DNA of 64,000 bases, from the NCBI RefSeq assembly GCF_018622995.1, contig NZ_CP076022.1:124001-188000 (forward strand), written 5' to 3'. Below the pieces are notes generated by a model. The model was not told the DNA's origin. It was given only the letters and a program-made list of their open reading frames with translations, and did not search any database. The stretch's first letter is position 1. Every line of letters starts with the position of its first letter. Shown piece by piece: positions 1 through 64,000 of this stretch. The DNA is from Arthrobacter jiangjiafuii (GTDB taxonomy: Bacteria; Actinomycetota; Actinomycetes; Actinomycetales; Micrococcaceae). The position numbers and the translations under genes were made by a program.

Positions 1-26
1 AACTCGGCACTCTTGGAGCAATTGGG

Positions 27-761
27 ATGACGTTACAGTGGGCGGCTTTTGGGATTACCGCGTTGTTTGGGCTGCTGCGATTGCCGGGTGCAATCCGTGG
101 CGAGAACCGGGGGATATGTGCTGCCCTGATTCTGATGTCATTCGCGATGGCGCTGAGCATCCCATTCTTTTACCTTTCGGTGGATTCGCTCCTGGGTGGG
201 GTGAACGTTGCGAATCTACTCCTTCGGTACTCGCTGTTTGCCGTCTTCCTGCTGCTTGGCGCAAAGACGGGCGCCGCGTTTAATGCCCAAGGTGCCCAGC
301 GGCTCATTCGAGGTCCCGTGGGATTGGCTGTCCTGACTGGATCTTCGGTGCTGGTGGCTGTGCTCTTTTTCCTCAGCGACCTGCCGGAGTCCTCGACCGG
401 GCTTGAGGCGTATCGAGGCCAAACCACGGTGCTGGCTTACAGCGACGCGGGCAGGCTGTATACGGCTTATATTGCCGGGTGTCTGGTTCCTTCGCTGACC
501 GCCTTCTCAATGGATTCGCAGCGGCGGGGCGATATTCGGCTTAGTGCCGGGCTGATCGCCCTGGGGATGGCCTCAGTAGTTGTCCATACCCTGCTGAGTC
601 TGACCGTATGGGGGCTGGAACGGGGTCTCTGGGACATTCTGCTGAACTATGCCGCCGTCATCGTGGTGGCGCTCGGCTTGGCCCTTTTGTGGAACTCCCA
701 GCGGATCGCCAAGAGGCATCCGCAACCAGGTTTGCTGGCGAGGGCCTACGGGTCCAGGTAA
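27..761 (+). CDS. Multi-pass membrane protein, MAB_1171c-like
   Basis: About seven hydrophobic helices span most of the 244 residues, which end in a basic tail. The helix pattern and the 'NLLLR..LFAVFLLLGA' segment resemble the actinobacterial MAB_1171c-like putative transporter family, which often sits beside XRE-type regulators. I give no substrate. The ATG at 27 has a GGAG 8 nt upstream, but the frame stays open to the window edge (hydrophobic codons from position 3), so the true start may lie outside. Base composition is visibly less GC-rich than in the genes that follow, which hints at acquired DNA. Confidence 0.55.
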   Translation: MTLQWAAFGITALFGLLRLPGAIRGENRGICAALILMSFAMALSIPFFYLSVDSLLGGVNVANLLLRYSLFAVFLLLGAKTGAAFNAQGAQRLIRGPVGLAVLTGSSVLVAVLFFLSDLPESSTGLEAYRGQTTVLAYSDAGRLYTAYIAGCLVPSLTAFSMDSQRRGDIRLSAGLIALGMASVVVHTLLSLTVWGLERGLWDILLNYAAVIVVALGLALLWNSQRIAKRHPQPGLLARAYGSR

Positions 762-860
762 AGAATTGGTATCGGTCATTCACAATTTCATCATCCTGTG
801 CCAGAATAATGATTATGTAACATCCGCTGCCTGTGGGGGGTCAGCGTGAGGTTACGACCG

Positions 861-887
861 AAGCCAGCGGATTTCCTCCGCTGGCTT
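861..887. terminator. Inverted repeat, probable terminator
   Basis: A perfect 11-bp stem (AAGCCAGCGGA and its complement) has a 5-nt loop and lies 100 nt after the first gene. No strong T run follows, so its strength is uncertain. Confidence 0.5.
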
Positions 888-925
888 CGTTGTATCCGCT
901 TCGGTTTCATAAACCGGTGGACAGA

Positions 926-968
926 CAGAGCGGGAGCCTCACTGCGAACGGCGGGGGCTCCCGCTCTG
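926..968. terminator. Terminator hairpin at the end of the pts operon
   Basis: The perfect 13-bp stem CAGAGCGGGAGCC has a 17-nt loop and sits 15 nt beyond the ptsH stop codon. It is followed by CTTTT on the plus strand, so it could serve both converging transcripts. Confidence 0.6.
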
Positions 969-983
969 CTTTTGGTGGCGGGG

Positions 984-1262
984 CTATTGGGCGTCGAGGT
1001 CGGTTTCCAGGATTTTGACCAGCGCGTCCAAGGCTTCATCGGCGCCGTCGCCGTCGGCCCGCAGCACCACGACGTCGCCGTTCGAGGCGCCCAGGCTCAT
1101 GAGTGAGAGCATGCTGTCCGCATCCATGGCCTCTTCGGCGGGCTCCCCTTCCATGGCAATGGTCACGTCAACGGGTTGTGCCGCTGCCGCCTCCGCGAAG
1201 ATCGAGGCAGGGCGCGCGTGCAGGCCTACCCGGCTCGCAATTGTGGCTTTCCGTTCTGGCAT
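984..1262 (-). CDS. ptsH: Phosphocarrier protein HPr
   Basis: HPr carries phosphate from enzyme I to sugar-specific EIIA domains of the cytoplasmic PTS. The 92-residue length is usual. The active-site motif GLHARPAS places the phosphorylated His at residue 15. The region where firmicute HPr has its regulatory Ser46 reads DADSMLSLMSLG, so control by HPr kinase is not evident, as expected in actinobacteria. It is the last gene of fruK-fruA-ptsI-ptsH, 41 nt after ptsI. Confidence 0.95.
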   Translation of the reverse strand: MPERKATIASRVGLHARPASIFAEAAAAQPVDVTIAMEGEPAEEAMDADSMLSLMSLGASNGDVVVLRADGDGADEALDALVKILETDLDAQ

Positions 1263-1303
1263 GGGTTGTTTCCTTCCGGTTGATGCTCAGGCTTGAAGTG
1301 GGT

Positions 1304-3013
1304 TCACAGTCCCAGGTCTTCCAGGATGCCCAGGCGGGCGCGCACGCTGGTCCGCGCCTCTGCCGCCGTATTGGCGGCCAGCGCCAGGGCGGCAAGGTCA
1401 CGCGCTTCGGCGATTGTGACTGACGCCAGGACAGCTCCCACGCTCGCCAGCGCCCGGGGCGTCATGGACAGGGTGTTAACGCCCAGGCCGGCGAGTACGA
1501 CGGCGAGGGCCGGGTCAGCTGCCGACTCGCCGCAGACACCCACATTCTTCGAGCCGGGGGTCGCCGAGTCTGGGGCGGATGCTTCCGCGGCCCGTGCGCC
1601 CTCGACGGTCCGGCGGATCAACTGCAGGACGGCGGGCTGCCAGGGGTCGTTCAGGGTTGCCAGGGAGCCCAGCTGCCGGTCTGCCGCCATGGTGTATTGG
1701 GTGAGGTCGTTGGTGCCCAGGGAGGCGAAACGGACCTTGGACAGGATGGCTTCGGCCATGACGGCGGCTGCGGGCACCTCGATCATGACGCCCGGGATGG
1801 CCAGACCCGCTCCCGTGCACTGCACTGCGAAGTCGGCGGCCTCCTCGGCAGTGGAAATCATCGGCGCCATGACCCAGACATCTGCCTCGTGGGAGCCTGC
1901 CGCGGCGGCTATCGCTTCCAGCTGGCGGCCCAGCACGCCGGGGGAGGTGCGGTCGGTACGGAAACCGCGCACCCCCAGGGCGGGGTTGGGTTCGGAGGTG
2001 TCGGTGAGGAATGGCAGCGGCTTGTCCGCACCGGCGTCCAGGGTCCGGACCACCACCTTCCGGCCGGGAAAGGCCTCAAAGACGGCACCGTAGGCCTGCA
2101 CCTGCTCCTCGACGCTGGGCTCGGTGTCCCGGCCCAGGAAGCAGAATTCAGTGCGCAGCAGGCCAATGCCTTCGGCGCCGGCCACCGCAGCGGCCCGGGC
2201 ATCTTTCCCGGAGCCGACATTAGCCAGCAGCGGCACCCGGTGACCGTCCGCCGTCGTGCCGGTTCCGCTGAAGGCCGGCAGCGAGGCCCGGGTGGCGTAC
2301 TTCTTGGCCGCTTCCCGCTCGGTAACGCCCGGATCGACGACGATGGTGCCGGAAGCGCCGTCCAGGTACAGCTCGGCGCCGTCGGCTATCGAGTCGGCGT
2401 CGGCCGCGCCCACCACGGCGGGCAGGCCCAGGGAGCGGGCCAGGATCGCGGTGTGGGACTGCGGGCCGCCGCCGCTGGTGACCAGGCCGATCACCTTCGC
2501 AGGATCGAGGGTGGCGGTGTCCGCTGGAGCCAGTTCTTCGGCGGCCAGGATGAACGGAACATCGGAAGCAGGGATCCCGGGGGCGGGGAGCCCGTCCAGT
2601 TGGGCCACGATCCGGGCGCGGACATCCAGGACGTCCTGGGTGCGCTCGGCCATGTAGCCGCCCAGGCTCTGGAGCATGGCGGCAACTTCCATTCCGGCCT
2701 CCCACACCGCCCGGTCTGCTGACATGCCGGCGTTGATGTGCTTGCCGGCTGCTTTGAGCAGCATCGGGTCAGTGGCCATCATTGCCGTCGCGTCCAACAC
2801 CGCCTTGGCATCACCGGAGGCCGTTTCGGCACGATGCCGCAGGTCCGCCCGGACTTCCTCGGCGGCATCCTTCAGGCGTGCCTTCTCTTCGTCCACGGAA
2901 CTGTCCGCGCCGAACCTCGCTCCGGCGTCGGGCTCGGGCACCGCCGGCGGCATCCGCAGCGAAGGACCAAGGACCCGCCCGGCGCTGACTCCGATTCCCT
3001 TGATGGTCCGCAT
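1304..3013 (-). CDS. ptsI: PTS enzyme I (phosphoenolpyruvate-protein phosphotransferase)
   Basis: The protein transfers phosphate from PEP to HPr. At 569 residues it is normal for the family. The N-terminal swivelling domain has the phospho-His motif GGGPQSHTAI (His187). The C-terminal PEP-binding barrel shows SLGTNDLTQYTMAADR and the catalytic GVCGESAADP loop with its Cys. It lies 27 nt after fruA and before ptsH, so the general PTS proteins are probably co-expressed with the fructose permease. Confidence 0.96.
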   Translation of the reverse strand: MRTIKGIGVSAGRVLGPSLRMPPAVPEPDAGARFGADSSVDEEKARLKDAAEEVRADLRHRAETASGDAKAVLDATAMMATDPMLLKAAGKHINAGMSADRAVWEAGMEVAAMLQSLGGYMAERTQDVLDVRARIVAQLDGLPAPGIPASDVPFILAAEELAPADTATLDPAKVIGLVTSGGGPQSHTAILARSLGLPAVVGAADADSIADGAELYLDGASGTIVVDPGVTEREAAKKYATRASLPAFSGTGTTADGHRVPLLANVGSGKDARAAAVAGAEGIGLLRTEFCFLGRDTEPSVEEQVQAYGAVFEAFPGRKVVVRTLDAGADKPLPFLTDTSEPNPALGVRGFRTDRTSPGVLGRQLEAIAAAAGSHEADVWVMAPMISTAEEAADFAVQCTGAGLAIPGVMIEVPAAAVMAEAILSKVRFASLGTNDLTQYTMAADRQLGSLATLNDPWQPAVLQLIRRTVEGARAAEASAPDSATPGSKNVGVCGESAADPALAVVLAGLGVNTLSMTPRALASVGAVLASVTIAEARDLAALALAANTAAEARTSVRARLGILEDLGL

Positions 3014-3040
3014 CAGTGTGCCTTTCTGTGGGTGGGTGGG

Positions 3041-5257
3041 TTAGGCAACGACCGGCTCCTCGACGTTTTTGGGTGCGGTAAGCCGTTTCAGGGCCACATA
3101 GATCAACCCGCCGGCCAGCATGCCGGCAAGGATGGCAACAATGAACATCAGCACGTTGCCGATGGCGAAGAACACGAAGATCCCGCCGTGCGGCGCCTGG
3201 GACGTAACTCCGGTGCCCATGCAGATAGCGCCGGCGACAGCGCCACCGATCATCGAGGACGGGATGACCCGGAAGGGATCGGCCGCGGCGAACGGAATGG
3301 CGCCTTCGGAGATGAAGGCCGCACCGAGCAGCCACGCTGCCTTGCCGTTTTCCCGCAGCGCCATGCTGAACTGCTGCTTATCCAGGACTGTGGCCAGGGC
3401 CATGGCCAGCGGCGGCACCATGCCCGCTGCCATCACCGCCGCCATGATCTGCCAGGGTGCCTGGTTTTCGAAGCTTCCCTCGCTCAGGCCCGCCACGGCA
3501 AAGGCGTAGGCGACCTTGTTGATGGGTCCGCCGAGGTCAGAGCCCATCATCAGCCCGAGGACAACCCCCAGGGCAATGGCGGTGGCTCCGGACAGGCCCG
3601 TGAGCCAGTCGTTAAGGGCCAGGGTCAGCGACGCGATGGGTCCGCCCAGGACCAGGATCATCAACCCGGAAGCTATCAGCGAGGTCACGAGGGGAATGAT
3701 GACCACTGGCATCAACCCCCGCATCCACGTGGGCACTCCCCAGCTGCCCACCCATCTGGCGACAAAACCGGCCAGCAGGCCGCCGATCAGCCCGCCGATA
3801 AATCCGGCGTCCATGAAGAGCGCGACGGCGCCGGCAGTAAATCCCGGGGCGATACCCGGGCGGTCGGCCAGGGCATAGGCGATGTAACCGGCCAGTGCCG
3901 GAACGAGGAAGCCCATGGACAGGTTGCCGATCTTCCAGAAGACGGCCCCCAGATAGCCCAGCAGGCCCTCCGGTCCCGGAGAGAAGAGGGTGTTGCCGTC
4001 CAGGATGATATCTCCGGTCAGGTTCCCGTCGTCGTCGGACAATGAAAGCTCGTACCCGCCGAGCAGGAAGCCCAGGGCAATAAGCAGGCCGCCGCCGGCC
4101 ACGAAGGGGATCATGTAGCTCACGCCGGTGAGCAGGGCCCGCTTGACCTGGCCGCCGAAGCCCTCGCCGCCGCCGCTGCTCTGGGGGTCGCGTTCCTCGC
4201 CGCCGCCCCCGCTCCCGCCGGCGACCCTGCGCGCATTGGGGTTCCCGGCCGCCGCGATGGCTTCGTCGATCATGACCCCGGGCTCGTCGATACCCCGCTT
4301 GACCGGGCCGCTGACCACCGGCAGGCCGGCAAACCGGCCCTTGTCGCGCACGTCGACGTCGGTGGCGAAGATGACGGCGTCGGCGTTCTTGATGACCGAG
4401 GGATCCAGCGGTGTGGCACCGGCCGATCCCTGTGTTTCCACCTGCAGGTCAATGCCGCGTTCAGCGGCGGCAGCAGCGAGGGAATCGGCTGCCATGTAGG
4501 TGTGGGCAATACCGGTGGGGCAGGCCGTTACCGCCACCAGGCGGCTGGCCTTTCCATCCGCTGTTCCGCTCCCGTTGCCGCTGGCCTGCTCGGCTGCCAC
4601 GCCGGAACTCCGGGCACCGGCGGAATGTGCGCCGGCAGGGCTGTCGGTTGAGCCTGCCGCCGCAGCGCCGGCAGCAGCGCCGCCCGCGCCTGCTGCAGCG
4701 CCAGCCGCTGCAGCGCCGCCCGCACCCGCAGGCGCCTGGCCGGTAGTCCCGGCGGTGCCGGAGCCCGTTCCCGCCTGTGCCTGCGACTGCGATTCCGGAA
4801 CCGGGCCGAGCCCCAGGGCACCGTCGACGAGTTCAACGACCTCCTGCGGGGACGCGGCGGTCCGCAGCGCGCCGGTGAAGTTCTTCTTGATCAGGGACCG
4901 GGCCAGTTTGGCCAGCAGTTGCAGATGTTCCTGATCCGCGCCCTCGGGTGCGGCTATGAAAAAGACAATGTCCGCCGGTCCGTCCTTGGCACCCCAGTCC
5001 ACAGGAGGCCGGATCCGGGCCATGGCCAGTGAGGCCTTGGTGACCGCGGTTGAACGGCAGTGGGGAATCGCAATGCCGCCGGGAACACCGGTGGCGGTTT
5101 TGGCTTCGCGGGCCATCGCATCCGCGTACAGCTCGTCGAACCCGGTAGCCCGGCCATTGGAAACGACATTCTGGACCAGATGGCGGATCACCTCGGAGCG
5201 GTCAGTCCCCAGATCCTGGTCAAGTGTGACCAGCTCGGGCGTAATGAGATCAGACAT
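3041..5257 (-). CDS. fruA: PTS fructose-specific enzyme IIABC
   Basis: This 738-residue protein imports fructose as fructose 1-phosphate. EIIA occupies residues 1-150, with GIAIPHCRST giving phospho-His66. An Ala/Gly/Ser-rich linker covers about 152-237. EIIB follows with ACPTGIAHTY and phospho-Cys246, then a multi-helix EIIC from about residue 345. The start is the ATG at 5257, which overlaps the fruK stop codon as TAATG behind a strong GAGGAGGA. The open frame continues further upstream, but only inside fruK. The linker is unusually long and of low complexity. Confidence 0.95.
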   Translation of the reverse strand: MSDLITPELVTLDQDLGTDRSEVIRHLVQNVVSNGRATGFDELYADAMAREAKTATGVPGGIAIPHCRSTAVTKASLAMARIRPPVDWGAKDGPADIVFFIAAPEGADQEHLQLLAKLARSLIKKNFTGALRTAASPQEVVELVDGALGLGPVPESQSQAQAGTGSGTAGTTGQAPAGAGGAAAAGAAAGAGGAAAGAAAAGSTDSPAGAHSAGARSSGVAAEQASGNGSGTADGKASRLVAVTACPTGIAHTYMAADSLAAAAAERGIDLQVETQGSAGATPLDPSVIKNADAVIFATDVDVRDKGRFAGLPVVSGPVKRGIDEPGVMIDEAIAAAGNPNARRVAGGSGGGGEERDPQSSGGGEGFGGQVKRALLTGVSYMIPFVAGGGLLIALGFLLGGYELSLSDDDGNLTGDIILDGNTLFSPGPEGLLGYLGAVFWKIGNLSMGFLVPALAGYIAYALADRPGIAPGFTAGAVALFMDAGFIGGLIGGLLAGFVARWVGSWGVPTWMRGLMPVVIIPLVTSLIASGLMILVLGGPIASLTLALNDWLTGLSGATAIALGVVLGLMMGSDLGGPINKVAYAFAVAGLSEGSFENQAPWQIMAAVMAAGMVPPLAMALATVLDKQQFSMALRENGKAAWLLGAAFISEGAIPFAAADPFRVIPSSMIGGAVAGAICMGTGVTSQAPHGGIFVFFAIGNVLMFIVAILAGMLAGGLIYVALKRLTAPKNVEEPVVA

Positions 5258-6288
5258 TAGTCCTCCTCCTGAGTGGATGCAGCCGGTGTGGATGGAGTGC
5301 CTGGAACGGAGGCCGTACCGGCTATCGCCGACACGGTCACGGCGCCGGGATCGGTCTGCCCGAGGGTCGGCAGGGCGGTGCCGGGCAAGGATGCAGCGGC
5401 TGCCCCGTGGGCGACGGCCTGGCGCAGGCAATCACTGGGCGGGGCTCCGGCTACCTCGGCCAGCAGATACCCTGCAAGCGCGGAATCCCCGGCTCCGACC
5501 GTGGAGCGCGGGGTCACCGGGGGGCGGGTGGCCTGCCAGGACCCGTCCGCGGTGACCAACAGGGCGCCCTTGGCGCCCAGGGTGGCCAGTACTGCGCCGA
5601 CGCCCCGGGCAATCAGTGACCGGGCAGCAGCGACGGCGAGAACCGGGTCGGCTTCAAGTTCATCCTCGGTTCCGATGCCGGTCACCTCGGCCAGCTCCGC
5701 GGCATTGGGCTTGAGCAGATCGGGGGCAGCATTGTGCAGCAGCGCCCCGTTCAGGGGTGCGCCGGAGGAATCGATGGCAATGCGGGGGGCAAGGGAGCCC
5801 AAATGCCGGCGGACCGCGTGCGCCACCAGGGCGTACATGTCAGGGGACGCACCCGGTGGAAGTGAGCCTGCCAGCACCAGCCAGGAGGCGGGAGAACCGT
5901 CCTCGCCGGCCGCGCAGGTCTCGACGAGCAGGCGGATGAGGCCGTCCTGTTCGGAAGCGGCCAGGGCAGGACCGGGCGCGTTGATCTTGGTGGTGGTCCC
6001 GTCTGGCTCCGTAAGGGTGATGTTGGAGCGAAGGGTGGCAGTTATCGGCAGGTTGGCGTAACTCACGCCACTTGCACGAAGCCCTGCCATGACCGGATCA
6101 TCATCATGCCCCGGCAGGACGGCGACTGCGTGGATACCCGAAGCGGTCAGGGCGCGGCACACATTGACACCCTTACCCCCGGGTTCTTCACTGACTGAGG
6201 CCGCGCGCTGGACGGCTCCGCGCACCAGGGTCCCGGGAAGCTCAACGGTCCGGTCCAGGCTTGGGTTGACCGTGAGGGTGACAATCAT
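5257..6288 (-). CDS. fruK: 1-phosphofructokinase
   Basis: The enzyme phosphorylates fructose 1-phosphate to fructose 1,6-bisphosphate. It is PfkB family, 343 residues, with the N-terminal MIVTLTVNPSLDRT, the GGKGVNVCRAL sugar-binding motif and the C-terminal TVGAGDSALAGYLL catalytic motif. The C-terminus carries a Pro/Thr/Ala tail of about 25 residues not needed by the family. The start at 6288 fits PfkB proteins, whereas an upstream ATG at 6396 lies inside a promoter-proximal inverted repeat. It is first in the operon and translationally coupled to fruA. Its product is the substrate of Fba, encoded at 36.2 kb. Confidence 0.94.
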   Translation of the reverse strand: MIVTLTVNPSLDRTVELPGTLVRGAVQRAASVSEEPGGKGVNVCRALTASGIHAVAVLPGHDDDPVMAGLRASGVSYANLPITATLRSNITLTEPDGTTTKINAPGPALAASEQDGLIRLLVETCAAGEDGSPASWLVLAGSLPPGASPDMYALVAHAVRRHLGSLAPRIAIDSSGAPLNGALLHNAAPDLLKPNAAELAEVTGIGTEDELEADPVLAVAAARSLIARGVGAVLATLGAKGALLVTADGSWQATRPPVTPRSTVGAGDSALAGYLLAEVAGAPPSDCLRQAVAHGAAAASLPGTALPTLGQTDPGAVTVSAIAGTASVPGTPSTPAASTQEED

Positions 6289-6395
6289 GGAACCACCATG
6301 TTCGGACTCCTGGAGAGTGCTTGAGCCCGGGAAGCCATTCAGCTGATGAATGGGCCACCGGTGCTGCAGCGTGGGGGAAAGTGTGGTTGAAGCCA

Positions 6396-6412
6396 AATTT
6401 CCGCGTGAAATT
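6396..6412. promoter_or_regulatory. Inverted repeat at the fru transcription start, candidate operator
   Basis: AATTTC-N5-GAAATT lies immediately downstream of the predicted -10 box of the fru operon, where a repressor would block transcription. A DeoR-type FruR would be the usual regulator, but none is encoded in this window. Confidence 0.4.
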
Positions 6413-6413
6413 G

Positions 6414-6442
6414 ACTGTATTTTGCTTGATCGGCGATTGCAA
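6414..6442 (-). promoter_or_regulatory. Promoter of the fruK-fruA-ptsI-ptsH operon
   Basis: Reading on the minus strand, TTGCAA (6442-6437), a 17-nt spacer and TACAGT (6419-6414) form a sigma-A-type promoter. It lies about 125 nt before the fruK start. Confidence 0.6.
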
Positions 6443-6491
6443 TGGCCCGTCTTTCCCGGGCCCTTCCCAGTGGGAAAGACGCTGCAGCCAC

Positions 6492-6497
6492 TAGGGT
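6492..6497 (+). promoter_or_regulatory. -10 box of a leaderless gene
   Basis: TAGGGT ends 6 nt before the ATG at 6504, and no Shine-Dalgarno sequence is present. Transcription would begin at or next to the start codon. Confidence 0.45.
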
Positions 6498-6503
6498 GGG
6501 CGG

Positions 6504-7160
6504 ATGCTGAAAGTTGAGTTTTCCGCCCCGGAGGCGGACCGCCGGGGCACCCACCTTCTGGTGATGCTCCACGGCTATGGGTCCGATGAACACGCGATGA
6601 CCCGGCTCTTTCCGTTCCTGCCGGCGGGGGTCACCGGTGCCGCAGTGCGCGGCGCCTTCCCTGTGGGGGATGCTTTCGGATGGTTCCTGCTGGACCCCTA
6701 CCTGGATTCGGACACGGCTGAGGTGCTGCAGGCCGCATCCGGCCTGCTGGCGTGGGTGGACCAGGCCCGGGCCGGGGGAGGCTATACCGGGGTCTCCCTG
6801 CTGGGTTTTTCGCAGGGAATGGCCATGGCTGTAACGCTTGTCCGGCTGCGGCCCGCAGGGTTTGACGCCGTCGTCGGCCTCTCCGGGTTTATCGCCGAAA
6901 ACGAATTGCTGGCCATGGCGGAACCGCTTTCCAAGCCGGTTCCGTTCTTTTGGGGACGGGACCGCAACGACTGGGTTATCCATGAGGATGCGATAGCGGC
7001 CACCCGGAAATGGCTTGAAGAGAATACGGCCCTGACGGCACGTACTTATCCCGGTATGGGCCACTCCATAGGCTCCCAGGAGGTGCGTGACGTGATGCTC
7101 TTTTTGAAGCGTTATGTAGTGCCCGGATCGCGCCGTTCGGGGAGTTACAAAGAGGGCTAA
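6504..7160 (+). CDS. Alpha/beta-hydrolase carboxylesterase (phospholipase/carboxylesterase family)
   Basis: This is a 218-residue cytoplasmic serine esterase. The nucleophile elbow GFSQG places Ser103. The acid and base are probably Asp156 (in RDRNDWVI) and His187 (GMGHSIG), with an oxyanion-side HGYGSDE near residue 23. The family hydrolyses acyl esters, including lysophospholipids, but the natural substrate cannot be read from sequence. The start is supported by a TAGGGT -10 box 6 nt upstream, suggesting leaderless translation. It is divergent from the fru operon. Confidence 0.85.
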   Translation: MLKVEFSAPEADRRGTHLLVMLHGYGSDEHAMTRLFPFLPAGVTGAAVRGAFPVGDAFGWFLLDPYLDSDTAEVLQAASGLLAWVDQARAGGGYTGVSLLGFSQGMAMAVTLVRLRPAGFDAVVGLSGFIAENELLAMAEPLSKPVPFFWGRDRNDWVIHEDAIAATRKWLEENTALTARTYPGMGHSIGSQEVRDVMLFLKRYVVPGSRRSGSYKEG

Positions 7161-7201
7161 CATCCCCGGCGGCAGACGAAAAATCCGTTTCGACTACTAC
7201 C

Positions 7202-7213
7202 TAAGCATGCTTA
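7202..7213. promoter_or_regulatory. 12-bp palindrome upstream of glsB-like gene
   Basis: TAAGCATGCTTA is a perfect palindrome 88 nt before the GlsB-like start, inside the likely promoter. It may be a dimeric regulator's operator. Confidence 0.35.
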
Positions 7214-7301
7214 TGAAGTAGAGTGGAGGAAAGCGCGGCCCACAGGTCGCTCAGTAAAACGACGAAATCATCACTCGTTCAAACAGCAAGGAGTAATCAT
7301 C

Positions 7302-7574
7302 ATGGGTTTCATTGCTTTCCTTATTTTGGGTCTTATCGCCGGTGCTATCGCTAAGGCAATCCTTCCGGGTCGCCAGGGTGGCGGCTGGATCGCCACACTG
7401 GTTCTCGGTGTCATCGGCGCCCTGCTGGGTAGCTGGATTGGCGGCGCAATCTTCAACAAGGGCACCGACATCTTCTCGCTGACCTCGATCGCCACCTGGA
7501 TCTTCGCGATCCTGGGCTCCCTCATCGTTCTCGCGATCTACGGCTTCGTTACTCGCAAGAGCAGCCGCGCGTAG
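7302..7574 (+). CDS. GlsB/YeaQ/YmgE-family stress-response membrane protein
   Basis: This 90-residue protein is of the transglycosylase-associated type, with three hydrophobic helices and the family core GLIAGAIAKAILPG...GGWIATLVLGVIGALLGSWIGG. The family is induced by general or envelope stress, and its biochemical role is not settled. An AAGGAG stands 7 nt before the ATG. It is monocistronic: a strong terminator follows about 45 nt after the stop codon. Confidence 0.88.
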   Translation: MGFIAFLILGLIAGAIAKAILPGRQGGGWIATLVLGVIGALLGSWIGGAIFNKGTDIFSLTSIATWIFAILGSLIVLAIYGFVTRKSSRA

Positions 7575-7617
7575 TTCCCGGGCTCCGCGCTCCGGCGCGG
7601 ATTGCATGGAGTAGTAC

Positions 7618-7656
7618 AAAAGCGGGGCCGGCGGATTATCCGCCGGCCCCGCTTTT
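7618..7656. terminator. Strong bidirectional rho-independent terminator
   Basis: A perfect 19-nt inverted repeat AAAAGCGGGGCCGGCGGAT closes on a minimal loop with A and T runs at the two ends. It follows the GlsB-like gene. Confidence 0.9.
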
Positions 7657-7737
7657 GCTGTACCAGCCTTCCCGTAGGCTGGAATAACCGGGCCGGTGCC
7701 GGACGCCGGTTCCTGAGAAGTCGTAAGGAGCGTTGCC

Positions 7738-8487
7738 GTGGGTTTTGCATCCAACCGTGCCTTCAAGGTTGCCGGAGGAGCCGTCTTCGAAAAGGACGGC
7801 ACTCCCAAGGCGTCCCTCCTGAAGGCAATGGAACGTGCCGTGGAGGTCCAGCGGCCCCTGGTGCTCGCCAACATCCGCAGGCTGCAGCGCAAACATCCCG
7901 ACGCGACCCCTGCCGAACTGGTGTCCATCGTGGAGAAGCACTATCTGGCCACTGTCACCGGCGGCGGCGCCGCAGTCGGTGCCACCGCCGTCGTACCGGC
8001 AATCGGCACCATGGCAGCCCTCGGGCTCTCCGCAGCGGCCACCGTGGGCTTCCTCGAAGCAACAGCCCTGTTTGCCCAGTCCGTGGCCGAGCTGCACGGT
8101 ATCCAGCTGCAGGATCCGGAGCGCTCCCGCACCATGGTCATGGCCATCATGCTCGGCGAAGAGGGCACGGCCATGATGCAGGCAGTCGCCGGACGGGGCG
8201 CCAAACCCTGGGCCAAATCGCTTGGCGGAATGTCCTCGGGGCTGATGGGCAGTGTCGGCTCGGGCATCCGCCGGCAGTTCACCAAGCGGGTTGTCGCCCG
8301 GCAGGGTACAGCCATGCTCGGACGTGCGCTGCCGCTGGGCATTGGTGCCGTGATCGGTGGCGCCGGCAACCATGCCATGGGCAAGGGAGTCATCAAGACG
8401 GCCCGCAAGGCCTTTGGCCCCGCACCGCAGACAATCCCCGGCGAGTTGGCAGAGGACCTGCGGCAGCTGCCGGACCACAAGTCCTAG
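7738..8487 (+). CDS. Conserved protein with hydrophobic core, EcsC-like
   Basis: The 249 residues include a hydrophobic Gly/Ala-rich stretch at about 79-115, followed by AELHGIQLQDPERSRTMVMAIMLG. That resembles the EcsC-family pattern of a helix, 'A..YG', and 'dPe.r'. A second Gly-rich hydrophobic patch lies near 200-222. No catalytic motif is visible and I assign no function. The GTG start at 7738 is fixed by TAAGGAG 7 nt upstream. It converges with the DUF445 gene across about 50 very GC-rich bases. Confidence 0.7.
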   Translation: MGFASNRAFKVAGGAVFEKDGTPKASLLKAMERAVEVQRPLVLANIRRLQRKHPDATPAELVSIVEKHYLATVTGGGAAVGATAVVPAIGTMAALGLSAAATVGFLEATALFAQSVAELHGIQLQDPERSRTMVMAIMLGEEGTAMMQAVAGRGAKPWAKSLGGMSSGLMGSVGSGIRRQFTKRVVARQGTAMLGRALPLGIGAVIGGAGNHAMGKGVIKTARKAFGPAPQTIPGELAEDLRQLPDHKS

Positions 8488-8535
8488 CCCGGCGAGACGG
8501 GCCCGGGCCGGGCCCGGGCAGCGCCCGGGTGGGCC

Positions 8536-9792
8536 CTAGCCGAACACGGCGTGGGCGATCGTGAAGATCACGAGCCCGGCCAGGGACCCCACCACGGTGC
8601 CGTTAATCCGGATGAACTGCAGGTCCTTGCCGACCTGCAGTTCGATTTTCTCCGACGTCTCACGGGCATCCCAATGCTCCACCGTCTCGGTGATAACCCC
8701 GGCTATATCGCTGCTGTAGGTCTTGACCAGATACCCGGCCGCGTCGGCAATCCAGGTGTTCACCTTCGCGGCGAGATCCGGGTCCGTGGCCAGCCGGTGC
8801 CCAAAGTCCTGGACGGCTGCCTTGAAGTTGCGGGTGAGCTCGCTGTCGGGATCGTCGACGGCGGTGGTCAGGGCGTTCTTGATGGTGGCCCAGGTTTGCG
8901 TGACCAGTTGCTGCACCCGGGGGTCGTCGAGGACCTGCTCCTTGATGTTGTCCGCTTTGGCCATCACAGCCGGATCGTCCTGCAGGTCGCGGGCGAGGCC
9001 CTTGAGGTAGTTATCGAGCGCGCGGCGCAGCTCGTGGTTTGGATCCTGCTGCACGGCCTGCAGGAACCGTCCCACTTCCACCTGCACGCGGTCTCCCACC
9101 AGGTCATCCACGAAGGACGGAACCCAGGTCGGTGAGCGCTGGGCCACCAGCTCGGAAATGACGCTGGGGTTGGCTGCCACCCAGTCGCTGATGCTGTCCA
9201 CCACAAGGTTGACCAGCTGGTGGTGGTGTCCCTCCTCAAAAACGCGCTCAGCGACCCGGCCAACCGGCGGACCCCACGGCGGGTCCACAACATGCTTGCG
9301 GAACATGGACTCCAGGACGGTTTTGACGGCGTCGTCGTCAAGTACGCGCAGGATTCCGCGGATTGCAGCGGATCCCTCAGCTGCCACCCGTGCGGCACTC
9401 TCCGGGCGCTCCAGCCAGGCGCCGGCCTTCTGGGCCAGCCCCATGGAGCCAAGCTTCTGGACGATGACCTCTTCGGAGAGGAAGTTGCTCTCCACGAACT
9501 GGCCCAGTGACGCGCCGATCTGGTCCTTCTTGCGCGGAATGATCGCCGTGTGCGGGATTTTCACCCCCATCGGGTGCTTGAACAGCGCCGTCACGGCAAA
9601 CCAGTCCGCCAAGGCGCCCACCATGCCGCCCTCGGCGGCGGCCCGCACATACTGCAGCCACGGATACCGGTCCTGCAGCGCGAAGGAGAAAACGAAGATG
9701 ACGGCAAGGACCACCAGCAGGCCGGTGGCCAGCATCTTCATCCGCTTCAGGCCGGCTGCGCGCTGGGCGTCATCCAGTACCGGCAGGCTCAT
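8536..9792 (-). CDS. DUF445 family membrane protein
   Basis: The 418 residues have a membrane helix near 23-42 and another at the extreme C-terminus (VVGSLAGLVIFTIAHAVFG). Between them, 'AAAEGGMVGALADWFAVTALFKHPMG' begins the DUF445 region, followed by a long helical, probably extracytoplasmic stretch. The function of DUF445 is unknown. The ATG at 9792 has GGAGG 7 nt upstream, and the further in-frame extension to 9930 looks non-coding. Confidence 0.85.
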   Translation of the reverse strand: MSLPVLDDAQRAAGLKRMKMLATGLLVVLAVIFVFSFALQDRYPWLQYVRAAAEGGMVGALADWFAVTALFKHPMGVKIPHTAIIPRKKDQIGASLGQFVESNFLSEEVIVQKLGSMGLAQKAGAWLERPESAARVAAEGSAAIRGILRVLDDDAVKTVLESMFRKHVVDPPWGPPVGRVAERVFEEGHHHQLVNLVVDSISDWVAANPSVISELVAQRSPTWVPSFVDDLVGDRVQVEVGRFLQAVQQDPNHELRRALDNYLKGLARDLQDDPAVMAKADNIKEQVLDDPRVQQLVTQTWATIKNALTTAVDDPDSELTRNFKAAVQDFGHRLATDPDLAAKVNTWIADAAGYLVKTYSSDIAGVITETVEHWDARETSEKIELQVGKDLQFIRINGTVVGSLAGLVIFTIAHAVFG

Positions 9793-10008
9793 GCGGGTAC
9801 CTCCACAACTGCTGCCAGGCATGGCCGGAATGAAGGTGTCGAAGATGAAATCAATGCCGCTCCTCGTGCTTGTGCAGGTTCGTTTGCGTCGGCCCATTGG
9901 GGTGCAGATGGCAGGAACCGTCCACGTCATCTAATCAGCCCCGGAGCCTCGGTGCCATGTCGGCCCCGAATACGGGAGGACTGCCGGAGTCTAGGAGGGG
10001 TGCGCACA

Positions 10009-11820
10009 GTGTGGTTCAGTGAATTCATGGCTGCTCCCATCGAGGATTATGCGCTGGTCTCTGACCTGCACACCGGTGCCCTGATCTCCCGGCGGGGGAG
10101 CATTGACTGGCTGTGCCTGCCCCGCTTCGACTCTCCGTCGGTCTTCGGCGCCCTGCTCGGAAGCGAGGATCACGGACGCTGGCTGCTGGCGCCGGCCGGA
10201 AACGCCGTCGTCACGCGGCGCAGCTACCTGGGGGCAACGTTCATCCTGCAAACGCAGTGGAGCACTGACACCGGAAGTGTCCTGGTCACCGAATTCATGC
10301 CGGTGGGGGACCGGAGGGCGTCGATCGTGCGCCGGGTGGAGGGCATCAGCGGCACCGTCCTGATGCGCCAGGAACTGGAGATCCGCTTCAACTACGGCAC
10401 CGTCCTGCCCTGGATGCGGCGTGATCCGGATCCGCACGGGGAGCGGCTGCTGGCCATAGCCGGCCCCAACGCGCTCGTGTTGCGCGGCGACAACCTGCCC
10501 CGGGCCGTGGATCACCGCCATGCCGGGCGGTTTCACGTGGCCGCCGGGGAGCGCTTCGACCTGGAGCTGACGTGGTATCCCTCCCAGCTGGAGGTGCCGG
10601 CGCTGACGGACGTGGACGGGGCCCTAACCTCCACCACTGCTTATTGGCAGGGCTGGGCCGCAAAATGCCGGCCAGCCCCACGATACGTCGATTCCGTGCT
10701 GCGCTCGCTGCTGGTACTCCGTGCCCTGACGCATGAATCGACCGGCGGCATTGTCGCGGCCCCCACCACCTCGCTGCCGGAAGTTGCCGGCGGCGCCCGT
10801 AACTGGGACTACCGCTACTGCTGGCTGCGGGATGCGGCCCTGACGCTGGAAGCCATGCTCGGGCACGGCTATGAGGAGGAAGCGCTGCAGTGGCGGAACT
10901 GGCTGCTGCGGGCCGTCGCAGGGGACCCGGACGACCTGCAGATCATGTACGCCGTGGATGGCGCCCGGGATCTACCTGAACGCCTCCTGCCGCAGTTCAC
11001 CGGCTATGCGGGTTCGGTGCCGGTACGGGCGGGAAACGGTGCGGTCTTCCAGTATCAGGCCGACGTCGTCGGTGAAGTGATGGTGGCCCTGGCCAAGCTG
11101 CGGGACCGCGGCGTGCCCGAGGACCATTTCTCCTGGCCGCTGCAGCGCTCGTTGATGACCTTTCTGGAGCGCCACCTGGAGGAGAAGGACCACGGGATCT
11201 GGGAAATGCGCGGGGAGCCCCAGCACTTCACCCATTCACGGGTGATGATGTGGGCTGCCTTTGACCGTGCTGCTGCAGCGGTGCGCAAGCACGGACTGGA
11301 GGGCCCGGTGGAACTGTGGGAGGGACTGCGGGACGGGCTGCGCGAGGAGGTCCTGGGCCGCGGGTTTGACCGGAACCTGAATTCCTTCACCCAGTATTAC
11401 GGCAGCACCGAGGTGGACGCGGCCCTCCTGCAGCTGCCGCAGGTCGGCTTCCTCCCCTACGACGACGAGCGCATGCTGGGCACCGTGGCACGGCTCGAGA
11501 AGGACCTGCTGACCGGCTCCGGGCTGCTGCTGCGGTACGCCACCGGAAGCGGCGTGGACGGTCTGGAACCGGGTGAGAACCCCTTCCTGGCCTGCAGCTT
11601 CTGGCTGGTGGAACAATACGCCGCGACCGGACGGGACACGGAAGCGTACAAGCTCATGGACCAGTTGGTGGGATACTGCAACGAATTGGGCTTGCTCAGC
11701 GAGGAGTACGACCCGGTCAACGCCACCATGGCGGGGAACTTCCCGCAGGCGTTTTCCCACCTCGCCCTGGTCCGGGCCGCCGATGCCCTCAACAGCACGG
11801 CGCCGCTTCCGGACGGATAG
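10009..11820 (+). CDS. Glycoside hydrolase family 15 protein (glucoamylase/trehalase-like)
   Basis: The 603-residue cytoplasmic enzyme has an N-terminal trehalase-like beta domain (IEDYALVSDLHTGALISRRG, the usual family opening). An (alpha/alpha)6 catalytic domain follows with GGARNWDYRYCWLRDAALTL and GYAGSVPVRAGNGA. Mycobacterial members are trehalases and others act on glucans, so the substrate is left open. The GTG at 10009 is preferred over the ATG at 10027 because AGGAGGGG lies 8 nt before it. It heads a probable operon with the DoxX-like and phosphoesterase genes. Confidence 0.88.
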   Translation: MWFSEFMAAPIEDYALVSDLHTGALISRRGSIDWLCLPRFDSPSVFGALLGSEDHGRWLLAPAGNAVVTRRSYLGATFILQTQWSTDTGSVLVTEFMPVGDRRASIVRRVEGISGTVLMRQELEIRFNYGTVLPWMRRDPDPHGERLLAIAGPNALVLRGDNLPRAVDHRHAGRFHVAAGERFDLELTWYPSQLEVPALTDVDGALTSTTAYWQGWAAKCRPAPRYVDSVLRSLLVLRALTHESTGGIVAAPTTSLPEVAGGARNWDYRYCWLRDAALTLEAMLGHGYEEEALQWRNWLLRAVAGDPDDLQIMYAVDGARDLPERLLPQFTGYAGSVPVRAGNGAVFQYQADVVGEVMVALAKLRDRGVPEDHFSWPLQRSLMTFLERHLEEKDHGIWEMRGEPQHFTHSRVMMWAAFDRAAAAVRKHGLEGPVELWEGLRDGLREEVLGRGFDRNLNSFTQYYGSTEVDAALLQLPQVGFLPYDDERMLGTVARLEKDLLTGSGLLLRYATGSGVDGLEPGENPFLACSFWLVEQYAATGRDTEAYKLMDQLVGYCNELGLLSEEYDPVNATMAGNFPQAFSHLALVRAADALNSTAPLPDG

Positions 11821-11864
11821 GCGGCCCTGCCGACCCGTGCCTTTCCCCCGATAGAAAGAAACAC

Positions 11865-12260
11865 ATGACCCGCCAGAACACTTCAGCCGCCGTTATGGCC
11901 GCGCTGCTGACGGCCAGCGCCGTCAACCACTTCCGCAACCCGCGGTTCTACAACGCCGTGGTACCCCGCAGCATCAGCACCGACACGGACGGCAGGCTGG
12001 GGGTGATGACACGGCGGCAGTGGACGCACGTCAGTGGCGTGCTGGAAGTCGCCGCGGCGGCCGGGCTCCTGCTGCCGACGACCCGGCGCGCGGCCGCCAC
12101 CGGGACAACCCTCATGTACGTTGCCTTCATCGCCGGCCATCTCAGCGCCCTGCAGCGCGCCTTCGGCCCGCGTGGTTCTGACAAGGAGAAGGCCATCCAT
12201 CTGGCCCGGCTTCCGCTGCAGCTTCCGCTGATCCGCTGGGCGTGGAGCCTGCGCGGGTAG
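11865..12260 (+). CDS. DoxX-like membrane protein
   Basis: This 131-residue protein has about four hydrophobic helices. 'AVNHFRNPRFYNAVVPR' and 'VSGVLEVAAAAGLLLP' match the pattern of DoxX-like proteins. Function in this subgroup is unknown. It lies 44 nt after the GH15 gene and 8 nt before the next start. Confidence 0.7.
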   Translation: MTRQNTSAAVMAALLTASAVNHFRNPRFYNAVVPRSISTDTDGRLGVMTRRQWTHVSGVLEVAAAAGLLLPTTRRAAATGTTLMYVAFIAGHLSALQRAFGPRGSDKEKAIHLARLPLQLPLIRWAWSLRG

Positions 12261-12268
12261 GGAGGGGC

Positions 12269-12775
12269 ATGGCTGCGAACCTGCTGGTGCTTTCCGATAC
12301 CCACCTGCCCAAACGGGCACGGGAGCTGCCCGCCGGGCTGTGGGCGGAGATCGAGGCCGCCGATGTGGTGGTCCATGCCGGGGACTGGGTCAGCGAGGAC
12401 CTGCTTGATGAGATGCAGCAGCGCTCCCGGCGCCTCATTGCCTGCTATGGAAACAACGACGGCGGTGCGCTGCCGGACCGGCTGCCCCTGATTGCCCGGG
12501 CCACGATCGAGGATGTGCGCCTGGCCGTCATTCACGAGACCGGTCCGGCAGGCGGCCGGGAGCGGCGCATGGACGCGCAGTTCCCGGATGCCGGCCTGCT
12601 GGTTTTCGGGCACAGCCACATCCCCTGGGATTCGGTTTCACCGAACGGGCTGCGGCTGCTGAACCCGGGCTCGCCCACGGACCGCCGCCGGCAGCCCTTC
12701 TGCACGTACCAGCGCGTCACTATCGACGGAAAAGCCGTCGCGGCCGAGCTGGTGCGGTTGCCGCCCCGGCGCTGA
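12269..12775 (+). CDS. YfcE/MJ0936-type metallophosphoesterase
   Basis: The 168-residue calcineurin-like phosphoesterase has all the metal-binding blocks in order: LVLSDTHLPK, HAGDW, GNNDG, HETG and GHSHIPW. It is the size of the small YfcE family, which hydrolyses phosphodiesters; the physiological substrate is unknown. The ATG at 12269 follows GGGAGGGG by 2-3 nt, and an in-frame GTG upstream would overlap the preceding gene. Confidence 0.85.
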   Translation: MAANLLVLSDTHLPKRARELPAGLWAEIEAADVVVHAGDWVSEDLLDEMQQRSRRLIACYGNNDGGALPDRLPLIARATIEDVRLAVIHETGPAGGRERRMDAQFPDAGLLVFGHSHIPWDSVSPNGLRLLNPGSPTDRRRQPFCTYQRVTIDGKAVAAELVRLPPRR

Positions 12776-12794
12776 CCGGGCCGGGGCGGCAACC
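12756..12794. terminator. Convergent inverted repeat
   Basis: The perfect 14-bp stem GGTTGCCGCCCCGG with an 11-nt loop overlaps the end of the phosphoesterase gene and reaches towards the stop of the converging dehydrogenase. It lacks a T run. Confidence 0.5.
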
Positions 12795-12802
12795 CTGGCG
12801 GA

Positions 12803-13987
12803 TCAGTTGGCGCCGGGGGTGAAGACCACCTTGATGCAGCCGTCGTCCTTCTTCTGGAACTTCTCGTACAGCGACGGTGCCTCGTCCAGGCCGGCCCGGT
12901 GGGTGGTGAGGTCCATGACGCCCAGCGGATCGGAGGGGTCCTCGACCAGCGGAATCAGGTCATCCATCCAGCGCTTGACGTTGCACTGTCCCATGCGGAG
13001 ATTCAGCTGCTTGTCGAACATCTCCATGAGCGGCATCGGGCTGGCCATGCCGCCGTAAACGCCGCTGAGGGAGACAGTGCCGCCGCGGCGGACGGCGTCG
13101 ATGGAGCCGTGCAGGGCGGAGAGCCGGTCGGTACCCACCGTCTCCATCGCCTTCTGCGCCAGCTTGTCCGGCAGGAATCCGACGGCGGTCTGGGCCAGGC
13201 CGGCCACGGGCGAGCCGTGGGCTTCCATGCCTACCGCGTCCACCACGGAATCGGGGCCGCGGCCGTCGGTCATTTCACGCAGTTCATCGGCGACGGTCCG
13301 GGACAGGTCAAGGACCTCTACGCCGTACTTGGCTGCCAGGTCGCGACGCTCGGCCACCGGTTCCACGGCAATCACCCGGTAACCCAGGTGGGTGCCGATC
13401 CGTGCCGCGAACTGCCCCACCGGGCCGAGCCCGTATACGGCGAGGGTGCCGCCGTCGGGCACATTGGCGTACTTCACGCCCTGCCAGGCCGTGGGGAGGA
13501 TGTCGGAGAGGAACAGGTAGCGCTCATCTGGGAGCTCGGAGCCGACCTTGATGGGGCCGTAGTCGGCATGCGGGACGCGCAGGTACTCGGCCTGGGCGCC
13601 GGGTACCGAACCGTAGAGCTCGGAATAGCCGAACAGGGGTGCTCCGGAACCCTTCTCCCGGACCTGGGTGACCTCGCACTGGGTCTGCAGTCCCCGCCGG
13701 CACATGAAGCAGGAGCCGCACGCGATCTGGAAGGGAATCACCACCCGGTCGCCCTTTTTCAGGTTGCTGACGCCGGGACCGACTTCCTCCACGATCCCCA
13801 TGGGCTCGTGGCCAATGATGTCTCCCTGCTGCATGTAGGGGCCCAGGACCTCGTACAGATGCAGGTCCGACCCGCAAAGCGCGGTGGACGTGATCCGGAT
13901 GATCGCATCGGTGGGCTCCTGGATTACCGGATCCGGAACCTCGTCGACACTGATGGACCGCTTTCCCTGCCAAGTTACTGCTTTCAC
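12803..13987 (-). CDS. Zinc-dependent alcohol dehydrogenase (formaldehyde-dehydrogenase-like)
   Basis: This is a 394-residue medium-chain dehydrogenase/reductase. The catalytic zinc site is in ALCGSDLHLYE and IIGHEPMG. The structural zinc Cys cluster is CGSCFMCRRGLQTQC. The nucleotide fold has YGLGPVGQFAARI. The arrangement and the long catalytic domain resemble glutathione-independent formaldehyde dehydrogenase and threonine-dehydrogenase-like enzymes. The oxidised substrate is not certain. The start is GTG at 13987 with GCAGGAGG upstream. Confidence 0.85.
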   Translation of the reverse strand: MKAVTWQGKRSISVDEVPDPVIQEPTDAIIRITSTALCGSDLHLYEVLGPYMQQGDIIGHEPMGIVEEVGPGVSNLKKGDRVVIPFQIACGSCFMCRRGLQTQCEVTQVREKGSGAPLFGYSELYGSVPGAQAEYLRVPHADYGPIKVGSELPDERYLFLSDILPTAWQGVKYANVPDGGTLAVYGLGPVGQFAARIGTHLGYRVIAVEPVAERRDLAAKYGVEVLDLSRTVADELREMTDGRGPDSVVDAVGMEAHGSPVAGLAQTAVGFLPDKLAQKAMETVGTDRLSALHGSIDAVRRGGTVSLSGVYGGMASPMPLMEMFDKQLNLRMGQCNVKRWMDDLIPLVEDPSDPLGVMDLTTHRAGLDEAPSLYEKFQKKDDGCIKVVFTPGAN

Positions 13988-14116
13988 GTGCGAGCCTCCT
14001 GCTGATTGCGTTGGGTGCTTAGGAACGTAAGTACCATTGTGGCCAACAGTAAGCCTACTGACAAAACGGGTGACGGCGGAGACGGAGGCAGCAGTCGGAG
14101 GGTTGGTGCAGCGTCA

Positions 14117-14166
14117 GGGCAGGGCTGGACTGGACTGGGCTGGGCAGGGCTGGGCTGGACTGGCTG
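14117..14166. repeat. Low-complexity GGCTG/GGACT repeat
   Basis: About 50 bases are built from imperfect 5-nt units (GGGCT, GGACT, GGGCA). No coding signal is evident. It lies in the 302-bp gap between the dehydrogenase start and the STAS gene end. Confidence 0.7.
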
Positions 14167-14208
14167 CCGCAATCGCGCCACCCGCTGATTCCCCTCCGCC
14201 GCTGGTTC

Positions 14209-14268
14209 CCCTCCGGTTTGTGGCAATCCCTCCGGTGCGCAGCGGAGGGAATGCCACAAAGCGGAGGG
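14209..14268. repeat. Long imperfect inverted repeat (26-bp arms)
   Basis: The arms 14209-14234 and 14243-14268 match at 24 of 26 positions around an 8-nt loop. Each arm itself contains two CCCTCCG-type blocks around TTTGTGGCA. It lies just beyond the stop of the STAS gene and has no T run, so it looks more like an intergenic repeat element than a classic terminator. Confidence 0.75.
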
Positions 14269-14289
14269 ATCCATCCAATCGCGGAGGGG

Positions 14290-14892
14290 CTAGAGGACCT
14301 GAGGCCGGAAGGGGGAAGGCTGTGTGAAGACCCTCGGATCCCGGAGCACGAAGGCCAGTTCCACGGCTTCCTCGTTGGTCAGCGGGTGCGGGGACAGCGG
14401 CCCTCCCGGCAGGGGTCGTTCCGGTGTGGACACGCCTGACCCGGACAGGCCTGACCCGGACAGGCCTGACCCGGACAGGCCCGGCACGGGGGTGCCGGGC
14501 AGGGGCGGCTGCACCGGCAGGTCCGGGGCAGCAGGGGCAGCCGCGGCAGCCGGGGAAACCGGGCCGGACTGGCATACCGGAAGGACAGGTGGCACCAGGA
14601 TTTCGACCGGAGCGCTGCTGGCACGGTCGGGGTCGGCATGAACCGCGTCGTCGGCGCTGTCCAGGATCAGCGCCAAGGCTCCGGAATCAACGTGTGCGGC
14701 CCGGAGCAGGTTCACGCTCACCGCAGCTCCCAGGCCACCGGTGTGCGCAAGGATGTTCAGCAGGGTGCTGCAGGTATCCGGCGTCAGGCAGCCCCGCACT
14801 TCCAGGCACGCCAGGCCCTGTCGGGTGTCGATCCGGACCAGCACGCGAAGCGCGTGGTCCGGTGGGGTGTATTCCTGTGAGGCAATGTCCAT
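14290..14892 (-). CDS. STAS-like domain protein with Pro/Ala/Ser-rich repeat region
   Basis: The 200 residues begin with a probable STAS fold: LACLEVRGCLTPDTCSTLLN, then VSVNLLRAAHVDSGALALIL, with Asp69-Ser70 where anti-sigma-factor antagonists have their phosphorylatable Ser. Residues 108-165 are Pro/Ala/Gly-rich and contain GLSGS repeated three times, encoded by a tandem 15-bp repeat. The C-terminus (LTNEEAVELAFVLRDPRVF) is helical. The start at 14892 has GGAG 7 nt upstream. A role in sigma-factor partner switching is inference only. Confidence 0.6.
   Translation of the reverse strand: MDIASQEYTPPDHALRVLVRIDTRQGLACLEVRGCLTPDTCSTLLNILAHTGGLGAAVSVNLLRAAHVDSGALALILDSADDAVHADPDRASSAPVEILVPPVLPVCQSGPVSPAAAAAPAAPDLPVQPPLPGTPVPGLSGSGLSGSGLSGSGVSTPERPLPGGPLSPHPLTNEEAVELAFVLRDPRVFTQPSPFRPQVL
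14435..14479. repeat. Tandem 15-bp repeat inside the STAS gene
   Basis: Three identical copies of CCTGACCCGGACAGG, in frame, encode the GLSGS repeat at residues 138-153 of the protein. Confidence 0.95.
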
Positions 14893-15023
14893 GGGGTCTC
14901 CAGGAGCAAGTGACTTACGGCATCTGCATAACCGAGTACCCGACCATAACGCACCCGCGGTCAGTATGTCTGCCCCCAAAGCGGGTACCGAACCGGCAGC
15001 CTCCACTCTGGGTCCGGACGCCG

Positions 15024-16178
15024 CTATCTGCCGGGCGTTCCGGCCGGAGAAGCACTGCGTGACACTATCTCCGCGGTGGCCTCGGCAATGGCTTCCTCTT
15101 CATCGGTAGGCACCACCAGGACCGGGATGGCGGAGTCTTCGGCGCTGATCAGCCGCGCCTCCTTGCTGCGCTGCCGGTTGGCCTCCAGATCGAGGCTGAT
15201 GCCCAGGGCGCCGAGCAGTTCGACGGTCTTTTCCCGGAATTCCCAGCCGTTTTCTCCGATCCCGGCCGTGAACACCAGGGCCTGCGCACCGCCGACTGCC
15301 ACATGGTAGGCACCGATGTACTTGGCCAGACGGTAGGCGGCGATCTTCAGGGCCATGGACGCGGCCTCGTCCCCGCCGTCGGCCGCCTCGGCCAGCGTGC
15401 GCATGTCGGAGGCGCCGCCGAGTGCCAAGAGCCCGGATTTGCGGTTCAGCAGATCGTCCAGCCTGGTCGCGTCGTACCCCTCGCGCAGCAGGAAGACCAG
15501 GATCGACGGGTCAACGTCACCGCTGCGGGTTCCCATCACCAGTCCTTCCAGGGGCGTGAACCCCATGGAGGTGTCGATGCTCCGTCCGTCCTTGATGGCT
15601 GCCACCGAGGCGCCGTTGCCCAGATGCGCGATGACGGCGTCGAACTCCTGCGGATCGATGCCCAGGAAGCGGGCGGCGGCGGGTGCCACATAGCCGTAAC
15701 TCGTGCCATGGAACCCGTAGCGGCGGATACCGTACTGCCGGTACAGGCTGTTGGGCAGCGCGTAGCGCCAGGCATGTTCGGGCAGGGTTCGGTGGAAGGC
15801 AGTGTCGAAGACGGCAACCTGCGGAATGTCGGGCCACTTGTCATGCACAGCCCGGATCCCGCGGGCGCTGGGTGGATTATGCAGCGGAGCCAGCGGGCTG
15901 AGGCGCTCGATCGACCGGACAATTTCATTGTTGATGAGCACGGGCTCGCTGAAGCGCTCGCCGCCGTGCACCACCCGGTGCCCGACGGCGTTTATGCTCC
16001 GGCCGCCGAGGGCTTCCGGCAGAAGACGGCTCAGTTCCTCCAGCGCCGCCCCATGATCCGGGACGGCTTCCTCCCCGATCCGTTCAATAATGCCCTTGGC
16101 CAGGAGTTCACCGTTTGCGGTATCCCGGACCTGGTACTTCAGGGATGAAGAGCCGGAATTGATGACCAGTACCAGCAT
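15024..16178 (-). CDS. ackA: Acetate kinase
   Basis: The enzyme interconverts acetyl phosphate and acetate with ADP/ATP. Its 384 residues show MLVLVINSGSSSLKYQV at the N-terminus, RVVHGGERF, FDTAFH, RYGFHGTSYGYV, HLGNGAS and GTRSGDVDP. All are family hallmarks. The ATG at 16178 overlaps the pta stop codon as TGATG behind AGGAGGA, so the two enzymes are translationally coupled. Confidence 0.97.
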   Translation of the reverse strand: MLVLVINSGSSSLKYQVRDTANGELLAKGIIERIGEEAVPDHGAALEELSRLLPEALGGRSINAVGHRVVHGGERFSEPVLINNEIVRSIERLSPLAPLHNPPSARGIRAVHDKWPDIPQVAVFDTAFHRTLPEHAWRYALPNSLYRQYGIRRYGFHGTSYGYVAPAAARFLGIDPQEFDAVIAHLGNGASVAAIKDGRSIDTSMGFTPLEGLVMGTRSGDVDPSILVFLLREGYDATRLDDLLNRKSGLLALGGASDMRTLAEAADGGDEAASMALKIAAYRLAKYIGAYHVAVGGAQALVFTAGIGENGWEFREKTVELLGALGISLDLEANRQRSKEARLISAEDSAIPVLVVPTDEEEAIAEATAEIVSRSASPAGTPGR

Positions 16179-18250
16179 CAGTCCTCCTGTGCCTGGACCA
16201 CGGTAATGGCCACGGTGTTGACGATGTCCTCTACGGTGCAGCCGCGGGAAAGGTCGTTGACCGGTTTCCGCAGCCCCTGCAGGATGGGTCCCACTGCCAC
16301 GGCGCCGGCCGACTGCTGGACGGCCTTGTAAGTGTTGTTGCCGGTATTCAGGTCCGGAAAGATGAACACGGTGGCCTGCCCGGCCACGGTGGAGCCTGGC
16401 AGCTTCGAGGCCGCGGTGCTCGCGTCCACTGCGGCGTCGTATTGGATGGGACCCTCCACGGGTAGATCCGGGCGCCGCGTGCGGACCATTTCGGTGGCCT
16501 CGCGGACCATTTCCACCGATTCGCCATGGCTGGACACGCCGGTGGAATAGGACAGCATGGCTACCCGTGGGGTTACGCCGAAGCGGGCTGCCGTTTCCGC
16601 CGAAGCCAGGGCAATGTCGGCCAGCTGCCCGGCGTCCGGGTCCGGGTTCACGGCGCAGTCCCCGTAGACCAGCACCCGGTCCTGCAGCAGCATGAGGAAG
16701 ACCGAGGAGACGATTTCCACCCCCTCCTTGGTGCGGATGAACTCCAGCGCCGGGCGGATCGTGTTGGCCGTGGTGTGGGCGGCTCCCGAGACCATTCCGT
16801 CCACCCGGCCCAGGTGCACCATCATGGTCCCGAAATATGCCCCGTGCAGCATACGTTCCCGGGCGTCGTCCAGGGTGACGCCCTTCTTCGCCCGCAGCGC
16901 GGCGTATTCCCGCGCGAAGTCGTCGCGCAGCCCGCTGGTCGCCGGATTGATGAGGGAGATGCCGCTGAGGTCAATACCTTCACTGGCGGCCAATTCCCGG
17001 ACCTGTCCTTCGGGCCCAAGCAGCGTCAGCGCGCAGACATCGCGGCGGCGCAGGATTTCGGCGGCGCGCAGCACCCGCGGGTCCAGTCCCTCGGGCAGGA
17101 CGATGTGCTTGCGCTGGGCCCGGGCGCGGACGATCAGCTCGTTCAGGAAGCGCAGCGGAGTGGTCTTTTCCGGCCGCGGCAGTTCCAGCCGCTCCAGCAG
17201 CTCGTCCTCGTCGACATGGCGCGTCCACACCCCCAGGGCCGCTGCGACCTTCCGCCGCTGCCCGGAGGAAATCTCGCCCCGCACCCGGCTGACCTGCCGA
17301 GCGGCCGTATAGGTGTCGACGTCGACGGCGAACACCGGGAACGGCGCCTGCGACAACAGCGCCAGGATGCCCGGATCAATCGGCAGGCCGCCGGTCAGGA
17401 CCATGCCGCTGGGTACGGGAAATTCGGCCGATACGGCGGACGCGAGGGCAGCGACCATCACATCGGCGCGGTCGCTGGGGGCGATCACGAGGTTGCCGTG
17501 GTTCAGCTGCGAAATGAAATTACCCACCGTCATCGCCGCAACCTTGATCCCGACGACGTCGCGCTCCAGCGAGGCGCTGCCGGCAATCTGGCGGGCGTCC
17601 AGGGCCTTGGCCACCTCCGACATGGATGGCTGGGAGATTTCGCTCTGTTCGGGCATCACGTACACAGGCCTGCCGGAGGCCCCGGGGCGGACGGCGGCCC
17701 GCACGTCGTCGACGTCGTCCGGCTCGGCGCGGTTGACCATCATTGCCAGCAGGTCGCACCGTGCGGCGCCCAGTTCGCGGCGGGCCAGGTCAACGGCGTC
17801 GGCAGTGTCCGCCACCGACATCTCACGGGCGTTGACCACTGCAACCACCACGGCGCCCAGGTCGTTGGCCAACCGGGCGTTCAGGTCGAACTCCAGTGCG
17901 ACGTCGTGCCCGGAAAGGTCGGTGCCCTCGATGATGACCACATCGCAATGGGCGGCCACCTCGTTGTAGATGGCCATGCACCGGGTGTCGACCTCACCGC
18001 GTTCGCCGGCGACCAACAGGGCGCGGAGTTCGCGGCGGGTCAGGCCGCCCCGGCTTGTCTGCGCGGTGAGGTTGAACTTGCGCTGCATCAGCCGCACCAT
18101 GGGATCCTGTGCCGGCTCGGCGCCTTCCACGATCGGCCGGAAGAACCCCACCCGGTCCGCATGGCGCAGCAGCATGTCCGCCAGTCCGAGGGTGACAAGG
18201 GACTTGCCTGACCCCGGTGTCATGGCGCTGATATAGATTCCGCGGGCCAT
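16178..18250 (-). CDS. pta: Phosphate acetyltransferase (long form)
   Basis: The enzyme converts acetyl-CoA and phosphate to acetyl phosphate. Its 690 residues comprise an N-terminal P-loop domain (MTPGSGKSLVTLG, BioD/CobQ-like), a central DRTGG-type domain (about 215-320) and a C-terminal acetyl/butyryl transferase domain with 'VSGAAHTTANTIRPAL' and 'MLSYSTGVSS'. I start it at 18250 because the family begins MxxxIYIS; an upstream in-frame ATG at 18337 adds a non-conserved segment. No good Shine-Dalgarno is seen. It forms an operon with ackA. Confidence 0.95.
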   Translation of the reverse strand: MARGIYISAMTPGSGKSLVTLGLADMLLRHADRVGFFRPIVEGAEPAQDPMVRLMQRKFNLTAQTSRGGLTRRELRALLVAGERGEVDTRCMAIYNEVAAHCDVVIIEGTDLSGHDVALEFDLNARLANDLGAVVVAVVNAREMSVADTADAVDLARRELGAARCDLLAMMVNRAEPDDVDDVRAAVRPGASGRPVYVMPEQSEISQPSMSEVAKALDARQIAGSASLERDVVGIKVAAMTVGNFISQLNHGNLVIAPSDRADVMVAALASAVSAEFPVPSGMVLTGGLPIDPGILALLSQAPFPVFAVDVDTYTAARQVSRVRGEISSGQRRKVAAALGVWTRHVDEDELLERLELPRPEKTTPLRFLNELIVRARAQRKHIVLPEGLDPRVLRAAEILRRRDVCALTLLGPEGQVRELAASEGIDLSGISLINPATSGLRDDFAREYAALRAKKGVTLDDARERMLHGAYFGTMMVHLGRVDGMVSGAAHTTANTIRPALEFIRTKEGVEIVSSVFLMLLQDRVLVYGDCAVNPDPDAGQLADIALASAETAARFGVTPRVAMLSYSTGVSSHGESVEMVREATEMVRTRRPDLPVEGPIQYDAAVDASTAASKLPGSTVAGQATVFIFPDLNTGNNTYKAVQQSAGAVAVGPILQGLRKPVNDLSRGCTVEDIVNTVAITVVQAQED

Positions 18251-18470
18251 GTGGTGTCCGATCTCTGGGCGATTGGCAGGAGTAACGCCGGAACTTGTGC
18301 ACAGGCTGTGGGCAAGAACACAGATACATCCTCCCAAACCGGTTGATCACTGGCTAGCATTCAAGCGGCGGGAGGATATCTGCCGCGGTGGTCCGGGCCA
18401 CAGCGGGCTGCAACGTCTCACATACTGGGATTAAGCTGGAGGGGAAGGGTGCAGGGCTTGGAGCCCGACC

Positions 18471-18476
18471 TAGGAT
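18471..18476 (+). promoter_or_regulatory. Probable -10 box of the permease gene
   Basis: TAGGAT lies 41 nt before the GTG start of the permease. I see no convincing -35 box. Confidence 0.35.
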
Positions 18477-18517
18477 TGACCGGTTAGTTTTGATGTTTTC
18501 CGAACACGAGGACCACC

Positions 18518-20065
18518 GTGAGTCTCTTCCGAACAAAGCCCATTGAGGATTCCCTTGCAGATGCCGACGAGCCGGGACGCCGGCTGAAACGGACGCTGAC
18601 AACCTGGGACCTCATGATCATGGGCGTCGCAGTTGCCGTCGGTGCCGGTATCTTCTCCGTGGGCGCAAATGCCGCAGCCAATTTCTCCGGCCCGGCCGTT
18701 ACCCTCTCCTTCGTCCTGGCCGCCATCACCTGCGCCCTGGCGATCATGTGTTACGCCGAGTTTGCCACCGCCATCCCGGTGGCCGGATCCGCCTACGTTT
18801 TCACCTACGCCACAATGGGTGAGCTGGTGGCCTGGATCATCGGCTGGAACCTGATCCTGGAACTCTTCACCGCAGCGGCCGTAATCGCCAAGTACTGGGG
18901 TATTTACCTCAGCGAGGTGTTCAGCCTGCTGGGCCTGGATGTACCGGCCACGGTGGATCTGGGTGTTGTGGACCTGACCTGGGGTCCGCTGCTGATCGTG
19001 GCGGTCTTCACCGTCCTGCTGGTCATGGGAACCAAGCTGTCCGCGCAGGTGGGCAACGTCTTCACCCTGATCAAGATCGGCGTCGTGCTGTTCGTGATCA
19101 TTGCCGGCTTCTTCTACGTGAAGGCCGAGAACTACATCCCCTTCATTCCGGACAGCGTTCCGACTGAGTCCCTGGGGACCGAGAGCGTGTTGCAGCAGTC
19201 GCTGTTCTCCTTCATGACCGGAGCCGCACCGGCCCAGTACGGCATGCTGGGCGTCTTCGCCGGTGCAGCCATCGTGTTCTTCGCCTTTATCGGATTCGAC
19301 GTCGTCGCCACCTCGGCCGAGGAAGTGAAGAACCCGGGCAAGACCCTGCCCCGCGGGATCTTCGCCGGTCTGGCCGTGGTGACCCTGCTGTACATCGGCG
19401 TCTCGCTGGCCCTGACCGGCATGGTTCCCTACACGGAACTCGCCGCCGTCGAAAGCCCGAACCTCGCCACAGCCTTCACCCTGGTGGGCAATCCCTGGGC
19501 GGCGCAGGTGATCGCCGTCGGCTCACTGATCGGCCTCACCACGGTGATCATGGTGCTCCTCATGGGCCTGGCCCGCGTGGTCCTGGCGATGAGCCGCGAC
19601 GGCCTGCTGCCGCGCGCACTTTCCCGCACCAGCGACAAGCACGCCACCCCCGCCCGGCTGCAGATCCTCTGCGGAACCCTGGTAGCACTGGTGGCCGGCT
19701 TCACGCAGGTGGATGTCCTGGAGGAAATGATCAACATCGGCACGCTTTCCGCCTTTGTGGTGGTCAGCGCCGGGGTCCTGGTCCTGCGCCGCAAGCGCCC
19801 GGACCTCAACCCTGCCTTCCGGGTGCCCTTCGGCCCGGTGCTGCCCGTGCTCTCGGCCTTGCTCTGCCTGTACCTGATGACCAACCTGGCCGTGGAGACC
19901 TGGATCTACTTCGCCGGCTGGCTGGTGGTGGGGTTCCTCATCTACTTTGCCTATGGACAGCGGAACTCCCGGCTGAACGAGAAGTTCAAGGACGTCCGAA
20001 TCGCCGAGCGGGTTGCCTACGCCGAGCGGATCGAGCGCGAGCGAAGCTCGGCGCCCGAAGCCTAG
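18518..20065 (+). CDS. APC-family amino-acid permease
   Basis: The 515-residue protein has about 12 membrane helices. The N-terminus matches cationic amino-acid permeases: LKRTLTTWDLMIMGVAVAVGAGIFSVGA, with helix 1 Gly-rich unwound motif GAGIF. 'CYAEFATAIPVAGSAYVFTYATMGELVAWIIGWNLILE' follows. Lysine/arginine or broad specificity is typical of this branch, but specificity is inferred. The start is GTG at 18518, with GAGGA 7-8 nt upstream. Confidence 0.88.
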   Translation: MSLFRTKPIEDSLADADEPGRRLKRTLTTWDLMIMGVAVAVGAGIFSVGANAAANFSGPAVTLSFVLAAITCALAIMCYAEFATAIPVAGSAYVFTYATMGELVAWIIGWNLILELFTAAAVIAKYWGIYLSEVFSLLGLDVPATVDLGVVDLTWGPLLIVAVFTVLLVMGTKLSAQVGNVFTLIKIGVVLFVIIAGFFYVKAENYIPFIPDSVPTESLGTESVLQQSLFSFMTGAAPAQYGMLGVFAGAAIVFFAFIGFDVVATSAEEVKNPGKTLPRGIFAGLAVVTLLYIGVSLALTGMVPYTELAAVESPNLATAFTLVGNPWAAQVIAVGSLIGLTTVIMVLLMGLARVVLAMSRDGLLPRALSRTSDKHATPARLQILCGTLVALVAGFTQVDVLEEMINIGTLSAFVVVSAGVLVLRRKRPDLNPAFRVPFGPVLPVLSALLCLYLMTNLAVETWIYFAGWLVVGFLIYFAYGQRNSRLNEKFKDVRIAERVAYAERIERERSSAPEA

Positions 20066-20120
20066 CGACCGGCCGCCGCCGCTGCCTCTGGATCAGGGGC
20101 AGCGGTGGCAGACTGGGACC

Positions 20121-20468
20121 ATGCTTGTTGCCTTCTCTGTAGCCCCGTCCGGCGTCGGTCCGGATTCTCCCGCAGGCCCCGAAGCGATGGATGCGTCGGT
20201 GCACGACGCCGTTGCTGCTGCCGTCAAGGTGGTCCGGGATTCCGGCCTGCCCAACCGCACCGACGCGATGTTCACCACCCTCGAAGGCGACTGGGACGAG
20301 GTGATGGATGTTGTCCGCCGGGCCACCGAAGCCGTGGGCCGCTACGGCAGCCGGGTGTCCCTGGTGCTGAAGGCCGACATCCGGCCGGGCCACACCGGTG
20401 AGCTCACCGGCAAGGTCCAGCGCCTCGAGGCCGCCCTGGAGCGGTCCGTGGATCAGGACGGGATGTAA
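20121..20468 (+). CDS. MTH1187-type thiamine-binding protein (DUF77)
   Basis: This 115-residue ferredoxin-like protein begins MLVAFSVAPSG and contains SGLPNRTDAMFTTLEGDWDEVMDVVRRA, the conserved MTH1187/YkoF-like core. Family members bind thiamine in the cytoplasm. No TPP riboswitch is present upstream. CAGACT ends 6 nt before the ATG and there is no Shine-Dalgarno, so the gene may be leaderless. Upstream in-frame codons back to 20013 look non-coding. Confidence 0.8.
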   Translation: MLVAFSVAPSGVGPDSPAGPEAMDASVHDAVAAAVKVVRDSGLPNRTDAMFTTLEGDWDEVMDVVRRATEAVGRYGSRVSLVLKADIRPGHTGELTGKVQRLEAALERSVDQDGM

Positions 20469-20475
20469 GGGCACT

Positions 20476-20481
20476 TAAACT
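20476..20481 (+). promoter_or_regulatory. -10 box before the leader ORF
   Basis: TAAACT ends 6 nt before the ATG at 20488, the spacing seen at other leaderless starts in this window. Confidence 0.4.
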
Positions 20482-20487
20482 GGAAGC

Positions 20488-20562
20488 ATGACCCCCACCA
20501 TCAGCCGGAGCCCGGCCGCCTGCAGTCCCCGGACCAACCGGACACCCCGGTTGGTTTCCTGA
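20488..20562 (+). CDS. Putative 24-residue leader peptide
   Basis: A short ORF (MTPTISRSPAAC... ending RLVS) starts 6 nt after a TAAACT -10 box. Its TGA overlaps the next gene's ATG as TGATG. Its 3' half contains a 9-bp hairpin, ACCAACCGG (20533-20541) pairing with CCGGTTGGT (20547-20555). This would make translation of the downstream gene depend on translation of the leader. The peptide has no run of a regulatory amino acid. It could be chance. Confidence 0.35.
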   Translation: MTPTISRSPAACSPRTNRTPRLVS

Positions 20563-21434
20563 TGGGCCGGCAGCGTCCAGGCAAGGGGCCGGCCGATGCC
20601 GGGGAAACCCCCGCTGCGGCCGGCTCCGGGCCGGTAGCCGGCACCTTCCCCATCGACACCGGAACCTGCGAGCTCATCCCGGACCAGTTCAATTCCAACG
20701 GCTGGATCCTCAAGGTCAACGGCGTACACAGCTCCCATATCGACCTGGCGGATCCCCGCCAGCTGGATTTTGAGTACATGCGCTGGATCGCCGCCCTCGT
20801 GGACACGCACTGGGAAGCCGACGCCAAGCTGCGGGCACTCCATCTGGGAGGCGCAGCGTGCTCCATGGCCCGGTATTTTGCCGCCGGGTATCCGAACGCC
20901 CGCCAGGTGGTCGTGGAGCTTGACGGCCGCCTCGCCGAACTGGTCCGAGCCTGGTTCGACCTGCCGCGGGCACCCCTGATGCGGCTGCGCGTCGGGGAGG
21001 CGCGGGAAGTGACGGAAACCCTGCACGACGACAGCCGGGATCTGGTGATCCGCGACGTTTTTGCCGGCGCCAAGACACCGCCGGCCCTCACGACCCTTGA
21101 ATTCACCGCCCAGGCAGCCCGGGTGCTCACGCCGGGCGGGCTGTACATCATGAACTGCGGTGACACGCCGGACCTGCGCGGTGCCCGCCGGGAAGCCGCC
21201 GCCGTCGCGGCCGTTTTTGCCCATACCGCCATCGTCGCGGATCCGGCGATGCTCAAGGGCCGGCGGTACGGGAATATGATCATCGCCGGCAGCGACCAGC
21301 CGTTCGCCCGGCATCCGTCCCTGCCGCGGACCCTTTTGGGCGGCGGCGTTCCGGCCCATCTCTGGGACGACGCGCAGGTCCGGGCGTTCGCCGCGGGCAC
21401 CAGTGCCCTGACCGACGCGCAGGCGGCCGCCTAG
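20562..21434 (+). CDS. Spermidine-synthase-like methyltransferase-fold protein
   Basis: The 290-residue Rossmann protein of the polyamine-aminopropyltransferase type has motif I LHLGGAACSMARYFAAGYP followed by an acidic strand end VVVELDGRLAE. 'VGEAREVTETLHDDSRDLVIRDVFAG' corresponds to the dcSAM/SAM-binding and catalytic Asp region. Actinobacteria carry many such stand-alone homologues that are not proven spermidine synthases. The ATG at 20562 overlaps a 24-codon leader ORF. A terminator follows. Confidence 0.75.
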   Translation: MGRQRPGKGPADAGETPAAAGSGPVAGTFPIDTGTCELIPDQFNSNGWILKVNGVHSSHIDLADPRQLDFEYMRWIAALVDTHWEADAKLRALHLGGAACSMARYFAAGYPNARQVVVELDGRLAELVRAWFDLPRAPLMRLRVGEAREVTETLHDDSRDLVIRDVFAGAKTPPALTTLEFTAQAARVLTPGGLYIMNCGDTPDLRGARREAAAVAAVFAHTAIVADPAMLKGRRYGNMIIAGSDQPFARHPSLPRTLLGGGVPAHLWDDAQVRAFAAGTSALTDAQAAA

Positions 21435-21462
21435 CTGAAGGCCGGCGTCAACCAGCCAATAA

Positions 21463-21504
21463 AAAAGGCCGTCCGGAGTACAGGTGCACTCCGGACGGCC
21501 TTTT
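21463..21504. terminator. Bidirectional terminator
   Basis: A 17-bp perfect stem (AAAAGGCCGTCCGGAGT) with an 8-nt loop lies between two converging genes, with A and T runs at its ends. Confidence 0.9.
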
Positions 21505-21520
21505 GCTGTGCCGGCGCGGC

Positions 21521-22951
21521 TTAGAGCCCGACGGCGGAAGAAATGGCGCCGACGGAGAAGAACAGCACAAAGGCTGCTGCGACAACGTACATCAGCGGGT
21601 GGACTTCCTTGCCCCGGCCCTGGAAGAGGCGGATCAGGGTGAAGGCGATGAAACCGGCGCCAAGGCCGTTCGCGATCGAGTAGGTGAACGGCATCAGCAC
21701 GATGGTCAGGAAGGCGGGAACCGCCAGTCCAATATCGCTCCAGTCGATCTTGCCGACCTGCGAAACCATCAGGTAACCCACCACTACCAGGGCCGGCGCA
21801 ACGGCCTCGAACGGCACCAGGTAGATCAGCGGGGTCAGGAACATGGCGACGATGAAGAGCAGGCCGGTGACTACCGAAGCCAGGCCGGTACGGGCGCCTT
21901 CGGCAATCCCGGAGCCGGACTCCACGAAGATCTGGTTGGAGGAGACGCCTGCCGCGCCGCCGGCCACTGCACCCGCGGCGTCAACCAGGAGCACGCGGTC
22001 CACGTTGGGGATGTTGCCGTCCTTGTCGATGGAACCGGCTTCCGTGGCCAGGCCCACCATGGTGCCCATGGCATCAAAGAAGATGCTGAGCAGGATCACG
22101 AAGGCCAGCAGGGAGGCTCCGACGACGCCGAGGGTCGAGAAGGAGCCGAAGACGCTCACCTGTCCCAGCAGGGACAGGTCCGGTGCTGCCCATTCCGGCA
22201 TGCTCGGGGTGACCAGGGACCAACCTGTGGCCACGCCTGCGCCCTGGGAACCGGGGGAGGCCAGCAGCTCGATGACCACTGCGAGGATGGTGGAGGCGAC
22301 AATGCCGATGAGGATGGCGCCCTTGACGTTGCGGGACATCAGCGCGATCGTCAGCAGCAGGCCGAACACGAAGACCAGAGTGGGCCAGCCCAGCAGTTGG
22401 CCGCCGTCACCAAGTTCCACGGGGACGGTGGTGCCCGCTGCATCCGGAATGCGGCGGACAAAGCCAGCGTTCACAAACCCCAGGAGGGCAATAAACATGC
22501 CGATGCCGACGACGATCGCAGTCTTGAGGCTGGCGGGAACAGCCTTGAAGACAGCGGTGCGGAATCCGGTCAGAACGAGGATGAACATGGTCACGCCCGA
22601 AAGCAGGACCAGACCCATGACGTCGGGCCAGGTCAGTCCGGGATTTGTCGCCACTGTGGCAGCGACGAAAGCGTTGACGCCGAGCCCGGTGGCCATCGCA
22701 AAGGGGTGTTTGGCCCAGGCACCCATGATGATGGTCAGCACGCCGGCAACCAGTGCGGTTGCTGCGGCTACGGCGGGACCGGCGAGGGAGTTGCCCATCG
22801 AGTCTTCGCCGCCAAGGATCAGCGGGTTCAGCACCACGATGTAGCTCATGGCGAAGAAGGTGGCCAGGCCACCCCGGACTTCGCGGGAAACGGACGAGCC
22901 CCTTTTGGAGATCTCAAAATACCGGTCCAGCTTTGAACCTTGTTTAAGCAT
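21521..22951 (-). CDS. NCS2-family purine/xanthine permease (AzgA-like)
   Basis: The 476 residues form about 12-14 membrane helices. MLKQGSKLDRYFEISKRGSSVSREVRGGLATFFAMSYI is the signature opening of AzgA-type hypoxanthine/guanine/adenine permeases. 'ATGLGVNAFVA' and 'VESGSGIAEGARTGLASVVTG' are the conserved substrate-site helices. It probably imports purine bases by proton symport. The ATG at 22951 is preferred because AGAGGAAG lies 5 nt upstream. Confidence 0.88.
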   Translation of the reverse strand: MLKQGSKLDRYFEISKRGSSVSREVRGGLATFFAMSYIVVLNPLILGGEDSMGNSLAGPAVAAATALVAGVLTIIMGAWAKHPFAMATGLGVNAFVAATVATNPGLTWPDVMGLVLLSGVTMFILVLTGFRTAVFKAVPASLKTAIVVGIGMFIALLGFVNAGFVRRIPDAAGTTVPVELGDGGQLLGWPTLVFVFGLLLTIALMSRNVKGAILIGIVASTILAVVIELLASPGSQGAGVATGWSLVTPSMPEWAAPDLSLLGQVSVFGSFSTLGVVGASLLAFVILLSIFFDAMGTMVGLATEAGSIDKDGNIPNVDRVLLVDAAGAVAGGAAGVSSNQIFVESGSGIAEGARTGLASVVTGLLFIVAMFLTPLIYLVPFEAVAPALVVVGYLMVSQVGKIDWSDIGLAVPAFLTIVLMPFTYSIANGLGAGFIAFTLIRLFQGRGKEVHPLMYVVAAAFVLFFSVGAISSAVGL

Positions 22952-23086
22952 GACGCTTCCTCTGAATGGGTGTCGGCTTTGGAGGGGAATCCCGCTTTTC
23001 GATCTTATCGCGCCGCGTTGTCGCGGCATGGCGGCTCACGTCTATGTGAAGCACGTCGAGCGATGTGAGATTCGTCGCCGGCGCTG

Positions 23087-23132
23087 CCGCCCGACGCCGC
23101 CGCCGGGCGCCGGCGTCGCCGCCGTCGGGCGG
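23087..23132. repeat. GC-rich inverted repeat
   Basis: CCGCCCGACG and CGTCGGGCGG flank a core that itself contains GCCGGCG-type palindromes. It lies between the permease promoter region and the end of the flavoprotein-like gene and may be that gene's terminator. Confidence 0.4.
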
Positions 23133-23144
23133 TCCCTGATGCCG

Positions 23145-23780
23145 CTACGCGGTAAAGGTGCGCAGCCGGGGACTCGAAAGATGAGCGGCGTTCCGGGCGG
23201 AGATGTCCTGCGCGGCCCGCTTGGCCTGGCGGACCAGTTCGCGGGTGGGAGCGCTGATGGCCTCGCCGGCCCCGACCAGGTACAGACCGGCGCCGCGCAG
23301 CGCGGAGCGGGGCTGCGGTGCGGAGGCAAAGCCGAGGGAACGGATCAGCCTGGCCAGCTGGGGTTGCCCGCAACCGGTCAGCACCACGGTATCGGCCAGC
23401 AGGACGCCCTCCTTGGTGTTGATGGCCCATTTCAGGCCGCGGGATACCGGGGCCGGAATGCCGGTGCCTCGCATCAGGTCCAGGCCGCGTGCGGCAGTGC
23501 CGCGGCGGATATCCAGTTCGTGCCCTGCCGCGTAGCCGCGCAGCAGCCGCAGCAGTTCGGTGCGCTCCGGCAGGCTGCCCGGATCCGGCGCCGGCTGCAG
23601 GGATGATGCGCCGTCGCACTCCAGTCCGTTCAGGACAACGGATTCCACGCCCTGGCGGCTCAGTTCGCTGGCTACCGCCAGTCCCGTCAGCCCGCATCCG
23701 ATGATGACCGCGGCGGTCACCTCGGTGTGGGCGTCCGCCTGCTGGCCGCGGGCACGTCGGTTCGTTGGTGATCTACGCAC
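23145..23780 (-). CDS. Compact NAD(P)/FAD-binding oxidoreductase-like protein
   Basis: The 211 residues contain a dinucleotide-binding beta-alpha-beta (VIIGCGLTGLAVASELSRQG) and, later, TVVLTGCGQPQLARLIRSLGF and GAGLYLVGAGEAISAP. These resemble the second and closing FAD motifs of flavin oxidoreductases. It is much shorter than usual family members (350 or more), so it may be a minimal or degenerate flavoprotein. The GTG at 23780 is uncertain, and a GTG at 23720 would begin two codons before the Rossmann strand. The substrate is unknown. Confidence 0.5.
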   Translation of the reverse strand: MRRSPTNRRARGQQADAHTEVTAAVIIGCGLTGLAVASELSRQGVESVVLNGLECDGASSLQPAPDPGSLPERTELLRLLRGYAAGHELDIRRGTAARGLDLMRGTGIPAPVSRGLKWAINTKEGVLLADTVVLTGCGQPQLARLIRSLGFASAPQPRSALRGAGLYLVGAGEAISAPTRELVRQAKRAAQDISARNAAHLSSPRLRTFTA

Positions 23781-23978
23781 AGCGTTGTCTCAGCACGGCG
23801 GCAACCCCCTGGGGTGGGTGAACCACGCGGCTTCCGGCGCCTCTTCCGGAGTCCGCGGCCCGTCCCGGACGGGACGGCTTGAGGGAACGATTGTCCGCAG
23901 ACTATCTGCCTTTGCGCTCCCACGACAGCTCCGTTTTCGGAGTGTCGGAAGACCGGCTGCTGCGGGCTGCGGGCAGGG

Positions 23979-23984
23979 TAGGCT
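23979..23984 (+). promoter_or_regulatory. Possible -10 box of the universal stress gene
   Basis: TAGGCT lies 77 nt before the GTG start. The rest of the 281-bp gap from 23781 shows no gene or clear structure. Confidence 0.3.
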
Positions 23985-24061
23985 ACGGAAAGAAAGACCC
24001 GTCGGTGCCATCACCGCAGACGCCCGGCGGCATAGACGTGGAGCGAGAGGGGCTCGGCACT

Positions 24062-25066
24062 GTGAGCGATTCAATCTGGAATGAAGACGGTGCGCTGGCG
24101 GGATCGCCGGGCATCGTTGTTGGGGTGGACGGCTCGGACCAGAGTATCTGCGCCCTTGTATGGGCGGCCAAGGAAGCCGAACGCCGCCGCGCCCCGCTGC
24201 ATGTGGTCACTGCTTACACGGTGCCCATCTTCGCTGCCTCCTCCATGGATGCCGGCTACACGACCATGGACGACGCGATTATCCGCGAGGGCGCTCAATC
24301 GGTGCTGAACAAGGCGCTGGAACGGATCAGCCAGTATCCGATCGAGGTCTATCCGCGGGTGGAAACCGGCGATGCCGCAGCGGTGCTGCTGGAGCTGTCC
24401 GAAGAGGCAGAGCTGATGGTGGTGGGCTCGCGTGGCCGCGGCGGATTCGTGGGACGCCTGCTCGGTTCGGTCTCCAGCGCGCTGCCCGCGCACGCCAAGT
24501 GCCCAACCGTGGTGGTCCCGCTGCGCACTGCCGGGCGGCTTCCCGAGGCAGGGGTCCGTCCGCCGGCCGGAGCGCCCACGGAACAGACTGTCGAGGACGT
24601 GGTGGTCGTGGGCGTCGACGGCTCGGAACAGGGGAGGGCCGCCTCCCTCGTGGCAGCCGAGCAGGCGCAGAGCCGCGGCCTGCCGCTGCAGATCCTGTGC
24701 GCCTTGCCGCCATTCAGCGGATCCCTGGCCTGGGTGCCCGCGCCCTTGGACCTCGAAGCGCTCCACGCGGAAATCTCGGACCAGCTGCGGGCCGGCCGGG
24801 TCTGGCTGCAAAGCCACTTTCCGGACCTGTCGATGTCCGTGCAGCTGATCGACGGTCCGCCCGCGGAAATCCTGATTGACCGCACCTCCTCGGTGGAGCT
24901 GCTGGTGCTGGGCACCCGGGGCAGGGGCGGCTTCGCCGGCATGCTGCTGGGCTCCACCAGTCAAAGCGTGCTGCACCATGCCCGGGGGCCGCTCATGGTG
25001 GTGCCGGACCACGAGGATCCGCGGCTGGACAACCGGGCAGACTTCGGTTCCCTGCCGGAGGAATAG
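24062..25066 (+). CDS. Tandem universal stress protein
   Basis: The 334 residues comprise two Usp domains (about 15-155 and 175-320). Both keep the ATP-binding signature: GSRGRGGFVGRLLGSVS in the first and GTRGRGGFAGMLLGSTS in the second, each after a GVDGS strand-turn. Such two-domain actinobacterial Usps bind ATP and respond to hypoxia or starvation; the role here is inferred. I choose the GTG at 24062 because GAGAGGGG lies upstream and the residues fit the family. Confidence 0.9.
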   Translation: MSDSIWNEDGALAGSPGIVVGVDGSDQSICALVWAAKEAERRRAPLHVVTAYTVPIFAASSMDAGYTTMDDAIIREGAQSVLNKALERISQYPIEVYPRVETGDAAAVLLELSEEAELMVVGSRGRGGFVGRLLGSVSSALPAHAKCPTVVVPLRTAGRLPEAGVRPPAGAPTEQTVEDVVVVGVDGSEQGRAASLVAAEQAQSRGLPLQILCALPPFSGSLAWVPAPLDLEALHAEISDQLRAGRVWLQSHFPDLSMSVQLIDGPPAEILIDRTSSVELLVLGTRGRGGFAGMLLGSTSQSVLHHARGPLMVVPDHEDPRLDNRADFGSLPEE

Positions 25067-25085
25067 CCGGGGTTACAGCGGCCGG

Positions 25086-26015
25086 TCAGGCGTGCTGGTG
25101 ACCCTCGTGCACGGCGTGGCTGGCCGGTTCGAGCTGGAAGGTGCAGTGCTCGGTGTCGAAGTGATCGCTGAGGCAGCCGGTCAACCGGTCCAGCAGGCGG
25201 TCCATCCCCTCCGAGGTGAGGTGTTCATCCTCCACCACCACGTGGGCCGAGAACACGGGAACGCCGGAGGTGATGGTCCAGATGTGGATGTCGTGCGCAT
25301 CCGAGATGCCCGGCACCCTGACGATGTGGTCGCGGATCATCTCGGTGTCCACGCCCTGCGGCGTGGCTTCCAGTAGGACGTCGATGACTTCCTTGAGCAG
25401 CGACCAGGCCCGCGGCAGGATCATCAGGGCAATGAGGATGGAAGCCCACGTGTCGGCCTGCTGGTAACCGGTGAGCATGATGACGACGGCGGAGACAATG
25501 ACTGCGGCCGAGCCGAGCAGGTCGCCCAGGACCTCAAGGTAGGCACCCCGCACATTCAGGCTTTCGCGCCGCCCGCTGTGCAGCACCAGCAGTGAGGCGA
25601 GATTCGCGAGCCCGCCGATCGCCGCCGCCCAGAGCATGACGCCGGTGTGTACCTCGGGCGCCGATCCGATTCGGCGGATGGCCTCGGTGAAGATCACTGC
25701 GGCAATGATGATCAGCAGTACGGCGTTGGCCAGCGCAGCCAGGACCTCTGCCCGCTGATAGCCGTAGGTGCGCCGCTTCGTGGGTGGCCGGGTGGCGATC
25801 CAGGCCGCAAGCAGGGCAATCGAAACCCCGGCGGCGTCGGACAGCATGTGTCCGGCGTCGGCCAGCAGGGCCAGCGATCCGGAAACCAGCGCACCGGCCA
25901 CCTGGACAAAAACCACGCTGATGGTGATCAGGAAAACGATCAGGAGTTTGCGGCGGTGCCGGCCGGTAGCGGTGCCCGAGGGCAGCCCGTGACTGTGCCC
26001 GTGATGATCTCCCAT
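25086..26015 (-). CDS. Cation diffusion facilitator (zinc/cobalt exporter)
   Basis: The 309-residue protein has six membrane helices, with the metal-binding HxxxD pairs in helix 2 (ADAGHMLSDAAG) and helix 5 (LEVLGDLLGSA). His-rich N- and C-termini (GDHHGHSHG, HAVHEGHQHA) and a cytoplasmic C-terminal domain are also present. It resembles CzcD/ZitB zinc exporters driven by protons. TAGCCT ends 6 nt before the ATG with no Shine-Dalgarno, so the gene is probably leaderless. Confidence 0.92.
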   Translation of the reverse strand: MGDHHGHSHGLPSGTATGRHRRKLLIVFLITISVVFVQVAGALVSGSLALLADAGHMLSDAAGVSIALLAAWIATRPPTKRRTYGYQRAEVLAALANAVLLIIIAAVIFTEAIRRIGSAPEVHTGVMLWAAAIGGLANLASLLVLHSGRRESLNVRGAYLEVLGDLLGSAAVIVSAVVIMLTGYQQADTWASILIALMILPRAWSLLKEVIDVLLEATPQGVDTEMIRDHIVRVPGISDAHDIHIWTITSGVPVFSAHVVVEDEHLTSEGMDRLLDRLTGCLSDHFDTEHCTFQLEPASHAVHEGHQHA

Positions 26016-26021
26016 ACCTTA

Positions 26022-26027
26022 AGGCTA
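26022..26027 (-). promoter_or_regulatory. -10 box of the leaderless CDF gene
   Basis: TAGCCT on the minus strand ends 6 nt before the ATG at 26015. Confidence 0.45.
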
Positions 26028-26396
26028 GCCCCAGCCCAGTTCATGCAGCCGCGCGTCGTCGATGCCGAAGTGGTGGGCGACCTCGTGGATGACGGTGATG
26101 CGGATTTCATCGATCAGCTCGTCACGGGAGGAGCACATGCGCATCAGTGGCCCGCGGAAAATGACAATCCGGTCCGGCAGTGAACCGGCATCCCACCAGG
26201 AATCCCGTTCCGTCAGCGGCGTTCCCTCATAGATGCCCAGCAGTTCCGTCGCCGGATCCTCGCCGGGGGCCGGCACATATTCATCCTCGATGAAGATCGC
26301 GACGTTGTTCATGGCCGCGGCCAGGTCCGCCGGGATCGAGTCGATGGCATCATCAACGGCGGTTTCGAAGTCTTCCGGAAGCATCTCTATCGGCAC
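26025..26396 (-). CDS. Small zincin-like metallopeptidase family protein
   Basis: The 123-residue protein has the zinc-protease motif HEVAHHFGI (His104, Glu105, His108) and a conserved acidic tail DDARLHELGW. It belongs to the short 'metallopeptidase family' (DUF1025/zincin_1) common in actinobacteria, whose substrates are unknown. It starts with GTG at 26396. TACAGT ends 7 nt upstream and no Shine-Dalgarno is seen, so it is probably leaderless. Its stop lies 9 nt from the next gene's start on the same strand. Confidence 0.85.
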   Translation of the reverse strand: MPIEMLPEDFETAVDDAIDSIPADLAAAMNNVAIFIEDEYVPAPGEDPATELLGIYEGTPLTERDSWWDAGSLPDRIVIFRGPLMRMCSSRDELIDEIRITVIHEVAHHFGIDDARLHELGWG

Positions 26397-26403
26397 CTAC
26401 GCC

Positions 26404-26409
26404 ACTGTA
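26404..26409 (-). promoter_or_regulatory. -10 box of the leaderless metallopeptidase gene
   Basis: TACAGT on the minus strand ends 7 nt before the GTG at 26396. Confidence 0.4.
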
Positions 26410-26425
26410 GTGCCCGCGGCTGGAA

Positions 26426-26457
26426 GTCCCTCGGTCGTCCCTCGGTCGTCCCTCGGG
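26426..26457. repeat. Short tandem repeat, 11-bp period
   Basis: GTCCCTCG occurs three times at 11-bp spacing upstream of the tRNA genes. Confidence 0.7.
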
Positions 26458-26478
26458 GGGCCATCCGGGCGGCCGATT

Positions 26479-26507
26479 TTGCTGTTTGCCCATACAGGCC
26501 CTATAGT
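26479..26507 (+). promoter_or_regulatory. Promoter of the tRNA cluster
   Basis: TTGCTG, a 17-nt spacer and TATAGT stand about 70 nt upstream of the first tRNA. Confidence 0.5.
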
Positions 26508-26575
26508 TTTATGAGTCCACCGGGCCGCAAACGAACGGAAACTTCCGCTCAGAGCGTCCTGTGTGTGTTCTAAAG

Positions 26576-26648
26576 GCCCCCATCGTCTAGCGGCCTAGGA
26601 CACCGCCCTTTCACGGCGGCGGCACGGGTTCGAATCCCGTTGGGGGTA
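26576..26648 (+). tRNA. tRNA-Glu (TTC)
   Basis: The 73 nt fold as a complete cloverleaf. The acceptor arm GCCCCCA pairs with TGGGGGT (one G-T pair). The anticodon arm is CCGCC-CTTTCAC-GGCGG with anticodon TTC, and the T arm is ACGGG-TTCGAAT-CCCGT. No CCA is encoded. Confidence 0.96.
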
Positions 26649-26708
26649 CTCAGGAGTGGTAATTCGACCGGAGAAATGCTGGTAGAGTTGACACTCGTGA
26701 AAAGTATG

Positions 26709-26782
26709 GCCCTGTAGCGCAGTTGGTTAGCGCGCCGCCCTGTCACGGCGGAGGTCGCGGGTTCGAGTCCCGTCAGGGTCGC
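26709..26782 (+). tRNA. tRNA-Asp (GTC)
   Basis: The 74-nt cloverleaf has acceptor arm GGCCCTG/CAGGGTC, anticodon arm CCGCC-CTGTCAC-GGCGG with anticodon GTC, and T loop TTCGAGT. No CCA is encoded. Confidence 0.96.
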
Positions 26783-26839
26783 TCAGATTTTCTGAAGCGA
26801 TTTGGAAGATCTCGGTGATCATCGGTAGCGATGATGCCC

Positions 26840-26915
26840 GGCTCTGTAGCTCAGTTGGTAGAGCGTTCGACTGAAAATCGAAAGGTCACCGGATCGACGC
26901 CGGTCGGAGCCACCA
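26840..26915 (+). tRNA. tRNA-Phe (GAA)
   Basis: The 76 nt include an encoded CCA. The acceptor arm GGCTCTG pairs with CGGAGCC, and the anticodon arm TTCGA-CTGAAAA-TCGAA gives anticodon GAA. The T loop reads ATCGACG, with A instead of T at position 54, which is unusual. A terminator follows. Confidence 0.95.
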
Positions 26916-26918
26916 GCT

Positions 26919-26949
26919 AAAACCCCGAACTCAATGAGTTCGGGGTTTT
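26919..26949 (+). terminator. Rho-independent terminator after the tRNA cluster
   Basis: AAAACCCCGAACTCA and its complement form a stem with a minimal loop, followed by TTTTTCTTT. Confidence 0.92.
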
Positions 26950-27033
26950 TCTTTGTCTGGCGACGTTTCCGTGCCCCGCCCTTCCCTGCAGCCGCTGGCT
27001 GCGCTTGACTGGTCCGGACGCGACTGGGAGGCA

Positions 27034-27498
27034 ATGATGGCTGTAGATGCGCACGGATCGGCGGGGGAATCCGGGTCCGAATGGGACACCGCAGCGTCCC
27101 ACCGCAGCGAGGACCTGACGGAAACCGAATGCTGGGCCCTGCTGGCCGGCAACGGCACCGGAAGGGTCGCATACGAGGACAACGGCCGGGTGCTGGTTTT
27201 CCCGGTCAACTATGTGGTCCACGAGCAGGCCGTCTATTTCCGGACCGCCCGCGAAGGTGTCCTGGGTGGTGGTCTGGATTTCCGGAACGCCTCGTTCCAG
27301 ATCGACGATCACGATTCCACCCGGATGGACGGTTGGTCGGTCCTCCTCAGCGGCCGGGCGGAGGCTGTCCAGGACCCCGGCCTGCTGAGTGCCCTCTGGG
27401 GACGGCGGATGGACGAGCCCTGGGGCGGCGGAGCGCGGGACGTGTTTATCGGCATCGAGCCCTCGGTCCTCACCGGGCGCCGGGTGGGAATGCGCTGA
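27034..27498 (+). CDS. Pyridoxamine 5'-phosphate oxidase-like flavin-binding protein
   Basis: The 154-residue split-barrel protein contains 'LTETECWALLAGNGTGRVAYEDNGRVLVFPVNYVVHEQAVYFRT', the opening of the PNPOx-like domain, and 'SVLLSGRAEAV'. Family members bind FMN or F420 and act as small oxidoreductases or haem/flavin-associated proteins; this one's substrate is unknown. The ATG at 27034 follows GGGAGG by 5-6 nt, whereas the frame stays open back to the terminator. It is followed by the alkaline-shock operon. Confidence 0.8.
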   Translation: MMAVDAHGSAGESGSEWDTAASHRSEDLTETECWALLAGNGTGRVAYEDNGRVLVFPVNYVVHEQAVYFRTAREGVLGGGLDFRNASFQIDDHDSTRMDGWSVLLSGRAEAVQDPGLLSALWGRRMDEPWGGGARDVFIGIEPSVLTGRRVGMR

Positions 27499-27570
27499 TC
27501 GGTTGAAATGCGCCGGGTATATGCCGTTCAGGGGCCATCCGGTGCCTGCACAAATAACAGGGCTGCAGGA

Positions 27571-27576
27571 TACGCT
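27571..27576 (+). promoter_or_regulatory. -10 box of the Asp23/AmaP operon
   Basis: TACGCT ends 7 nt before the ATG at 27584. There is no Shine-Dalgarno, so the first gene is probably leaderless. Confidence 0.45.
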
Positions 27577-27583
27577 GGGCAGC

Positions 27584-28183
27584 ATGGATGATGCCCAGAA
27601 TGTGAACCGTCCCGCCGCCCGGGGGGCCTCCGCTGCCGCGGCTGCGCCCGACCCGGTGACCCGTCCGGCGCAGGGGCCCACCACGCCGCAGGGGTCCGCA
27701 GGCGTCGCAGTGCCTCCTGCCCCCACGGTGCCGGCCCCGGAAACGGCTGTCCGCCCCGAGGACGTTGGCGGTAAAACGGCCATCGGTGAACAGGCAGTAG
27801 CGAAGGTTGCTGCCTTCGCCGCCCGTTCAGTGGATGGTGTTTATGCCCTGGGCAGCGGCTCCGGACGAGCACTTGGCGCCGTCCGCGATGCGGTGGGCGG
27901 CTCAAGCGCCACGCAGGGGGTCCATGTGGAGGTTGGCGAAACCGAGGTGGCCGTGGACATCACCCTGGTGGCCCTGTACGGGACGCCGCTGACCCGGATT
28001 GCCGATAACGTGCGGGCGGCGGTCTATTCGGCGGTGGAATCCCTGGTTGGGCTGCGCGTCGTCGAAGTAAACGTGGACGTGAACGATGTGCACATTCCCG
28101 GCGCAACCGAAGGCCGGCCCGAGAAGGAACGCACCGGGGCCTCCCCGGCTCCGGAAAGCGGCACCGGAACCCAAGCGGTATAA
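27584..28183 (+). CDS. Asp23/Gls24 family envelope stress protein
   Basis: The 199-residue protein has a disordered Pro/Ala-rich N-terminal extension (about residues 5-60). The Gls24 domain follows: 'IGEQAVAKVAAFAARSVDGVYALG', a Gly-rich 'RALGAVRDAVGGSS', 'GVHVEVGETEVAVDITLVALYG' and 'VVEVNVDVNDVHI'. Asp23 of Staphylococcus is a membrane-anchored alkaline-shock protein recruited by AmaP, and amaP is the last gene of this operon. The N-terminal extension is longer than in firmicute relatives. Confidence 0.88.
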   Translation: MDDAQNVNRPAARGASAAAAAPDPVTRPAQGPTTPQGSAGVAVPPAPTVPAPETAVRPEDVGGKTAIGEQAVAKVAAFAARSVDGVYALGSGSGRALGAVRDAVGGSSATQGVHVEVGETEVAVDITLVALYGTPLTRIADNVRAAVYSAVESLVGLRVVEVNVDVNDVHIPGATEGRPEKERTGASPAPESGTGTQAV

Positions 28184-28222
28184 GGTCGAAAGAGTCAGGA
28201 ATCACCGTAAAAGGCAGGGACA

Positions 28223-28414
28223 ATGAAACCAACCGTTACCGGCATGGCAATCGGGGCCGTCCTGGCCTTCACCGCCCTGCTTTTCGATTTCTGGGGATTC
28301 CTGTTGATGGCGCTCTTCATCGCTGTGGGAGCCCTGTGTGGCCGCGCCGCGGAGGGCAAGGTCGACTTCCGCACCGTCCGTGACGCACTTTCCGGACGCC
28401 GTTCATCCTCGTGA
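28223..28414 (+). CDS. DUF2273-type small membrane protein
   Basis: The 63 residues hold two hydrophobic helices (MAIGAVLAFTALLFDFWGFLLMALFIAVGALCGRAAEG), typical of DUF2273 proteins encoded beside Asp23/AmaP. It starts after GGCAGGGACA and ends overlapping the next gene by 4 nt (GTGA). Confidence 0.8.
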   Translation: MKPTVTGMAIGAVLAFTALLFDFWGFLLMALFIAVGALCGRAAEGKVDFRTVRDALSGRRSSS

Positions 28415-28803
28415 GCGCCTCAGCCCTGCCTGCTGCCCTGCCCGGCAGCAAGCCCGGCCTGGCCGGGCACACCAGGATCAGCACCCAGGCGCTGACCTCC
28501 ACGGCCAAGGCAGCAGCCGCAGAGTTTTTCCGCGTACCGCCCGCACAGGTCCGGGTGAGCTGGTCCGATGACCAGGGCATGCTGGCCCTGTCCCTCGCCC
28601 TGCCGGTCAGCATCCCCCCGCTTCAGCGCATTGCAGCGGACCCGGATCTCGTTGCCCGCACCGGAGGCTCGGCCTGGGACCGCGCGCACGCCGCCAAGCC
28701 CGTGCTCAGGGACACGGTGACGGCGCTGACCGGATCCGTGGTCTCCCGAGTGGATATCCGCATCACCGGTGTCCGCGTCGAGGAGGGAAGCCGGGTCCGA
28801 TGA
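28411..28803 (+). CDS. Gls24-operon protein, Asp23-like
   Basis: The 130 residues contain 'TRISTQALTSTAKAAAAEFFRVPPAQVRVSWSDDQGMLALSLALPV' and 'VVSRVDIRITGVRVEEG', whose strand pattern resembles a divergent Asp23 domain. The sequence similarity is weak and no catalytic motif is seen. It is translationally coupled on both sides (GTGA with the gene before, ATGA with the one after). Confidence 0.65.
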   Translation: MSASALPAALPGSKPGLAGHTRISTQALTSTAKAAAAEFFRVPPAQVRVSWSDDQGMLALSLALPVSIPPLQRIAADPDLVARTGGSAWDRAHAAKPVLRDTVTALTGSVVSRVDIRITGVRVEEGSRVR

Positions 28804-29384
28804 GTACCAATGACGTTTTGACCCGGCGGATCGTGCGCCGCGAGACCCATGCCAGCCGCACCGTTGCCGCCATGGCCGCCGCCTTCCTGGGCATCCTGTT
28901 CTGCCTCTATGTCCTGCTCGAAGCCACCCTGCAGGCCCTGGGTCAGGACGCCTGGCTCACCGATCCGGGCGCCCTCGGCGCCTGGCTCGCCGGCCTGCCC
29001 GCCGGGGCGGACTCCGCGGTGCTGGGCCTGAGCGGACTGCTGATCCTGGTGGCGGGACTGGCGTTCTTCCTGCTGGCCGTGCTGCCGGGCCGCCGCGCAC
29101 GGTACGCGCTGCCCAACCCGCGGGCCGCCGTCGTCGTCGATGCGGAGGTGCTGGCCTCGTCGCTGGCCCGCCGCGCGCGGCTGACCGCCGGCGTCACGCC
29201 CGAGCAGGTGCTGGTCACCGTGGGCCGCGGGCGCGTGGACGTACGGATCCGCCCCACCTCCGGCGTGCCGGTGAACGGTGAAACCGTGCGGCAGGCCGTG
29301 GCGGAGGAACTGCAGCTGACCGGGTTGCAGCCGCAGCCGGAGGTCCGCGTGCAGGTCTCCACGCTCGGGGTGATCGGCCAGTGA
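28800..29384 (+). CDS. DUF6286-type membrane protein
   Basis: The 194 residues have two membrane helices (about 22-45 and 76-99) followed by a soluble alpha/beta domain with 'RAAVVVDAEVLASSLARRARLTAGVTPEQVLVTVGRGRVDVRIRPTSGVPV'. It matches the DUF6286 proteins of actinobacterial Gls24 operons; function is unknown. The ATG overlaps the preceding stop and the GTG of amaP overlaps its own stop. Confidence 0.7.
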   Translation: MSTNDVLTRRIVRRETHASRTVAAMAAAFLGILFCLYVLLEATLQALGQDAWLTDPGALGAWLAGLPAGADSAVLGLSGLLILVAGLAFFLLAVLPGRRARYALPNPRAAVVVDAEVLASSLARRARLTAGVTPEQVLVTVGRGRVDVRIRPTSGVPVNGETVRQAVAEELQLTGLQPQPEVRVQVSTLGVIGQ

Positions 29385-29989
29385 ACAGGACCCCGCGCAC
29401 CCTGAACCGCATTTTGCTGGGACTGCTGGGCCTGGTTCTCGCCGGCGTTGGCGGCGGGCTGCTGTGGATCAGCCTCGATCCCCGGGCCGCCCGCACCTGG
29501 CAGGAGTTCGCACCGAAGGCCCAGGAGGACTTGCAGGACCTGGGCGGACAGACCCAGCTGTCCGGCCAAAGCTGGATCTGGATGGTGCTATCGCTGGCCA
29601 TGATCGTGGCGATCGTGCTGCTGATCCTGTGGGCTGCAGCCCAAGGCCGCGGCCGCACCGGCACCTTGGTTTCGGAGTACGACGACGACGGCGGAGTTCC
29701 GGGCAGGGTGGCAGTCAGCAGCGCCATGGCGGAACAGGCGCTGCGCTCGGCCCTGCAGGAAGACCCCAACGTTTCCTCGGCGGCAGTGAGCACCTATGAC
29801 GTGCGCGGAGGCCCGGCCCTGCGGGTACGGATCCAGCCGCGGCAGGGCGCCGCCCCGCAGGTCATCGCGGCCGACGCCACAGCACTGGTGGAGGCCCTCG
29901 ACGCCGCGCTGGGACGGAAAACGCCGGTGCTGATCAGCATTGATGCCGGCCGGAAACTGCGCTTCAGCCGCGAGGACCGGGTCCGCTAG
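29381..29989 (+). CDS. amaP: AmaP-like alkaline shock membrane anchor
   Basis: The 202 residues have two hydrophobic helices (about 9-29 and 66-88) separated by a short extracytoplasmic loop. A cytoplasmic alpha/beta domain follows, with 'VAVSSAMAEQALRSALQEDPNVSSAAVSTYDVRGGPALRVRIQPRQGA'. This is the AmaP layout, which anchors Asp23 at the membrane in Staphylococcus. It is the last gene of the operon. The GTG start overlaps the previous stop. Confidence 0.75.
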   Translation: MNRTPRTLNRILLGLLGLVLAGVGGGLLWISLDPRAARTWQEFAPKAQEDLQDLGGQTQLSGQSWIWMVLSLAMIVAIVLLILWAAAQGRGRTGTLVSEYDDDGGVPGRVAVSSAMAEQALRSALQEDPNVSSAAVSTYDVRGGPALRVRIQPRQGAAPQVIAADATALVEALDAALGRKTPVLISIDAGRKLRFSREDRVR

Positions 29990-30021
29990 CCTCGGCCGGG
30001 ATCCGCTAGCCTCGGCCGGGA
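29982..30021. repeat. 20-bp tandem duplication at the amaP stop codon
   Basis: TCCGCTAGCCTCGGCCGGGA occurs twice head to tail, and the first copy contains the amaP TAG. A partial third copy follows. Confidence 0.95.
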
Positions 30022-30071
30022 TCCGCCGGCCGGTGCGCGCTGCCGATCCGCCGGCCAGTGTGCGGCAGGCG

Positions 30072-30926
30072 TCAGCTGGCGCGGGCGAGCTGCCGGATCG
30101 GAATCCAGCGGTTGGCCAGCCGCCGGTAGGAGGCCGCGGCGCCGGTCATGTCACCCTCGGCCAGGGACTCGATGCCCAGCCGCACATCGGACGGGGAATC
30201 GTCGGGAAAGACCAGATCCGCTACCGGGCCATAGTCCAGTTCCAGCACGGCGTCCTCGGAGAAGATCTCCAGCCAGGTGGTGAGCTCAGCCAGCTCGTCC
30301 AGCAGGTCCAGCTCGGGAGCGGCCAGGGCCAGCGCCGCCGTTGCCCGCCGGGCCCGGTCGATGCACTGATTGACCGGCGCAGCGAGCCTGACGGTCTGGA
30401 CCCGGCCATCGTCCTCCACTACCTCGGCATGGTCTTCCTCATGCAGCAGCACAAACCAGCCGAAGGGCACGCCCCACGTCGCGCTGCGGGTGTGCAGCCG
30501 GGCGAGCGAATCGGCGAAGGAATCGGGGTCGATCCGGGCTGCATGCGCCTCCCGTGCCACCTCCGGCACCAGCACGTCCACCAGGGGTCCGCGGATGCTC
30601 TCACCCAGGGACTCCGCGGCAAGCGAAGCCCGGACGGCCAGCTGGTTGGGGCAGTACAGGCGGCGGGTGCTGCCCTCATGGTCGGGATAGTGCAGCACCC
30701 GCACCAGGTCCGTTGACCCGTGCGGGAAGGGATCGGAGACCGCACGGACCAGCCGCCGCACGGCGTCGCTGCGCTCCTGGACCTCGGTTTCGTGGCGCCC
30801 GCGGGTCCGCTGCTCCATGATCGCCAGCTGCTGGTCGTCGTCGAACACGTCCAGCGGTTCGTAGACGCGGAGGTGCGACACGTAGGGGAACGTGCGGTAC
30901 AGGGAGCGCTGGGGGCGCGTGCTCAC
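30072..30926 (-). CDS. Conserved protein of unknown function
   Basis: The 284-residue, acidic, probably cytoplasmic protein begins MSTRPQRSLYRTFPYVSHLRVYEPLDVF. It has helical stretches such as 'QAIMEQRTRGRHETEVQERSDAVRRL' and 'RATAALALAAPELDLLDELAELTTWLEIF', and no membrane segment or catalytic motif. It starts 2 nt after the xthA stop codon, so it is co-transcribed with that gene, but a DNA-repair role would be only guilt by association. Confidence 0.7.
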   Translation of the reverse strand: MSTRPQRSLYRTFPYVSHLRVYEPLDVFDDDQQLAIMEQRTRGRHETEVQERSDAVRRLVRAVSDPFPHGSTDLVRVLHYPDHEGSTRRLYCPNQLAVRASLAAESLGESIRGPLVDVLVPEVAREAHAARIDPDSFADSLARLHTRSATWGVPFGWFVLLHEEDHAEVVEDDGRVQTVRLAAPVNQCIDRARRATAALALAAPELDLLDELAELTTWLEIFSEDAVLELDYGPVADLVFPDDSPSDVRLGIESLAEGDMTGAAASYRRLANRWIPIRQLARAS

Positions 30927-30928
30927 GG

Positions 30929-31732
30929 TCAGGCCAGTTCCACAATGACGGGGGCGTGGTCGGATGCGCCCTTGCCCTTGCGCTCTTCGCGGTCAATGGA
31001 AGCGCCGGTAACGCGGGCGGCCAGTGCGGGCGAACCCAGGACGAAGTCGATGCGCATGCCTTCCTTCTTCGGGAACCGCAGCTGCGTGTAGTCCCAGTAA
31101 GTGTAGACACCGGGGCCGGGCGTGTAGGGGCGGGTGACGTCGGCAAATCCGGCGTCCAGGAAGGCGCGGAACGCCTGCCGCTCGGGTTCGCTGACGTGCG
31201 TGTGGTTCTCCCGGCGGAACAGCTCGATGTCCCAGACATCGTCATCCTGCGGGGCGATGTTCCAGTCGCCCATCAGGGCCAGCTGCAGCTCCGGGTTTTC
31301 CTTCACCCAGCCTGCGGCCTGGTCCTTGAGCGTGTCCAGCCACTGCAGCTTGTACGGCATGTGGGGATCATCCAGCGACCGGCCATTGGGGACGTACAGG
31401 CTCCACACCCGCACACCGTTGCAGGTGGCGCCGATGGCGCGGGCCTCCGAGGCGACGGTGGCCTCGGTCTTCCCGAACGTGGGCTGGTTCGGGAAGGTAC
31501 GCTCGACGTCGTCAAGCCCCACCCGGGAGGCGATGGCGACGCCGTTCCACTGGTTCACGCCGAAATGCGCCACCTCGTAACCGTTGTTTTCAAACAGCTC
31601 CCACGGGAAATTCTCGTCCTTGGCCTTCGTTTCCTGAATGGCCAGGACGTCGACGTCGGAGCGCCGCAGCCAGGCTTCGACGCGGTCGGCACGGGCACGG
31701 ATGGAGTTTACGTTCCAGGTAGCAATCTTCAC
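30929..31732 (-). CDS. xthA: Exodeoxyribonuclease III
   Basis: This AP endonuclease/3' exonuclease of base-excision repair has 267 residues. Motifs in order are MKIATWNVNSIRAR, LAIQETKAKD (metal-binding Glu), WSLYVPNG, LALMGDWNIAP, MRIDFVLGSP and GKGASDHAPVIVEL (catalytic Asp-His). The start is GTG at 31732. TAACGT ends 7 nt before it and no Shine-Dalgarno is seen, so it is probably leaderless. Confidence 0.95.
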   Translation of the reverse strand: MKIATWNVNSIRARADRVEAWLRRSDVDVLAIQETKAKDENFPWELFENNGYEVAHFGVNQWNGVAIASRVGLDDVERTFPNQPTFGKTEATVASEARAIGATCNGVRVWSLYVPNGRSLDDPHMPYKLQWLDTLKDQAAGWVKENPELQLALMGDWNIAPQDDDVWDIELFRRENHTHVSEPERQAFRAFLDAGFADVTRPYTPGPGVYTYWDYTQLRFPKKEGMRIDFVLGSPALAARVTGASIDREERKGKGASDHAPVIVELA

Positions 31733-31739
31733 CCTTGCT

Positions 31740-31745
31740 ACGTTA
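31740..31745 (-). promoter_or_regulatory. -10 box of leaderless xthA
   Basis: TAACGT on the minus strand ends 7 nt before the GTG at 31732. Confidence 0.4.
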
Positions 31746-31774
31746 CCGAATCCGCTGCCGGATCAGGGCATGCC

Positions 31775-32599
31775 TCAGGGCTTCCACCACGTATCCAGCA
31801 CGCTGACCGGGACCGTGCGCTTGTGCCGCGTCATCAGGAACCGGCGTTCGATCTTCTCTGCCGCGTCCACGGGTACGTCCCGGCCCTCAAGGTAATCGTC
31901 GATCGTGTCGTAGCCGATCCCCAGCTCCGTCTCGTCGGTCTGGCCCGGGGCATCGTCCAGCAGGTCAGCGGTGGGAGCCTTGCTGATCAGCCCCGCCGGG
32001 GCACCCAGCTCAGCAAGCAGCTGCCGGTTCTGCCGCTTGTCCAAACCGAACAGCGGCAGGATATCCGCGCCGCCGTCGCCGAACTTGGTGAAAAACCCGG
32101 TGACTGACTCGGCGCCGTGGTCGGTGCCGATGACCAGCAGGTTGTGCTGGCCTGCCACCGCATACTGTGCGGTCATGCGGACCCGGGCCTTGATGTTGCC
32201 CTTGTTGAAATCGGTGATGCTCTCGCCCGTCATCTTCACGTATTCGTCTTCGAACCCGTCCACGGCCGGCTGCACGTTGTAGACCAGGGACTCGGACGGC
32301 GCGATGAAGTCCAGTGCCGCCTGGGCGTCCTCTTCGTCATGCTGGACCTTGTAGGGCAGGCGCAGGGCGATGAACCGCGCGTCGGTGCCTTCGGCCTTCA
32401 GCTCGTCAACGGCCAGCTGGGCAAGCTTGCCCGCCAGGGTGGAGTCAACGCCCCCGCTGATCCCCAGCACAAAGCCGTTGGTGTGGGAGGCAGCGGCGTA
32501 GGCCTTGAGGAAATCGACCCGGCGGCGGATTTCTTCGCCGGCGTTGATTTCGGGCTGCACGCCCATTTCCGCGATGATTTCAGCTTGTAGTTGGCGCAT
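31775..32599 (-). CDS. nadE: NH3-dependent NAD+ synthetase
   Basis: The enzyme amidates nicotinic acid adenine dinucleotide to NAD+ using ammonia. At 274 residues it matches the short ammonia-dependent form (no glutaminase domain). The ATP-pyrophosphatase loop is [16 protein letters not shown]. '[23 protein letters not shown]' and '[14 protein letters not shown]' at the C-terminus are conserved. The ATG at 32599 has GGTGGAG 3 nt upstream. Confidence 0.96.
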
Positions 32600-32750
32600 G
32601 TGCTCCACCCTATATCCGTGTGCCGCACAGTGCCCGGAAAAGGGCCACCGGTTTCGCGGCTGCTGCCCGTCCCGGCAGCCCGTGTATTCACGCTTCGCCA
32701 CATAGGAGGGCGAAACAGGCGGCAAGGACTGCCGGGCCGCGACCCGTCGC

Positions 32751-32756
32751 TAGGAT
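32751..32756 (+). promoter_or_regulatory. -10 box of leaderless pyrE
   Basis: TAGGAT ends 6 nt before the ATG at 32763, and no Shine-Dalgarno is present. Confidence 0.5.
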
Positions 32757-32762
32757 TGAGCC

Positions 32763-33332
32763 ATGACATCGCCTGCAATTGCCCCGTCCCGTGCCCGGCT
32801 GCTGGAACTGATCGGCGACCTGGCCGTGGTCCGCGGCAAAGTGACGCTTTCCTCCGGCGCCGAGGCGGACTATTACATTGACCTGCGCCGGGTCACCCTG
32901 CACCACGAGGCGTCGGTGCTGGTGGGCGACGTGATGCTGGAGCTGATCAACGGCGCCGGGATCTCCTTCGAAAGCGCGGGCGGGCTGACCATGGGCGCCG
33001 ACCCGGTGGGTACCGCCGTCATGCACGCTGCGACCCGCGCGGGCCGCGCCGTCGACGCCTTTGTGGTGCGCAAGGCCCAGAAGTCCTACGGTATGGGGCG
33101 CCAGGTCGAAGGACCGGATGTGGCCGGCCGCAACGTAGTGGTCCTGGAGGACACCTCCACGACCGGCGGCTCTGCGCTGACAGCCGTGGAAGGCGTGCGC
33201 CGGGCCGGCGGCAACGTGGTGGCGGTGGCCGTCATCGTTGACCGGGACACCGGGTCGAAGGAGCGCATCGAGGCCGAGGCCGGCGTTCCATACCTGTATG
33301 CCTTCGGCAAGGATGAACTGGGCCTGGATTAG
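32763..33332 (+). CDS. pyrE: Orotate phosphoribosyltransferase
   Basis: The enzyme makes orotidine 5'-phosphate from orotate and PRPP in pyrimidine synthesis. The 189 residues include 'VTLSSGAEADYYIDLRRVTL', the flexible-loop Lys region 'VRKAQKSYGMGRQVEG' and the PRPP-binding motif VVVLEDTSTTGGSALTAVE. It is monocistronic and apparently leaderless. The stop TAG is directly followed, in the same frame, by an open stretch leading into the next gene. Confidence 0.95.
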   Translation: MTSPAIAPSRARLLELIGDLAVVRGKVTLSSGAEADYYIDLRRVTLHHEASVLVGDVMLELINGAGISFESAGGLTMGADPVGTAVMHAATRAGRAVDAFVVRKAQKSYGMGRQVEGPDVAGRNVVVLEDTSTTGGSALTAVEGVRRAGGNVVAVAVIVDRDTGSKERIEAEAGVPYLYAFGKDELGLD

Positions 33333-33431
33333 GGGCTGCGCCGGCACGGGGATTTCCGGTCGGGCGGCCACGAGTCCTGCGGCTACCAGCCCGGCCGCCT
33401 GCTCGACTCGGACCAGCCGGAGGCGCAGGCC

Positions 33432-34433
33432 ATGATGGATGATCCGGCAGACTTCCTGCGGTCCGCGGAGGACCTCAAACGGTTTTCCCGCCGCCGTTTC
33501 CTCGCCGGCAGCACCCTGGGCCTCACCCTGGCCGCCGACCTCTTTGTCACCCGGCTGATCCAGCGCTACCGGAATGACCTGGAGATCCTGCGGGTCCGTG
33601 ACGACACTGCCGAGCGCCGTTTTCCCGCCGCCTCCTGGTTCCTCTTTCCCGGCTATAAAACCAGCTGGGAGGAGACGGTCTGGATCCTGAATTCGCTGCG
33701 CCCGGCCCTGGCCACGCGCGGCCAGCTCGCCGGCGTCGGCTACTCCAACACCGGCCTGGACGTGGACGACATCGTGGCGGCCGTGTACCGCTACATCCGC
33801 AACCACCAGCTGCGGCGCATCTACTTTTACGGCCACAGCTTCGGCGGCATGCTGGCTGTCGAGGTGGCCGCCAGACTCCTCGAGCGCGGGGTCGCGGTGG
33901 AACTGGTCATCCTGGATTCCACCCCGGCCGGGCCGCAGGATGTCCTGGGCAGCGCCATGTTCGAAGGCGTGGCGGCGCTGTACGACGCCGGCTACCGGAT
34001 TCCCAGCGTGCTCCGCGGCGGCTACGAGCTGGGGGAGAGGGTGCTGCACAAGGACGAGCGGACCTGGAACACGGTGCTGGACCAGACCCTCGAGCAGCTC
34101 TCGCCGCTGGCGCCGTCGTCCACCCTGATCCAGTCCGAGGCCTCCTACATCTACCACTTCAACCCGCGGCTGTACGCCTCCGCGCTGGGCACGACGTCCC
34201 TGGCGTTCATCGGAAACCCGGAGGACACCACGGTTGACTACGACGGCGCACGGGCGGAGTGGGCAGCAGTGTTTCCGCGGAACCTGGTCTCGGCCGCCCA
34301 GGTCACCGAGGGAGCCCGCCCGGCGCATGCGAGCCCCCAATGGAATCCCGGCGTTTACCAGCAGGTGGTGCGGGAGGTGTTGCGGAGGTACTCCCCGCCG
34401 GAACAGGGCGGCGGGCTGAAGTCCCTGTTCTAG
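33432..34433 (+). CDS. Tat-exported alpha/beta-hydrolase-like protein
   Basis: The 333 residues begin with a twin-arginine signal: SRRRFL at residues 19-24 followed by a hydrophobic stretch to about 40. A hydrolase fold follows with the nucleophile elbow YGHSFGGML. The substrate is unknown. The ATG at 33432 is the first ATG, GTG or TTG after the in-frame pyrE stop, with CGGAGG about 9 nt upstream. The 99 nt between pyrE and this start are also open in the same frame and read like coding sequence, so the N-terminus is uncertain. Confidence 0.75.
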   Translation: MMDDPADFLRSAEDLKRFSRRRFLAGSTLGLTLAADLFVTRLIQRYRNDLEILRVRDDTAERRFPAASWFLFPGYKTSWEETVWILNSLRPALATRGQLAGVGYSNTGLDVDDIVAAVYRYIRNHQLRRIYFYGHSFGGMLAVEVAARLLERGVAVELVILDSTPAGPQDVLGSAMFEGVAALYDAGYRIPSVLRGGYELGERVLHKDERTWNTVLDQTLEQLSPLAPSSTLIQSEASYIYHFNPRLYASALGTTSLAFIGNPEDTTVDYDGARAEWAAVFPRNLVSAAQVTEGARPAHASPQWNPGVYQQVVREVLRRYSPPEQGGGLKSLF

Positions 34434-34457
34434 GCCGCGCCTGGACTTGTGGGGGTC

Positions 34458-35249
34458 CTAGACCGTGGTGATCAGGTCCGCCACCGAGTTGACCACCTGG
34501 GTGGGCCGGAACGGGTAGCGGTTGATGTCCTCGCGCTGGGTGATGCCGCTGAGCACCAGGACTGTGTGCAGCCCGGCCTCGATGCCCGCGACGATGTCGG
34601 TGTCCATCCGGTCGCCGATCATGGCCGTGGTTTCGGAGTGCGCGTCGATCTTACGCATCGCGGAGCGGAACATCATGGGGTTGGGCTTGCCCACGATGTA
34701 CGGTTCCATGCTGGTCGCGGCAGTGATCAGGGCGGCGATGGCGCCGGTAGCCGGCAGCACGCCCTCCTGCGAGGGCCCGGTGACGTCCGGATTGGTGGCA
34801 ATAAACCGGGCACCGCCCAGGATCAGGCGGATGGCCTTGGTGATGGTGCCGAAGGAATAGGTGCGGGTCTCGCCCAGCACCACGTAGTCCGGATTGGTGT
34901 CGGTGAGGATCATGCCGGCCTCGTGCAGCGCCGTCGTCAGCCCCGCCTCGCCCACTACGAAGCAGCGGCCCGGCGCTCCGGTGTTCTTGACCTGGTCCTT
35001 GAGGAACTCGGCGGTCGCCAGGGCGGAGGTCCACAGGTTCTCTTCCGGCACTTCCAGGCCGGAGGCGCGCAGCCGCGCAGCGAGGTCCCGCGGGGTGTAG
35101 ATCGAGTTGTTCGTCAGCACCAGGAACCGCTTGGAGGTGGCCACCCAGCGCTCAATGAGTTCGGCTGCACCCGGAATCGGATGGTTTTCATGGACCAGCA
35201 CGCCGTCCATGTCCGTCAGCCAGCATTCAATGTTCTCGTTTTCGCCCAC
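34458..35249 (-). CDS. HAD-superfamily IIA phosphatase (NagD-like)
   Basis: The 263-residue protein has the nucleophile motif CWLTDMDGVLVHE (Asp-x-Asp), 'LVLTNNSIYTPRDLAARL' (motif II Thr), IVGKPNPMMF (Lys) and MIGDRMDTDIVAG (motif IV acidic residues). The family dephosphorylates small metabolites. The GTG at 35249 follows AAAAGGA by 5 nt and gives the usual short N-terminus. An ATG at 35264 is the alternative. Confidence 0.88.
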   Translation of the reverse strand: MGENENIECWLTDMDGVLVHENHPIPGAAELIERWVATSKRFLVLTNNSIYTPRDLAARLRASGLEVPEENLWTSALATAEFLKDQVKNTGAPGRCFVVGEAGLTTALHEAGMILTDTNPDYVVLGETRTYSFGTITKAIRLILGGARFIATNPDVTGPSQEGVLPATGAIAALITAATSMEPYIVGKPNPMMFRSAMRKIDAHSETTAMIGDRMDTDIVAGIEAGLHTVLVLSGITQREDINRYPFRPTQVVNSVADLITTV

Positions 35250-35330
35250 ACTGTTCCTTTTCATCACACGCGGCCCGGGTGTCCCCGGTGCCGCTGTTGC
35301 CCCGCGATCGTGCGGCCCAGTCTTTCACCT

Positions 35331-35336
35331 TACGCT
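35331..35336 (+). promoter_or_regulatory. -10 box of a leaderless methyltransferase gene
   Basis: TACGCT ends 6 nt before the GTG at 35343. Confidence 0.45.
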
Positions 35337-35342
35337 TGAAGG

Positions 35343-36017
35343 GTGATAGAGAGCGTTGAACAATTGCCGGACCGTCCCGTTGAATCAGCAGAAACCGTCC
35401 CCACGCACCAGGTGGGAGTGGGTCCCTGGGAGGGGCCGCTGCCCGAGGGGGACCACTGGGATCCCGAGCTCCTGGCCAACGGCGATGCCCGCAACGTCGT
35501 TGATGAATACCGGTACTGGAACCACGACGCCATTGTCGCGGACCTGGACACCCGCAGGCATCCGTTCCACGTGGCCATCGAAAACTGGCAGCACGACTTC
35601 AATATCGGCACCGTGGTGCGCACGGCCAACGCCTTTATGGCCAAGGAAGTACACATTATTGGACGACGCCGGTGGAACCGCCGCGGTGCCATGGTCACCG
35701 ACCGCTACCAGCACGTGCGCCACCACCCTACGGTGGAGGACTTCGTGGAGTGGGCCCGCAGCGAGGAACTGGCGATCATCGGCATCGACAACTTCCCGGA
35801 CTCCGTTCCGCTGGAGACCTACGAGCTGCCGAAGAACTGCGTGCTGGTCTTCGGGCAGGAGGGCCCCGGGCTGAGCCCTGAGGTCCACGCCGCGGCCGAC
35901 GCCACCCTGTCGATCGCCCAGTTCGGCTCCACCCGGTCCATCAACGCCGGTTCCGCGGCTGCCATTGCCATGCACGGCTGGATCCGGCGGCACGTCTTTG
36001 GCCAGCGGGTGAAGTGA
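35343..36017 (+). CDS. SpoU/TrmH-family RNA 2'-O-methyltransferase
   Basis: The 224-residue SPOUT enzyme has motif 1 in NWQHDFNIGTVVRTANAF (Asn and Arg of the catalytic centre), motif 2 CVLVFGQEGPGLSPEV and motif 3 QFGSTRSINAGSAAAIAMHGW. It methylates a ribose in tRNA or rRNA with SAM; the exact target is not readable. The gene starts with GTG and appears leaderless. Confidence 0.88.
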   Translation: MIESVEQLPDRPVESAETVPTHQVGVGPWEGPLPEGDHWDPELLANGDARNVVDEYRYWNHDAIVADLDTRRHPFHVAIENWQHDFNIGTVVRTANAFMAKEVHIIGRRRWNRRGAMVTDRYQHVRHHPTVEDFVEWARSEELAIIGIDNFPDSVPLETYELPKNCVLVFGQEGPGLSPEVHAAADATLSIAQFGSTRSINAGSAAAIAMHGWIRRHVFGQRVK

Positions 36018-36104
36018 GGCGCCGCTTCACGGGAAGCTAACGCCGTCGTCGTACTCGGGCGGTGCGCAAGTAACAGGGCCTAATGCCAACGGGACACTTG
36101 TGGC

Positions 36105-36110
36105 TAGGAT
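36105..36110 (+). promoter_or_regulatory. Probable -10 box of fba
   Basis: TAGGAT lies about 75 nt before the fba ATG. No clear -35 box is seen. The rest of the 168-bp gap has nothing recognisable. Confidence 0.35.
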
Positions 36111-36185
36111 GTAAGGAGCCAATGAGGGCCTGGCTCTGACGTTTACCGGCCCTGCCGTAGATCGACCTTTCCACGAGGAGTCAGC

Positions 36186-37204
<1,019 letters not shown>

Positions 37205-37205
<1 letters not shown>

Positions 37206-37633
37206 TGTCAGATGAATTCCGTAAGAACCTGCTCGGCCCCGAGCCCACCTACCTGCCCGAGGAGTCCGACGTCGTCGCCCGCCTTGAGGCCGGCGACGAA
37301 GCCGTGGATCTGGCAGCGCAGCACCCCACCTCCTCACAGGTGTGGGCCATCCTCGCCGATGAGGCCTTCGACGAGGGCCGCACCATCGAGTCCTACGCCT
37401 ACGCGCGGGTCGGCTACCACCGCGGCCTGGATGCGCTGCGGCGTTCCGGCTGGCGCGGCGCCGGACCCATCCCCTGGGAGCATGTCCCCAACCAGGGCTT
37501 CCTGCGCGCGCTCTACGCGCTGGGCCGGGCTGCTGCAGCCATCGGCGAGTCCGAGGAAGTGGACCGCATCACCAAGTTCCTCAATGAGTCGGATCCGCAG
37601 GCCAAGGTCGCCATCGAGGGCCGCGCGTCCTAA
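37205..37633 (+). CDS. DUF3151 family protein
   Basis: The 142-residue soluble protein (MSDEFRKNLLGPEPTYLP...) has helical TPR-like spacing 'HPTSSQVWAILADEAFDEGRTIESYAYARVGYHRGLDALR'. DUF3151 is found directly after fba across actinobacteria and its function is unknown. The ATG overlaps the fba stop codon, so the two are translationally coupled. A terminator follows. Confidence 0.88.
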
Positions 37634-37644
37634 GCACCGGCTGT

Positions 37645-37681
37645 AAACCGGCGGTCCCTGAGTTCCGGGGGCCGCCGGTTT
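37645..37681 (+). terminator. Terminator after fba-DUF3151
   Basis: AAACCGGCGG and CCGCCGGTTT, extended by CCC/GGG pairs, form the stem, followed by TTTGCTTTG. Confidence 0.75.
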
Positions 37682-37903
37682 GCTTTGTCCGGGGCCGATC
37701 CCTTTCGGCCGCCAGGTTCTTTTGCTGGCCGTACGTTCGCGGTCGCCGTCGTGCGTCGCCGTCGTGGTGCGTCGAGTGTCGGGATGCTGCGGGGAATTCC
37801 CACCGAGTGACGGGGCGATGCCGCCATCCGGCCCGAAAAGCGGCACCTACCCGACAGTCGAGCGGACCGAGGGGGTGAACCTGGCCGATGAACGCCGGGC
37901 CGG

Positions 37904-38383
37904 CTACCACCCGCCGGTGCCGGGGGCTCCCTTGAACGGACCCGTGACGCGTCCGGTGATCCAGCCGCCATAAAAGTCGCCCTCCTGCGGCTGCACCTCC
38001 TCGCCGTCCACCGTGCAGCGGTCCATTTTCCCTGGGTAAACAGCCGCCCGGCTGGCGAGCAGGCCGTAGCCGGGGACCGGATCGGGATAGGTCCAGGCAG
38101 CCCGGGCGGCGCGGGTGCTGCCGGCAACCACATCGAAGTAGGAGGCCCGGCCCTTGAATTCACAGAACGTGGAACCGCTGGCCGGAACCAGCACGTCCGG
38201 GGCGAAGTCCTCCAGCGGAATGTAGTAGACCGGCGGGTGGCTCGTTTCCAGGACGCGGACGGCAGAGGTGGTATCGGCCACCAGCTCCCCGCCGAGGAAC
38301 ACCTGGACATGCTCGGAGGTGGGTTCCACCCGTGGGGGCCGCGGATAATCCCAGACGTTCTCCTGCACCTGCTGCTGTGCCAT
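37904..38383 (-). CDS. DUF427 family protein
   Basis: The 159 residues contain 'VQVFLGGELVADTTSAVRVLETSHPPVYYIPLEDFAPDVL', 'STFCEFKGRASYFDVVAG' and 'AAWTYPDPVPGY', the conserved beta-tent core of DUF427. No enzymatic activity is established for the family. AAAGG lies 5-6 nt before the ATG. The gap 37682-37903 downstream holds only short CGCCGTCGT-type direct repeats at 37743-37770. Confidence 0.85.
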   Translation of the reverse strand: MAQQQVQENVWDYPRPPRVEPTSEHVQVFLGGELVADTTSAVRVLETSHPPVYYIPLEDFAPDVLVPASGSTFCEFKGRASYFDVVAGSTRAARAAWTYPDPVPGYGLLASRAAVYPGKMDRCTVDGEEVQPQEGDFYGGWITGRVTGPFKGAPGTGGW

Positions 38384-38542
38384 GGCCAGCCTTTCTGTTG
38401 CCGGCCGCAGCCGGGCTTGGTCCCGTGGTCCGGGTTAAGGAATGCTTCGGAACCGGACCGGCAGCGGATGGGGCCTGCCGGTACGCGTTTCCCGCTGGGA
38501 GCCCTCCCTCGGGGAGTTACGTGATCTGGGCGAAGAAATTGC

Positions 38543-39136
38543 TTAGGAAACGATGCTGGTAGTCACGGCAACAATCTGCGGGGCCGACGGGGTGGAGCTG
38601 AACCCGAAGTGCACGGGCGGGTCGATCGGGCCGAGGGCGCCCATCTCCCGGCCCTCCCACGTGGCATCCGCCCGCTCAATGGAGCGGATCGACCGAACGC
38701 CGTAGTACTCGCGGCGCTCGCCACCCGCAGAGCCAGCCGTACGGACCCCTGGAACCAGCAGACCGGCCACGGGGTTGATAGCCGCGAGCCAGCGCGGATG
38801 CACGGCCAGGGCCGGGGGCACCTGCTCCAGCAGCCGCCCCAGCAGGGTCCGTGCGCCCAGCGACAGATTCAGCCGGAGCGGACCGGCGCTGACCAGAAGG
38901 TTCACAGCCGTCAGGCGGGCCCGGACGTCCACCACATCCACCGCATCAAAACTGTAGGTGCCGCCGATGTACTCCGCGACGGCCGGGTTCGGAGCCAGCA
39001 GGAGCCGGGAACCAGCCTTATTTTCAGCCATCACATCGGTAAATGCCCCAAACGGCGACTCCAGCCAGTGGCCCACCACCAGCCGGGTGCCCGAGGCGGT
39101 GCCGATACCGGCGATGTACCCACGAAAACGGTCCAT
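38543..39136 (-). CDS. Conserved protein of unknown function
   Basis: The 197-residue soluble protein (MDRFRGYIAGIGTASGTRLVVGHW...) has beta-rich segments ('FDAVDVVDVRARLTAVNLLVSAGPLRLNLSLGART') and no membrane span or catalytic motif. I do not recognise the family. The ATG at 39136 is supported by TACCGT ending 6 nt upstream (leaderless spacing). An in-frame extension to 39304 has no such support. Confidence 0.65.
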   Translation of the reverse strand: MDRFRGYIAGIGTASGTRLVVGHWLESPFGAFTDVMAENKAGSRLLLAPNPAVAEYIGGTYSFDAVDVVDVRARLTAVNLLVSAGPLRLNLSLGARTLLGRLLEQVPPALAVHPRWLAAINPVAGLLVPGVRTAGSAGGERREYYGVRSIRSIERADATWEGREMGALGPIDPPVHFGFSSTPSAPQIVAVTTSIVS

Positions 39137-39142
39137 CCGGCC

Positions 39143-39148
39143 ACGGTA
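39143..39148 (-). promoter_or_regulatory. -10 box of a leaderless gene
   Basis: TACCGT on the minus strand ends 6 nt before the ATG at 39136. No further structure was recognised in the 230-bp region up to purA. Confidence 0.4.
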
Positions 39149-39366
39149 CGTGAAGGATGTGACAGCGAATACCCGTTCTGGTGCTGCGGAAAGGGCCGCG
39201 GACGTACAATCGGCTAAACTTGCTAGGTAAGAGCCCCGCGACTCCTGCTTGACTCGGATTTCAGTCTTTTCCGGTCCGGCCTGCGAGTTCAGGGGCGTTC
39301 TCATGCACGGAAGCGGATCGCGCCGTCGGCGTTATTCCCCTTTCGTAACTAATGGGGGAGGATCCC

Positions 39367-40656
39367 ATGCCCGCAATTGTCATCGTCGGCGCCCAGTGGG
39401 GCGACGAAGGTAAAGGTAAGGCCACTGACCTGCTCGGGGGCCGTGTCGACTACGTCGTCAAGCCCAACGGCGGAAACAACGCCGGCCACACCGTCGTCGT
39501 CGGCGGTGAAAAATACGAACTCAAACTGCTGCCGGCCGGAATCCTGAGCCCCAACGCCATTCCCGTGATCGGCAACGGCTGCGTGGTGAACCTCGAGGCG
39601 CTCTTCACTGAAATCGACGGCCTCGAAGCGCGCGGCGCTGACACCTCCAAGCTGCGGATCTCCGCCAACGCGCACCTGGTGGCACCGTTCCACCAGGTGA
39701 TGGACAAGGTCACCGAGCGTTTCCTGGGCAAGCGTGCCATCGGCACCACCGGGCGCGGCATCGGCCCGGCGTACATGGACAAGGTCGCCCGCCTCGGCAT
39801 CCGGGTGCAGGACATCTTCGACGAGTCCATCCTGCGCCAGAAGGTTGAAGGCTCGCTGCGCCAGAAGAACCAGCTGCTGGTGAAGGTCTACAACCGCCGC
39901 GACGTCGACGTCGAAGAGGTTGTCGAGTACTTCCTCTCCTACGCGGACCGGCTGCGGCCCATGGTCATCGACTCCACCTACGAGCTGAACCGGGCGCTGG
40001 ACGAGGGCAAGGTTGTCCTGATGGAAGGCGGCCAGGCCACGTTCCTGGACGTGGACCACGGCACCTACCCGTTTGTGACGTCCTCCAACCCGACGGCCGG
40101 CGGCGCCTCCGTGGGCTCGGGCATCGGCCCGACCCGGATCACCCGCTCCGTGGGCATCATCAAGGCCTACACCACGCGTGTCGGTGCCGGTCCGTTCCCC
40201 ACCGAGCTCTTCGACGACATGGGGCTGTACCTGCAGAAAACCGGCGGCGAGTTCGGCGTGAACACCGGCCGCCCGCGCCGCTGCGGCTGGTACGACGCCG
40301 TGCTGGCGCGCCATGCCTCGCGCGTGAACGGTTTCACGGACTACTTCGTGACGAAGCTGGATGTCCTCACCGGCATCGAGCAGATTCCGGTGTGCGTTGC
40401 CTACGACGTCGACGGCGTGCGGTTCGATGAGATGCCGATGACGCAGACGGACTTCCACCACGCCAAGCCGATCTTCGAGTACTTCGACGGCTGGACCGAG
40501 GACATCACCGGCGCCCGGACCCTCGATGACCTGCCCAAGAACGCCCGGGACTACGTGCTGGCGCTGGAAAAGATGTCCGGTACGCGGTTCTCCGCGATCG
40601 GCGTCGGCCCGGACCGCGACCAGACCATCGTGGTGCGGGACCTGATCGCCGAGTAG
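39367..40656 (+). CDS. purA: Adenylosuccinate synthetase
   Basis: The enzyme forms adenylosuccinate from IMP, aspartate and GTP in AMP synthesis. The 429 residues include the P-loop [65 protein letters not shown] and [12 protein letters not shown]. The ATG at 39367 has GGGGGAGG upstream. An ATG at 39352 would swallow that ribosome-binding site. Confidence 0.97.
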
Positions 40657-40676
40657 CGAACGGTTTCAGCCCCGAC

Positions 40677-40708
40677 AAAGGCCCGGCAGCTGTCGCTGCC
40701 GGGCCTTT
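40677..40708 (+). terminator. Rho-independent terminator of purA
   Basis: The 14-bp stem AAAGGCCCGGCAGC with a TGTC loop is followed by a T run. Confidence 0.93.
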
Positions 40709-40771
40709 TGCGTGCCCTGCCCACGGTGCGGCTCCGCCCAGCGGCGCCGGTCCTGGCCCAGGGCCTCCGCC

Positions 40772-41764
40772 CTACCAGCGGTGCCGGGCCTCCTCGATCC
40801 AGCCGGTCAGCCCGTCGAGGGAGTAGCTGGTGCCGTCCGGGGTGCGGGCCGTTCCGGTCCAGCTGCCGAAGGCCTGCCAGATCTCCGAGGAAATGACCAC
40901 TGCCTTGGTGGCCGATTTCCGGCGGTGGAAGGGGGTGAGCACCGCGTCGATCCAGGGTCCGTGCACCGTCCAGGTGGACGCCGGATCGTTGAGGTCGTAA
41001 GTGAACTCCAGCTCGCCGTCGTAATGGTGCAGCCGGCCGTCCACGATCAGGGCGTTCTCGGTGGCCGGGGTGCCGGCCGTCCATTGACCGCCGATCTGCA
41101 GGCCGATCCGGGTGCCGTCCACAACGCCGGATCCGGCGCCCCAGGTCCAGGTGGTCCGGTACGGCCACCTGCCGCGGCCGCGGTCCAGCACGGCAAAGGC
41201 GCCCTCGCCCACGGTGAAGGTTTTGCCGTCCACGGTGACGGTGCCGGAAACACTGCGGGCCACGTCCTTGAGCGTGTACTGGAAGCGGTTCTCGGACCAG
41301 GGCACCACCACGCCCAGCACATCGCCCTCGGCCGCCGCATAGAGGTCCACCTCCACCCGCGGGGAACGGGCGCGCAGGTGGGTGCCGCCGTCGTCGTCGT
41401 GAAAGCGCAGCGAGACACCGCCCGCCGACCCCAGCGCCGTCAGCGGCGGCAGGGTATCCGGCAGCTGGATGTCGGCCGCGGAGGGCAGGATCTTCAGCGG
41501 CTCAATGCTGATTTCCTTGCCGGTGTCCCGATCCAGGACGTAGATCTGCAGGCTGGCGGCGTAGCCGAGATTCACCAGGGTCATACCCAGGGCCAAATCC
41601 GGCGTCAGCACGCCCCAGTACTCCCAGCGCTTGGTCCGCAGCCGGGACGCAGGGCCGCCCGGCAGTGGAGTGCGGTGCAGGGGAGTGCGGGAGTAGCCCA
41701 CGGCTTCCGGATTCAGGGTTCCGCGGGCAGTGGTCAGATCGGTTGGCAGCGTGAGTTCGTCCAT
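40772..41764 (-). CDS. DUF2804 domain protein
   Basis: The 330-residue beta-rich protein has 'RTKRWEYWGVLTPDLALGMTLVNLGYAASLQIYVLDRDTGK', 'GRWPYRTTWTWGAGSG' and 'GLQIGGQWTAGTPATENALIVDGRLH', the DUF2804 pattern. It resembles a lipocalin-like, hydrophobic-ligand-binding barrel, but no function is established. TAGACT lies 8 nt before the ATG and no Shine-Dalgarno is visible. It converges with purA. Confidence 0.82.
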   Translation of the reverse strand: MDELTLPTDLTTARGTLNPEAVGYSRTPLHRTPLPGGPASRLRTKRWEYWGVLTPDLALGMTLVNLGYAASLQIYVLDRDTGKEISIEPLKILPSAADIQLPDTLPPLTALGSAGGVSLRFHDDDGGTHLRARSPRVEVDLYAAAEGDVLGVVVPWSENRFQYTLKDVARSVSGTVTVDGKTFTVGEGAFAVLDRGRGRWPYRTTWTWGAGSGVVDGTRIGLQIGGQWTAGTPATENALIVDGRLHHYDGELEFTYDLNDPASTWTVHGPWIDAVLTPFHRRKSATKAVVISSEIWQAFGSWTGTARTPDGTSYSLDGLTGWIEEARHRW

Positions 41765-41843
41765 GCGGCCCCAGTCTAGACGGGGGCGCTCTCAGTTTCC
41801 GGCAGTCCGGACACGGCGGTCGGGCGCGCCTCTCCTGGCCAGC

Positions 41844-42341
41844 TCAGCGCTTCCCTTCGCTTTCCTGTCTCACCTGCCGCGTGGCAGACAGGATGTCCTG
41901 CAAGGTTTGCATCGCTGCTTCAAAACGTTGCTCGCCCGCATATGCGCCCCAGGCCTCTTCGAGCTCCCGGACCTTGGACGAGGCATCGCGTAGGAGCTGC
42001 ATTCCTCGGGGGGTAGGAAAGATCAGCTTCGCCCGCGCGTCGGATGGATCGGGCCTGCGTTCCAGGTATCCCAGTGCCTGCAGCTCATTCACTAACTCTG
42101 AGGTAGCTGCGAGGCTTAGCTGCGCCCTGGCTGCAAGGCGAGTCAGGCGGATTCCCTTGATGCCGATATTGCCGGTGATCTGCAGGTGGGCCGGCCGGAG
42201 GTCGCTGTAACCGCGGCCGTCCGCCGCGTCCAGGAGCTCGTGCCGGAATTCGGCCAGCAGGCGGACCAGCAACTGTCCGACGGGAAGTCTGCTCGGCCCC
42301 GGGTTTTGGGAAGGGAAATCTCTTGACGGAGGAAGCGGCAT
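41844..42341 (-). CDS. MarR-family transcriptional regulator
   Basis: The 165-residue winged-helix protein has 'GNIGIKGIRLTRLAARAQLSLAATSELVNELQALGYLERRPDPSDARAKLIFPTPRG', the MarR recognition helix and wing with the conserved DxRxK. It is divergently transcribed from an alpha/beta-hydrolase gene across a 65-nt gap that holds a 17-bp palindrome. This layout implies autoregulation and control of the hydrolase. TAGACT ends 7 nt before the ATG at 42341, suggesting a leaderless mRNA. Confidence 0.88.
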   Translation of the reverse strand: MPLPPSRDFPSQNPGPSRLPVGQLLVRLLAEFRHELLDAADGRGYSDLRPAHLQITGNIGIKGIRLTRLAARAQLSLAATSELVNELQALGYLERRPDPSDARAKLIFPTPRGMQLLRDASSKVRELEEAWGAYAGEQRFEAAMQTLQDILSATRQVRQESEGKR

Positions 42342-42348
42342 GGAGGAG

Positions 42349-42354
42349 AGTCTA
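42349..42354 (-). promoter_or_regulatory. -10 box of the marR gene
   Basis: TAGACT on the minus strand ends 7 nt before the ATG at 42341. Confidence 0.4.
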
Positions 42355-42361
42355 ACAATAA

Positions 42362-42378
42362 GCTTCGGAAACCGAAGC
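42362..42378. promoter_or_regulatory. 17-bp palindromic operator candidate for MarR
   Basis: GCTTCGG-AAA-CCGAAGC is a perfect inverted repeat of the length typical for MarR dimers. It overlaps the expected -35 position of the marR promoter, between the two divergent genes. Confidence 0.65.
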
Positions 42379-42406
42379 ATTCTTAGAAAATCCTAGGGAG
42401 ACAGCC

Positions 42407-43234
42407 ATGAAGACGGCAATGTCCTCGGCCATGGTCGACACCGGACTCGGACCACTCAAGGTCCGCCGAACGGGAGCCGGAGAGCCGGCAATCCTCTGGC
42501 ACAGCATGTTCGTTGATTCAGAAACCTTCGCTGACGTGGTTCAGGAGTTGGGTCGGGACCGCGAACTGTTCCTAATCGACGGTCCTGGACACGGTGGCAG
42601 CCCCGGCCCGCGGAAGCTCTATTCGCTGCAGGACTGCGCAACGGCTGCCGCTGCCGTTATGGTTGCCCTCAACATTGCCGGCCCCGTCGACTGGGTGGGA
42701 AACGCGTGGGGCGGACATGTTGGCATTCTTTTTGCCGATCGTTTCCCCACCCGCTGCAGGACGCTGACCACCATCGGCACTCCGGCCTACCCCCTTCCCA
42801 AAGCGATGCGCCTGAAGACCAAATTGCTGGTCAACCTCTACCGGGCACTGGGTCCTGATCCGTTCCGCAAGACGGTGACGGAAGCGCTGGTGGGGCACAA
42901 CGCGGCGACAACCGCTCCGGATGCCGCCCGCACCGTTTCAGAGGCCTTTCAAAGAGGCGACAGGCGGGGCAAATACTGGGCCATGCGATCACTGATGCTC
43001 CGCCGGCCGGACCTGCGGCCGGTTCTTCCACGGATACAGGTACCCACCCTAATGATGTCGGGGCGCGATGATGCTATGAACGACGCCGGCGAAGCTGAAC
43101 GCGCGGCGCAGGCCATGCCGGCGGGTCAATTCCTGAGGGTGCCCGGCGGTGGGCACGTGGCGCCGCTTCTCATGGCATCCGCTCAGGTCACTGGCCTTAT
43201 CCGGGAATTCTGGTCCGCCAACCGTGAGCGGTAG
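42407..43234 (+). CDS. Alpha/beta-hydrolase-fold protein lacking the nucleophilic serine
   Basis: The 275-residue protein has the oxyanion strand 'ILWHSMFVD', 'LFLIDGPGHGGS', the nucleophile elbow WVGNAWGGHVG and a C-terminal GGGHVAP His. In the elbow, position 100 is Ala where hydrolases have Ser, so it is unlikely to be an ordinary esterase. It may be a cofactor-independent enzyme, a binding protein or an inactive homologue. AGGGAG lies 6 nt before the ATG. Control by the divergent MarR regulator is inferred. Confidence 0.8.
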   Translation: MKTAMSSAMVDTGLGPLKVRRTGAGEPAILWHSMFVDSETFADVVQELGRDRELFLIDGPGHGGSPGPRKLYSLQDCATAAAAVMVALNIAGPVDWVGNAWGGHVGILFADRFPTRCRTLTTIGTPAYPLPKAMRLKTKLLVNLYRALGPDPFRKTVTEALVGHNAATTAPDAARTVSEAFQRGDRRGKYWAMRSLMLRRPDLRPVLPRIQVPTLMMSGRDDAMNDAGEAERAAQAMPAGQFLRVPGGGHVAPLLMASAQVTGLIREFWSANRER

Positions 43235-43332
43235 CCGCGCCAGGACAACGCTCAACCATGCCCTAACCTTCGAAGACCTGCACTAGGCTGGGGAAACCCT
43301 CGGAATCCCTGGCACAAGAGAAGGCGGTTGGC

Positions 43333-44139
43333 ATGTTCGTGAGCGTAGGCCAGTTCAGTCCCACGGGCGACGTCAACGAGAACCTTGACGTGATGCGGTC
43401 GCTGGCGGCCAAAGCGAAGGCAGACGGTTCCGAGCTGGTGGTGTTCCCCGAGGAATCCATGTTCAGCGTGGGCAAGGTCGAGGGACCGCTGGCCGCGGCC
43501 GTCGACGCCGGCTGGAGTACCTTTGTCCAGCAGCTCTCGTTGCTGGCAGCGGAACTGGGCATCGCCGTCGTCGCCGGCGGCTACGAATCCAGCGGCGAGG
43601 ACCGGCCGTACAACACGCTGGTGCTGATCGAGGCCACCGGCAGGATCGCCGACACCTACCGCAAGCTGCACCTCTACGATGCGTTCAGCTACTCCGAGTC
43701 CACGCGGATCAAGCCCGGCGACGGCGGTGTGAAGGTAGTGGACCTGGGCGGCATCCGGGTGGGCCTGATGACGTGCTACGACATCCGGTTCCCTGAACTG
43801 GCGCGGGCCCTGACCGACAAGGGTGCCGACCTGCTGGCCGTACCGGCCGCCTGGTTCAAGGGCGAACACAAGATCGAGCACTGGGAAACGCTGCTCAAGG
43901 CCAGGGCCATTGAGAACACGGTGTGGGTTGCCGCCGCCGGCACCTCCAGCCGGCATACCGTGGGGCACTCGGCCATCCTCGATCCGATGGGGGTGGCACA
44001 TGCCTTCCTCGCCGACGAAGAAGAGGCAGTGGTCACCGCCGACGTGACCCGTAAACGGATTGATGACGTCCGCGAGTTCCTTCCGGTCCTCAAGAACCGG
44101 CGGTTTGCGGAAAACGAAACGATTATTTCCGCCGGCTAA
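43333..44139 (+). CDS. Carbon-nitrogen hydrolase (nitrilase superfamily)
   Basis: The 268-residue amidase-type enzyme has the full triad: Glu40 (VVFPEES), Lys111 (YRKLHLYDAF) and Cys148 (LMTCYDIRFPEL). The fold and length match branch-10/omega-amidase-like members, which hydrolyse small amides or deaminated glutathione. The exact substrate is unknown. The gene stands alone, with a terminator after it. Confidence 0.9.
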   Translation: MFVSVGQFSPTGDVNENLDVMRSLAAKAKADGSELVVFPEESMFSVGKVEGPLAAAVDAGWSTFVQQLSLLAAELGIAVVAGGYESSGEDRPYNTLVLIEATGRIADTYRKLHLYDAFSYSESTRIKPGDGGVKVVDLGGIRVGLMTCYDIRFPELARALTDKGADLLAVPAAWFKGEHKIEHWETLLKARAIENTVWVAAAGTSSRHTVGHSAILDPMGVAHAFLADEEEAVVTADVTRKRIDDVREFLPVLKNRRFAENETIISAG

Positions 44140-44216
44140 GCGGCCAGTATGACGGCCGGGAAACTACTTTCAGCATTGCGTGACTTTTTGGCATTGCCCA
44201 ACGATTACATCCTTGG

Positions 44217-44265
44217 AACGGCCGCACCGAGGCTTATCCCCCCAACGAGCCCCGGTGCGGCCGTT
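44217..44265 (+). terminator. Terminator after the carbon-nitrogen hydrolase gene
   Basis: The 13-bp stem AACGGCCGCACCG, extended by internal pairs across a 23-nt loop, ends in GTTTCGTC. Confidence 0.65.
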
Positions 44266-44304
44266 TCGTCATCTTCATATGCGTTATAGCCGGGAGGGTA
44301 AGAT

Positions 44305-44913
44305 TTGGGGCGCGCCCACCTTCCGCGAGGGAAAGACCCCATCTTGGCCAGAACCCTGACAGAGGAAATCCTCTCTGCCGCCCGTGCCGGAAAACCCGGT
44401 GCCCTGCGCGAAGTTTATGATCTGATGGCGCCCTCGATTCTGGCCTACCTGGCCGGCAAGGGGTGCGAGGATCCCGAGGCACTGATGCAGGAAGTCCTCC
44501 TCACGGTTTTCAGCAAGCTGGACACACTCACCGGCGGCCCGGCCGGGCTTCGCACCTTCGCCTTCTCGGTAGCCCACGCCAGAATGGTCGACGACGTCCG
44601 CCGAAGGGACCGTCAGCCGGCCTTTACCCAGTTCCAGCCCCACAAGGACAACCGGGTCTCGGCCTCCGCGGAGGACGCGGCACTTGGATCAGGCCCCGGG
44701 GTGGCAGCGATCCTGGAGGGTCTGACCCCCGACCAGCAAGAGGTGCTGCTGCTGCGGATCGTCGCCGACCTCTCGATCGGGGAATCAGCCCGGATCATGG
44801 ACCGCAGCGAGGGGGCAGTAAAACAGCTGCAAAGCAGGGCACTGAAAATACTCAAGAACCGGATGGAACGACAGGAGGCGCCAGGGAATGGACAACAAGT
44901 TGCCCGAGTCTGA
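44305..44913 (+). CDS. RNA polymerase sigma-70-family (ECF-like) sigma factor
   Basis: The 202-residue protein has region 2 'LREVYDLMAPSILAYLAGKGCEDPEALMQEVLLTVFSKLD' and region 4 'LTPDQQEVLLLRIVADLSIGESARIMDRSEGAVKQLQSRALKIL', with no region 1.1 or 3. Start choice is open: TTG at 44305 follows GGGAGGG by about 8 nt, and TTG at 44344 follows GAGGGA by 11 nt and gives the more typical N-terminus (MARTLTEEIL). The next gene overlaps its last 26 nt and is a probable anti-sigma factor. Confidence 0.85.
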   Translation: MGRAHLPRGKDPILARTLTEEILSAARAGKPGALREVYDLMAPSILAYLAGKGCEDPEALMQEVLLTVFSKLDTLTGGPAGLRTFAFSVAHARMVDDVRRRDRQPAFTQFQPHKDNRVSASAEDAALGSGPGVAAILEGLTPDQQEVLLLRIVADLSIGESARIMDRSEGAVKQLQSRALKILKNRMERQEAPGNGQQVARV

Positions 44914-45802
44914 AAACGAGGCGGATGACCTGGCCGTCCGGCGTCTGCTGTCCCAATCGGAGGTTGAGGAAAGCCCCGAGCTCCTGGAGGGCCTTCGCCG
45001 GCTGCGTTCCTTTCGGGCCGCACCGGCGCCGGAACCGTCCGGCCGGCTGGCCGCCTTGCTGCAGGGATCCGTCACGCCGCCGCCTAAAAGCTCCCGGGGC
45101 CGGGGGATAGTGCTGAGTTTCGCCGTCGCCGGCGCCATGGCAGCGGGAGTCTCCGGGGTCGCGGCGAGTGATGAAGTGCTCCGCACCTGCGAATCGATTA
45201 TCGACGCCTTCGACCAGGACCAGGAGGCCCCGGTCCCGGAGTCTCCGGCCGGGGAGGAGCCCTTGGCCGGAAGCCCGGGCCAGCAGCAGGATGTGCTGCC
45301 GGGCGCTGGAGCCGAGCCGGCCGGGGCTGCTGTTTCCGCTGACCCGTCTTCGGCAGAGCTGCCCGGGCCAGTGCTTCCCGAGGGCGGCGTCCCCGCCACG
45401 GCAGTCATTCCCGCCGACCCCGCGCGGATCGCTGTTTCCCCGCCGGCGACAGCCAAGACCCCTGCCGCTGCGCCGACGGGTCCTGCTGCATCACCGGGCC
45501 CCGCTGCATCACCGGGGGCCGTGGACGCCGGTACCCAGCCCGGACCTGTGATCGTCCCCGTCCCGGCACCGGTGGTGGAGCCTGTCCTTCCCAAAGAACC
45601 GCCCGCTCTGGCGCAGCCCGAGCCGCAGCCCGAAGGTCAGGTGTGGGTGCTGCCGGGGCGGGACCGCGGGGAAGAGCCGGTGCCGCACCCCTGGCCGTCT
45701 CCGCCGACGGATCTCAAGACCCAGAACCATGACGACCGGCGCGGCTCGTCCGGCGGCGTCGACGGCGAGGGCCACGCGGAGACCGGCTGGGGCACCAACT
45801 AG
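44888..45802 (+). CDS. Single-pass membrane protein, putative anti-sigma factor
   Basis: The 304 residues have a cytoplasmic N-terminus with two helical segments (about 12-45). One membrane helix follows (about 73-93, GIVLSFAVAGAMAAGVSGVAA), then a long extracytoplasmic Pro/Ala/Glu-rich tail with no fold evident. It overlaps the sigma gene by 26 nt, and GACAGGAGG precedes the ATG. No zinc-binding HxxxCxxC motif is seen, so the anti-sigma role is inferred from position and topology. Confidence 0.65.
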   Translation: MDNKLPESENEADDLAVRRLLSQSEVEESPELLEGLRRLRSFRAAPAPEPSGRLAALLQGSVTPPPKSSRGRGIVLSFAVAGAMAAGVSGVAASDEVLRTCESIIDAFDQDQEAPVPESPAGEEPLAGSPGQQQDVLPGAGAEPAGAAVSADPSSAELPGPVLPEGGVPATAVIPADPARIAVSPPATAKTPAAAPTGPAASPGPAASPGAVDAGTQPGPVIVPVPAPVVEPVLPKEPPALAQPEPQPEGQVWVLPGRDRGEEPVPHPWPSPPTDLKTQNHDDRRGSSGGVDGEGHAETGWGTN

Positions 45803-46305
45803 GCGGTCAGCTGCCGCTTGGAGGAGATGACTCCGGTATTGAACCCGGCCAGGTTCAGGCCGCCGTGGAACCGGGCGTGTTCGATCTTCACGCAACGGTC
45901 CATCACCACGTCCAGCCCGGCTGCCTCGGCGTCGCGGGCCACGCCTTCGTGCCAGGAACCCAGCTGCAGCCACAGCGTTTTCGCCCCCACGGCGACTGAC
46001 TCCTGCAGGACCGAGGGCAGGTCATCGTGCCGGCGGAACACATCCACGATGTCCGGGACCTCGGGCAGGTCCGCCAACGAGGCGTACACCGGACGGCCCA
46101 GGATCTCCTTGGCCACCGGATTCACGAAATACACCCGGTACGGCGAGGACGAGAGCAGATACGTGGCGACGAAATAGGACGCCCGTGACGGCTTGTCCGA
46201 GGCGCCGACAATGGCGATGGACTGTGCCCGGCGCAGCAGTGCCAGGCGTTCCGGGGCGCCCGGCCCCTCCCAGGTACGCGGTGTCGCAGTGGGTTCAGCG
46301 GACAT
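45799..46305 (-). CDS. CoA-binding domain protein (YccU-like)
   Basis: The 168-residue Rossmann protein has IAIVGASDKPSRASYFVATYLL at the nucleotide-binding turn, then 'VYFVNPVAKEILGRPVYASLADLPEVPDIVDVFRR' and 'LWLQLGSWHEGVARDAEAAGLDVVMDRCVKIEH'. The family binds CoA in vitro; its role is unknown. It overlaps the metY 3' end by 11 nt with GAGGAG before its ATG, so it is translationally linked to metY. A paralogue lies at 56619. Confidence 0.88.
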   Translation of the reverse strand: MSAEPTATPRTWEGPGAPERLALLRRAQSIAIVGASDKPSRASYFVATYLLSSSPYRVYFVNPVAKEILGRPVYASLADLPEVPDIVDVFRRHDDLPSVLQESVAVGAKTLWLQLGSWHEGVARDAEAAGLDVVMDRCVKIEHARFHGGLNLAGFNTGVISSKRQLTA

Positions 46306-47647
46306 GGGTGGACTCCTCAAGGACGGGGACAACAGGGGTGGCAGCCGCAACCGCGGGAACCGGGGCGGCTGCGGCGTCGAGCGCCTGGTCCAGATCCCAA
46401 AGGATGTCCTCGAGATCCTCCAGTCCCACCGAGATGCGGACCAGGTCTTCGGCGACGCCGGCAGCTGCGAGCTGTTCCGGGGAAAGCTGGCCGTGGGTGG
46501 TGGATCCGGGATGGATGACCAGGGTCCGCGAATCGCCCACGTTGGCCAGGTGCGAGGCCAGCTGCAGGGCCTCGATGAAGGTCTTGCCGGCCTCCCGGCC
46601 GCCCCGGACCCCGAAGCTGAACACCGAGCCGGGCCCCTTGGGCAGGTACTTTTTCGCCCGGTCGTAGTGCGGATGCGAGGGCAGGCCGGCGTAGCTGACC
46701 CAGGACACCCGCTCGTCGGCCTCCAGCCACTGCGCCACGGCCAGGGCGTTTTTCAGGTGTTCATCCAGCCGTTGAGGCAGGGTCTCCACACCCTGCAGCA
46801 GCGCAAACGCGGAGGTGGCACTCAGCGTCGGCCCGATATCGCGCAGCTGCTCGGACCGCAGCTTGGTGAGGAACCCGTATTCGCCGAAGTTTCCCCACCA
46901 GGAGATGTTCCCGTAGCTGGCCACGGGTTCGGTCATGGCCGGGAACTTGCCGTTGCCCCAGTTGAATCGTCCGGATTCCACCACCACCCCGCCGAGGGTG
47001 GTGCCGTGCCCGCCGAGGAACTTGGTGGCGGAATGGATGACGATGTCCGCGCCGTGCTCGAACGGGCGCACCAGGTACGGCGTGCTCAGGGTGGCGTCCA
47101 GGATCAGCGGCACACCGGCGTCGTGCGCCACCTTCGCCAGCCCGGCGATATCGGTGACCTCGCCGCTGGGATTGGCCACCACCTCGGCGTACACCGCCTT
47201 GGTGTTCTCCCGGATGGCGGCGGCATAGTCCGCCGGATCGGTGCCGGGAACAAACGTGGTGTCGATGCCGAAACGGCGCAGGGTCACGTCCAGCTGGGTC
47301 ACCGTGCCACCGTAAAGCTGGGCGGCGGCAACAATGTGGTCCCCGGCGCCGCACAGCGCAGCGAAGGTCACGAACTCCGCTGACATGCCCGACGCCGTAG
47401 CCACCGCCCCGATGCCGCCCTCGAGTGAGGCGATGCGCTCCTCGAACGCCGCCACCGTGGGGTTGCCGATCCGGGAGTAGATGTTGCCGTACTTCTGCAG
47501 CGAAAACAGGTTTGCGGCGTCGTCGGTGTCCTTGAAGACAAACGAAGTGGTCTGGTAAATGGGCACGGCCCGGGCGCCATGCGTGGCGTCGGGGGTGCCG
47601 CCGGCGTGCAGGGCACGGGTCCGGAAGCCGAATTGGCGGTCACTCAT
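46295..47647 (-). CDS. metY: O-acetylhomoserine sulfhydrylase (Cys/Met-metabolism PLP enzyme)
   Basis: The enzyme makes homocysteine from O-acetylhomoserine and sulfide, the direct route into methionine. The 450 residues match the family: 'FGFRTRALHAGGTPD', 'PIYQTTSFVFKDTDDAANLF', 'YSRIGNPTVAAFEERIASLEGG', the PLP-lysine motif IHSATKFLGGHGTTLGG and 'HPGSTTHGQLSPEQ'. GGAAGGA lies upstream of the ATG at 47647. No riboswitch is visible before it. It is followed by an overlapping CoA-binding protein gene. Confidence 0.93.
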   Translation of the reverse strand: MSDRQFGFRTRALHAGGTPDATHGARAVPIYQTTSFVFKDTDDAANLFSLQKYGNIYSRIGNPTVAAFEERIASLEGGIGAVATASGMSAEFVTFAALCGAGDHIVAAAQLYGGTVTQLDVTLRRFGIDTTFVPGTDPADYAAAIRENTKAVYAEVVANPSGEVTDIAGLAKVAHDAGVPLILDATLSTPYLVRPFEHGADIVIHSATKFLGGHGTTLGGVVVESGRFNWGNGKFPAMTEPVASYGNISWWGNFGEYGFLTKLRSEQLRDIGPTLSATSAFALLQGVETLPQRLDEHLKNALAVAQWLEADERVSWVSYAGLPSHPHYDRAKKYLPKGPGSVFSFGVRGGREAGKTFIEALQLASHLANVGDSRTLVIHPGSTTHGQLSPEQLAAAGVAEDLVRISVGLEDLEDILWDLDQALDAAAAPVPAVAAATPVVPVLEESTHVR

Positions 47648-47721
47648 GAGAGCGGTCCTTCCTGGTGGGCCGCGGTGAAGCGGCGGGACGATCGTTGCAA
47701 GTTGAGGGCGGCACCCGAACA

Positions 47722-47991
47722 ATGAAGCCCATGGACAATTACGTTGTTGTTGTCGAAACCGGCTACAAGCTGGGCGACGCCACGCACAAGATCACTGCCA
47801 CGGATCCGTTGCCGCACGTTGAGGCGAGCCGCCTGTTCCTGGAACTCATGGACGGGCTGCATGATGACCTTCTGCCGTTGAGGGCGGACTCCAGCATCCT
47901 GGAGGTCTCGCCCACGGAGTTCGTGCGCATCCACAGCCAAATGGGCGGAGTGGTGGTGCTGGATCGGGTGACACTGGCCCGCGTTCACTGA
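47722..47991 (+). CDS. Small protein of unknown function
   Basis: The 89 residues (MKPMDNYVVVVETGYKLGDATHK...) have an alternating strand/helix pattern and end 'VSPTEFVRIHSQMGGVVVLDRVTLARVH'. I do not recognise a family. It may begin at the second ATG, 47731. It is divergent from metY and its end overlaps the acs stop codon region by 7 nt. Confidence 0.55.
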   Translation: MKPMDNYVVVVETGYKLGDATHKITATDPLPHVEASRLFLELMDGLHDDLLPLRADSSILEVSPTEFVRIHSQMGGVVVLDRVTLARVH

Positions 47992-50015
47992 GGAACACCT
48001 GCCCGCCGGTTTTCACAGGCGCTGGCGATCTCAGCGATGCAGGGTTCGTTCTGCAGGCTGGTGGTGTCGCCCAGAGCCGTGCCTTCGAACAGCTGGGTCA
48101 GTAGGCGGCGCATGATTTTTCCGGACCGGGTTTTCGGGACATCGGGAACGACGACGACGGCGGCCGGCTTGGCGATCGGCCCGATCTCCCGGGCGATGTG
48201 GGCCCGGAGCTCCACGGTGACCCGCTGCGTGAAAGCCGGATCCCGGGGCCCGGACTCCGGCAGGGCCGCCGCGGCTGCGGGGGTGAGGACCACAAACGCG
48301 GTGATGGCGTGTCCGGTCTTTGGATCCGCCACCGGGCACACCCCCGCTTCGGTGACCCAGGGGTGGGACACCAGCGCGGATTCAATCTCGATGGTGGAGA
48401 GCCGGTGCCCTGACACGTTGAGCACGTCGTCGGTGCGGCCGAGGATCCAGGTGTCACCGTCGTCGTCGTATTTGGCACCGTCACCGGCCAGGAACCAGCC
48501 CTGCCTGGCGTACTGCCGCCAGTAGGAGGCCAGGTAGCGCTGCGGGTCGCCCCAGACGGTGCGGGCCATGGCCGGCCCGGTCTTATCCAGCACGATGAAA
48601 CCCTGCGTGTTAGGGGGCACCGGATTGCCGGCATCATCCACGATCCGGGTGGACACGCCGGGCAGGGGCCGGGAGGCGCAACCGGGCTTATAACCGGCGT
48701 CGGTGGGACGCGGAGACAGGATGGTGGCGCCGGTCTCGGACTGCCACCAGGTATCGATCATCGGAACCGTTCCGCGGCCCAGATGCCTGCGCAGCCAGCG
48801 CCACGCCTCCGGGTTCACTGCTTCGCCCACGGTGCCGAGCAGGCGGATGGAGGAGAGGTCAAAGCGCTCGGGCACCCCGTCCGGGAACCAGCCCATCAGC
48901 GACCGGACCAGGGTAGGGGCCGTGTAGTAGCTGGTCACCTTGTACCGCTCGATGATTTCAAAGTGCCGGGCCGGGTGCGGGGTGTTGGGGGTGCCTTCGT
49001 AGAGGACCTGGGTGGCACCGTTGGACAGCGGCCCGTAGATCTCGTAGGTGTGGGCGGTGACCCAGGCCAGATCGGCGGTGCACCAGTGGACATCGCGCTC
49101 GCGGGCGGCCGGATCCGGATTGGCGAAGAGGTATTCGTAGCTCCAGGACGTCTGGGCAAGATAACCACCCATGGTGTGCACCAGCCCCTTGGGCTTTCCG
49201 GTGGTGCCGGAGGTGTACATGATGAACAGCGGCGTTTCGGCGTCGAAGGCCTCCGGTTCGTGGACCTCGGAGGCGGTGTCCACGGTGTCGTGCCACCAGA
49301 CGTCGCGGCCCTCGGTCCACGCAATGTCCGAGCCGGTGCGGCGGACCACCAGCACATGCTCAATGGCGTTGGTTCCCGCGACGGCGGCATCGGCGTTGGC
49401 CTTGACCGGGACGGCGGCACCGCGGCGGAACTGCCCGTCCGTGGTCACCAGCAGCTTCGCTCCGGTGTCCTCGACCCGGAACTTCAGTGCGGCCGCGGAG
49501 AAGCCGCCGAACACGAGCGAGTGCACGGCGCCGATCCGGGCGCAGGCGAGGGTAATGACGATGGTTTCCACGATCACCGGCAGGTAGATGACCACCCGGT
49601 CGCCGGCGCCGATGCCCAGTGCGAGCAGGGCATTCGCGGCACGCGAGACCTCGCGCTGCAGGTCCTCGTAGGTCACGGTGCGGCGGTCGCCGGGCTCGCC
49701 CTCGAAGTGCAGGGCCACCCTGGCGCCGCGGCCGGCGGCCACGTGCCGGTCCACGCAGTTCACGGCGACGTTCAGGGTGCCGCCGGCGAACCACTCGATG
49801 GCGGGGACGCTGTAGTCGGCGTCTGCTTCCGGAACCTCCGGGCCGCTGAGCCGCTGCGGCGGGGTGAAGGTGTGCGCGGTGTGCCAGGGCTGTTCCCACT
49901 GCAGGCGCGCGGCCGCTGTTTCCCAGAACGCGATCCGTTCTGCCTCTCCGTCTGCGCTCCCGTCCCAGTTGGCAGCAGGGGTGTCCGCGTGTTCAAGGCT
50001 GGTGCTCAGGCCCAT
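47985..50015 (-). CDS. acs: Acetyl-CoA synthetase (AMP-forming)
   Basis: The enzyme activates acetate (or a close analogue) to acyl-CoA with ATP. The 676 residues include the adenylation loop IMYTSGTTGKPKGLVH, IDTWWQSETGATILSP with the Trp typical of acetate-specific pockets, 'GRTDDVLNVSGHRLSTIEIESAL' and PKTRSGKIMRRLL with the regulatory acetylatable Lys. The ATG at 50015 overlaps the ABC permease stop by 10 nt, so the gene is the last of a transporter operon that begins with a SAM riboswitch. It may use a transported carboxylate, but that is a guess. Confidence 0.93.
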   Translation of the reverse strand: MGLSTSLEHADTPAANWDGSADGEAERIAFWETAAARLQWEQPWHTAHTFTPPQRLSGPEVPEADADYSVPAIEWFAGGTLNVAVNCVDRHVAAGRGARVALHFEGEPGDRRTVTYEDLQREVSRAANALLALGIGAGDRVVIYLPVIVETIVITLACARIGAVHSLVFGGFSAAALKFRVEDTGAKLLVTTDGQFRRGAAVPVKANADAAVAGTNAIEHVLVVRRTGSDIAWTEGRDVWWHDTVDTASEVHEPEAFDAETPLFIMYTSGTTGKPKGLVHTMGGYLAQTSWSYEYLFANPDPAARERDVHWCTADLAWVTAHTYEIYGPLSNGATQVLYEGTPNTPHPARHFEIIERYKVTSYYTAPTLVRSLMGWFPDGVPERFDLSSIRLLGTVGEAVNPEAWRWLRRHLGRGTVPMIDTWWQSETGATILSPRPTDAGYKPGCASRPLPGVSTRIVDDAGNPVPPNTQGFIVLDKTGPAMARTVWGDPQRYLASYWRQYARQGWFLAGDGAKYDDDGDTWILGRTDDVLNVSGHRLSTIEIESALVSHPWVTEAGVCPVADPKTGHAITAFVVLTPAAAAALPESGPRDPAFTQRVTVELRAHIAREIGPIAKPAAVVVVPDVPKTRSGKIMRRLLTQLFEGTALGDTTSLQNEPCIAEIASACENRRAGVPQ

Positions 50016-50881
50016 TTGTTCACCGCCCATTTTTCGGCCAGGCCCAGGACGGCGTCGGTGGTTTTGCCGATGACGGCCAGCAGGACGATCGCCAGCAGCA
50101 GCCGGTCGGTGCGCCCGTTGTTCTGCGAGTCGATCAGCAGGAAGCCCAGCCCCATGGAGGAGGCGATGAGTTCGGCGGCAACCAGGAACAGCCAGGCCTG
50201 TGCCAGTGCCAGCCGCAGCCCGGAGAACACCGCCGGAACAACGGCCGGCAGCTGGACGGTGCGCAGCAGGCTGAGGCCGTTGAGCCCGAAGGCGCGGGCC
50301 GCTTCCACCAGGTTCCGGTCCACGTGGCGCAGGGCCAGGGACACGGTGGTGAACACGGGGAAGAACGCGCCGATGGCGATCAGCGTGATCTTGGAGTCCT
50401 CGCCGATTTTCAGCCACAGGATCAGCAGCGGCACCCAGGCCAGCGATGGCACGGCGCGCAGCGCGCCGACCACCGGGCCCAGCAGGATCTCGGCCAGCCG
50501 GGACAGTCCCAGCAGGGCGCCGAGGGCCAGGCCGAGCAGTGCGCCGATGGCGAACCCGATGAGGACCCGCTGGGTGGAGATGGCGATATGCAGGCCCAGC
50601 TGGCCGCGGTCGATGAGGTCAAGGGCGGCGGTGTAGACGGCCGCAGGCGACGGCAGCTGGACCGCTGTGAAGACGCCGGCGGCGGTGCTGAGCTGCCAGG
50701 CGGCCAGGAGCAGCGCCGGAACCACCAGACCCAGGACCAGCCGGATCCAGCGGCGGGAGAGCGGACCGGTTGCCGCGGCGTCCGGAACGGGTCCGGCGGG
50801 TGCGGCGGCCGCCGTCGTTCCGGCCGTGACTGCGGCTGCGGAGGCGCCCTCGGTCGAAGAGTAGTTGTCGGTGGAAGGCAT
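50006..50881 (-). CDS. ABC transporter permease, sulfonate/taurine type (SsuC/TauC-like)
   Basis: The 291-residue protein has six membrane helices after a Ser/Ala-rich N-terminus. The EAA loop reads 'LVEAARAFGLNGLSLLRTVQLPAVVPAVFSGLRLALAQAWLFLVAAELIAS', as in SsuC/TauC/NrtB permeases. It shares TGATG with the lipoprotein gene upstream and overlaps acs downstream. It probably imports sulfonates or related organosulfur compounds; the SAM riboswitch supports sulfur. Confidence 0.88.
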   Translation of the reverse strand: MPSTDNYSSTEGASAAAVTAGTTAAAAPAGPVPDAAATGPLSRRWIRLVLGLVVPALLLAAWQLSTAAGVFTAVQLPSPAAVYTAALDLIDRGQLGLHIAISTQRVLIGFAIGALLGLALGALLGLSRLAEILLGPVVGALRAVPSLAWVPLLILWLKIGEDSKITLIAIGAFFPVFTTVSLALRHVDRNLVEAARAFGLNGLSLLRTVQLPAVVPAVFSGLRLALAQAWLFLVAAELIASSMGLGFLLIDSQNNGRTDRLLLAIVLLAVIGKTTDAVLGLAEKWAVNKWA

Positions 50882-51954
50882 CAGGATTCCTTCACCGCGT
50901 CGGGATCGGTCTGGCGCACAAAGGAGTCGTCGAAGAGGCTGTCCAGGGCGGTGTCGATCTGGGCCTGGCTGCTCACGTCACCGGTTTCCACGAGTGTGGG
51001 TCCGATTTTCTCCAGCACGCTGCGCTGTGCGGCGCCGGGGGTGGGATCCACATCCAGGTTGCTCCGTTCCAGCACCACGGTCCGGGCCACCTCGAGGTCC
51101 AGGCCGGCGACGTCGGCCAGGATCTGCGCCGTTTCCTCCGGGTTTTCGGCGGCCCAGGCACGGGCCTTCTCGTAGGCGTTGACCACTGCCTGCGCCTGTT
51201 CCGGATCCTCCGCGAGAAAGGCTTCGTTAGCGGCCAGGACGCCGTACGTGTTGAAGTCCAGATTGCGGTAGAGCAGCTGGCCGCCGTTTTGCTCGGCTCC
51301 GGCCATGATCGGATCCAGCCCGGACCAGGCGTCTACTGAACCGTTTTCCAGGGCGGTGCGGCCGTCCGCGTGCTGCAGCTGCTCCACCGTGACGTCGGAG
51401 AGGCTCAGCCCGGCCTCCTCCAAGGCCTGGACCAGGAAGAAGTACGGGTCGGTGCCCTTGGTGGCCGCCACCGACTTTCCCTTCAGATCCGCCACAGAGG
51501 TGATTGCGGAATCCGCGCCGACCACCAGCGCCGACCACTCCGGCTGGGAGAAGACGTCGATGGCCTTGATTTCCGAGCCGTTGGCGCGGTTGAGCAGGGC
51601 TGCGGAGCCGGCGGTGGATCCGACGTCGATCGCCCCGGAACGCAGGTTTTCGTTGGCCTTGTTGGACCCGGCAGACTGCACCCACTCCACGGTGACGCCG
51701 TCCTCGGCGAGGGTTTCCTCCAGCCACCCCTGGTCCTTGATGATCAGGCTCAGCGGGTTGTAGGTCGCGAAATCGATGGTGAGGGTCCCGCCGTCGGCCG
51801 CCCCGGCGTTCGCTGCAGGTTCGGTGTCCTCACCTGCGACGCAGCCGGTCAGCAGCAGCGCTGCGGTGGCTGCTGCCGCGGCCAGGGTTGTGGCCGGTGC
51901 GCGGGACGGGATAGTCCGGCGGGCGGGGGAAGAGGTGTGGGAACGGCTGTTCAT
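50881..51954 (-). CDS. ABC transporter substrate-binding lipoprotein (SsuA/NrtA-like)
   Basis: The 357 residues have a signal peptide with lipobox LLLTGC (Cys38), followed by a periplasmic-binding fold: 'TLTIDFATYNPLSLIIKDQGWLEETLAEDGVTVEWVQSAGSNKANENLRSGAIDVGSTAGSAALL', 'VADLKGKSVAATKGTDPYFFLVQALEEAGL' and 'VDAWSGLDP'. This is the aliphatic-sulfonate/taurine class. It would be tethered to the outer face of the membrane. It starts at 51954, 138 nt after the ATPase gene, and shares TGATG with the permease gene. Confidence 0.9.
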   Translation of the reverse strand: MNSRSHTSSPARRTIPSRAPATTLAAAAATAALLLTGCVAGEDTEPAANAGAADGGTLTIDFATYNPLSLIIKDQGWLEETLAEDGVTVEWVQSAGSNKANENLRSGAIDVGSTAGSAALLNRANGSEIKAIDVFSQPEWSALVVGADSAITSVADLKGKSVAATKGTDPYFFLVQALEEAGLSLSDVTVEQLQHADGRTALENGSVDAWSGLDPIMAGAEQNGGQLLYRNLDFNTYGVLAANEAFLAEDPEQAQAVVNAYEKARAWAAENPEETAQILADVAGLDLEVARTVVLERSNLDVDPTPGAAQRSVLEKIGPTLVETGDVSSQAQIDTALDSLFDDSFVRQTDPDAVKES

Positions 51955-52092
51955 TGGAGTTCTTTCTATGCGAAGGCAGGGATGGGTGCGCGGAACGCGC
52001 ACGGAATAACCGGAGGAGCAGGATGGGGCAGCGGGGCAGTGCGCCCGGAAGGTGGTGCTGCGGGGTACTGCCGGCTTGCGGCGGCGGAGGCG

Positions 52093-52926
52093 CTAGTGGC
52101 GGTCGACGCCGAGGCGGGCCAGGAGCTCGCCGCGCATTCGGGCCAGGTCGGCCGAGGCGCGGGCGCGGGGCCGCCGTCCGGGCACGGTGATGGTGTCGGT
52201 GATGGTGGCTCCCGGCGTTCCGGGTTCCTTGCCCAGGATGATGATCCGGTCCGCCAGTTGGAGGGCCTCGTCCACATCGTGGGTTACCAGCAGCACGGTG
52301 GTGGGGGTGGCTTTGTGTACCGACAGCAGCAGGTCCTGCATCTTCAGCCGGGTCAGGGCGTCCAGCGCGCCGAACGGCTCATCCAGCAGCAACACTCCGG
52401 GGGTACGGGCCAGCGCCCGGGCCAGGGAGGCGCGCTGCGCCATGCCGCCGGAGACGGCCCGCGGGCGGTGCTTGGCGAAGGGCGCCAGTTCCACCAGCTC
52501 CAGCAGTTCGGCTACCTTGGCCTTGCCGTTTTTCGCGCTCATGCCCTTGGGCAGGCCCATGGCAATGTTGGCCTGCAGTGTCTGCCAGGGCAGCAGCCGG
52601 GGTTCCTGGAAGGCGACGGCGCACCGGTCATCAATGCCGCGGACGGCCGTTCCGTTGATCAGCACCTCGCCGCTGCTGGCGGCATCCAGCCCGGCTGCGG
52701 CACGCAGCAGCGTGGACTTTCCGCAGCCGCTGGAGCCCAGGATGGCCAGTACCTCGCCGGGGGAAACCTCGAAGGTGATGTCACGCAGCACCCGGTGGGC
52801 GGCCTGGCCGGTGCCGAAGCTGCGGCTCAGCTGGGCGAAGGTGACGGGAAGGGCAGAGCCGGAGGGTGGACCCACAGTACTGGCGGGCGGTGGGGTGGCA
52901 GGCGTGCGCGAAGCCAAGGCAGTCAT
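52093..52926 (-). CDS. ABC transporter ATP-binding protein (SsuB/TauB-like)
   Basis: The 277-residue ATPase has Walker A LGSSGCGKSTLLRAAAGLD, Q-loop FQEPRLLPWQTL, signature VSGGMAQRASLARAL and Walker B VLLLDEPFGALD. 'LLVTHDVDEALQLADRI' ends the core. The family energises sulfonate, taurine or nitrate uptake. It is first in the operon. The ATG at 52926 is preceded by GGAGAG that lies directly beside the P1 stem of a SAM-I-type riboswitch, so translation initiation is the likely control point. Confidence 0.93.
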   Translation of the reverse strand: MTALASRTPATPPPASTVGPPSGSALPVTFAQLSRSFGTGQAAHRVLRDITFEVSPGEVLAILGSSGCGKSTLLRAAAGLDAASSGEVLINGTAVRGIDDRCAVAFQEPRLLPWQTLQANIAMGLPKGMSAKNGKAKVAELLELVELAPFAKHRPRAVSGGMAQRASLARALARTPGVLLLDEPFGALDALTRLKMQDLLLSVHKATPTTVLLVTHDVDEALQLADRIIILGKEPGTPGATITDTITVPGRRPRARASADLARMRGELLARLGVDRH

Positions 52927-52935
52927 GTTAACTCT

Positions 52936-53092
52936 CCATCGGTCCTGGCAGTAGCACCCTACGGAAAGCACCTTGGGCCGGTTAGGGCCTCCTGCGGTGT
53001 TGTCCTCGTTATTGCCGTACCTCAAGGAGGAAATACGGCAACCAGGGTTGCTGCGGCTTCACTGATCCAGGTCTCTCAGCCGCTCGGGATGG
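52936..53092 (-). promoter_or_regulatory. SAM-I (S-box) riboswitch, actinobacterial type
   Basis: On the minus strand, P1 is CCATC (53092-53088) with GATGG (52940-52936). P2 is GCGGC...GCCGC containing the kink-turn element GGCTGAGAGACC. The conserved core follows as GCCGCAGCAACC and AAGGTGC, then TGCCAGGACC, whose CCAGG can pair with the P2 loop CCTGG as a pseudoknot. The Shine-Dalgarno of the ABC ATPase gene lies next to P1. The long P3 region (about 80 nt) is larger than usual. CTGAGA alone could suggest TPP, but the rest fits only the S-box. Confidence 0.8.
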
Positions 53093-53190
53093 TCAAGAGC
53101 CACTAAACGCGCCATTGAGGAAACGGGCAAGTCCTGCCCGTAATATTTCGACTCTCTGCGGAACTGCGTCCGGCGTGGGGCCCGGAGGTG

Positions 53191-53219
53191 TTGACCGGCA
53201 CAGGGCTGGCTCCTAACCT
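53191..53219 (+). promoter_or_regulatory. Promoter of the first alpha/beta-hydrolase gene
   Basis: TTGACC, 17 nt, TAACCT, giving a leader of about 55 nt. It has the same boxes, spacing and GGCTCCTA context as the promoter at 55742. Confidence 0.65.
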
Positions 53220-53279
53220 GCCAAGTGGGGGAGCCGGCAGGGTCTTCCGACCGTCGTACATTCCCGGGAAGGGACAGCC

Positions 53280-54050
53280 ATGGCCGACGCTGCGTCAGGG
53301 ACGGTGCTATCCCCGGACGGCACCTCGATTGCATGGGAACGCAAGGGATCCGGACCGCCGCTGGTAATCGTTGATCCCGTGCTGATGGACCGCACCACAT
53401 CAGTCTCCGCAGGCATCGCGAAACTGCTGGCGCGGAACCGGACGGTGTACACGTACGACAGGCGGGGCAAGGGCGAGAGCGGGGACAGCAGCGCGGAATA
53501 TGAGCCGAGCCGCGAAATTGACGATCTGCTGGCCGTCATCGGGGTGGCCGGAGGAGCTGCGGATCTGTACGGGTTTTCCTCGGGTGCGGTGCTGGCGCTG
53601 ATGACGGCTGCCGACTCCGCGGCCGTGAGCTCAGTGGTGGCCCTGGAGCCCCCGCTGTCCCGGGTAGTGGACCACGGCCCGGACATCCGGGGGGAGCTGG
53701 CGCAGCTGATAGCGGCCGGGGACCGTGACGAGGCCGTGCGCGTATTCCAGCGTTCCATCGGGGTACCGGAGGAGATGATCGCGGCGGCAGACGTGGGGGC
53801 CTTTGCCCCGGCGGCACATACGATCGCTTACGACCTGACCCTCAACGCTGACGCAGATCTGGAGAGCTTCGGCAGCATCCGGGTACCGGTGCTGGTGCTG
53901 GTCAGCGGCAGCAGCGATGCCCGGCTGCAGGAATGGGCGCGGGAAACCGCCGAGGCGCTGGCCGATGCCCGCCTCCAGGTGTTGGACGGCAGCTGGCACG
54001 GGGTCCAGGACGAGCCGCTTGCCGCGGCCATCAACCAGTTCCTGGCCTGA
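53280..54050 (+). CDS. Alpha/beta hydrolase with intact cap
   Basis: The 256 residues include the nucleophile elbow LYGFSSGAVLAL (Ser100), 'YTYDRRGKGESG', a cap segment at about 125-195 and a C-terminal 'GSWHGVQDEPLAAAINQFL' with the catalytic His. It is a serine hydrolase of unknown substrate. A shortened paralogue at 55828 lies on the other side of the flavin monooxygenase gene. AAGGGAC stands 6 nt before the ATG. The organosulfur link is inferred from position. Confidence 0.85.
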   Translation: MADAASGTVLSPDGTSIAWERKGSGPPLVIVDPVLMDRTTSVSAGIAKLLARNRTVYTYDRRGKGESGDSSAEYEPSREIDDLLAVIGVAGGAADLYGFSSGAVLALMTAADSAAVSSVVALEPPLSRVVDHGPDIRGELAQLIAAGDRDEAVRVFQRSIGVPEEMIAAADVGAFAPAAHTIAYDLTLNADADLESFGSIRVPVLVLVSGSSDARLQEWARETAEALADARLQVLDGSWHGVQDEPLAAAINQFLA

Positions 54051-54118
54051 GGCAGCCGGTTCACAAAAGGTCACGTTCTTCCCCCACGGGCAGTTGGCGT
54101 GCCAATACTGGACCTGAA

Positions 54119-54231
54119 GGATCATGAGTCCCAACGCGAAGCTCTGGCTGGTTGGGCGGCAACCCTCTTCTCCGTAGCGGGGTGCCCCAGATGAGGATCC
54201 GGCCGTTCCGCGTCCGCGGACGGCAAGTACG
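54119..54231 (+). promoter_or_regulatory. SAM-IV-type riboswitch
   Basis: The stretch reads GGATCATGAGT, then CTGGCTGGTTGGGCGGCAAC, then CCCTCTTCTCCG and GCGGGGTGCCCCAGATGAG, closed by GATCC (P1 54119-54123 with 54196-54200). It is followed by the downstream hairpin and conserved GACGGCAAGTACGG that distinguish SAM-IV from SAM-I. The flavin monooxygenase ATG is 38 nt beyond. SAM binding would turn the gene off when methionine/SAM is plentiful. Confidence 0.85.
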
Positions 54232-54269
54232 GCGTTCCCCTGGGGCGTCCCGTTCCGAAAGGCTGTCCC

Positions 54270-55706
54270 ATGCCCGAACAGATCCCTTCCCCGGCCGACT
54301 TGAGCATTTCCCCGGCAAAAGAGAGTGCCCGGCGCCAAATCCGCTTCAACGCCTTTGATATGAACTGCGTCGGGCACCAGTCTCCGGGCCTGTGGCGCCA
54401 CCCGGAGGACCGTTCGGCCGACTACACGGACATCCGCTACTGGGCGGACCTGGCGAAAACCTGCGAAAAGGGCCTCTTTGACGGCATTTTCCTGGCCGAC
54501 GTGCTCGGGACCTACGACGTGTACGGCGGATCCAACGAGGCCACGCTGCGGCAGGGCACGCAGGTTCCGGTGAACGATCCGCTGCTCCTGGTTTCCGCCA
54601 TGGCCCTGGTCACCGAGCACCTCGGCTTCGGGGTGACCGCGGGGACCGCCTACGAACACCCCTATCCGTTTGCCCGCCGGCTCTCCACCCTGGACCACCT
54701 CACCAACGGGCGGGTCGGCTGGAACGTGGTCACCGGCTACCTGCCCTCCGCCGCGCGGAACCTGGGCGCCGAAGACCAGCTGGAGCACGACGAGCGCTAC
54801 GACCACGCGGATGAATACCTTGAGGTCATCTACAAGCTCCTCGAAGGCTCCTGGGAGGACGGCGCCGTCGTCCGCGACAAACAGGCCGGCGTGTTCACCG
54901 ATCCGGCCAAGGTTCACGACATCAACCACGAGGGCAAGTACTTCAAGGTCCCCGGCATCCACATCAGCGAACCCTCGCCGCAGCGCACCCCGGTGATCTT
55001 CCAGGCCGGGGCCTCTCCCCGCGGGATCGCCTTCGCCGCTGGCAACGCCGAGGCCGTGTTCGTGGGAGCGCCCACCAAGGCAAAGCTCAAGGCCATCGTC
55101 GCGAAAATCCGCGATGCCGCGGAGGGAGCGGGCAGGGACCGGCACTCCATCCGCATCTACACGCTGATGACCGTGATCACGGCCGCCACCCCCGAAGAGG
55201 CGGCCGCCAAGCACGAGGACTACCAGCAGTACACCAGCCACGAGGGCGCCCTGGCCCTGATGTCCGGCTGGATGGGCGTGGACCTGTCCACCTACAACCT
55301 GGACGAGCCGCTGGGCAACGTGAAGTCCAACGCCATCCAGTCCTCAGCCGCGAACTTCCAAAAGCCCAAGGACGACGGCGAACCCTGGACGGTGCGCGAC
55401 ATCGCCGACTCGGTGGGCATCGGCGGGCTCGGTCCCCGGATGGTCGGTTCGGGTGCGGAAATCGCCGAGGAAATGATCCGCTGGGTGGAGGAGACCGACG
55501 TCGACGGTTTCAACCTGGCCTACGCCATCACGCCGGGCACCTTTGAGGACATCGTGGAGTTTGTGGTGCCCGAACTGCAGAAGCGCGGCGCCTATAGAAC
55601 CGAATACGCGCCTGGGACCCTGCGCAACAAGCTCTTCGACCGGGGTGACAGGCTGCCCCCGGAACACCGGGGTGCCTCATTCAGGCTGCAGCCGGCGGTG
55701 AATTAA
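54270..55706 (+). CDS. NtaA/SnaA/DszA-family FMNH2-dependent monooxygenase
   Basis: The 478-residue luciferase-like (LLM class) monooxygenase has 'QIRFNAFDMNCVGHQSPGLWRHPEDRSADYTDIRYWADLAKTCEKGLFDGIFLADVLGTYDVYGG', 'RRLSTLDHLTNGRVGWNVVTGYLPSAARNLG' and 'HRYDHADEYLEVIYKLLEGSW'-like family blocks. Members cleave C-N or C-S bonds in chelators, sulfones or sulfonates using FMNH2 from a separate reductase, which I do not see here. Control by the upstream SAM-IV riboswitch argues for a sulfur substrate. AAAGG lies 7 nt before the ATG. Confidence 0.92.
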   Translation: MPEQIPSPADLSISPAKESARRQIRFNAFDMNCVGHQSPGLWRHPEDRSADYTDIRYWADLAKTCEKGLFDGIFLADVLGTYDVYGGSNEATLRQGTQVPVNDPLLLVSAMALVTEHLGFGVTAGTAYEHPYPFARRLSTLDHLTNGRVGWNVVTGYLPSAARNLGAEDQLEHDERYDHADEYLEVIYKLLEGSWEDGAVVRDKQAGVFTDPAKVHDINHEGKYFKVPGIHISEPSPQRTPVIFQAGASPRGIAFAAGNAEAVFVGAPTKAKLKAIVAKIRDAAEGAGRDRHSIRIYTLMTVITAATPEEAAAKHEDYQQYTSHEGALALMSGWMGVDLSTYNLDEPLGNVKSNAIQSSAANFQKPKDDGEPWTVRDIADSVGIGGLGPRMVGSGAEIAEEMIRWVEETDVDGFNLAYAITPGTFEDIVEFVVPELQKRGAYRTEYAPGTLRNKLFDRGDRLPPEHRGASFRLQPAVN

Positions 55707-55741
55707 CCGCCGGGCTCCGGCCCGTTCTGCGGCGGCTGGCA

Positions 55742-55770
55742 TTGACCGCCGGTCGGCGGGCTCCTACGTT
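55742..55770 (+). promoter_or_regulatory. Promoter of the second alpha/beta-hydrolase gene
   Basis: TTGACC, 17 nt, TACGTT, giving a leader of about 51 nt. It is near-identical in layout to the promoter at 53191. Confidence 0.65.
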
Positions 55771-55827
55771 TGAAAGGTGTCCGTGCACCCTACCCGGGCC
55801 ATCTTCCCCAGTGACCAGGAGCCTGCC

Positions 55828-56445
55828 ATGGAACGCTCACCCGGTGCCTCCGGTATCGCCCTTTCCGCTGACGGAACGCGCATTGCGTGGTCCCGGCAGG
55901 GCAGCGGTCCTCCGCTCGTGATCGTCAATCCGCTGCTGGCAGACCGCAGCAGCTCCAGTACCCGGGTCCTTGCCGACCTGCTCTCCGAGAACCACACGGT
56001 CTACACATATGACCGGCGTGGCGTGGGGGAAAGCGGGATGGGCGAAGAATACACCGCCGAGTCCGACGTCGATGACCTGCTGGCCGTGGTGGCGGTGGCC
56101 GGAGGGTCGGCCAGCCTCTACGGGTTTTCCTCCGGAGCTTTCCTGGCACTGCGTGCCGCCGAGGAATCCGCCGTGATCACCAGGGTGGTGGCGCTTGAGC
56201 CGACGCTGACTCCGGACGAGGGTGAGGATGAACTGCTGCTCCTCCAGACAGAACTGGAGGGCTTGGGCGGTGTCCAGGTGCCCGTCCTTGTCCTGGCCGG
56301 CAGTACCAGCGGCGATGAGACGCAGAACCTGGCCCGCCGCGCCGCGGATGCGCTGGACGAGGGGGAGTTCCAGCTGCTGGAGGGTGACACGGCCAGCGTC
56401 CCGGACGCCGCCCTGGCCGACGCGATCGAGTCATTTTTGGACTGA
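55828..56445 (+). CDS. Alpha/beta hydrolase with deleted cap
   Basis: The 205 residues are clearly paralogous to the 53280 product: 'GTRIAWSRQGSGPPLVIVNPLL', 'HTVYTYDRRGVGESG' and LYGFSSGAFLAL with the same Ser. After VALEPTL the sequence jumps almost directly to VQVPVLVLAGS. About 50 residues that form the cap in the paralogue are therefore missing. The C-terminal His is also replaced (EGDTASVPDAALADAIESFLD), so catalysis may be lost. The ATG at 55828 has AGGAG upstream; an in-frame GTG at 55777 is an alternative. Confidence 0.82.
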   Translation: MERSPGASGIALSADGTRIAWSRQGSGPPLVIVNPLLADRSSSSTRVLADLLSENHTVYTYDRRGVGESGMGEEYTAESDVDDLLAVVAVAGGSASLYGFSSGAFLALRAAEESAVITRVVALEPTLTPDEGEDELLLLQTELEGLGGVQVPVLVLAGSTSGDETQNLARRAADALDEGEFQLLEGDTASVPDAALADAIESFLD

Positions 56446-56618
56446 CCCCGCCACGATCGTGGCAGGGGCCGAGTGTGCCGTGACCGAGAAGGCAAAGGCG
56501 CTGCCGGCCACCGGCAGCGACGGGATTGTGGCGGTCGTCTGGGCCCGCGGACGGCAAGGCCAACGGCCTCCGGGCGTAGGCTGGTGCTTTATTCCGGCAC
56601 CTGGAAAAGGACGGCACA

Positions 56619-57035
56619 GTGGCACATGTCAACGACCCCGCAGTAGTCGAACGTCTCCTCCGCAACAAGGGCCGGTGGGCCGTCGTCGGGCTTTCCAATA
56701 ATCCGATGCGCCCTGCCGTGGGCGTCTCCAGATACCTCCAGGACCATCTGGGGATGGAGATCATCCCGGTGAGCCTGAAGGGCGACGACGTGCACGGCAA
56801 CAAGGGCTACCGGCGGCTCAGCGAGATTCCCGGGACGATCGACGTGGTTGACTGCTTCGTGAACTCCACCCGGGTCGGAGACGTCGTGGATCAGGCCATC
56901 GACGTGGGCGCGAAGGCCGTCTGGCTGCAGCTGGGCGTCATCGACGAGGCCGCGGCCGCCCGTGCCGCCGCTGCCGGGCTGGATGTCGTGATGGACACCT
57001 GCCCCGTCATTGAGGCTCCGGCCTACCGTTTGTGA
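56619..57035 (+). CDS. CoA-binding domain protein (YccU-like), second copy
   Basis: The 138-residue Rossmann protein has WAVVGLSNNPMRPAVGVSRYLQ, 'IIPVSLKGDDVHGNKGYRRLSEIPGTIDVVDCFVN' and '[32 protein letters not shown]'. It is related to the product at 45799 but shorter at the N-terminus. It starts with GTG, with GGAAAAGG 8 nt upstream. No partner gene is coupled to it. Confidence 0.87.
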   Translation: MAHVNDPAVVERLLRNKGRWAVVGLSNNPMRPAVGVSRYLQDHLGMEIIPVSLKGDDVHGNKGYRRLSEIPGTIDVVDCFVNSTRVGDVVDQAIDVGAKAVWLQLGVIDEAAAARAAAAGLDVVMDTCPVIEAPAYRL

Positions 57036-57068
57036 GGTTCTACGGACGGTGAGGTTCCCCAGCTCAGG

Positions 57069-57896
57069 TCAGAGTTTGGCGAACCAGGCCTGCAGGATCC
57101 CGGTGTACAGGCCGTAGCAGATGAGCCCTACGCCCACCATGCCCAGCGCCAGCCCGCCGTACGGCTGCCCGCTCAGGGCGTGGAGGGCGCCGTCGAGCCC
57201 GGTGGAGCGCTCCGGATCGGCGGCCACGGCCGCAACAATCACGAAGCCTCCCAGGATGACCAGTGACAAGCCCTTGGCGATGAAGCCGAGGACACCGGTG
57301 ATGGTCACGGCGTGTTCCCACGTGCCGGAGGGAACCGCCTGCAGATCCTTGCGGAAGCGGCGGCTGGCGCCCTTGAAAACGAAGTAGCCGCCCACACCGA
57401 CGATGACCAGGCCCACGATTCCCAGCAGGACCGCGCCGGCGGGCTGGGCCATGAGCTTGGCGCTCCAGCCGGCCGAACTCTGGCTGCTGTCCTTGCCGCC
57501 GCCCAGGGCAAAAGTGCCGAACGTGATGCCGATGGCGCCGTAGGAGACGGCCAATGCGGCAGCGGAAGCCCGCATCTGCCACAGCTCCCGTCCGGTCAGG
57601 CCCCGGCTGTCCATCCAGATCCGCGAGAACTGGAAGACGGCCAGCGTGAGGCAACCAATGAAACAGACCCAGAGCAGGGCCAGTCCGCCCGGCTGCCCGG
57701 CCAGTGCACCCACCGCGCCGGAAGAATCGGCGCTGCCGCTGCCGCCGGATGCAATCTGCAGGGCAATCACTCCAATGAGAAGGTGCATGAGGCCACTGGC
57801 GACGTAGCCGACACGGGCGGCACGTTCAAAACTCTTCGAATCCGCGGCGTTTTCCGTAGCAGCGGCAAGCCTGTCACGATGTCCTGTACGAGCCAA
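57069..57896 (-). CDS. DUF1206 membrane protein
   Basis: The 275 residues have six membrane helices arranged as three helix pairs with repeated motifs (ARVGYVASGLMHLLIGVIAL, SAAALAVSYGAIGITFGTFAL, TITGVLGFIAKGLSLVILGGF). The intervening loops 'GALAGQPGGLALLW' and 'HALSGQPYGGLALGMVGVGLI' are typical of DUF1206. Function is unknown. The start is TTG at 57896, fixed by GGAGG 6 nt upstream. Confidence 0.88.
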   Translation of the reverse strand: MARTGHRDRLAAATENAADSKSFERAARVGYVASGLMHLLIGVIALQIASGGSGSADSSGAVGALAGQPGGLALLWVCFIGCLTLAVFQFSRIWMDSRGLTGRELWQMRASAAALAVSYGAIGITFGTFALGGGKDSSQSSAGWSAKLMAQPAGAVLLGIVGLVIVGVGGYFVFKGASRRFRKDLQAVPSGTWEHAVTITGVLGFIAKGLSLVILGGFVIVAAVAADPERSTGLDGALHALSGQPYGGLALGMVGVGLICYGLYTGILQAWFAKL

Positions 57897-57997
57897 TTAG
57901 TCCTCCAAAGTCGGGCCCGCGCGCCTCCTGGCGGGCCGCCGGATACTTGCAATGTCTTCATTTTCGCACTAGTGCTGCGGGCCCGGTGGCAGCGGAC

Positions 57998-58003
57998 TAG
58001 GCT
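57998..58003 (+). promoter_or_regulatory. -10 box of a leaderless gene
   Basis: TAGGCT ends 6 nt before the ATG at 58010 (and 3 nt before the ATG at 58007). Confidence 0.4.
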
Positions 58004-58006
58004 CGG

Positions 58007-58393
58007 ATGATGGATGCGGTGGGAGTGAAACAGGTATGCCTGCGGTTCCCGGGTGCTTATGAGGACTTTCCGTTCGGCCCGGAATTTTCCGTGTTCAAGG
58101 TCCAGGCTGCCGGAGGAAAGGCCAAAATGTTCGCGCTGTGTGATCTGTCCGGTTCCCCGCTGACCATCAACCTGAAGTGCGAGCCGGAGCTGGCGCTGCA
58201 GCTGCGCTCGGCCCATCCCCAGATTTCCGGCGCCTGGCATATGAACAAGAGACACTGGAACTCGGTGCGCCTGGACGGGTTGGAGGATGGCCTGGTCCGG
58301 GACCTGGTGGAGGACTCCTACGACCTGGTGGTCGCCTCGCTGCCCCGCAGGGACCGGGAGTCCCTGGCCTGGAAGGGGCTGGCGGAAGGATGA
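58007..58393 (+). CDS. MmcQ/YjbR-family protein
   Basis: The 128-residue CyaY-like fold has 'RFPGAYEDFPFGPEFSVFKV', 'KMFALCDLSGSPLTINLKCEPELALQLR' and 'YHMNKRHWNSVRLDG'-type C-terminal block (here AWHMNKRHWNSVRLDG). The family is described as DNA-binding-like, but the role is unclear. Two adjacent ATG codons are possible, and the -10 spacing favours 58010. The stop overlaps the next ATG by 4 nt. Confidence 0.88.
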   Translation: MMDAVGVKQVCLRFPGAYEDFPFGPEFSVFKVQAAGGKAKMFALCDLSGSPLTINLKCEPELALQLRSAHPQISGAWHMNKRHWNSVRLDGLEDGLVRDLVEDSYDLVVASLPRRDRESLAWKGLAEG

Positions 58394-58959
58394 GCCCGGA
58401 ACTGACGTATCCGGACCCCGGACACACCCGCCGGCCGTACCCCCAGCCGCTCACCGGCCGCTGGCCGGACGGCTACCGGCTGGTGCTGCGCCGCGAAAAG
58501 CTCGACATCCCGGATCCGGCGGCCGGATTCCTGCGGCTGGCCAACGGCATTCTGGACTGGGACCTGCACCGGCGGGCCGGTTTGCGGGTGGCCGTCTCCA
58601 CGCCCCGCGCCGCGCCGGGCGTCGAGATGGCTTCCGGGGTGGGCATCGGGCCGCTGCGCTACTACGCGCCGTGCCGGGTGCTCTGGGCCGAGGAGCCTGC
58701 GCTCGACGACGGCGGAGCTCCGGTGGTGGGGCAGCGGGCCGGTTTTGGCTATGGCACGTTGAAGGGGCATCCGGAGCAGGGTGAAGAGGGGTTCTACGCG
58801 GAGCTGGACGGGGAAGGGAAGCTCTCGTTCCGGGTGGCTGCGTACAGCCGTCCGGCGAACCGGGTCCTGGCGGCGGGGGATTTCGCCAACCGGCGGGTCC
58901 AGGCCTTTTTCACCCGGCGCTACCTCACTGCCGCCTACAAGCTGGCTGCCGGCGCCTGA
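58390..58959 (+). CDS. DUF1990 family protein
   Basis: The 189 residues contain 'YPQPLTGRWPDGYRLVLRREKLDIPDPAAGFLRLANGILDWDLHRRAGL', 'GPLRYYAPCRVLW', 'QRAGFGYGTLKGHPEQGEEGF' and 'RPANRVLAAGDFANRRVQAFFTRRYL', the DUF1990 pattern. Function is unknown. It is coupled to the MmcQ-like gene by an ATGA overlap and overlaps the converging acetyltransferase gene by 25 nt. Confidence 0.85.
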   Translation: MSPELTYPDPGHTRRPYPQPLTGRWPDGYRLVLRREKLDIPDPAAGFLRLANGILDWDLHRRAGLRVAVSTPRAAPGVEMASGVGIGPLRYYAPCRVLWAEEPALDDGGAPVVGQRAGFGYGTLKGHPEQGEEGFYAELDGEGKLSFRVAAYSRPANRVLAAGDFANRRVQAFFTRRYLTAAYKLAAGA

Positions 58960-59540
58960 GCTGTGTCTTCGGGCAACTGGGGGCGGCGCAGGACGAAATT
59001 GAGGCTGAGGCCGGGGCCTTCCACCGGGAGGAACCCGGCGGTCAGCAGCAGTTCCTGTGACGCGGTGTTGTCCGCCTCGGTGGACGCCGTGACCATGGTG
59101 ATTTCCGGGTGCTCGAATGCGTTGTGCGCCACGGCAACCAAGGCTTCGGTGGCGTAGCCCCTTCCGCGCCGGGAGGGCACCACGCTGTAGCTCACCTCGA
59201 CGGCGCCGGGTTCGGGCAGCGGCAGGAAACCGATGGTGCCCACCACTTCCGCGGTGGTGCGCTCGCGGAGGAGGCGGGTGGCCATGGCGTCCCCGGCGGC
59301 AACCATCACGCCCTCTTCGAAGAACTGCCGGGCGGCGTCGCAATCCATGGGTTGGGGGAAGTCGTCGGCCCAGTCGGGGAGCCGGTGCTGGATGATCAGG
59401 GCATCCGCTTCGGTGCTGGAAATCTGGTCCAGCTGCAGGTGGTTCGTGGTGATGCCAGTGGCCGTAGCGGAGTTTTCCGCGGGCGGCACTGCATGTTCAG
59501 GGGTGATGGTCACTGGCCAATTGTGCACGCCCGGGCGCAT
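58935..59540 (-). CDS. GNAT-family N-acetyltransferase
   Basis: The 201-residue protein has 'VVGTIGFLPLPEPGAVEVSYSVVPSRRGRGYATEALVAVAHNAF', including the acetyl-CoA pyrophosphate loop RRGRGYA. 'ITMVTASTEADNTASQELLLTAGF' is the motif B region of RimJ/RimL-like enzymes. The acceptor is unknown. The ATG at 59540 is a reasonable start (AGAAG upstream), but a GTG about 30 nt further in is also possible. Its 3' end overlaps the DUF1990 gene. Confidence 0.85.
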   Translation of the reverse strand: MRPGVHNWPVTITPEHAVPPAENSATATGITTNHLQLDQISSTEADALIIQHRLPDWADDFPQPMDCDAARQFFEEGVMVAAGDAMATRLLRERTTAEVVGTIGFLPLPEPGAVEVSYSVVPSRRGRGYATEALVAVAHNAFEHPEITMVTASTEADNTASQELLLTAGFLPVEGPGLSLNFVLRRPQLPEDTAQAPAASL

Positions 59541-59656
59541 TCTGCTTCTATTTAGTGAGCAAAATCTTTTCGTGCCGGGCATCCCGGCAGTAACTGCCAC
59601 AGGCCGCAGCCGGGGCCCCTACCCTGCGGCTGGTCTCCGGACTGCGGCTGTGGTTT

Positions 59657-60139
59657 CTAGGGTTTGCGGGCGTATCCGCCGGTGCCTTGGGGATTCTGGT
59701 CGAAGCCCGGATACGGCGGCACAACAGGCGCCTGTACCGGCGCGGGCGCACCGGACGGATCGCCGTCCTTGAGCGCCGGGACCGGCTTGACGTCGAGCTG
59801 CTTCCCGCTGGCATCCACGATCATGAACGGCTCCCCGAGCTTGTTCAAGTACAGTTGGCGGCCGAAACTGATGCCAAAGATCATGATGGCGATCCCCACG
59901 TAGCGGTTCACCTCGAAGTACAGGGTCAGGGCGGCGAACGCGCCGATGCACAGGGCAATGAACCCCATCAGCCCGATCAGGCCGATGACACCCTTGCGGC
60001 GGAAGCGCACCCGCCCGTCAGTGGCCGAGTCGCGGCGGAGCTTCTTGAGCTCGCGTCCCTTGTTCAGGCGGAGCACACCCAGGGCAGCCCAGAACCCGAA
60101 GAACAGGGAAATCAGAATGACGGTGATAAAAGTCCCCAA
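59657..60139 (-). CDS. Membrane protein of unknown function
   Basis: The 160 residues have one N-terminal helix (about 3-22) and two adjacent helices (about 53-95), with an Arg/Lys-rich cytoplasmic stretch between (KGRELKKLRRDSATDGRVRFRRKG). A Pro-rich C-terminal tail follows. No family recognised. The start is TTG at 60139, fixed by AGGAGG 6 nt upstream, although the frame stays open to 60196. Confidence 0.7.
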   Translation of the reverse strand: MGTFITVILISLFFGFWAALGVLRLNKGRELKKLRRDSATDGRVRFRRKGVIGLIGLMGFIALCIGAFAALTLYFEVNRYVGIAIMIFGISFGRQLYLNKLGEPFMIVDASGKQLDVKPVPALKDGDPSGAPAPVQAPVVPPYPGFDQNPQGTGGYARKP

Positions 60140-60234
60140 CTTTTTCCTCCTCGTATTGGCACGCAGTGCACGTGATCCGGCTCTACTGTGACACACGGCA
60201 TGGATTTTGATGGAAAGCGGGCAGGGGAGACAGC

Positions 60235-60266
60235 AAAAGGTGCGCCTCCCCTGGGGAGACGCACCT
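60235..60266 (-). terminator. Rho-independent terminator of the purS-purQ-purL operon
   Basis: On the minus strand AAGGTGCG-T-CTCCCC pairs with GGGGAG-G-CGCACCTT, followed by TTTTGC, 42 nt after the purL stop. Confidence 0.88.
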
Positions 60267-60307
60267 TCATGGCGCTGGTGTGTAGAAAGCGCTGGTGTGG
60301 AAGAGGG

Positions 60308-62614
60308 TTAGCCGAAGTGCTTCGGCAGGGTCCCTTCGTGGGCTTCCTTCAGCTCGGACAGCGGCAGGGAGAAGTGGCCCTGGAAGTCCAGGGCGCCGAT
60401 CTCGGTGTCCACCACGCCAATGCGCATGTGCGCGTAGCCGCGGGCGGAGCACATGTCCTTGAACCGGACCTCCTCGCTGCGCGCCACGGAGACCACGGCC
60501 CGGGACTGCGATTCGGAGAACAGCATGGTGAACAGGTCCACGCCGTCGCGCTCGCAGGCCTCATCCAAGCCGATCCGGGCGCCCACGCCGAAGCGCAGTG
60601 CCATCTCGGACAGGGCGGCAGCGAGGCCGCCTTCGGAGAGGTCGTGCGCGGCGTCGATCATGCCGTCGCGGGAGGCGTTGACCAGCAGTTCGCCGAGCAG
60701 CTTCTCGCGCTGCAGGTCCACTGCCGGCGGGCGGCCGCCGAGGTGGCCGCGCAGGTTGGCGAATTCGGAGCCGTCCAGCTCGTCCTTCGTGGCACCCATC
60801 AGGTAAATCGCCTGGCCGTCTTCACGCCAGCCCGACGGCGTGCGCCGGGCGACGTCGTCGAACACGCCCAGCACGCCGACCACCGGGGTCGGGTGGATGG
60901 CGACGCCGCCGGTCTGGTTGTACAGCGAGACGTTGCCGCCGGTGACTGGGATGCCCAGTTCCTGGCAGCCGTCGGCCAGGCCACGGACGGCCTCGGCGAA
61001 CTGCCACATGACCTCGGGATCCTCGGGGGAGCCGAAGTTCAGGCAGTCGGAGACGGCCAGCGGCGTCGCACCGGACGTGGCGACGTTGCGGTAGGACTCG
61101 GCCAGGGCCAGGCGGGCACCCTCGTACGGGTCCAGGTAGGTGTAGCGGCCGTTGGCGTCGGTGGAGATGGCCACGCCCAGCCCGGTGGTTTCATCCACGC
61201 GGATCACGCCGGCGTCGTCGGGCATCGCCAGTGCGGTGTTGCCCTGGACATAACGGTCAAACTGGTTGGTGACCCAGGACTTGTCGCACAGGTTCGGCGA
61301 GGCCATCAGCTCCAGGATGGAGGCCTTGATGGCTTCGCTGCCGAACGGCCGGTCGCCGGCGAAGGAATCCGCCTGCAGCTTGTCCTGCCACTGCGGGCGG
61401 TGGAACGGACGGTGGTAGACCGGGCCTTCGTGCGCCACGGTCTTGGGATCGACGTCGACAATGGTCTCGCCAGCCCAATCAATGACCAGCCGGCCGGTGC
61501 CGGTGACCTCGCCGAGCCAGGAGAACTCCACGTTCCATTTGGCCATGATCGCTTCGAACGCCTCGACGTTCTCCGGCGTCACTACGGCCATCATGCGTTC
61601 CTGCGACTCGGACATCAGGATTTCGCCCGGGGTCAGGGTGGGATCGCGCAGCAGCACGTTGGTCAGCTCGACGTGCATGCCGCCGTCGCCGTTGGAGGCC
61701 AGCTCCGACGTCGCGCAGGAAATGCCGGCCGCGCCCAGGTCCTGGATGCCCTCGACCACGGAGGCCTTGAACAGTTCCAGGCAGCACTCGATGAGGACCT
61801 TTTCCGCGAACGGATCGCCCACCTGGACGGCGGGGCGCTTGGAGGGCTTGGTGGAATCGAAGGACTCCGAGGCCAGCACCGAGGCGCCGCCAATGCCGTC
61901 GCCGCCGGTGCGTGCGCCGAAGAGCACCACCTTGTTGCCGGTGCCCGACGCGTTGGCCAGGCGGATGTCTTCGTGGCGCATGACGCCCACGGCCAGGGCG
62001 TTGACCAGCGGGTTGCCCTGGTAGACGGAGTCGAAGACCAGCTCGCCGCCGATGTTCGGCAGGCCGAGCGAGTTGCCGTAGCCGCCGATGCCGGACACGA
62101 TGCCGTGCACCAGGCGGGCGGTGTCCGGATGGTCGATCGCGCCGAAGCGCAGCGGATCCATCACGGCGACCGGGCGGGCACCCATGGAGATGATGTCGCG
62201 GACAATGCCGCCGACGCCGGTCGCGGCGCCCTGGTAGGGCTCCACGAAGGAGGGGTGGTTGTGGGATTCGACCTTGAAGGTCACCGCCCAGCCCTCGCCG
62301 ATGTCCACCACGCCGGCGTTCTCACCGATGCCCACCAGCAGGTGTTCCTTCATCTTCTCGGTGACCTTCTCGCCGAACTGCGACAGATGCACCTTGGAGG
62401 ACTTGTAGGAGCAGTGCTCGGACCACATGACCGAGTACATGGCCAGTTCCGCCGCGGTGGGGCGGCGGCCCAGGATCTCGACGACGCGGTTGAACTCGTC
62501 TTCCTTCAGGCCCAGCTCGGCCCAGGGCAGCTCGGTGTCAGGTGTGGCGGCTGCATGCTCGACGGTGTCGATGCGGAATTTCTTCGCCTCGGTGGAGGCT
62601 GCGGAAACGGTCAT
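60308..62614 (-). CDS. purL: Phosphoribosylformylglycinamidine synthase subunit PurL (small type)
   Basis: The ATP-dependent subunit makes FGAM from FGAR using ammonia delivered by PurQ. At 768 residues it is the small form that needs PurS and PurQ. Blocks seen: '[20 protein letters not shown]', '[31 protein letters not shown]', '[18 protein letters not shown]', '[16 protein letters not shown]' and '[18 protein letters not shown]'. Its ATG directly follows the purQ stop. Confidence 0.97.
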
Positions 62615-63388
62615 TTATTTGCCTCCGGCAACAAGCGAGGTGAGTACTGAAGTGAAGATGCCCAGGCCGTCGGTGCCGTAGCCCAGCCCGACCTCGCCGT
62701 AGGCGGAGGAATCCGGACCGAAGCCTGCCTCGACGGCGTGTTCGGGGTGCGGCATGAGCCCGACGACGTTGCCCGCGGCGTTGGTGATGCCGGCAATGTT
62801 CCGGCGCGAACCGTTGGGATTGACGCCGTCGTAGCGGAACACCACGCGGCCCTCGCCCTCGAGCTCGTCCAGGGTCTTCTCGTCGGCCACATACTGGCCG
62901 TCCTGGTTCTTCAGCGGAATGACCATGCCGGAATCCTTGGCATACGCCGAGGTCCAGGCCGTGGTGTTGTTCTCCACGCGCAGCAGCTGGTCCGCGCAGG
63001 AGAACTTGAGGTGGTTGTTCTTGATCATCGAGCCGGGCAGCAGGTGCGCCTCGGTGAGGATCTGGAAGCCGTTGCAGATGCCCAGCACGGGCATGCCACC
63101 GTTCGCGGCGTCCACCACCATGTCCATCAGTGGGGCGAAGCGGGCAATGGCGCCGGCCCGCAGATAGTCGCCGTAGGAGAAGCCGCCGGGAATGATGACG
63201 GCGTCCACCGACTGCAGGTTGGCTTCGTTGTGCCAGAGGCCGACGGCGGTGCCGCCGGCGAGGGTGACCGCACGGGCGGCGTCGCGGTCGTCAAGGGTGC
63301 CGGGGAAGGTGATGATGCCGATCCGGACGGCCCGCAACGCGTCGTTGGCGGGCGCAACGGCGAAATCGCCGATCAGGGGAGTGCTCAA
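62615..63388 (-). CDS. purQ: Phosphoribosylformylglycinamidine synthase subunit PurQ (glutaminase)
   Basis: The class I glutamine amidotransferase supplies ammonia to PurL. The 257 residues include 'IGIITFPGTLDDRDAARAV', 'IIPGGFSYGDYLRAGAIARF', the Cys nucleophile in LGICNGFQILTEA and 'LMPHPEHAVE' with the catalytic His-Glu. It has an N-terminal extension of about 20 residues (MSTPLIGDFAVAPANDALR) before the usual start of the fold. It sits between purS (2-nt gap) and purL (no gap). Confidence 0.96.
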   Translation of the reverse strand: MSTPLIGDFAVAPANDALRAVRIGIITFPGTLDDRDAARAVTLAGGTAVGLWHNEANLQSVDAVIIPGGFSYGDYLRAGAIARFAPLMDMVVDAANGGMPVLGICNGFQILTEAHLLPGSMIKNNHLKFSCADQLLRVENNTTAWTSAYAKDSGMVIPLKNQDGQYVADEKTLDELEGEGRVVFRYDGVNPNGSRRNIAGITNAAGNVVGLMPHPEHAVEAGFGPDSSAYGEVGLGYGTDGLGIFTSVLTSLVAGGK

Positions 63389-63390
63389 AA

Positions 63391-63645
63391 TCAGGCCTCC
63401 GGGATTACTTCAACGCGGGTGACATCCTCGATGACGGGATTGGACAGCAGCGTGGCGGCTGCGGTGCGGGCCTGCTCGAGGATTTCGGGAGTGACGTCTC
63501 CGTCTACGGTCAGTTCAAAGCGCTTGCCCTGGCGGACGCCGGTGAAACCGGTCAGGCCCAGCCGCGGCAGGGCGCCGGCGATGGCCTTGCCCTGCGGATC
63601 GAGGATTTCGGGTTTGGGCATGACGTCAACAACGATCCGGGGCAT
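63391..63645 (-). CDS. purS: Phosphoribosylformylglycinamidine synthase subunit PurS
   Basis: The 84-residue ferredoxin-like subunit (MPRIVVDVMPKPEILDPQGKAIAGALPRLG...GVRQGKRFEL) bridges PurQ and PurL in the complex. It is the first gene of purS-purQ-purL, with AGGAG 9 nt before the ATG. The 217-bp region upstream (63646-63862) holds the previous gene's terminator and presumably this operon's promoter, which I could not place. Confidence 0.95.
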   Translation of the reverse strand: MPRIVVDVMPKPEILDPQGKAIAGALPRLGLTGFTGVRQGKRFELTVDGDVTPEILEQARTAAATLLSNPVIEDVTRVEVIPEA

Positions 63646-63783
63646 CCGGGCAACTCCTGTAAGAGAAAGTGGGTGGCCGCGGACCCTGCCGTCTCACGCT
63701 GATTCAGCGCTCCGCGAGCTTGCATTTTCCAGTCTAGCGGCGTTTGCCGCGGTCGTCCTTTTGCGTCGTTTCCTGTCGGGTCG

Positions 63784-63829
63784 AAAAAGCTCCGGGCCGC
63801 CATCCAAGGAAAGGAGGGCGGCCCGGAGC
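63784..63829 (-). terminator. Rho-independent terminator
   Basis: The 13-bp stem GCTCCGGGCCGCC with a 15-nt loop is followed on the minus strand by TTTTT. It ends the transcript of the small gene at the window's right edge. Confidence 0.92.
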
Positions 63830-63862
63830 AGAAGAAAGCAAACGCCCGGAGGGGGCATCAGA

Positions 63863-64000
63863 TCAGGCTGGAACGCTCATTTGGAAGCCGCAGCGGCACC
63901 GCAGCACGGTGGTGTCGAGCTGGACTTCGGAGACGGCGGGCATTGACCCGGTGTGGAGCGGTTCAAAAATCGACACCGAGGTGGTGTCCTTGGGTTTCAT
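63863..64000 (-). CDS. Small Cys-containing protein, possibly cut by the window end
   Basis: The 45 codons begin with an ATG at the last three bases of the window (MKPKDTTSVSIFEPLHTGSM...). They contain LRCRCGFQMSV with a Cys-x-Cys-Gly pair near the C-terminus. A strong terminator follows 34 nt after the stop, which supports it as a real transcript end. The true start may lie outside the window. No family recognised. Confidence 0.55.
   Translation of the reverse strand: MKPKDTTSVSIFEPLHTGSMPAVSEVQLDTTVLRCRCGFQMSVPA

Follow-up and report, generated by a model that had tools for sequence, protein, structure and literature searches.

A SAM-I-like aptamer with an enlarged P3 helix beside a SAM-IV aptamer at a divergent gene pair in Arthrobacter

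The SAM-I, SAM-I/IV and SAM-IV riboswitches have one ligand-binding pocket in common, according to the available part of PMC6890682, and the same part describes SAM-IV as lacking a P4 helix. For SAM-I, the available part of PMC2258182 describes a ribosome-binding site located within P1. A leader carrying two SAM classes is also known, where both classes are found in a single mRNA leader. The locus analysed here lies in a stretch of 64,000 nt of Arthrobacter jiangjiafuii (contig NZ_CP076022.1, positions 124,001 to 188,000), which we call the window. Like that leader, it brings two classes of SAM aptamer together at one place, but here they head two divergent transcription units. The minus-strand element shares with the SAM-I family (RF00162) the helices P1 and P2 with its kink-turn region, the P3 core GCAACC/GGUGC, the partners of the PK-1 pseudoknot and a ribosome site in P1. 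It differs from that family in having no P4, a feature it shares with SAM-IV, and in carrying within P3 an additional covarying domain of ~75 nt comprising two hairpins. The plus-strand element matches the SAM-IV family (RF00634) from end to end (54120-54235), with no departure from the family found. Our conclusion is that a new structural variant of SAM-I stands beside an ordinary SAM-IV. Neither the enlarged-P3 variant nor a divergent pairing of SAM-I with SAM-IV is reported in the titles and abstract openings of the matching papers listed, a scope that leaves most of the subscription literature outside.

The features of the locus are collected in Table 1. The two aptamers had been placed about 1.0 kb apart on opposite strands by the initial annotation, and they do indeed lie back to back with a gap of 1,024 nt. 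The gap is filled by the hydrolase gene, as it is in two further genomes (G002 and G003); in the other three genomes with a wide gap this gene was not detected there. The best NCBIfam model for the ATPase is the aliphatic sulfonate ATPase, at 203.5 bits and thus below its cut-off of 395. The gene families and the SAM leaders suggest a sulfur-scavenging role for both units. A metY-type gene (46295-47653, minus strand, TIGR01326) is found shortly after the acetate-CoA ligase gene, and in the window no SAM element precedes it at E up to 1. Elsewhere in the genome another gene for a PLP enzyme of Cys/Met metabolism has a SAM-IV leader. Genes for CoA-binding-domain proteins (PF13380) flank the region at 45799-46347 (minus strand) and 56619-57035 (plus strand), and genes for tRNA-Glu, tRNA-Asp and tRNA-Phe stand in a row at 26576-26915 (plus strand).

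Table 1. Features of the divergent locus, with second copies of the long SAM-I element at other loci. Positions are those of the window unless a locus (L) is named.
Feature	Position	Strand	Evidence or remark
Acetate-CoA ligase family protein, following the transporter genes	47985..50006	-	TIGR02188, 767.7 bits, cut-off 724.95
ABC permease, SsuC-like	50006..50881	-	PF00528; best match the SsuC model, 184.9 bits, below cut-off 347
SsuA-family substrate-binding protein	50881..51957	-	TIGR01728, 223.6 bits, cut-off 163.5
ABC transporter ATPase, SsuB-like	52093..52926	-	PF00005
SAM-I-like aptamer, enlarged P3, without P4	52930..53095	-	leader of the ssu-type ABC operon
Shine-Dalgarno GGAG	52934..52937	-	overlaps P1 3' strand GATGG; 7 nt to ATG 52926-52924
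P3 3' strand GGGTGCT	52953..52959	-	invariant; followed by J3/4 with CCAGG, then directly by P1 (no P4)
Inserted hairpin B	52967..53001	-	contains AAGGTGC 52974-52968; changes on both sides in 6/6 outer and 4/4 inner pairs
Junction strand AATAACGAGG	53004..53013	-	conserved; 6/10 letters invariant in 23 aligned insertions
Inserted hairpin A, C-rich apical loop	53012..53041	-	changes on both sides in 7/8 pairs
P3 5' strand AGCAACC	53046..53052	-	RF00162 alignment and genus alignment
P2, kink-turn region and loop CCTGG (53071-53067)	53053..53083	-	
P1 5' strand CCATC	53088..53092	-	pairs with GATGG 52940-52936; no variation among 26 distinct rows of the genus or 76 distinct rows of the family
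Candidate promoter TTGCCC-N17-TTTAGT	53102..53130	-	by eye; just upstream of the SAM-I aptamer
Alpha/beta hydrolase, between the two leaders	53280..54050	+	PF12697
SAM-IV aptamer, monooxygenase leader	54120..54235	+	RF00634, 92.2 bits, cut-off 38, E 2.2e-15
Likely Shine-Dalgarno AAAGG of the monooxygenase gene	54258..54262	+	by eye
NtaA/DmoA-family FMN-dependent monooxygenase	54270..55706	+	TIGR03860, 566.6 bits, cut-off 279.7
Second copies of the long SAM-I	L104:3349-3515, L106:3435-3599, L108:3387-3553, L112:9798-9967		

The SAM-IV aptamer proposed ahead of the flavin monooxygenase gene is present at full length. All 116 positions of the RF00634 model are aligned, including the P5 region, and the score places it within the family. 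Where SAM-I has P4, this class has a P5 hairpin with the pseudoknot PK-2. By folding energy the segment does worse than 196 of 200 shuffled sequences. The aptamer is preceded by AATACT (54104-54109), read by eye as part of a candidate promoter, and ATACTG is kept in 15 of 15 rows. A strict scan returned no promoters, and all those named here are readings by eye.

The minus-strand element is less readily assigned. The whole-window Rfam scan that found SAM-IV returned no SAM-I match over the cut-off; when searched without a cut-off, RF00162 matched 53095-52933 (minus strand) at 41.8 bits (E 2.8e-08) over model positions 1-108. The gathering score of RF00162 is 44.4 bits, and the element at 53095-52930 lies below it and is not a member by score. 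By the rule that the initial annotation had set for itself, that covariance scores below threshold for either element would count against it, SAM-IV passes and SAM-I narrowly fails. The low score arises because of the P3 insertion of ~75 nt and the missing P4. In the RF00162 alignment 75 letters fall within P3 at five model positions, 2 nt occupy the 18 model positions of P4 with no P4 hairpin, and the core of P1, P2 and P3 with GCAACC/GGUGC is present and is invariant in relatives. The aptamer is nonetheless real. Of 29 genomes examined in the genus, 28 have the long form (span 161-166), G017 being the exception, and this conservation rescues the sub-threshold match; all 28 are below the cut-off. 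A covariance model built from 27 long SAM-I rows of the genus, the window included (model R1), gives 199.9 bits at the element, and 12.4 at the next-best site of the window. Besides SAM, no Rfam family matches the ssuB leader at E up to 10. Membership of the SAM-I/IV class was rejected, as RF01725, searched at E up to 10, matches nowhere in the genome. We therefore class the element among SAM-I-like variants and do not count it as an ordinary RF00162 member. The earlier claim of two SAM classes at one divergent sulfur locus is upheld in these terms, with a sub-threshold structural variant as its SAM-I arm.

Within this element the P1 pairing CCATC/GATGG and the segments GGCTGAGAGACC and GCCGCAGCAACC are as the initial annotation had described them. 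The same annotation took AAGGTGC (52974-52968) as a strand of P3, and this assignment was rejected: the motif sits in inserted hairpin B, changes in relatives and is kept in just 2 of 27 aligned rows. P1 is invariant in the rows and is thus conserved without covariation. CCTGG in the loop of P2 (53071-53067) can pair with CCAGG in J3/4 (52948-52944, minus strand), forming the PK-1 pseudoknot. Its five complementary pairs are all invariant in 26 distinct rows, which is again conservation and not covariation. Energy folding of the single SAM-I leader forms P3 together with hairpins A and B, and forms neither P1 nor P2.

The candidate promoter, as read by eye, would place the start of the transcript close to P1, and its TTTAGT is present in 28 of 28 genus rows. 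Scanning the SAM-I leader revealed no convincing terminator. The scan gave one terminator-like site (GCAGCAACCCTGGTTGC) against 0.6 expected by chance; it needs TTGC, which is not kept in relatives such as G001 and G005, and was rejected. At the other end of the leader the sequence GATGGAG is invariant in 27 genus rows of the alignment. Because the ribosome-binding site overlaps P1, translational repression of the ssu-type operon by SAM is likely. Binding of S-adenosylmethionine to the SAM-I-type leader would close P1, and the closed helix would hide GGAG, whereupon translation of the operon would stop.

In the genus alignments (28 rows and 27 rows) the invariant core comprises P1, the ends of P3 and the CCTGG and CCAGG strands of the pseudoknot, with the two hairpins inserted. 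The 27 genus rows (26 distinct) were aligned with MAFFT without fitting to a structure, and the scored structure was drawn from this same alignment; in it 95.4% of cells are paired, compared with 27-52% for slid partners, and double changes occur in 10 pairs versus 1-4 when slid. Further pair types in the genus alignment number 16 against a shuffle mean of 20.4, and so are not above the shuffles. An alignment of 76 distinct rows of the family, fitted to the model structure and including short forms with gaps set aside, has 94.8% of cells paired (28-54% when slid), double changes in 20 of 40 pairs (6-12 when slid) and a covariation of 0.190 (0.011-0.029 when slid). A score below the Rfam cut-off is what might be expected of a broken relic, spoilt by the insertion, but such a reading is scarcely credible: the core letters are invariant, covariation in the insertion spans five genera of the family, and of the 83 matches to model R1 over 68 sources 65 are 164-180 nt long, so that size and place have been kept.

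The inserted domain probably stabilises P3, as a scaffold for folding or docking. The junction letters are strongly conserved in the 23 aligned insertions, and the loop of hairpin A and the bulge of hairpin B offer a candidate contact made up of two C-G pairs that do not vary and a further position showing double changes. Complementarity as high was reached in 18 of 500 permutations (43 rows), weakly above shuffled partners. Two flanking pairs were also tested; the first forms in 8 of 16 rows, the second in 19 of 23. A contact between loop A and bulge B, tested in these two ways, is only suggestive. These features could also belong to a second sensing domain, by which the transporter leader would respond both to SAM and to some further input, be it a protein, a small molecule or a ribosome-related contact; the invariant junction letters exceed what a plain extension would need, and the candidate contact also speaks for such a domain. 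Conserved junctions serve folding too, however, and the contact is weak in both tests. When 248 genomes of the order were searched with a model of the insertion alone, six gave a match, and each time it sat within a long SAM-I; no free-standing copy was seen in these 248 genomes, under stricter filters that weak copies could escape. Since SAM is also the only Rfam family to match the leader at E up to 10, we regard a second sensor as quite improbable.

The P3 insertion is seen only in the Micrococcaceae. Of 295 genomes in the family, 249 give some match to model R1, and among the matches listed the strong ones (~160-180 nt) come from genera g1, g8, g10, g25 and g32. An exact pattern of the long form, searched in a genome collection with one genome per species (84,980 species), returned 60 stretches, all titled Arthrobacter, Pseudarthrobacter or other Micrococcaceae bacterium; being exact, this pattern would pass over divergent long forms (some family rows fall outside it), and records close to the window's genome may be absent from the result. 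Most long elements lie below the RF00162 gathering score (62 of 65), which is reached by none of the 28 in the genus and by 3 of the 37 others. Of the 65 long elements, 37 had their downstream gene checked, and in 33 of these it is ssuB. The remaining four are second copies before genes other than ssuB (Table 1), and of the two looked at, that in L112 precedes a gene for a major-facilitator transporter and that in L104 a gene for a family-5 solute-binding protein. Other forms occur before ssuB as well, with a form of 138 nt in G191 and a short SAM-I in G065, where another SAM-I precedes the divergent monooxygenase gene.

Absence of P4 extends beyond the long form. The five alignments displayed, out of six SAM-I matches in G000, G013 and G065, have 1-2 letters at the 17-18 model positions of P4, and SAM-I elements of this lineage that score above the RF00162 cut-off lack the helix too; the Rfam model therefore does not require P4. 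Among 119 genomes sampled from the phylum, the 30 SAM-I loci with the highest scores, a choice biased towards the model, mostly have P4: it is present in 28, with 32-63 nt after GGTGC, while two have 20-21 nt there. That a SAM-I without P4 represents a step towards SAM-IV is only a thought. A bolder proposal builds on it, taking the enlarged P3 as a nested sensor or docking domain of a two-input SAM-I that would couple SAM and a second signal to sulfonate-type uptake, with the P4-less lineage as an intermediate between SAM-I and SAM-IV; we hold this to be very doubtful.

Both classes are used elsewhere in the genome of the window. Its SAM-I matches of weight score 52.1, 45.4 and, for the window, 41.8 bits, two of the three over the cut-off, and six SAM-IV matches are over theirs; all 29 genomes of the genus have SAM-IV over the cut-off. 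The pairing is less surprising than the initial annotation supposed, because the genome uses both classes elsewhere and because the classes are described as sharing a pocket (PMC6890682, in the part available). A divergent SAM-IV lies no more than 1,115 nt from the long SAM-I in 15 of 28 genomes, at 137-261 nt in nine and at 1,025-1,115 nt in six. The nearest SAM-IV in G011 is 8.6 kb away, and G013 has a canonical short SAM-I at 181 nt from the long SAM-I, in place of a SAM-IV. The other 11 genomes have no SAM-IV nearby, the nearest on the same contig being 107-113 kb away. The distances were counted with a selection of SAM-IV rows, and these 11 genomes, G011 and G013 were rechecked with their full-scan rows. 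The fetched stretches of the 11 gave no match to a monooxygenase opposite ssuB, with a hydrolase gene opposite instead.

The initial annotation had suggested that having both classes could set different SAM thresholds for uptake and for desulfurisation. The mixed pair conserved in those 15 genomes speaks for this. It sits less well with G013 and G065, where the gene pair has SAM-I on both arms, or with the 11 genomes where the contig of the long SAM-I has no SAM-IV closer to it than 107 kb and where the fetched stretch showed no monooxygenase, and we consider different set points unlikely.

Some further observations were made on these loci. The spacing of 107-113 kb is rather constant among the 11 genomes. 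In four genomes (G004, G006, G010 and G022) long, near-perfect inverted repeats, found by eye, lie between the leaders and resemble small palindromic repeat elements; several genes of the G022 locus are split in tblastn, perhaps from sequencing errors. At four loci (L112, L116, L117 and L119) a further divergent pair of a short SAM-I and a SAM-IV occurs beside the long SAM-I of ssuB. The gene led by its SAM-I belongs to the cobalamin-independent methionine synthase family (checked in L116), and the gene led by its SAM-IV to the acyl-CoA dehydrogenase family (checked in L112 and L119).

The class of leader varies on the monooxygenase gene. Among 77 loci (the best 30 matches, 40 chosen among the matches listed and 7 others, with matches in 145 of 245 genomes) there are 29 SAM-I leaders, 21 SAM-IV leaders and 27 with none detected. 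The labels are model matches up to 500 nt upstream, with 'none' denoting a match to neither model; 20 loci were checked with Rfam, and five loci of the genus (L044, L050, L064, L065 and L066) were labelled from the coordinates of the genus SAM-IV search. SAM-IV leads 16 of 17 monooxygenase loci in g1, 4 of 6 in g32 and the single one in g10. On a quick tree of the monooxygenase, several forks of which are weak, all SAM-IV rows fall in one clade of 26 rows, which also holds four SAM-I rows and one without a leader, and SAM-IV requires two changes. The SAM-I-led ortholog of G013 branches just outside this clade (SH-aLRT 94). Taking SAM-I as the older state on this gene is the simplest reading, not a proven one. 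With SAM-I rows sitting inside the SAM-IV clade, one gain of SAM-IV with reversals would fit the tree, and so would two gains. The SAM-IV leaders of five g1 monooxygenases are 82-85% identical to a g8 SAM-IV before a gene of the acyl-CoA dehydrogenase family, and 69-77% identical to four g32 and g10 monooxygenase leaders, a pattern that would allow for two separate acquisitions. Only these identities were used, a tree built on 16 SAM-IV leaders having been set aside as too short and uneven for ordering events. The class distribution fits a replacement of the leader on the monooxygenase gene. It is in that sense that assembly of the locus from two sources, the other suggestion of the initial annotation, finds support: the leader class varies between loci, SAM-IV is held within one clade, G065 has SAM-I on both arms and G013 pairs a long with a short SAM-I.

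The account that we favour, and consider well founded, is that of two divergent transcription units for sulfur scavenging, both under repression by SAM and each through a leader RNA of its own, where the difference in class arose by replacement of a leader. The two elements are observed, as are their conservation and the overlap of ribosome site and P1 in the ssu-type leader; SAM binding and the direction of control are inferred, and the SAM-IV leader would probably act on the monooxygenase gene in the same direction. The covarying insertion and the absence of P4 are likewise features of the alignments, to which a stabilising role of the inserted domain has been added. As for the order of events, which we infer from the distribution of classes on the tree, SAM-IV would have replaced SAM-I on the monooxygenase gene in an Arthrobacter lineage and in some relatives. 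The difference in class most likely reflects history.

At least five genera of one family carry a SAM-I subtype that is mostly sub-threshold in the standard model. The role of its additional, covarying P3 domain is open to a simple deletion test. The monooxygenase leaders form a natural series, in which one orthologous gene has different aptamer classes in species of a single family, and this series is useful for asking whether classes that share a binding pocket can be interchanged in the cell.
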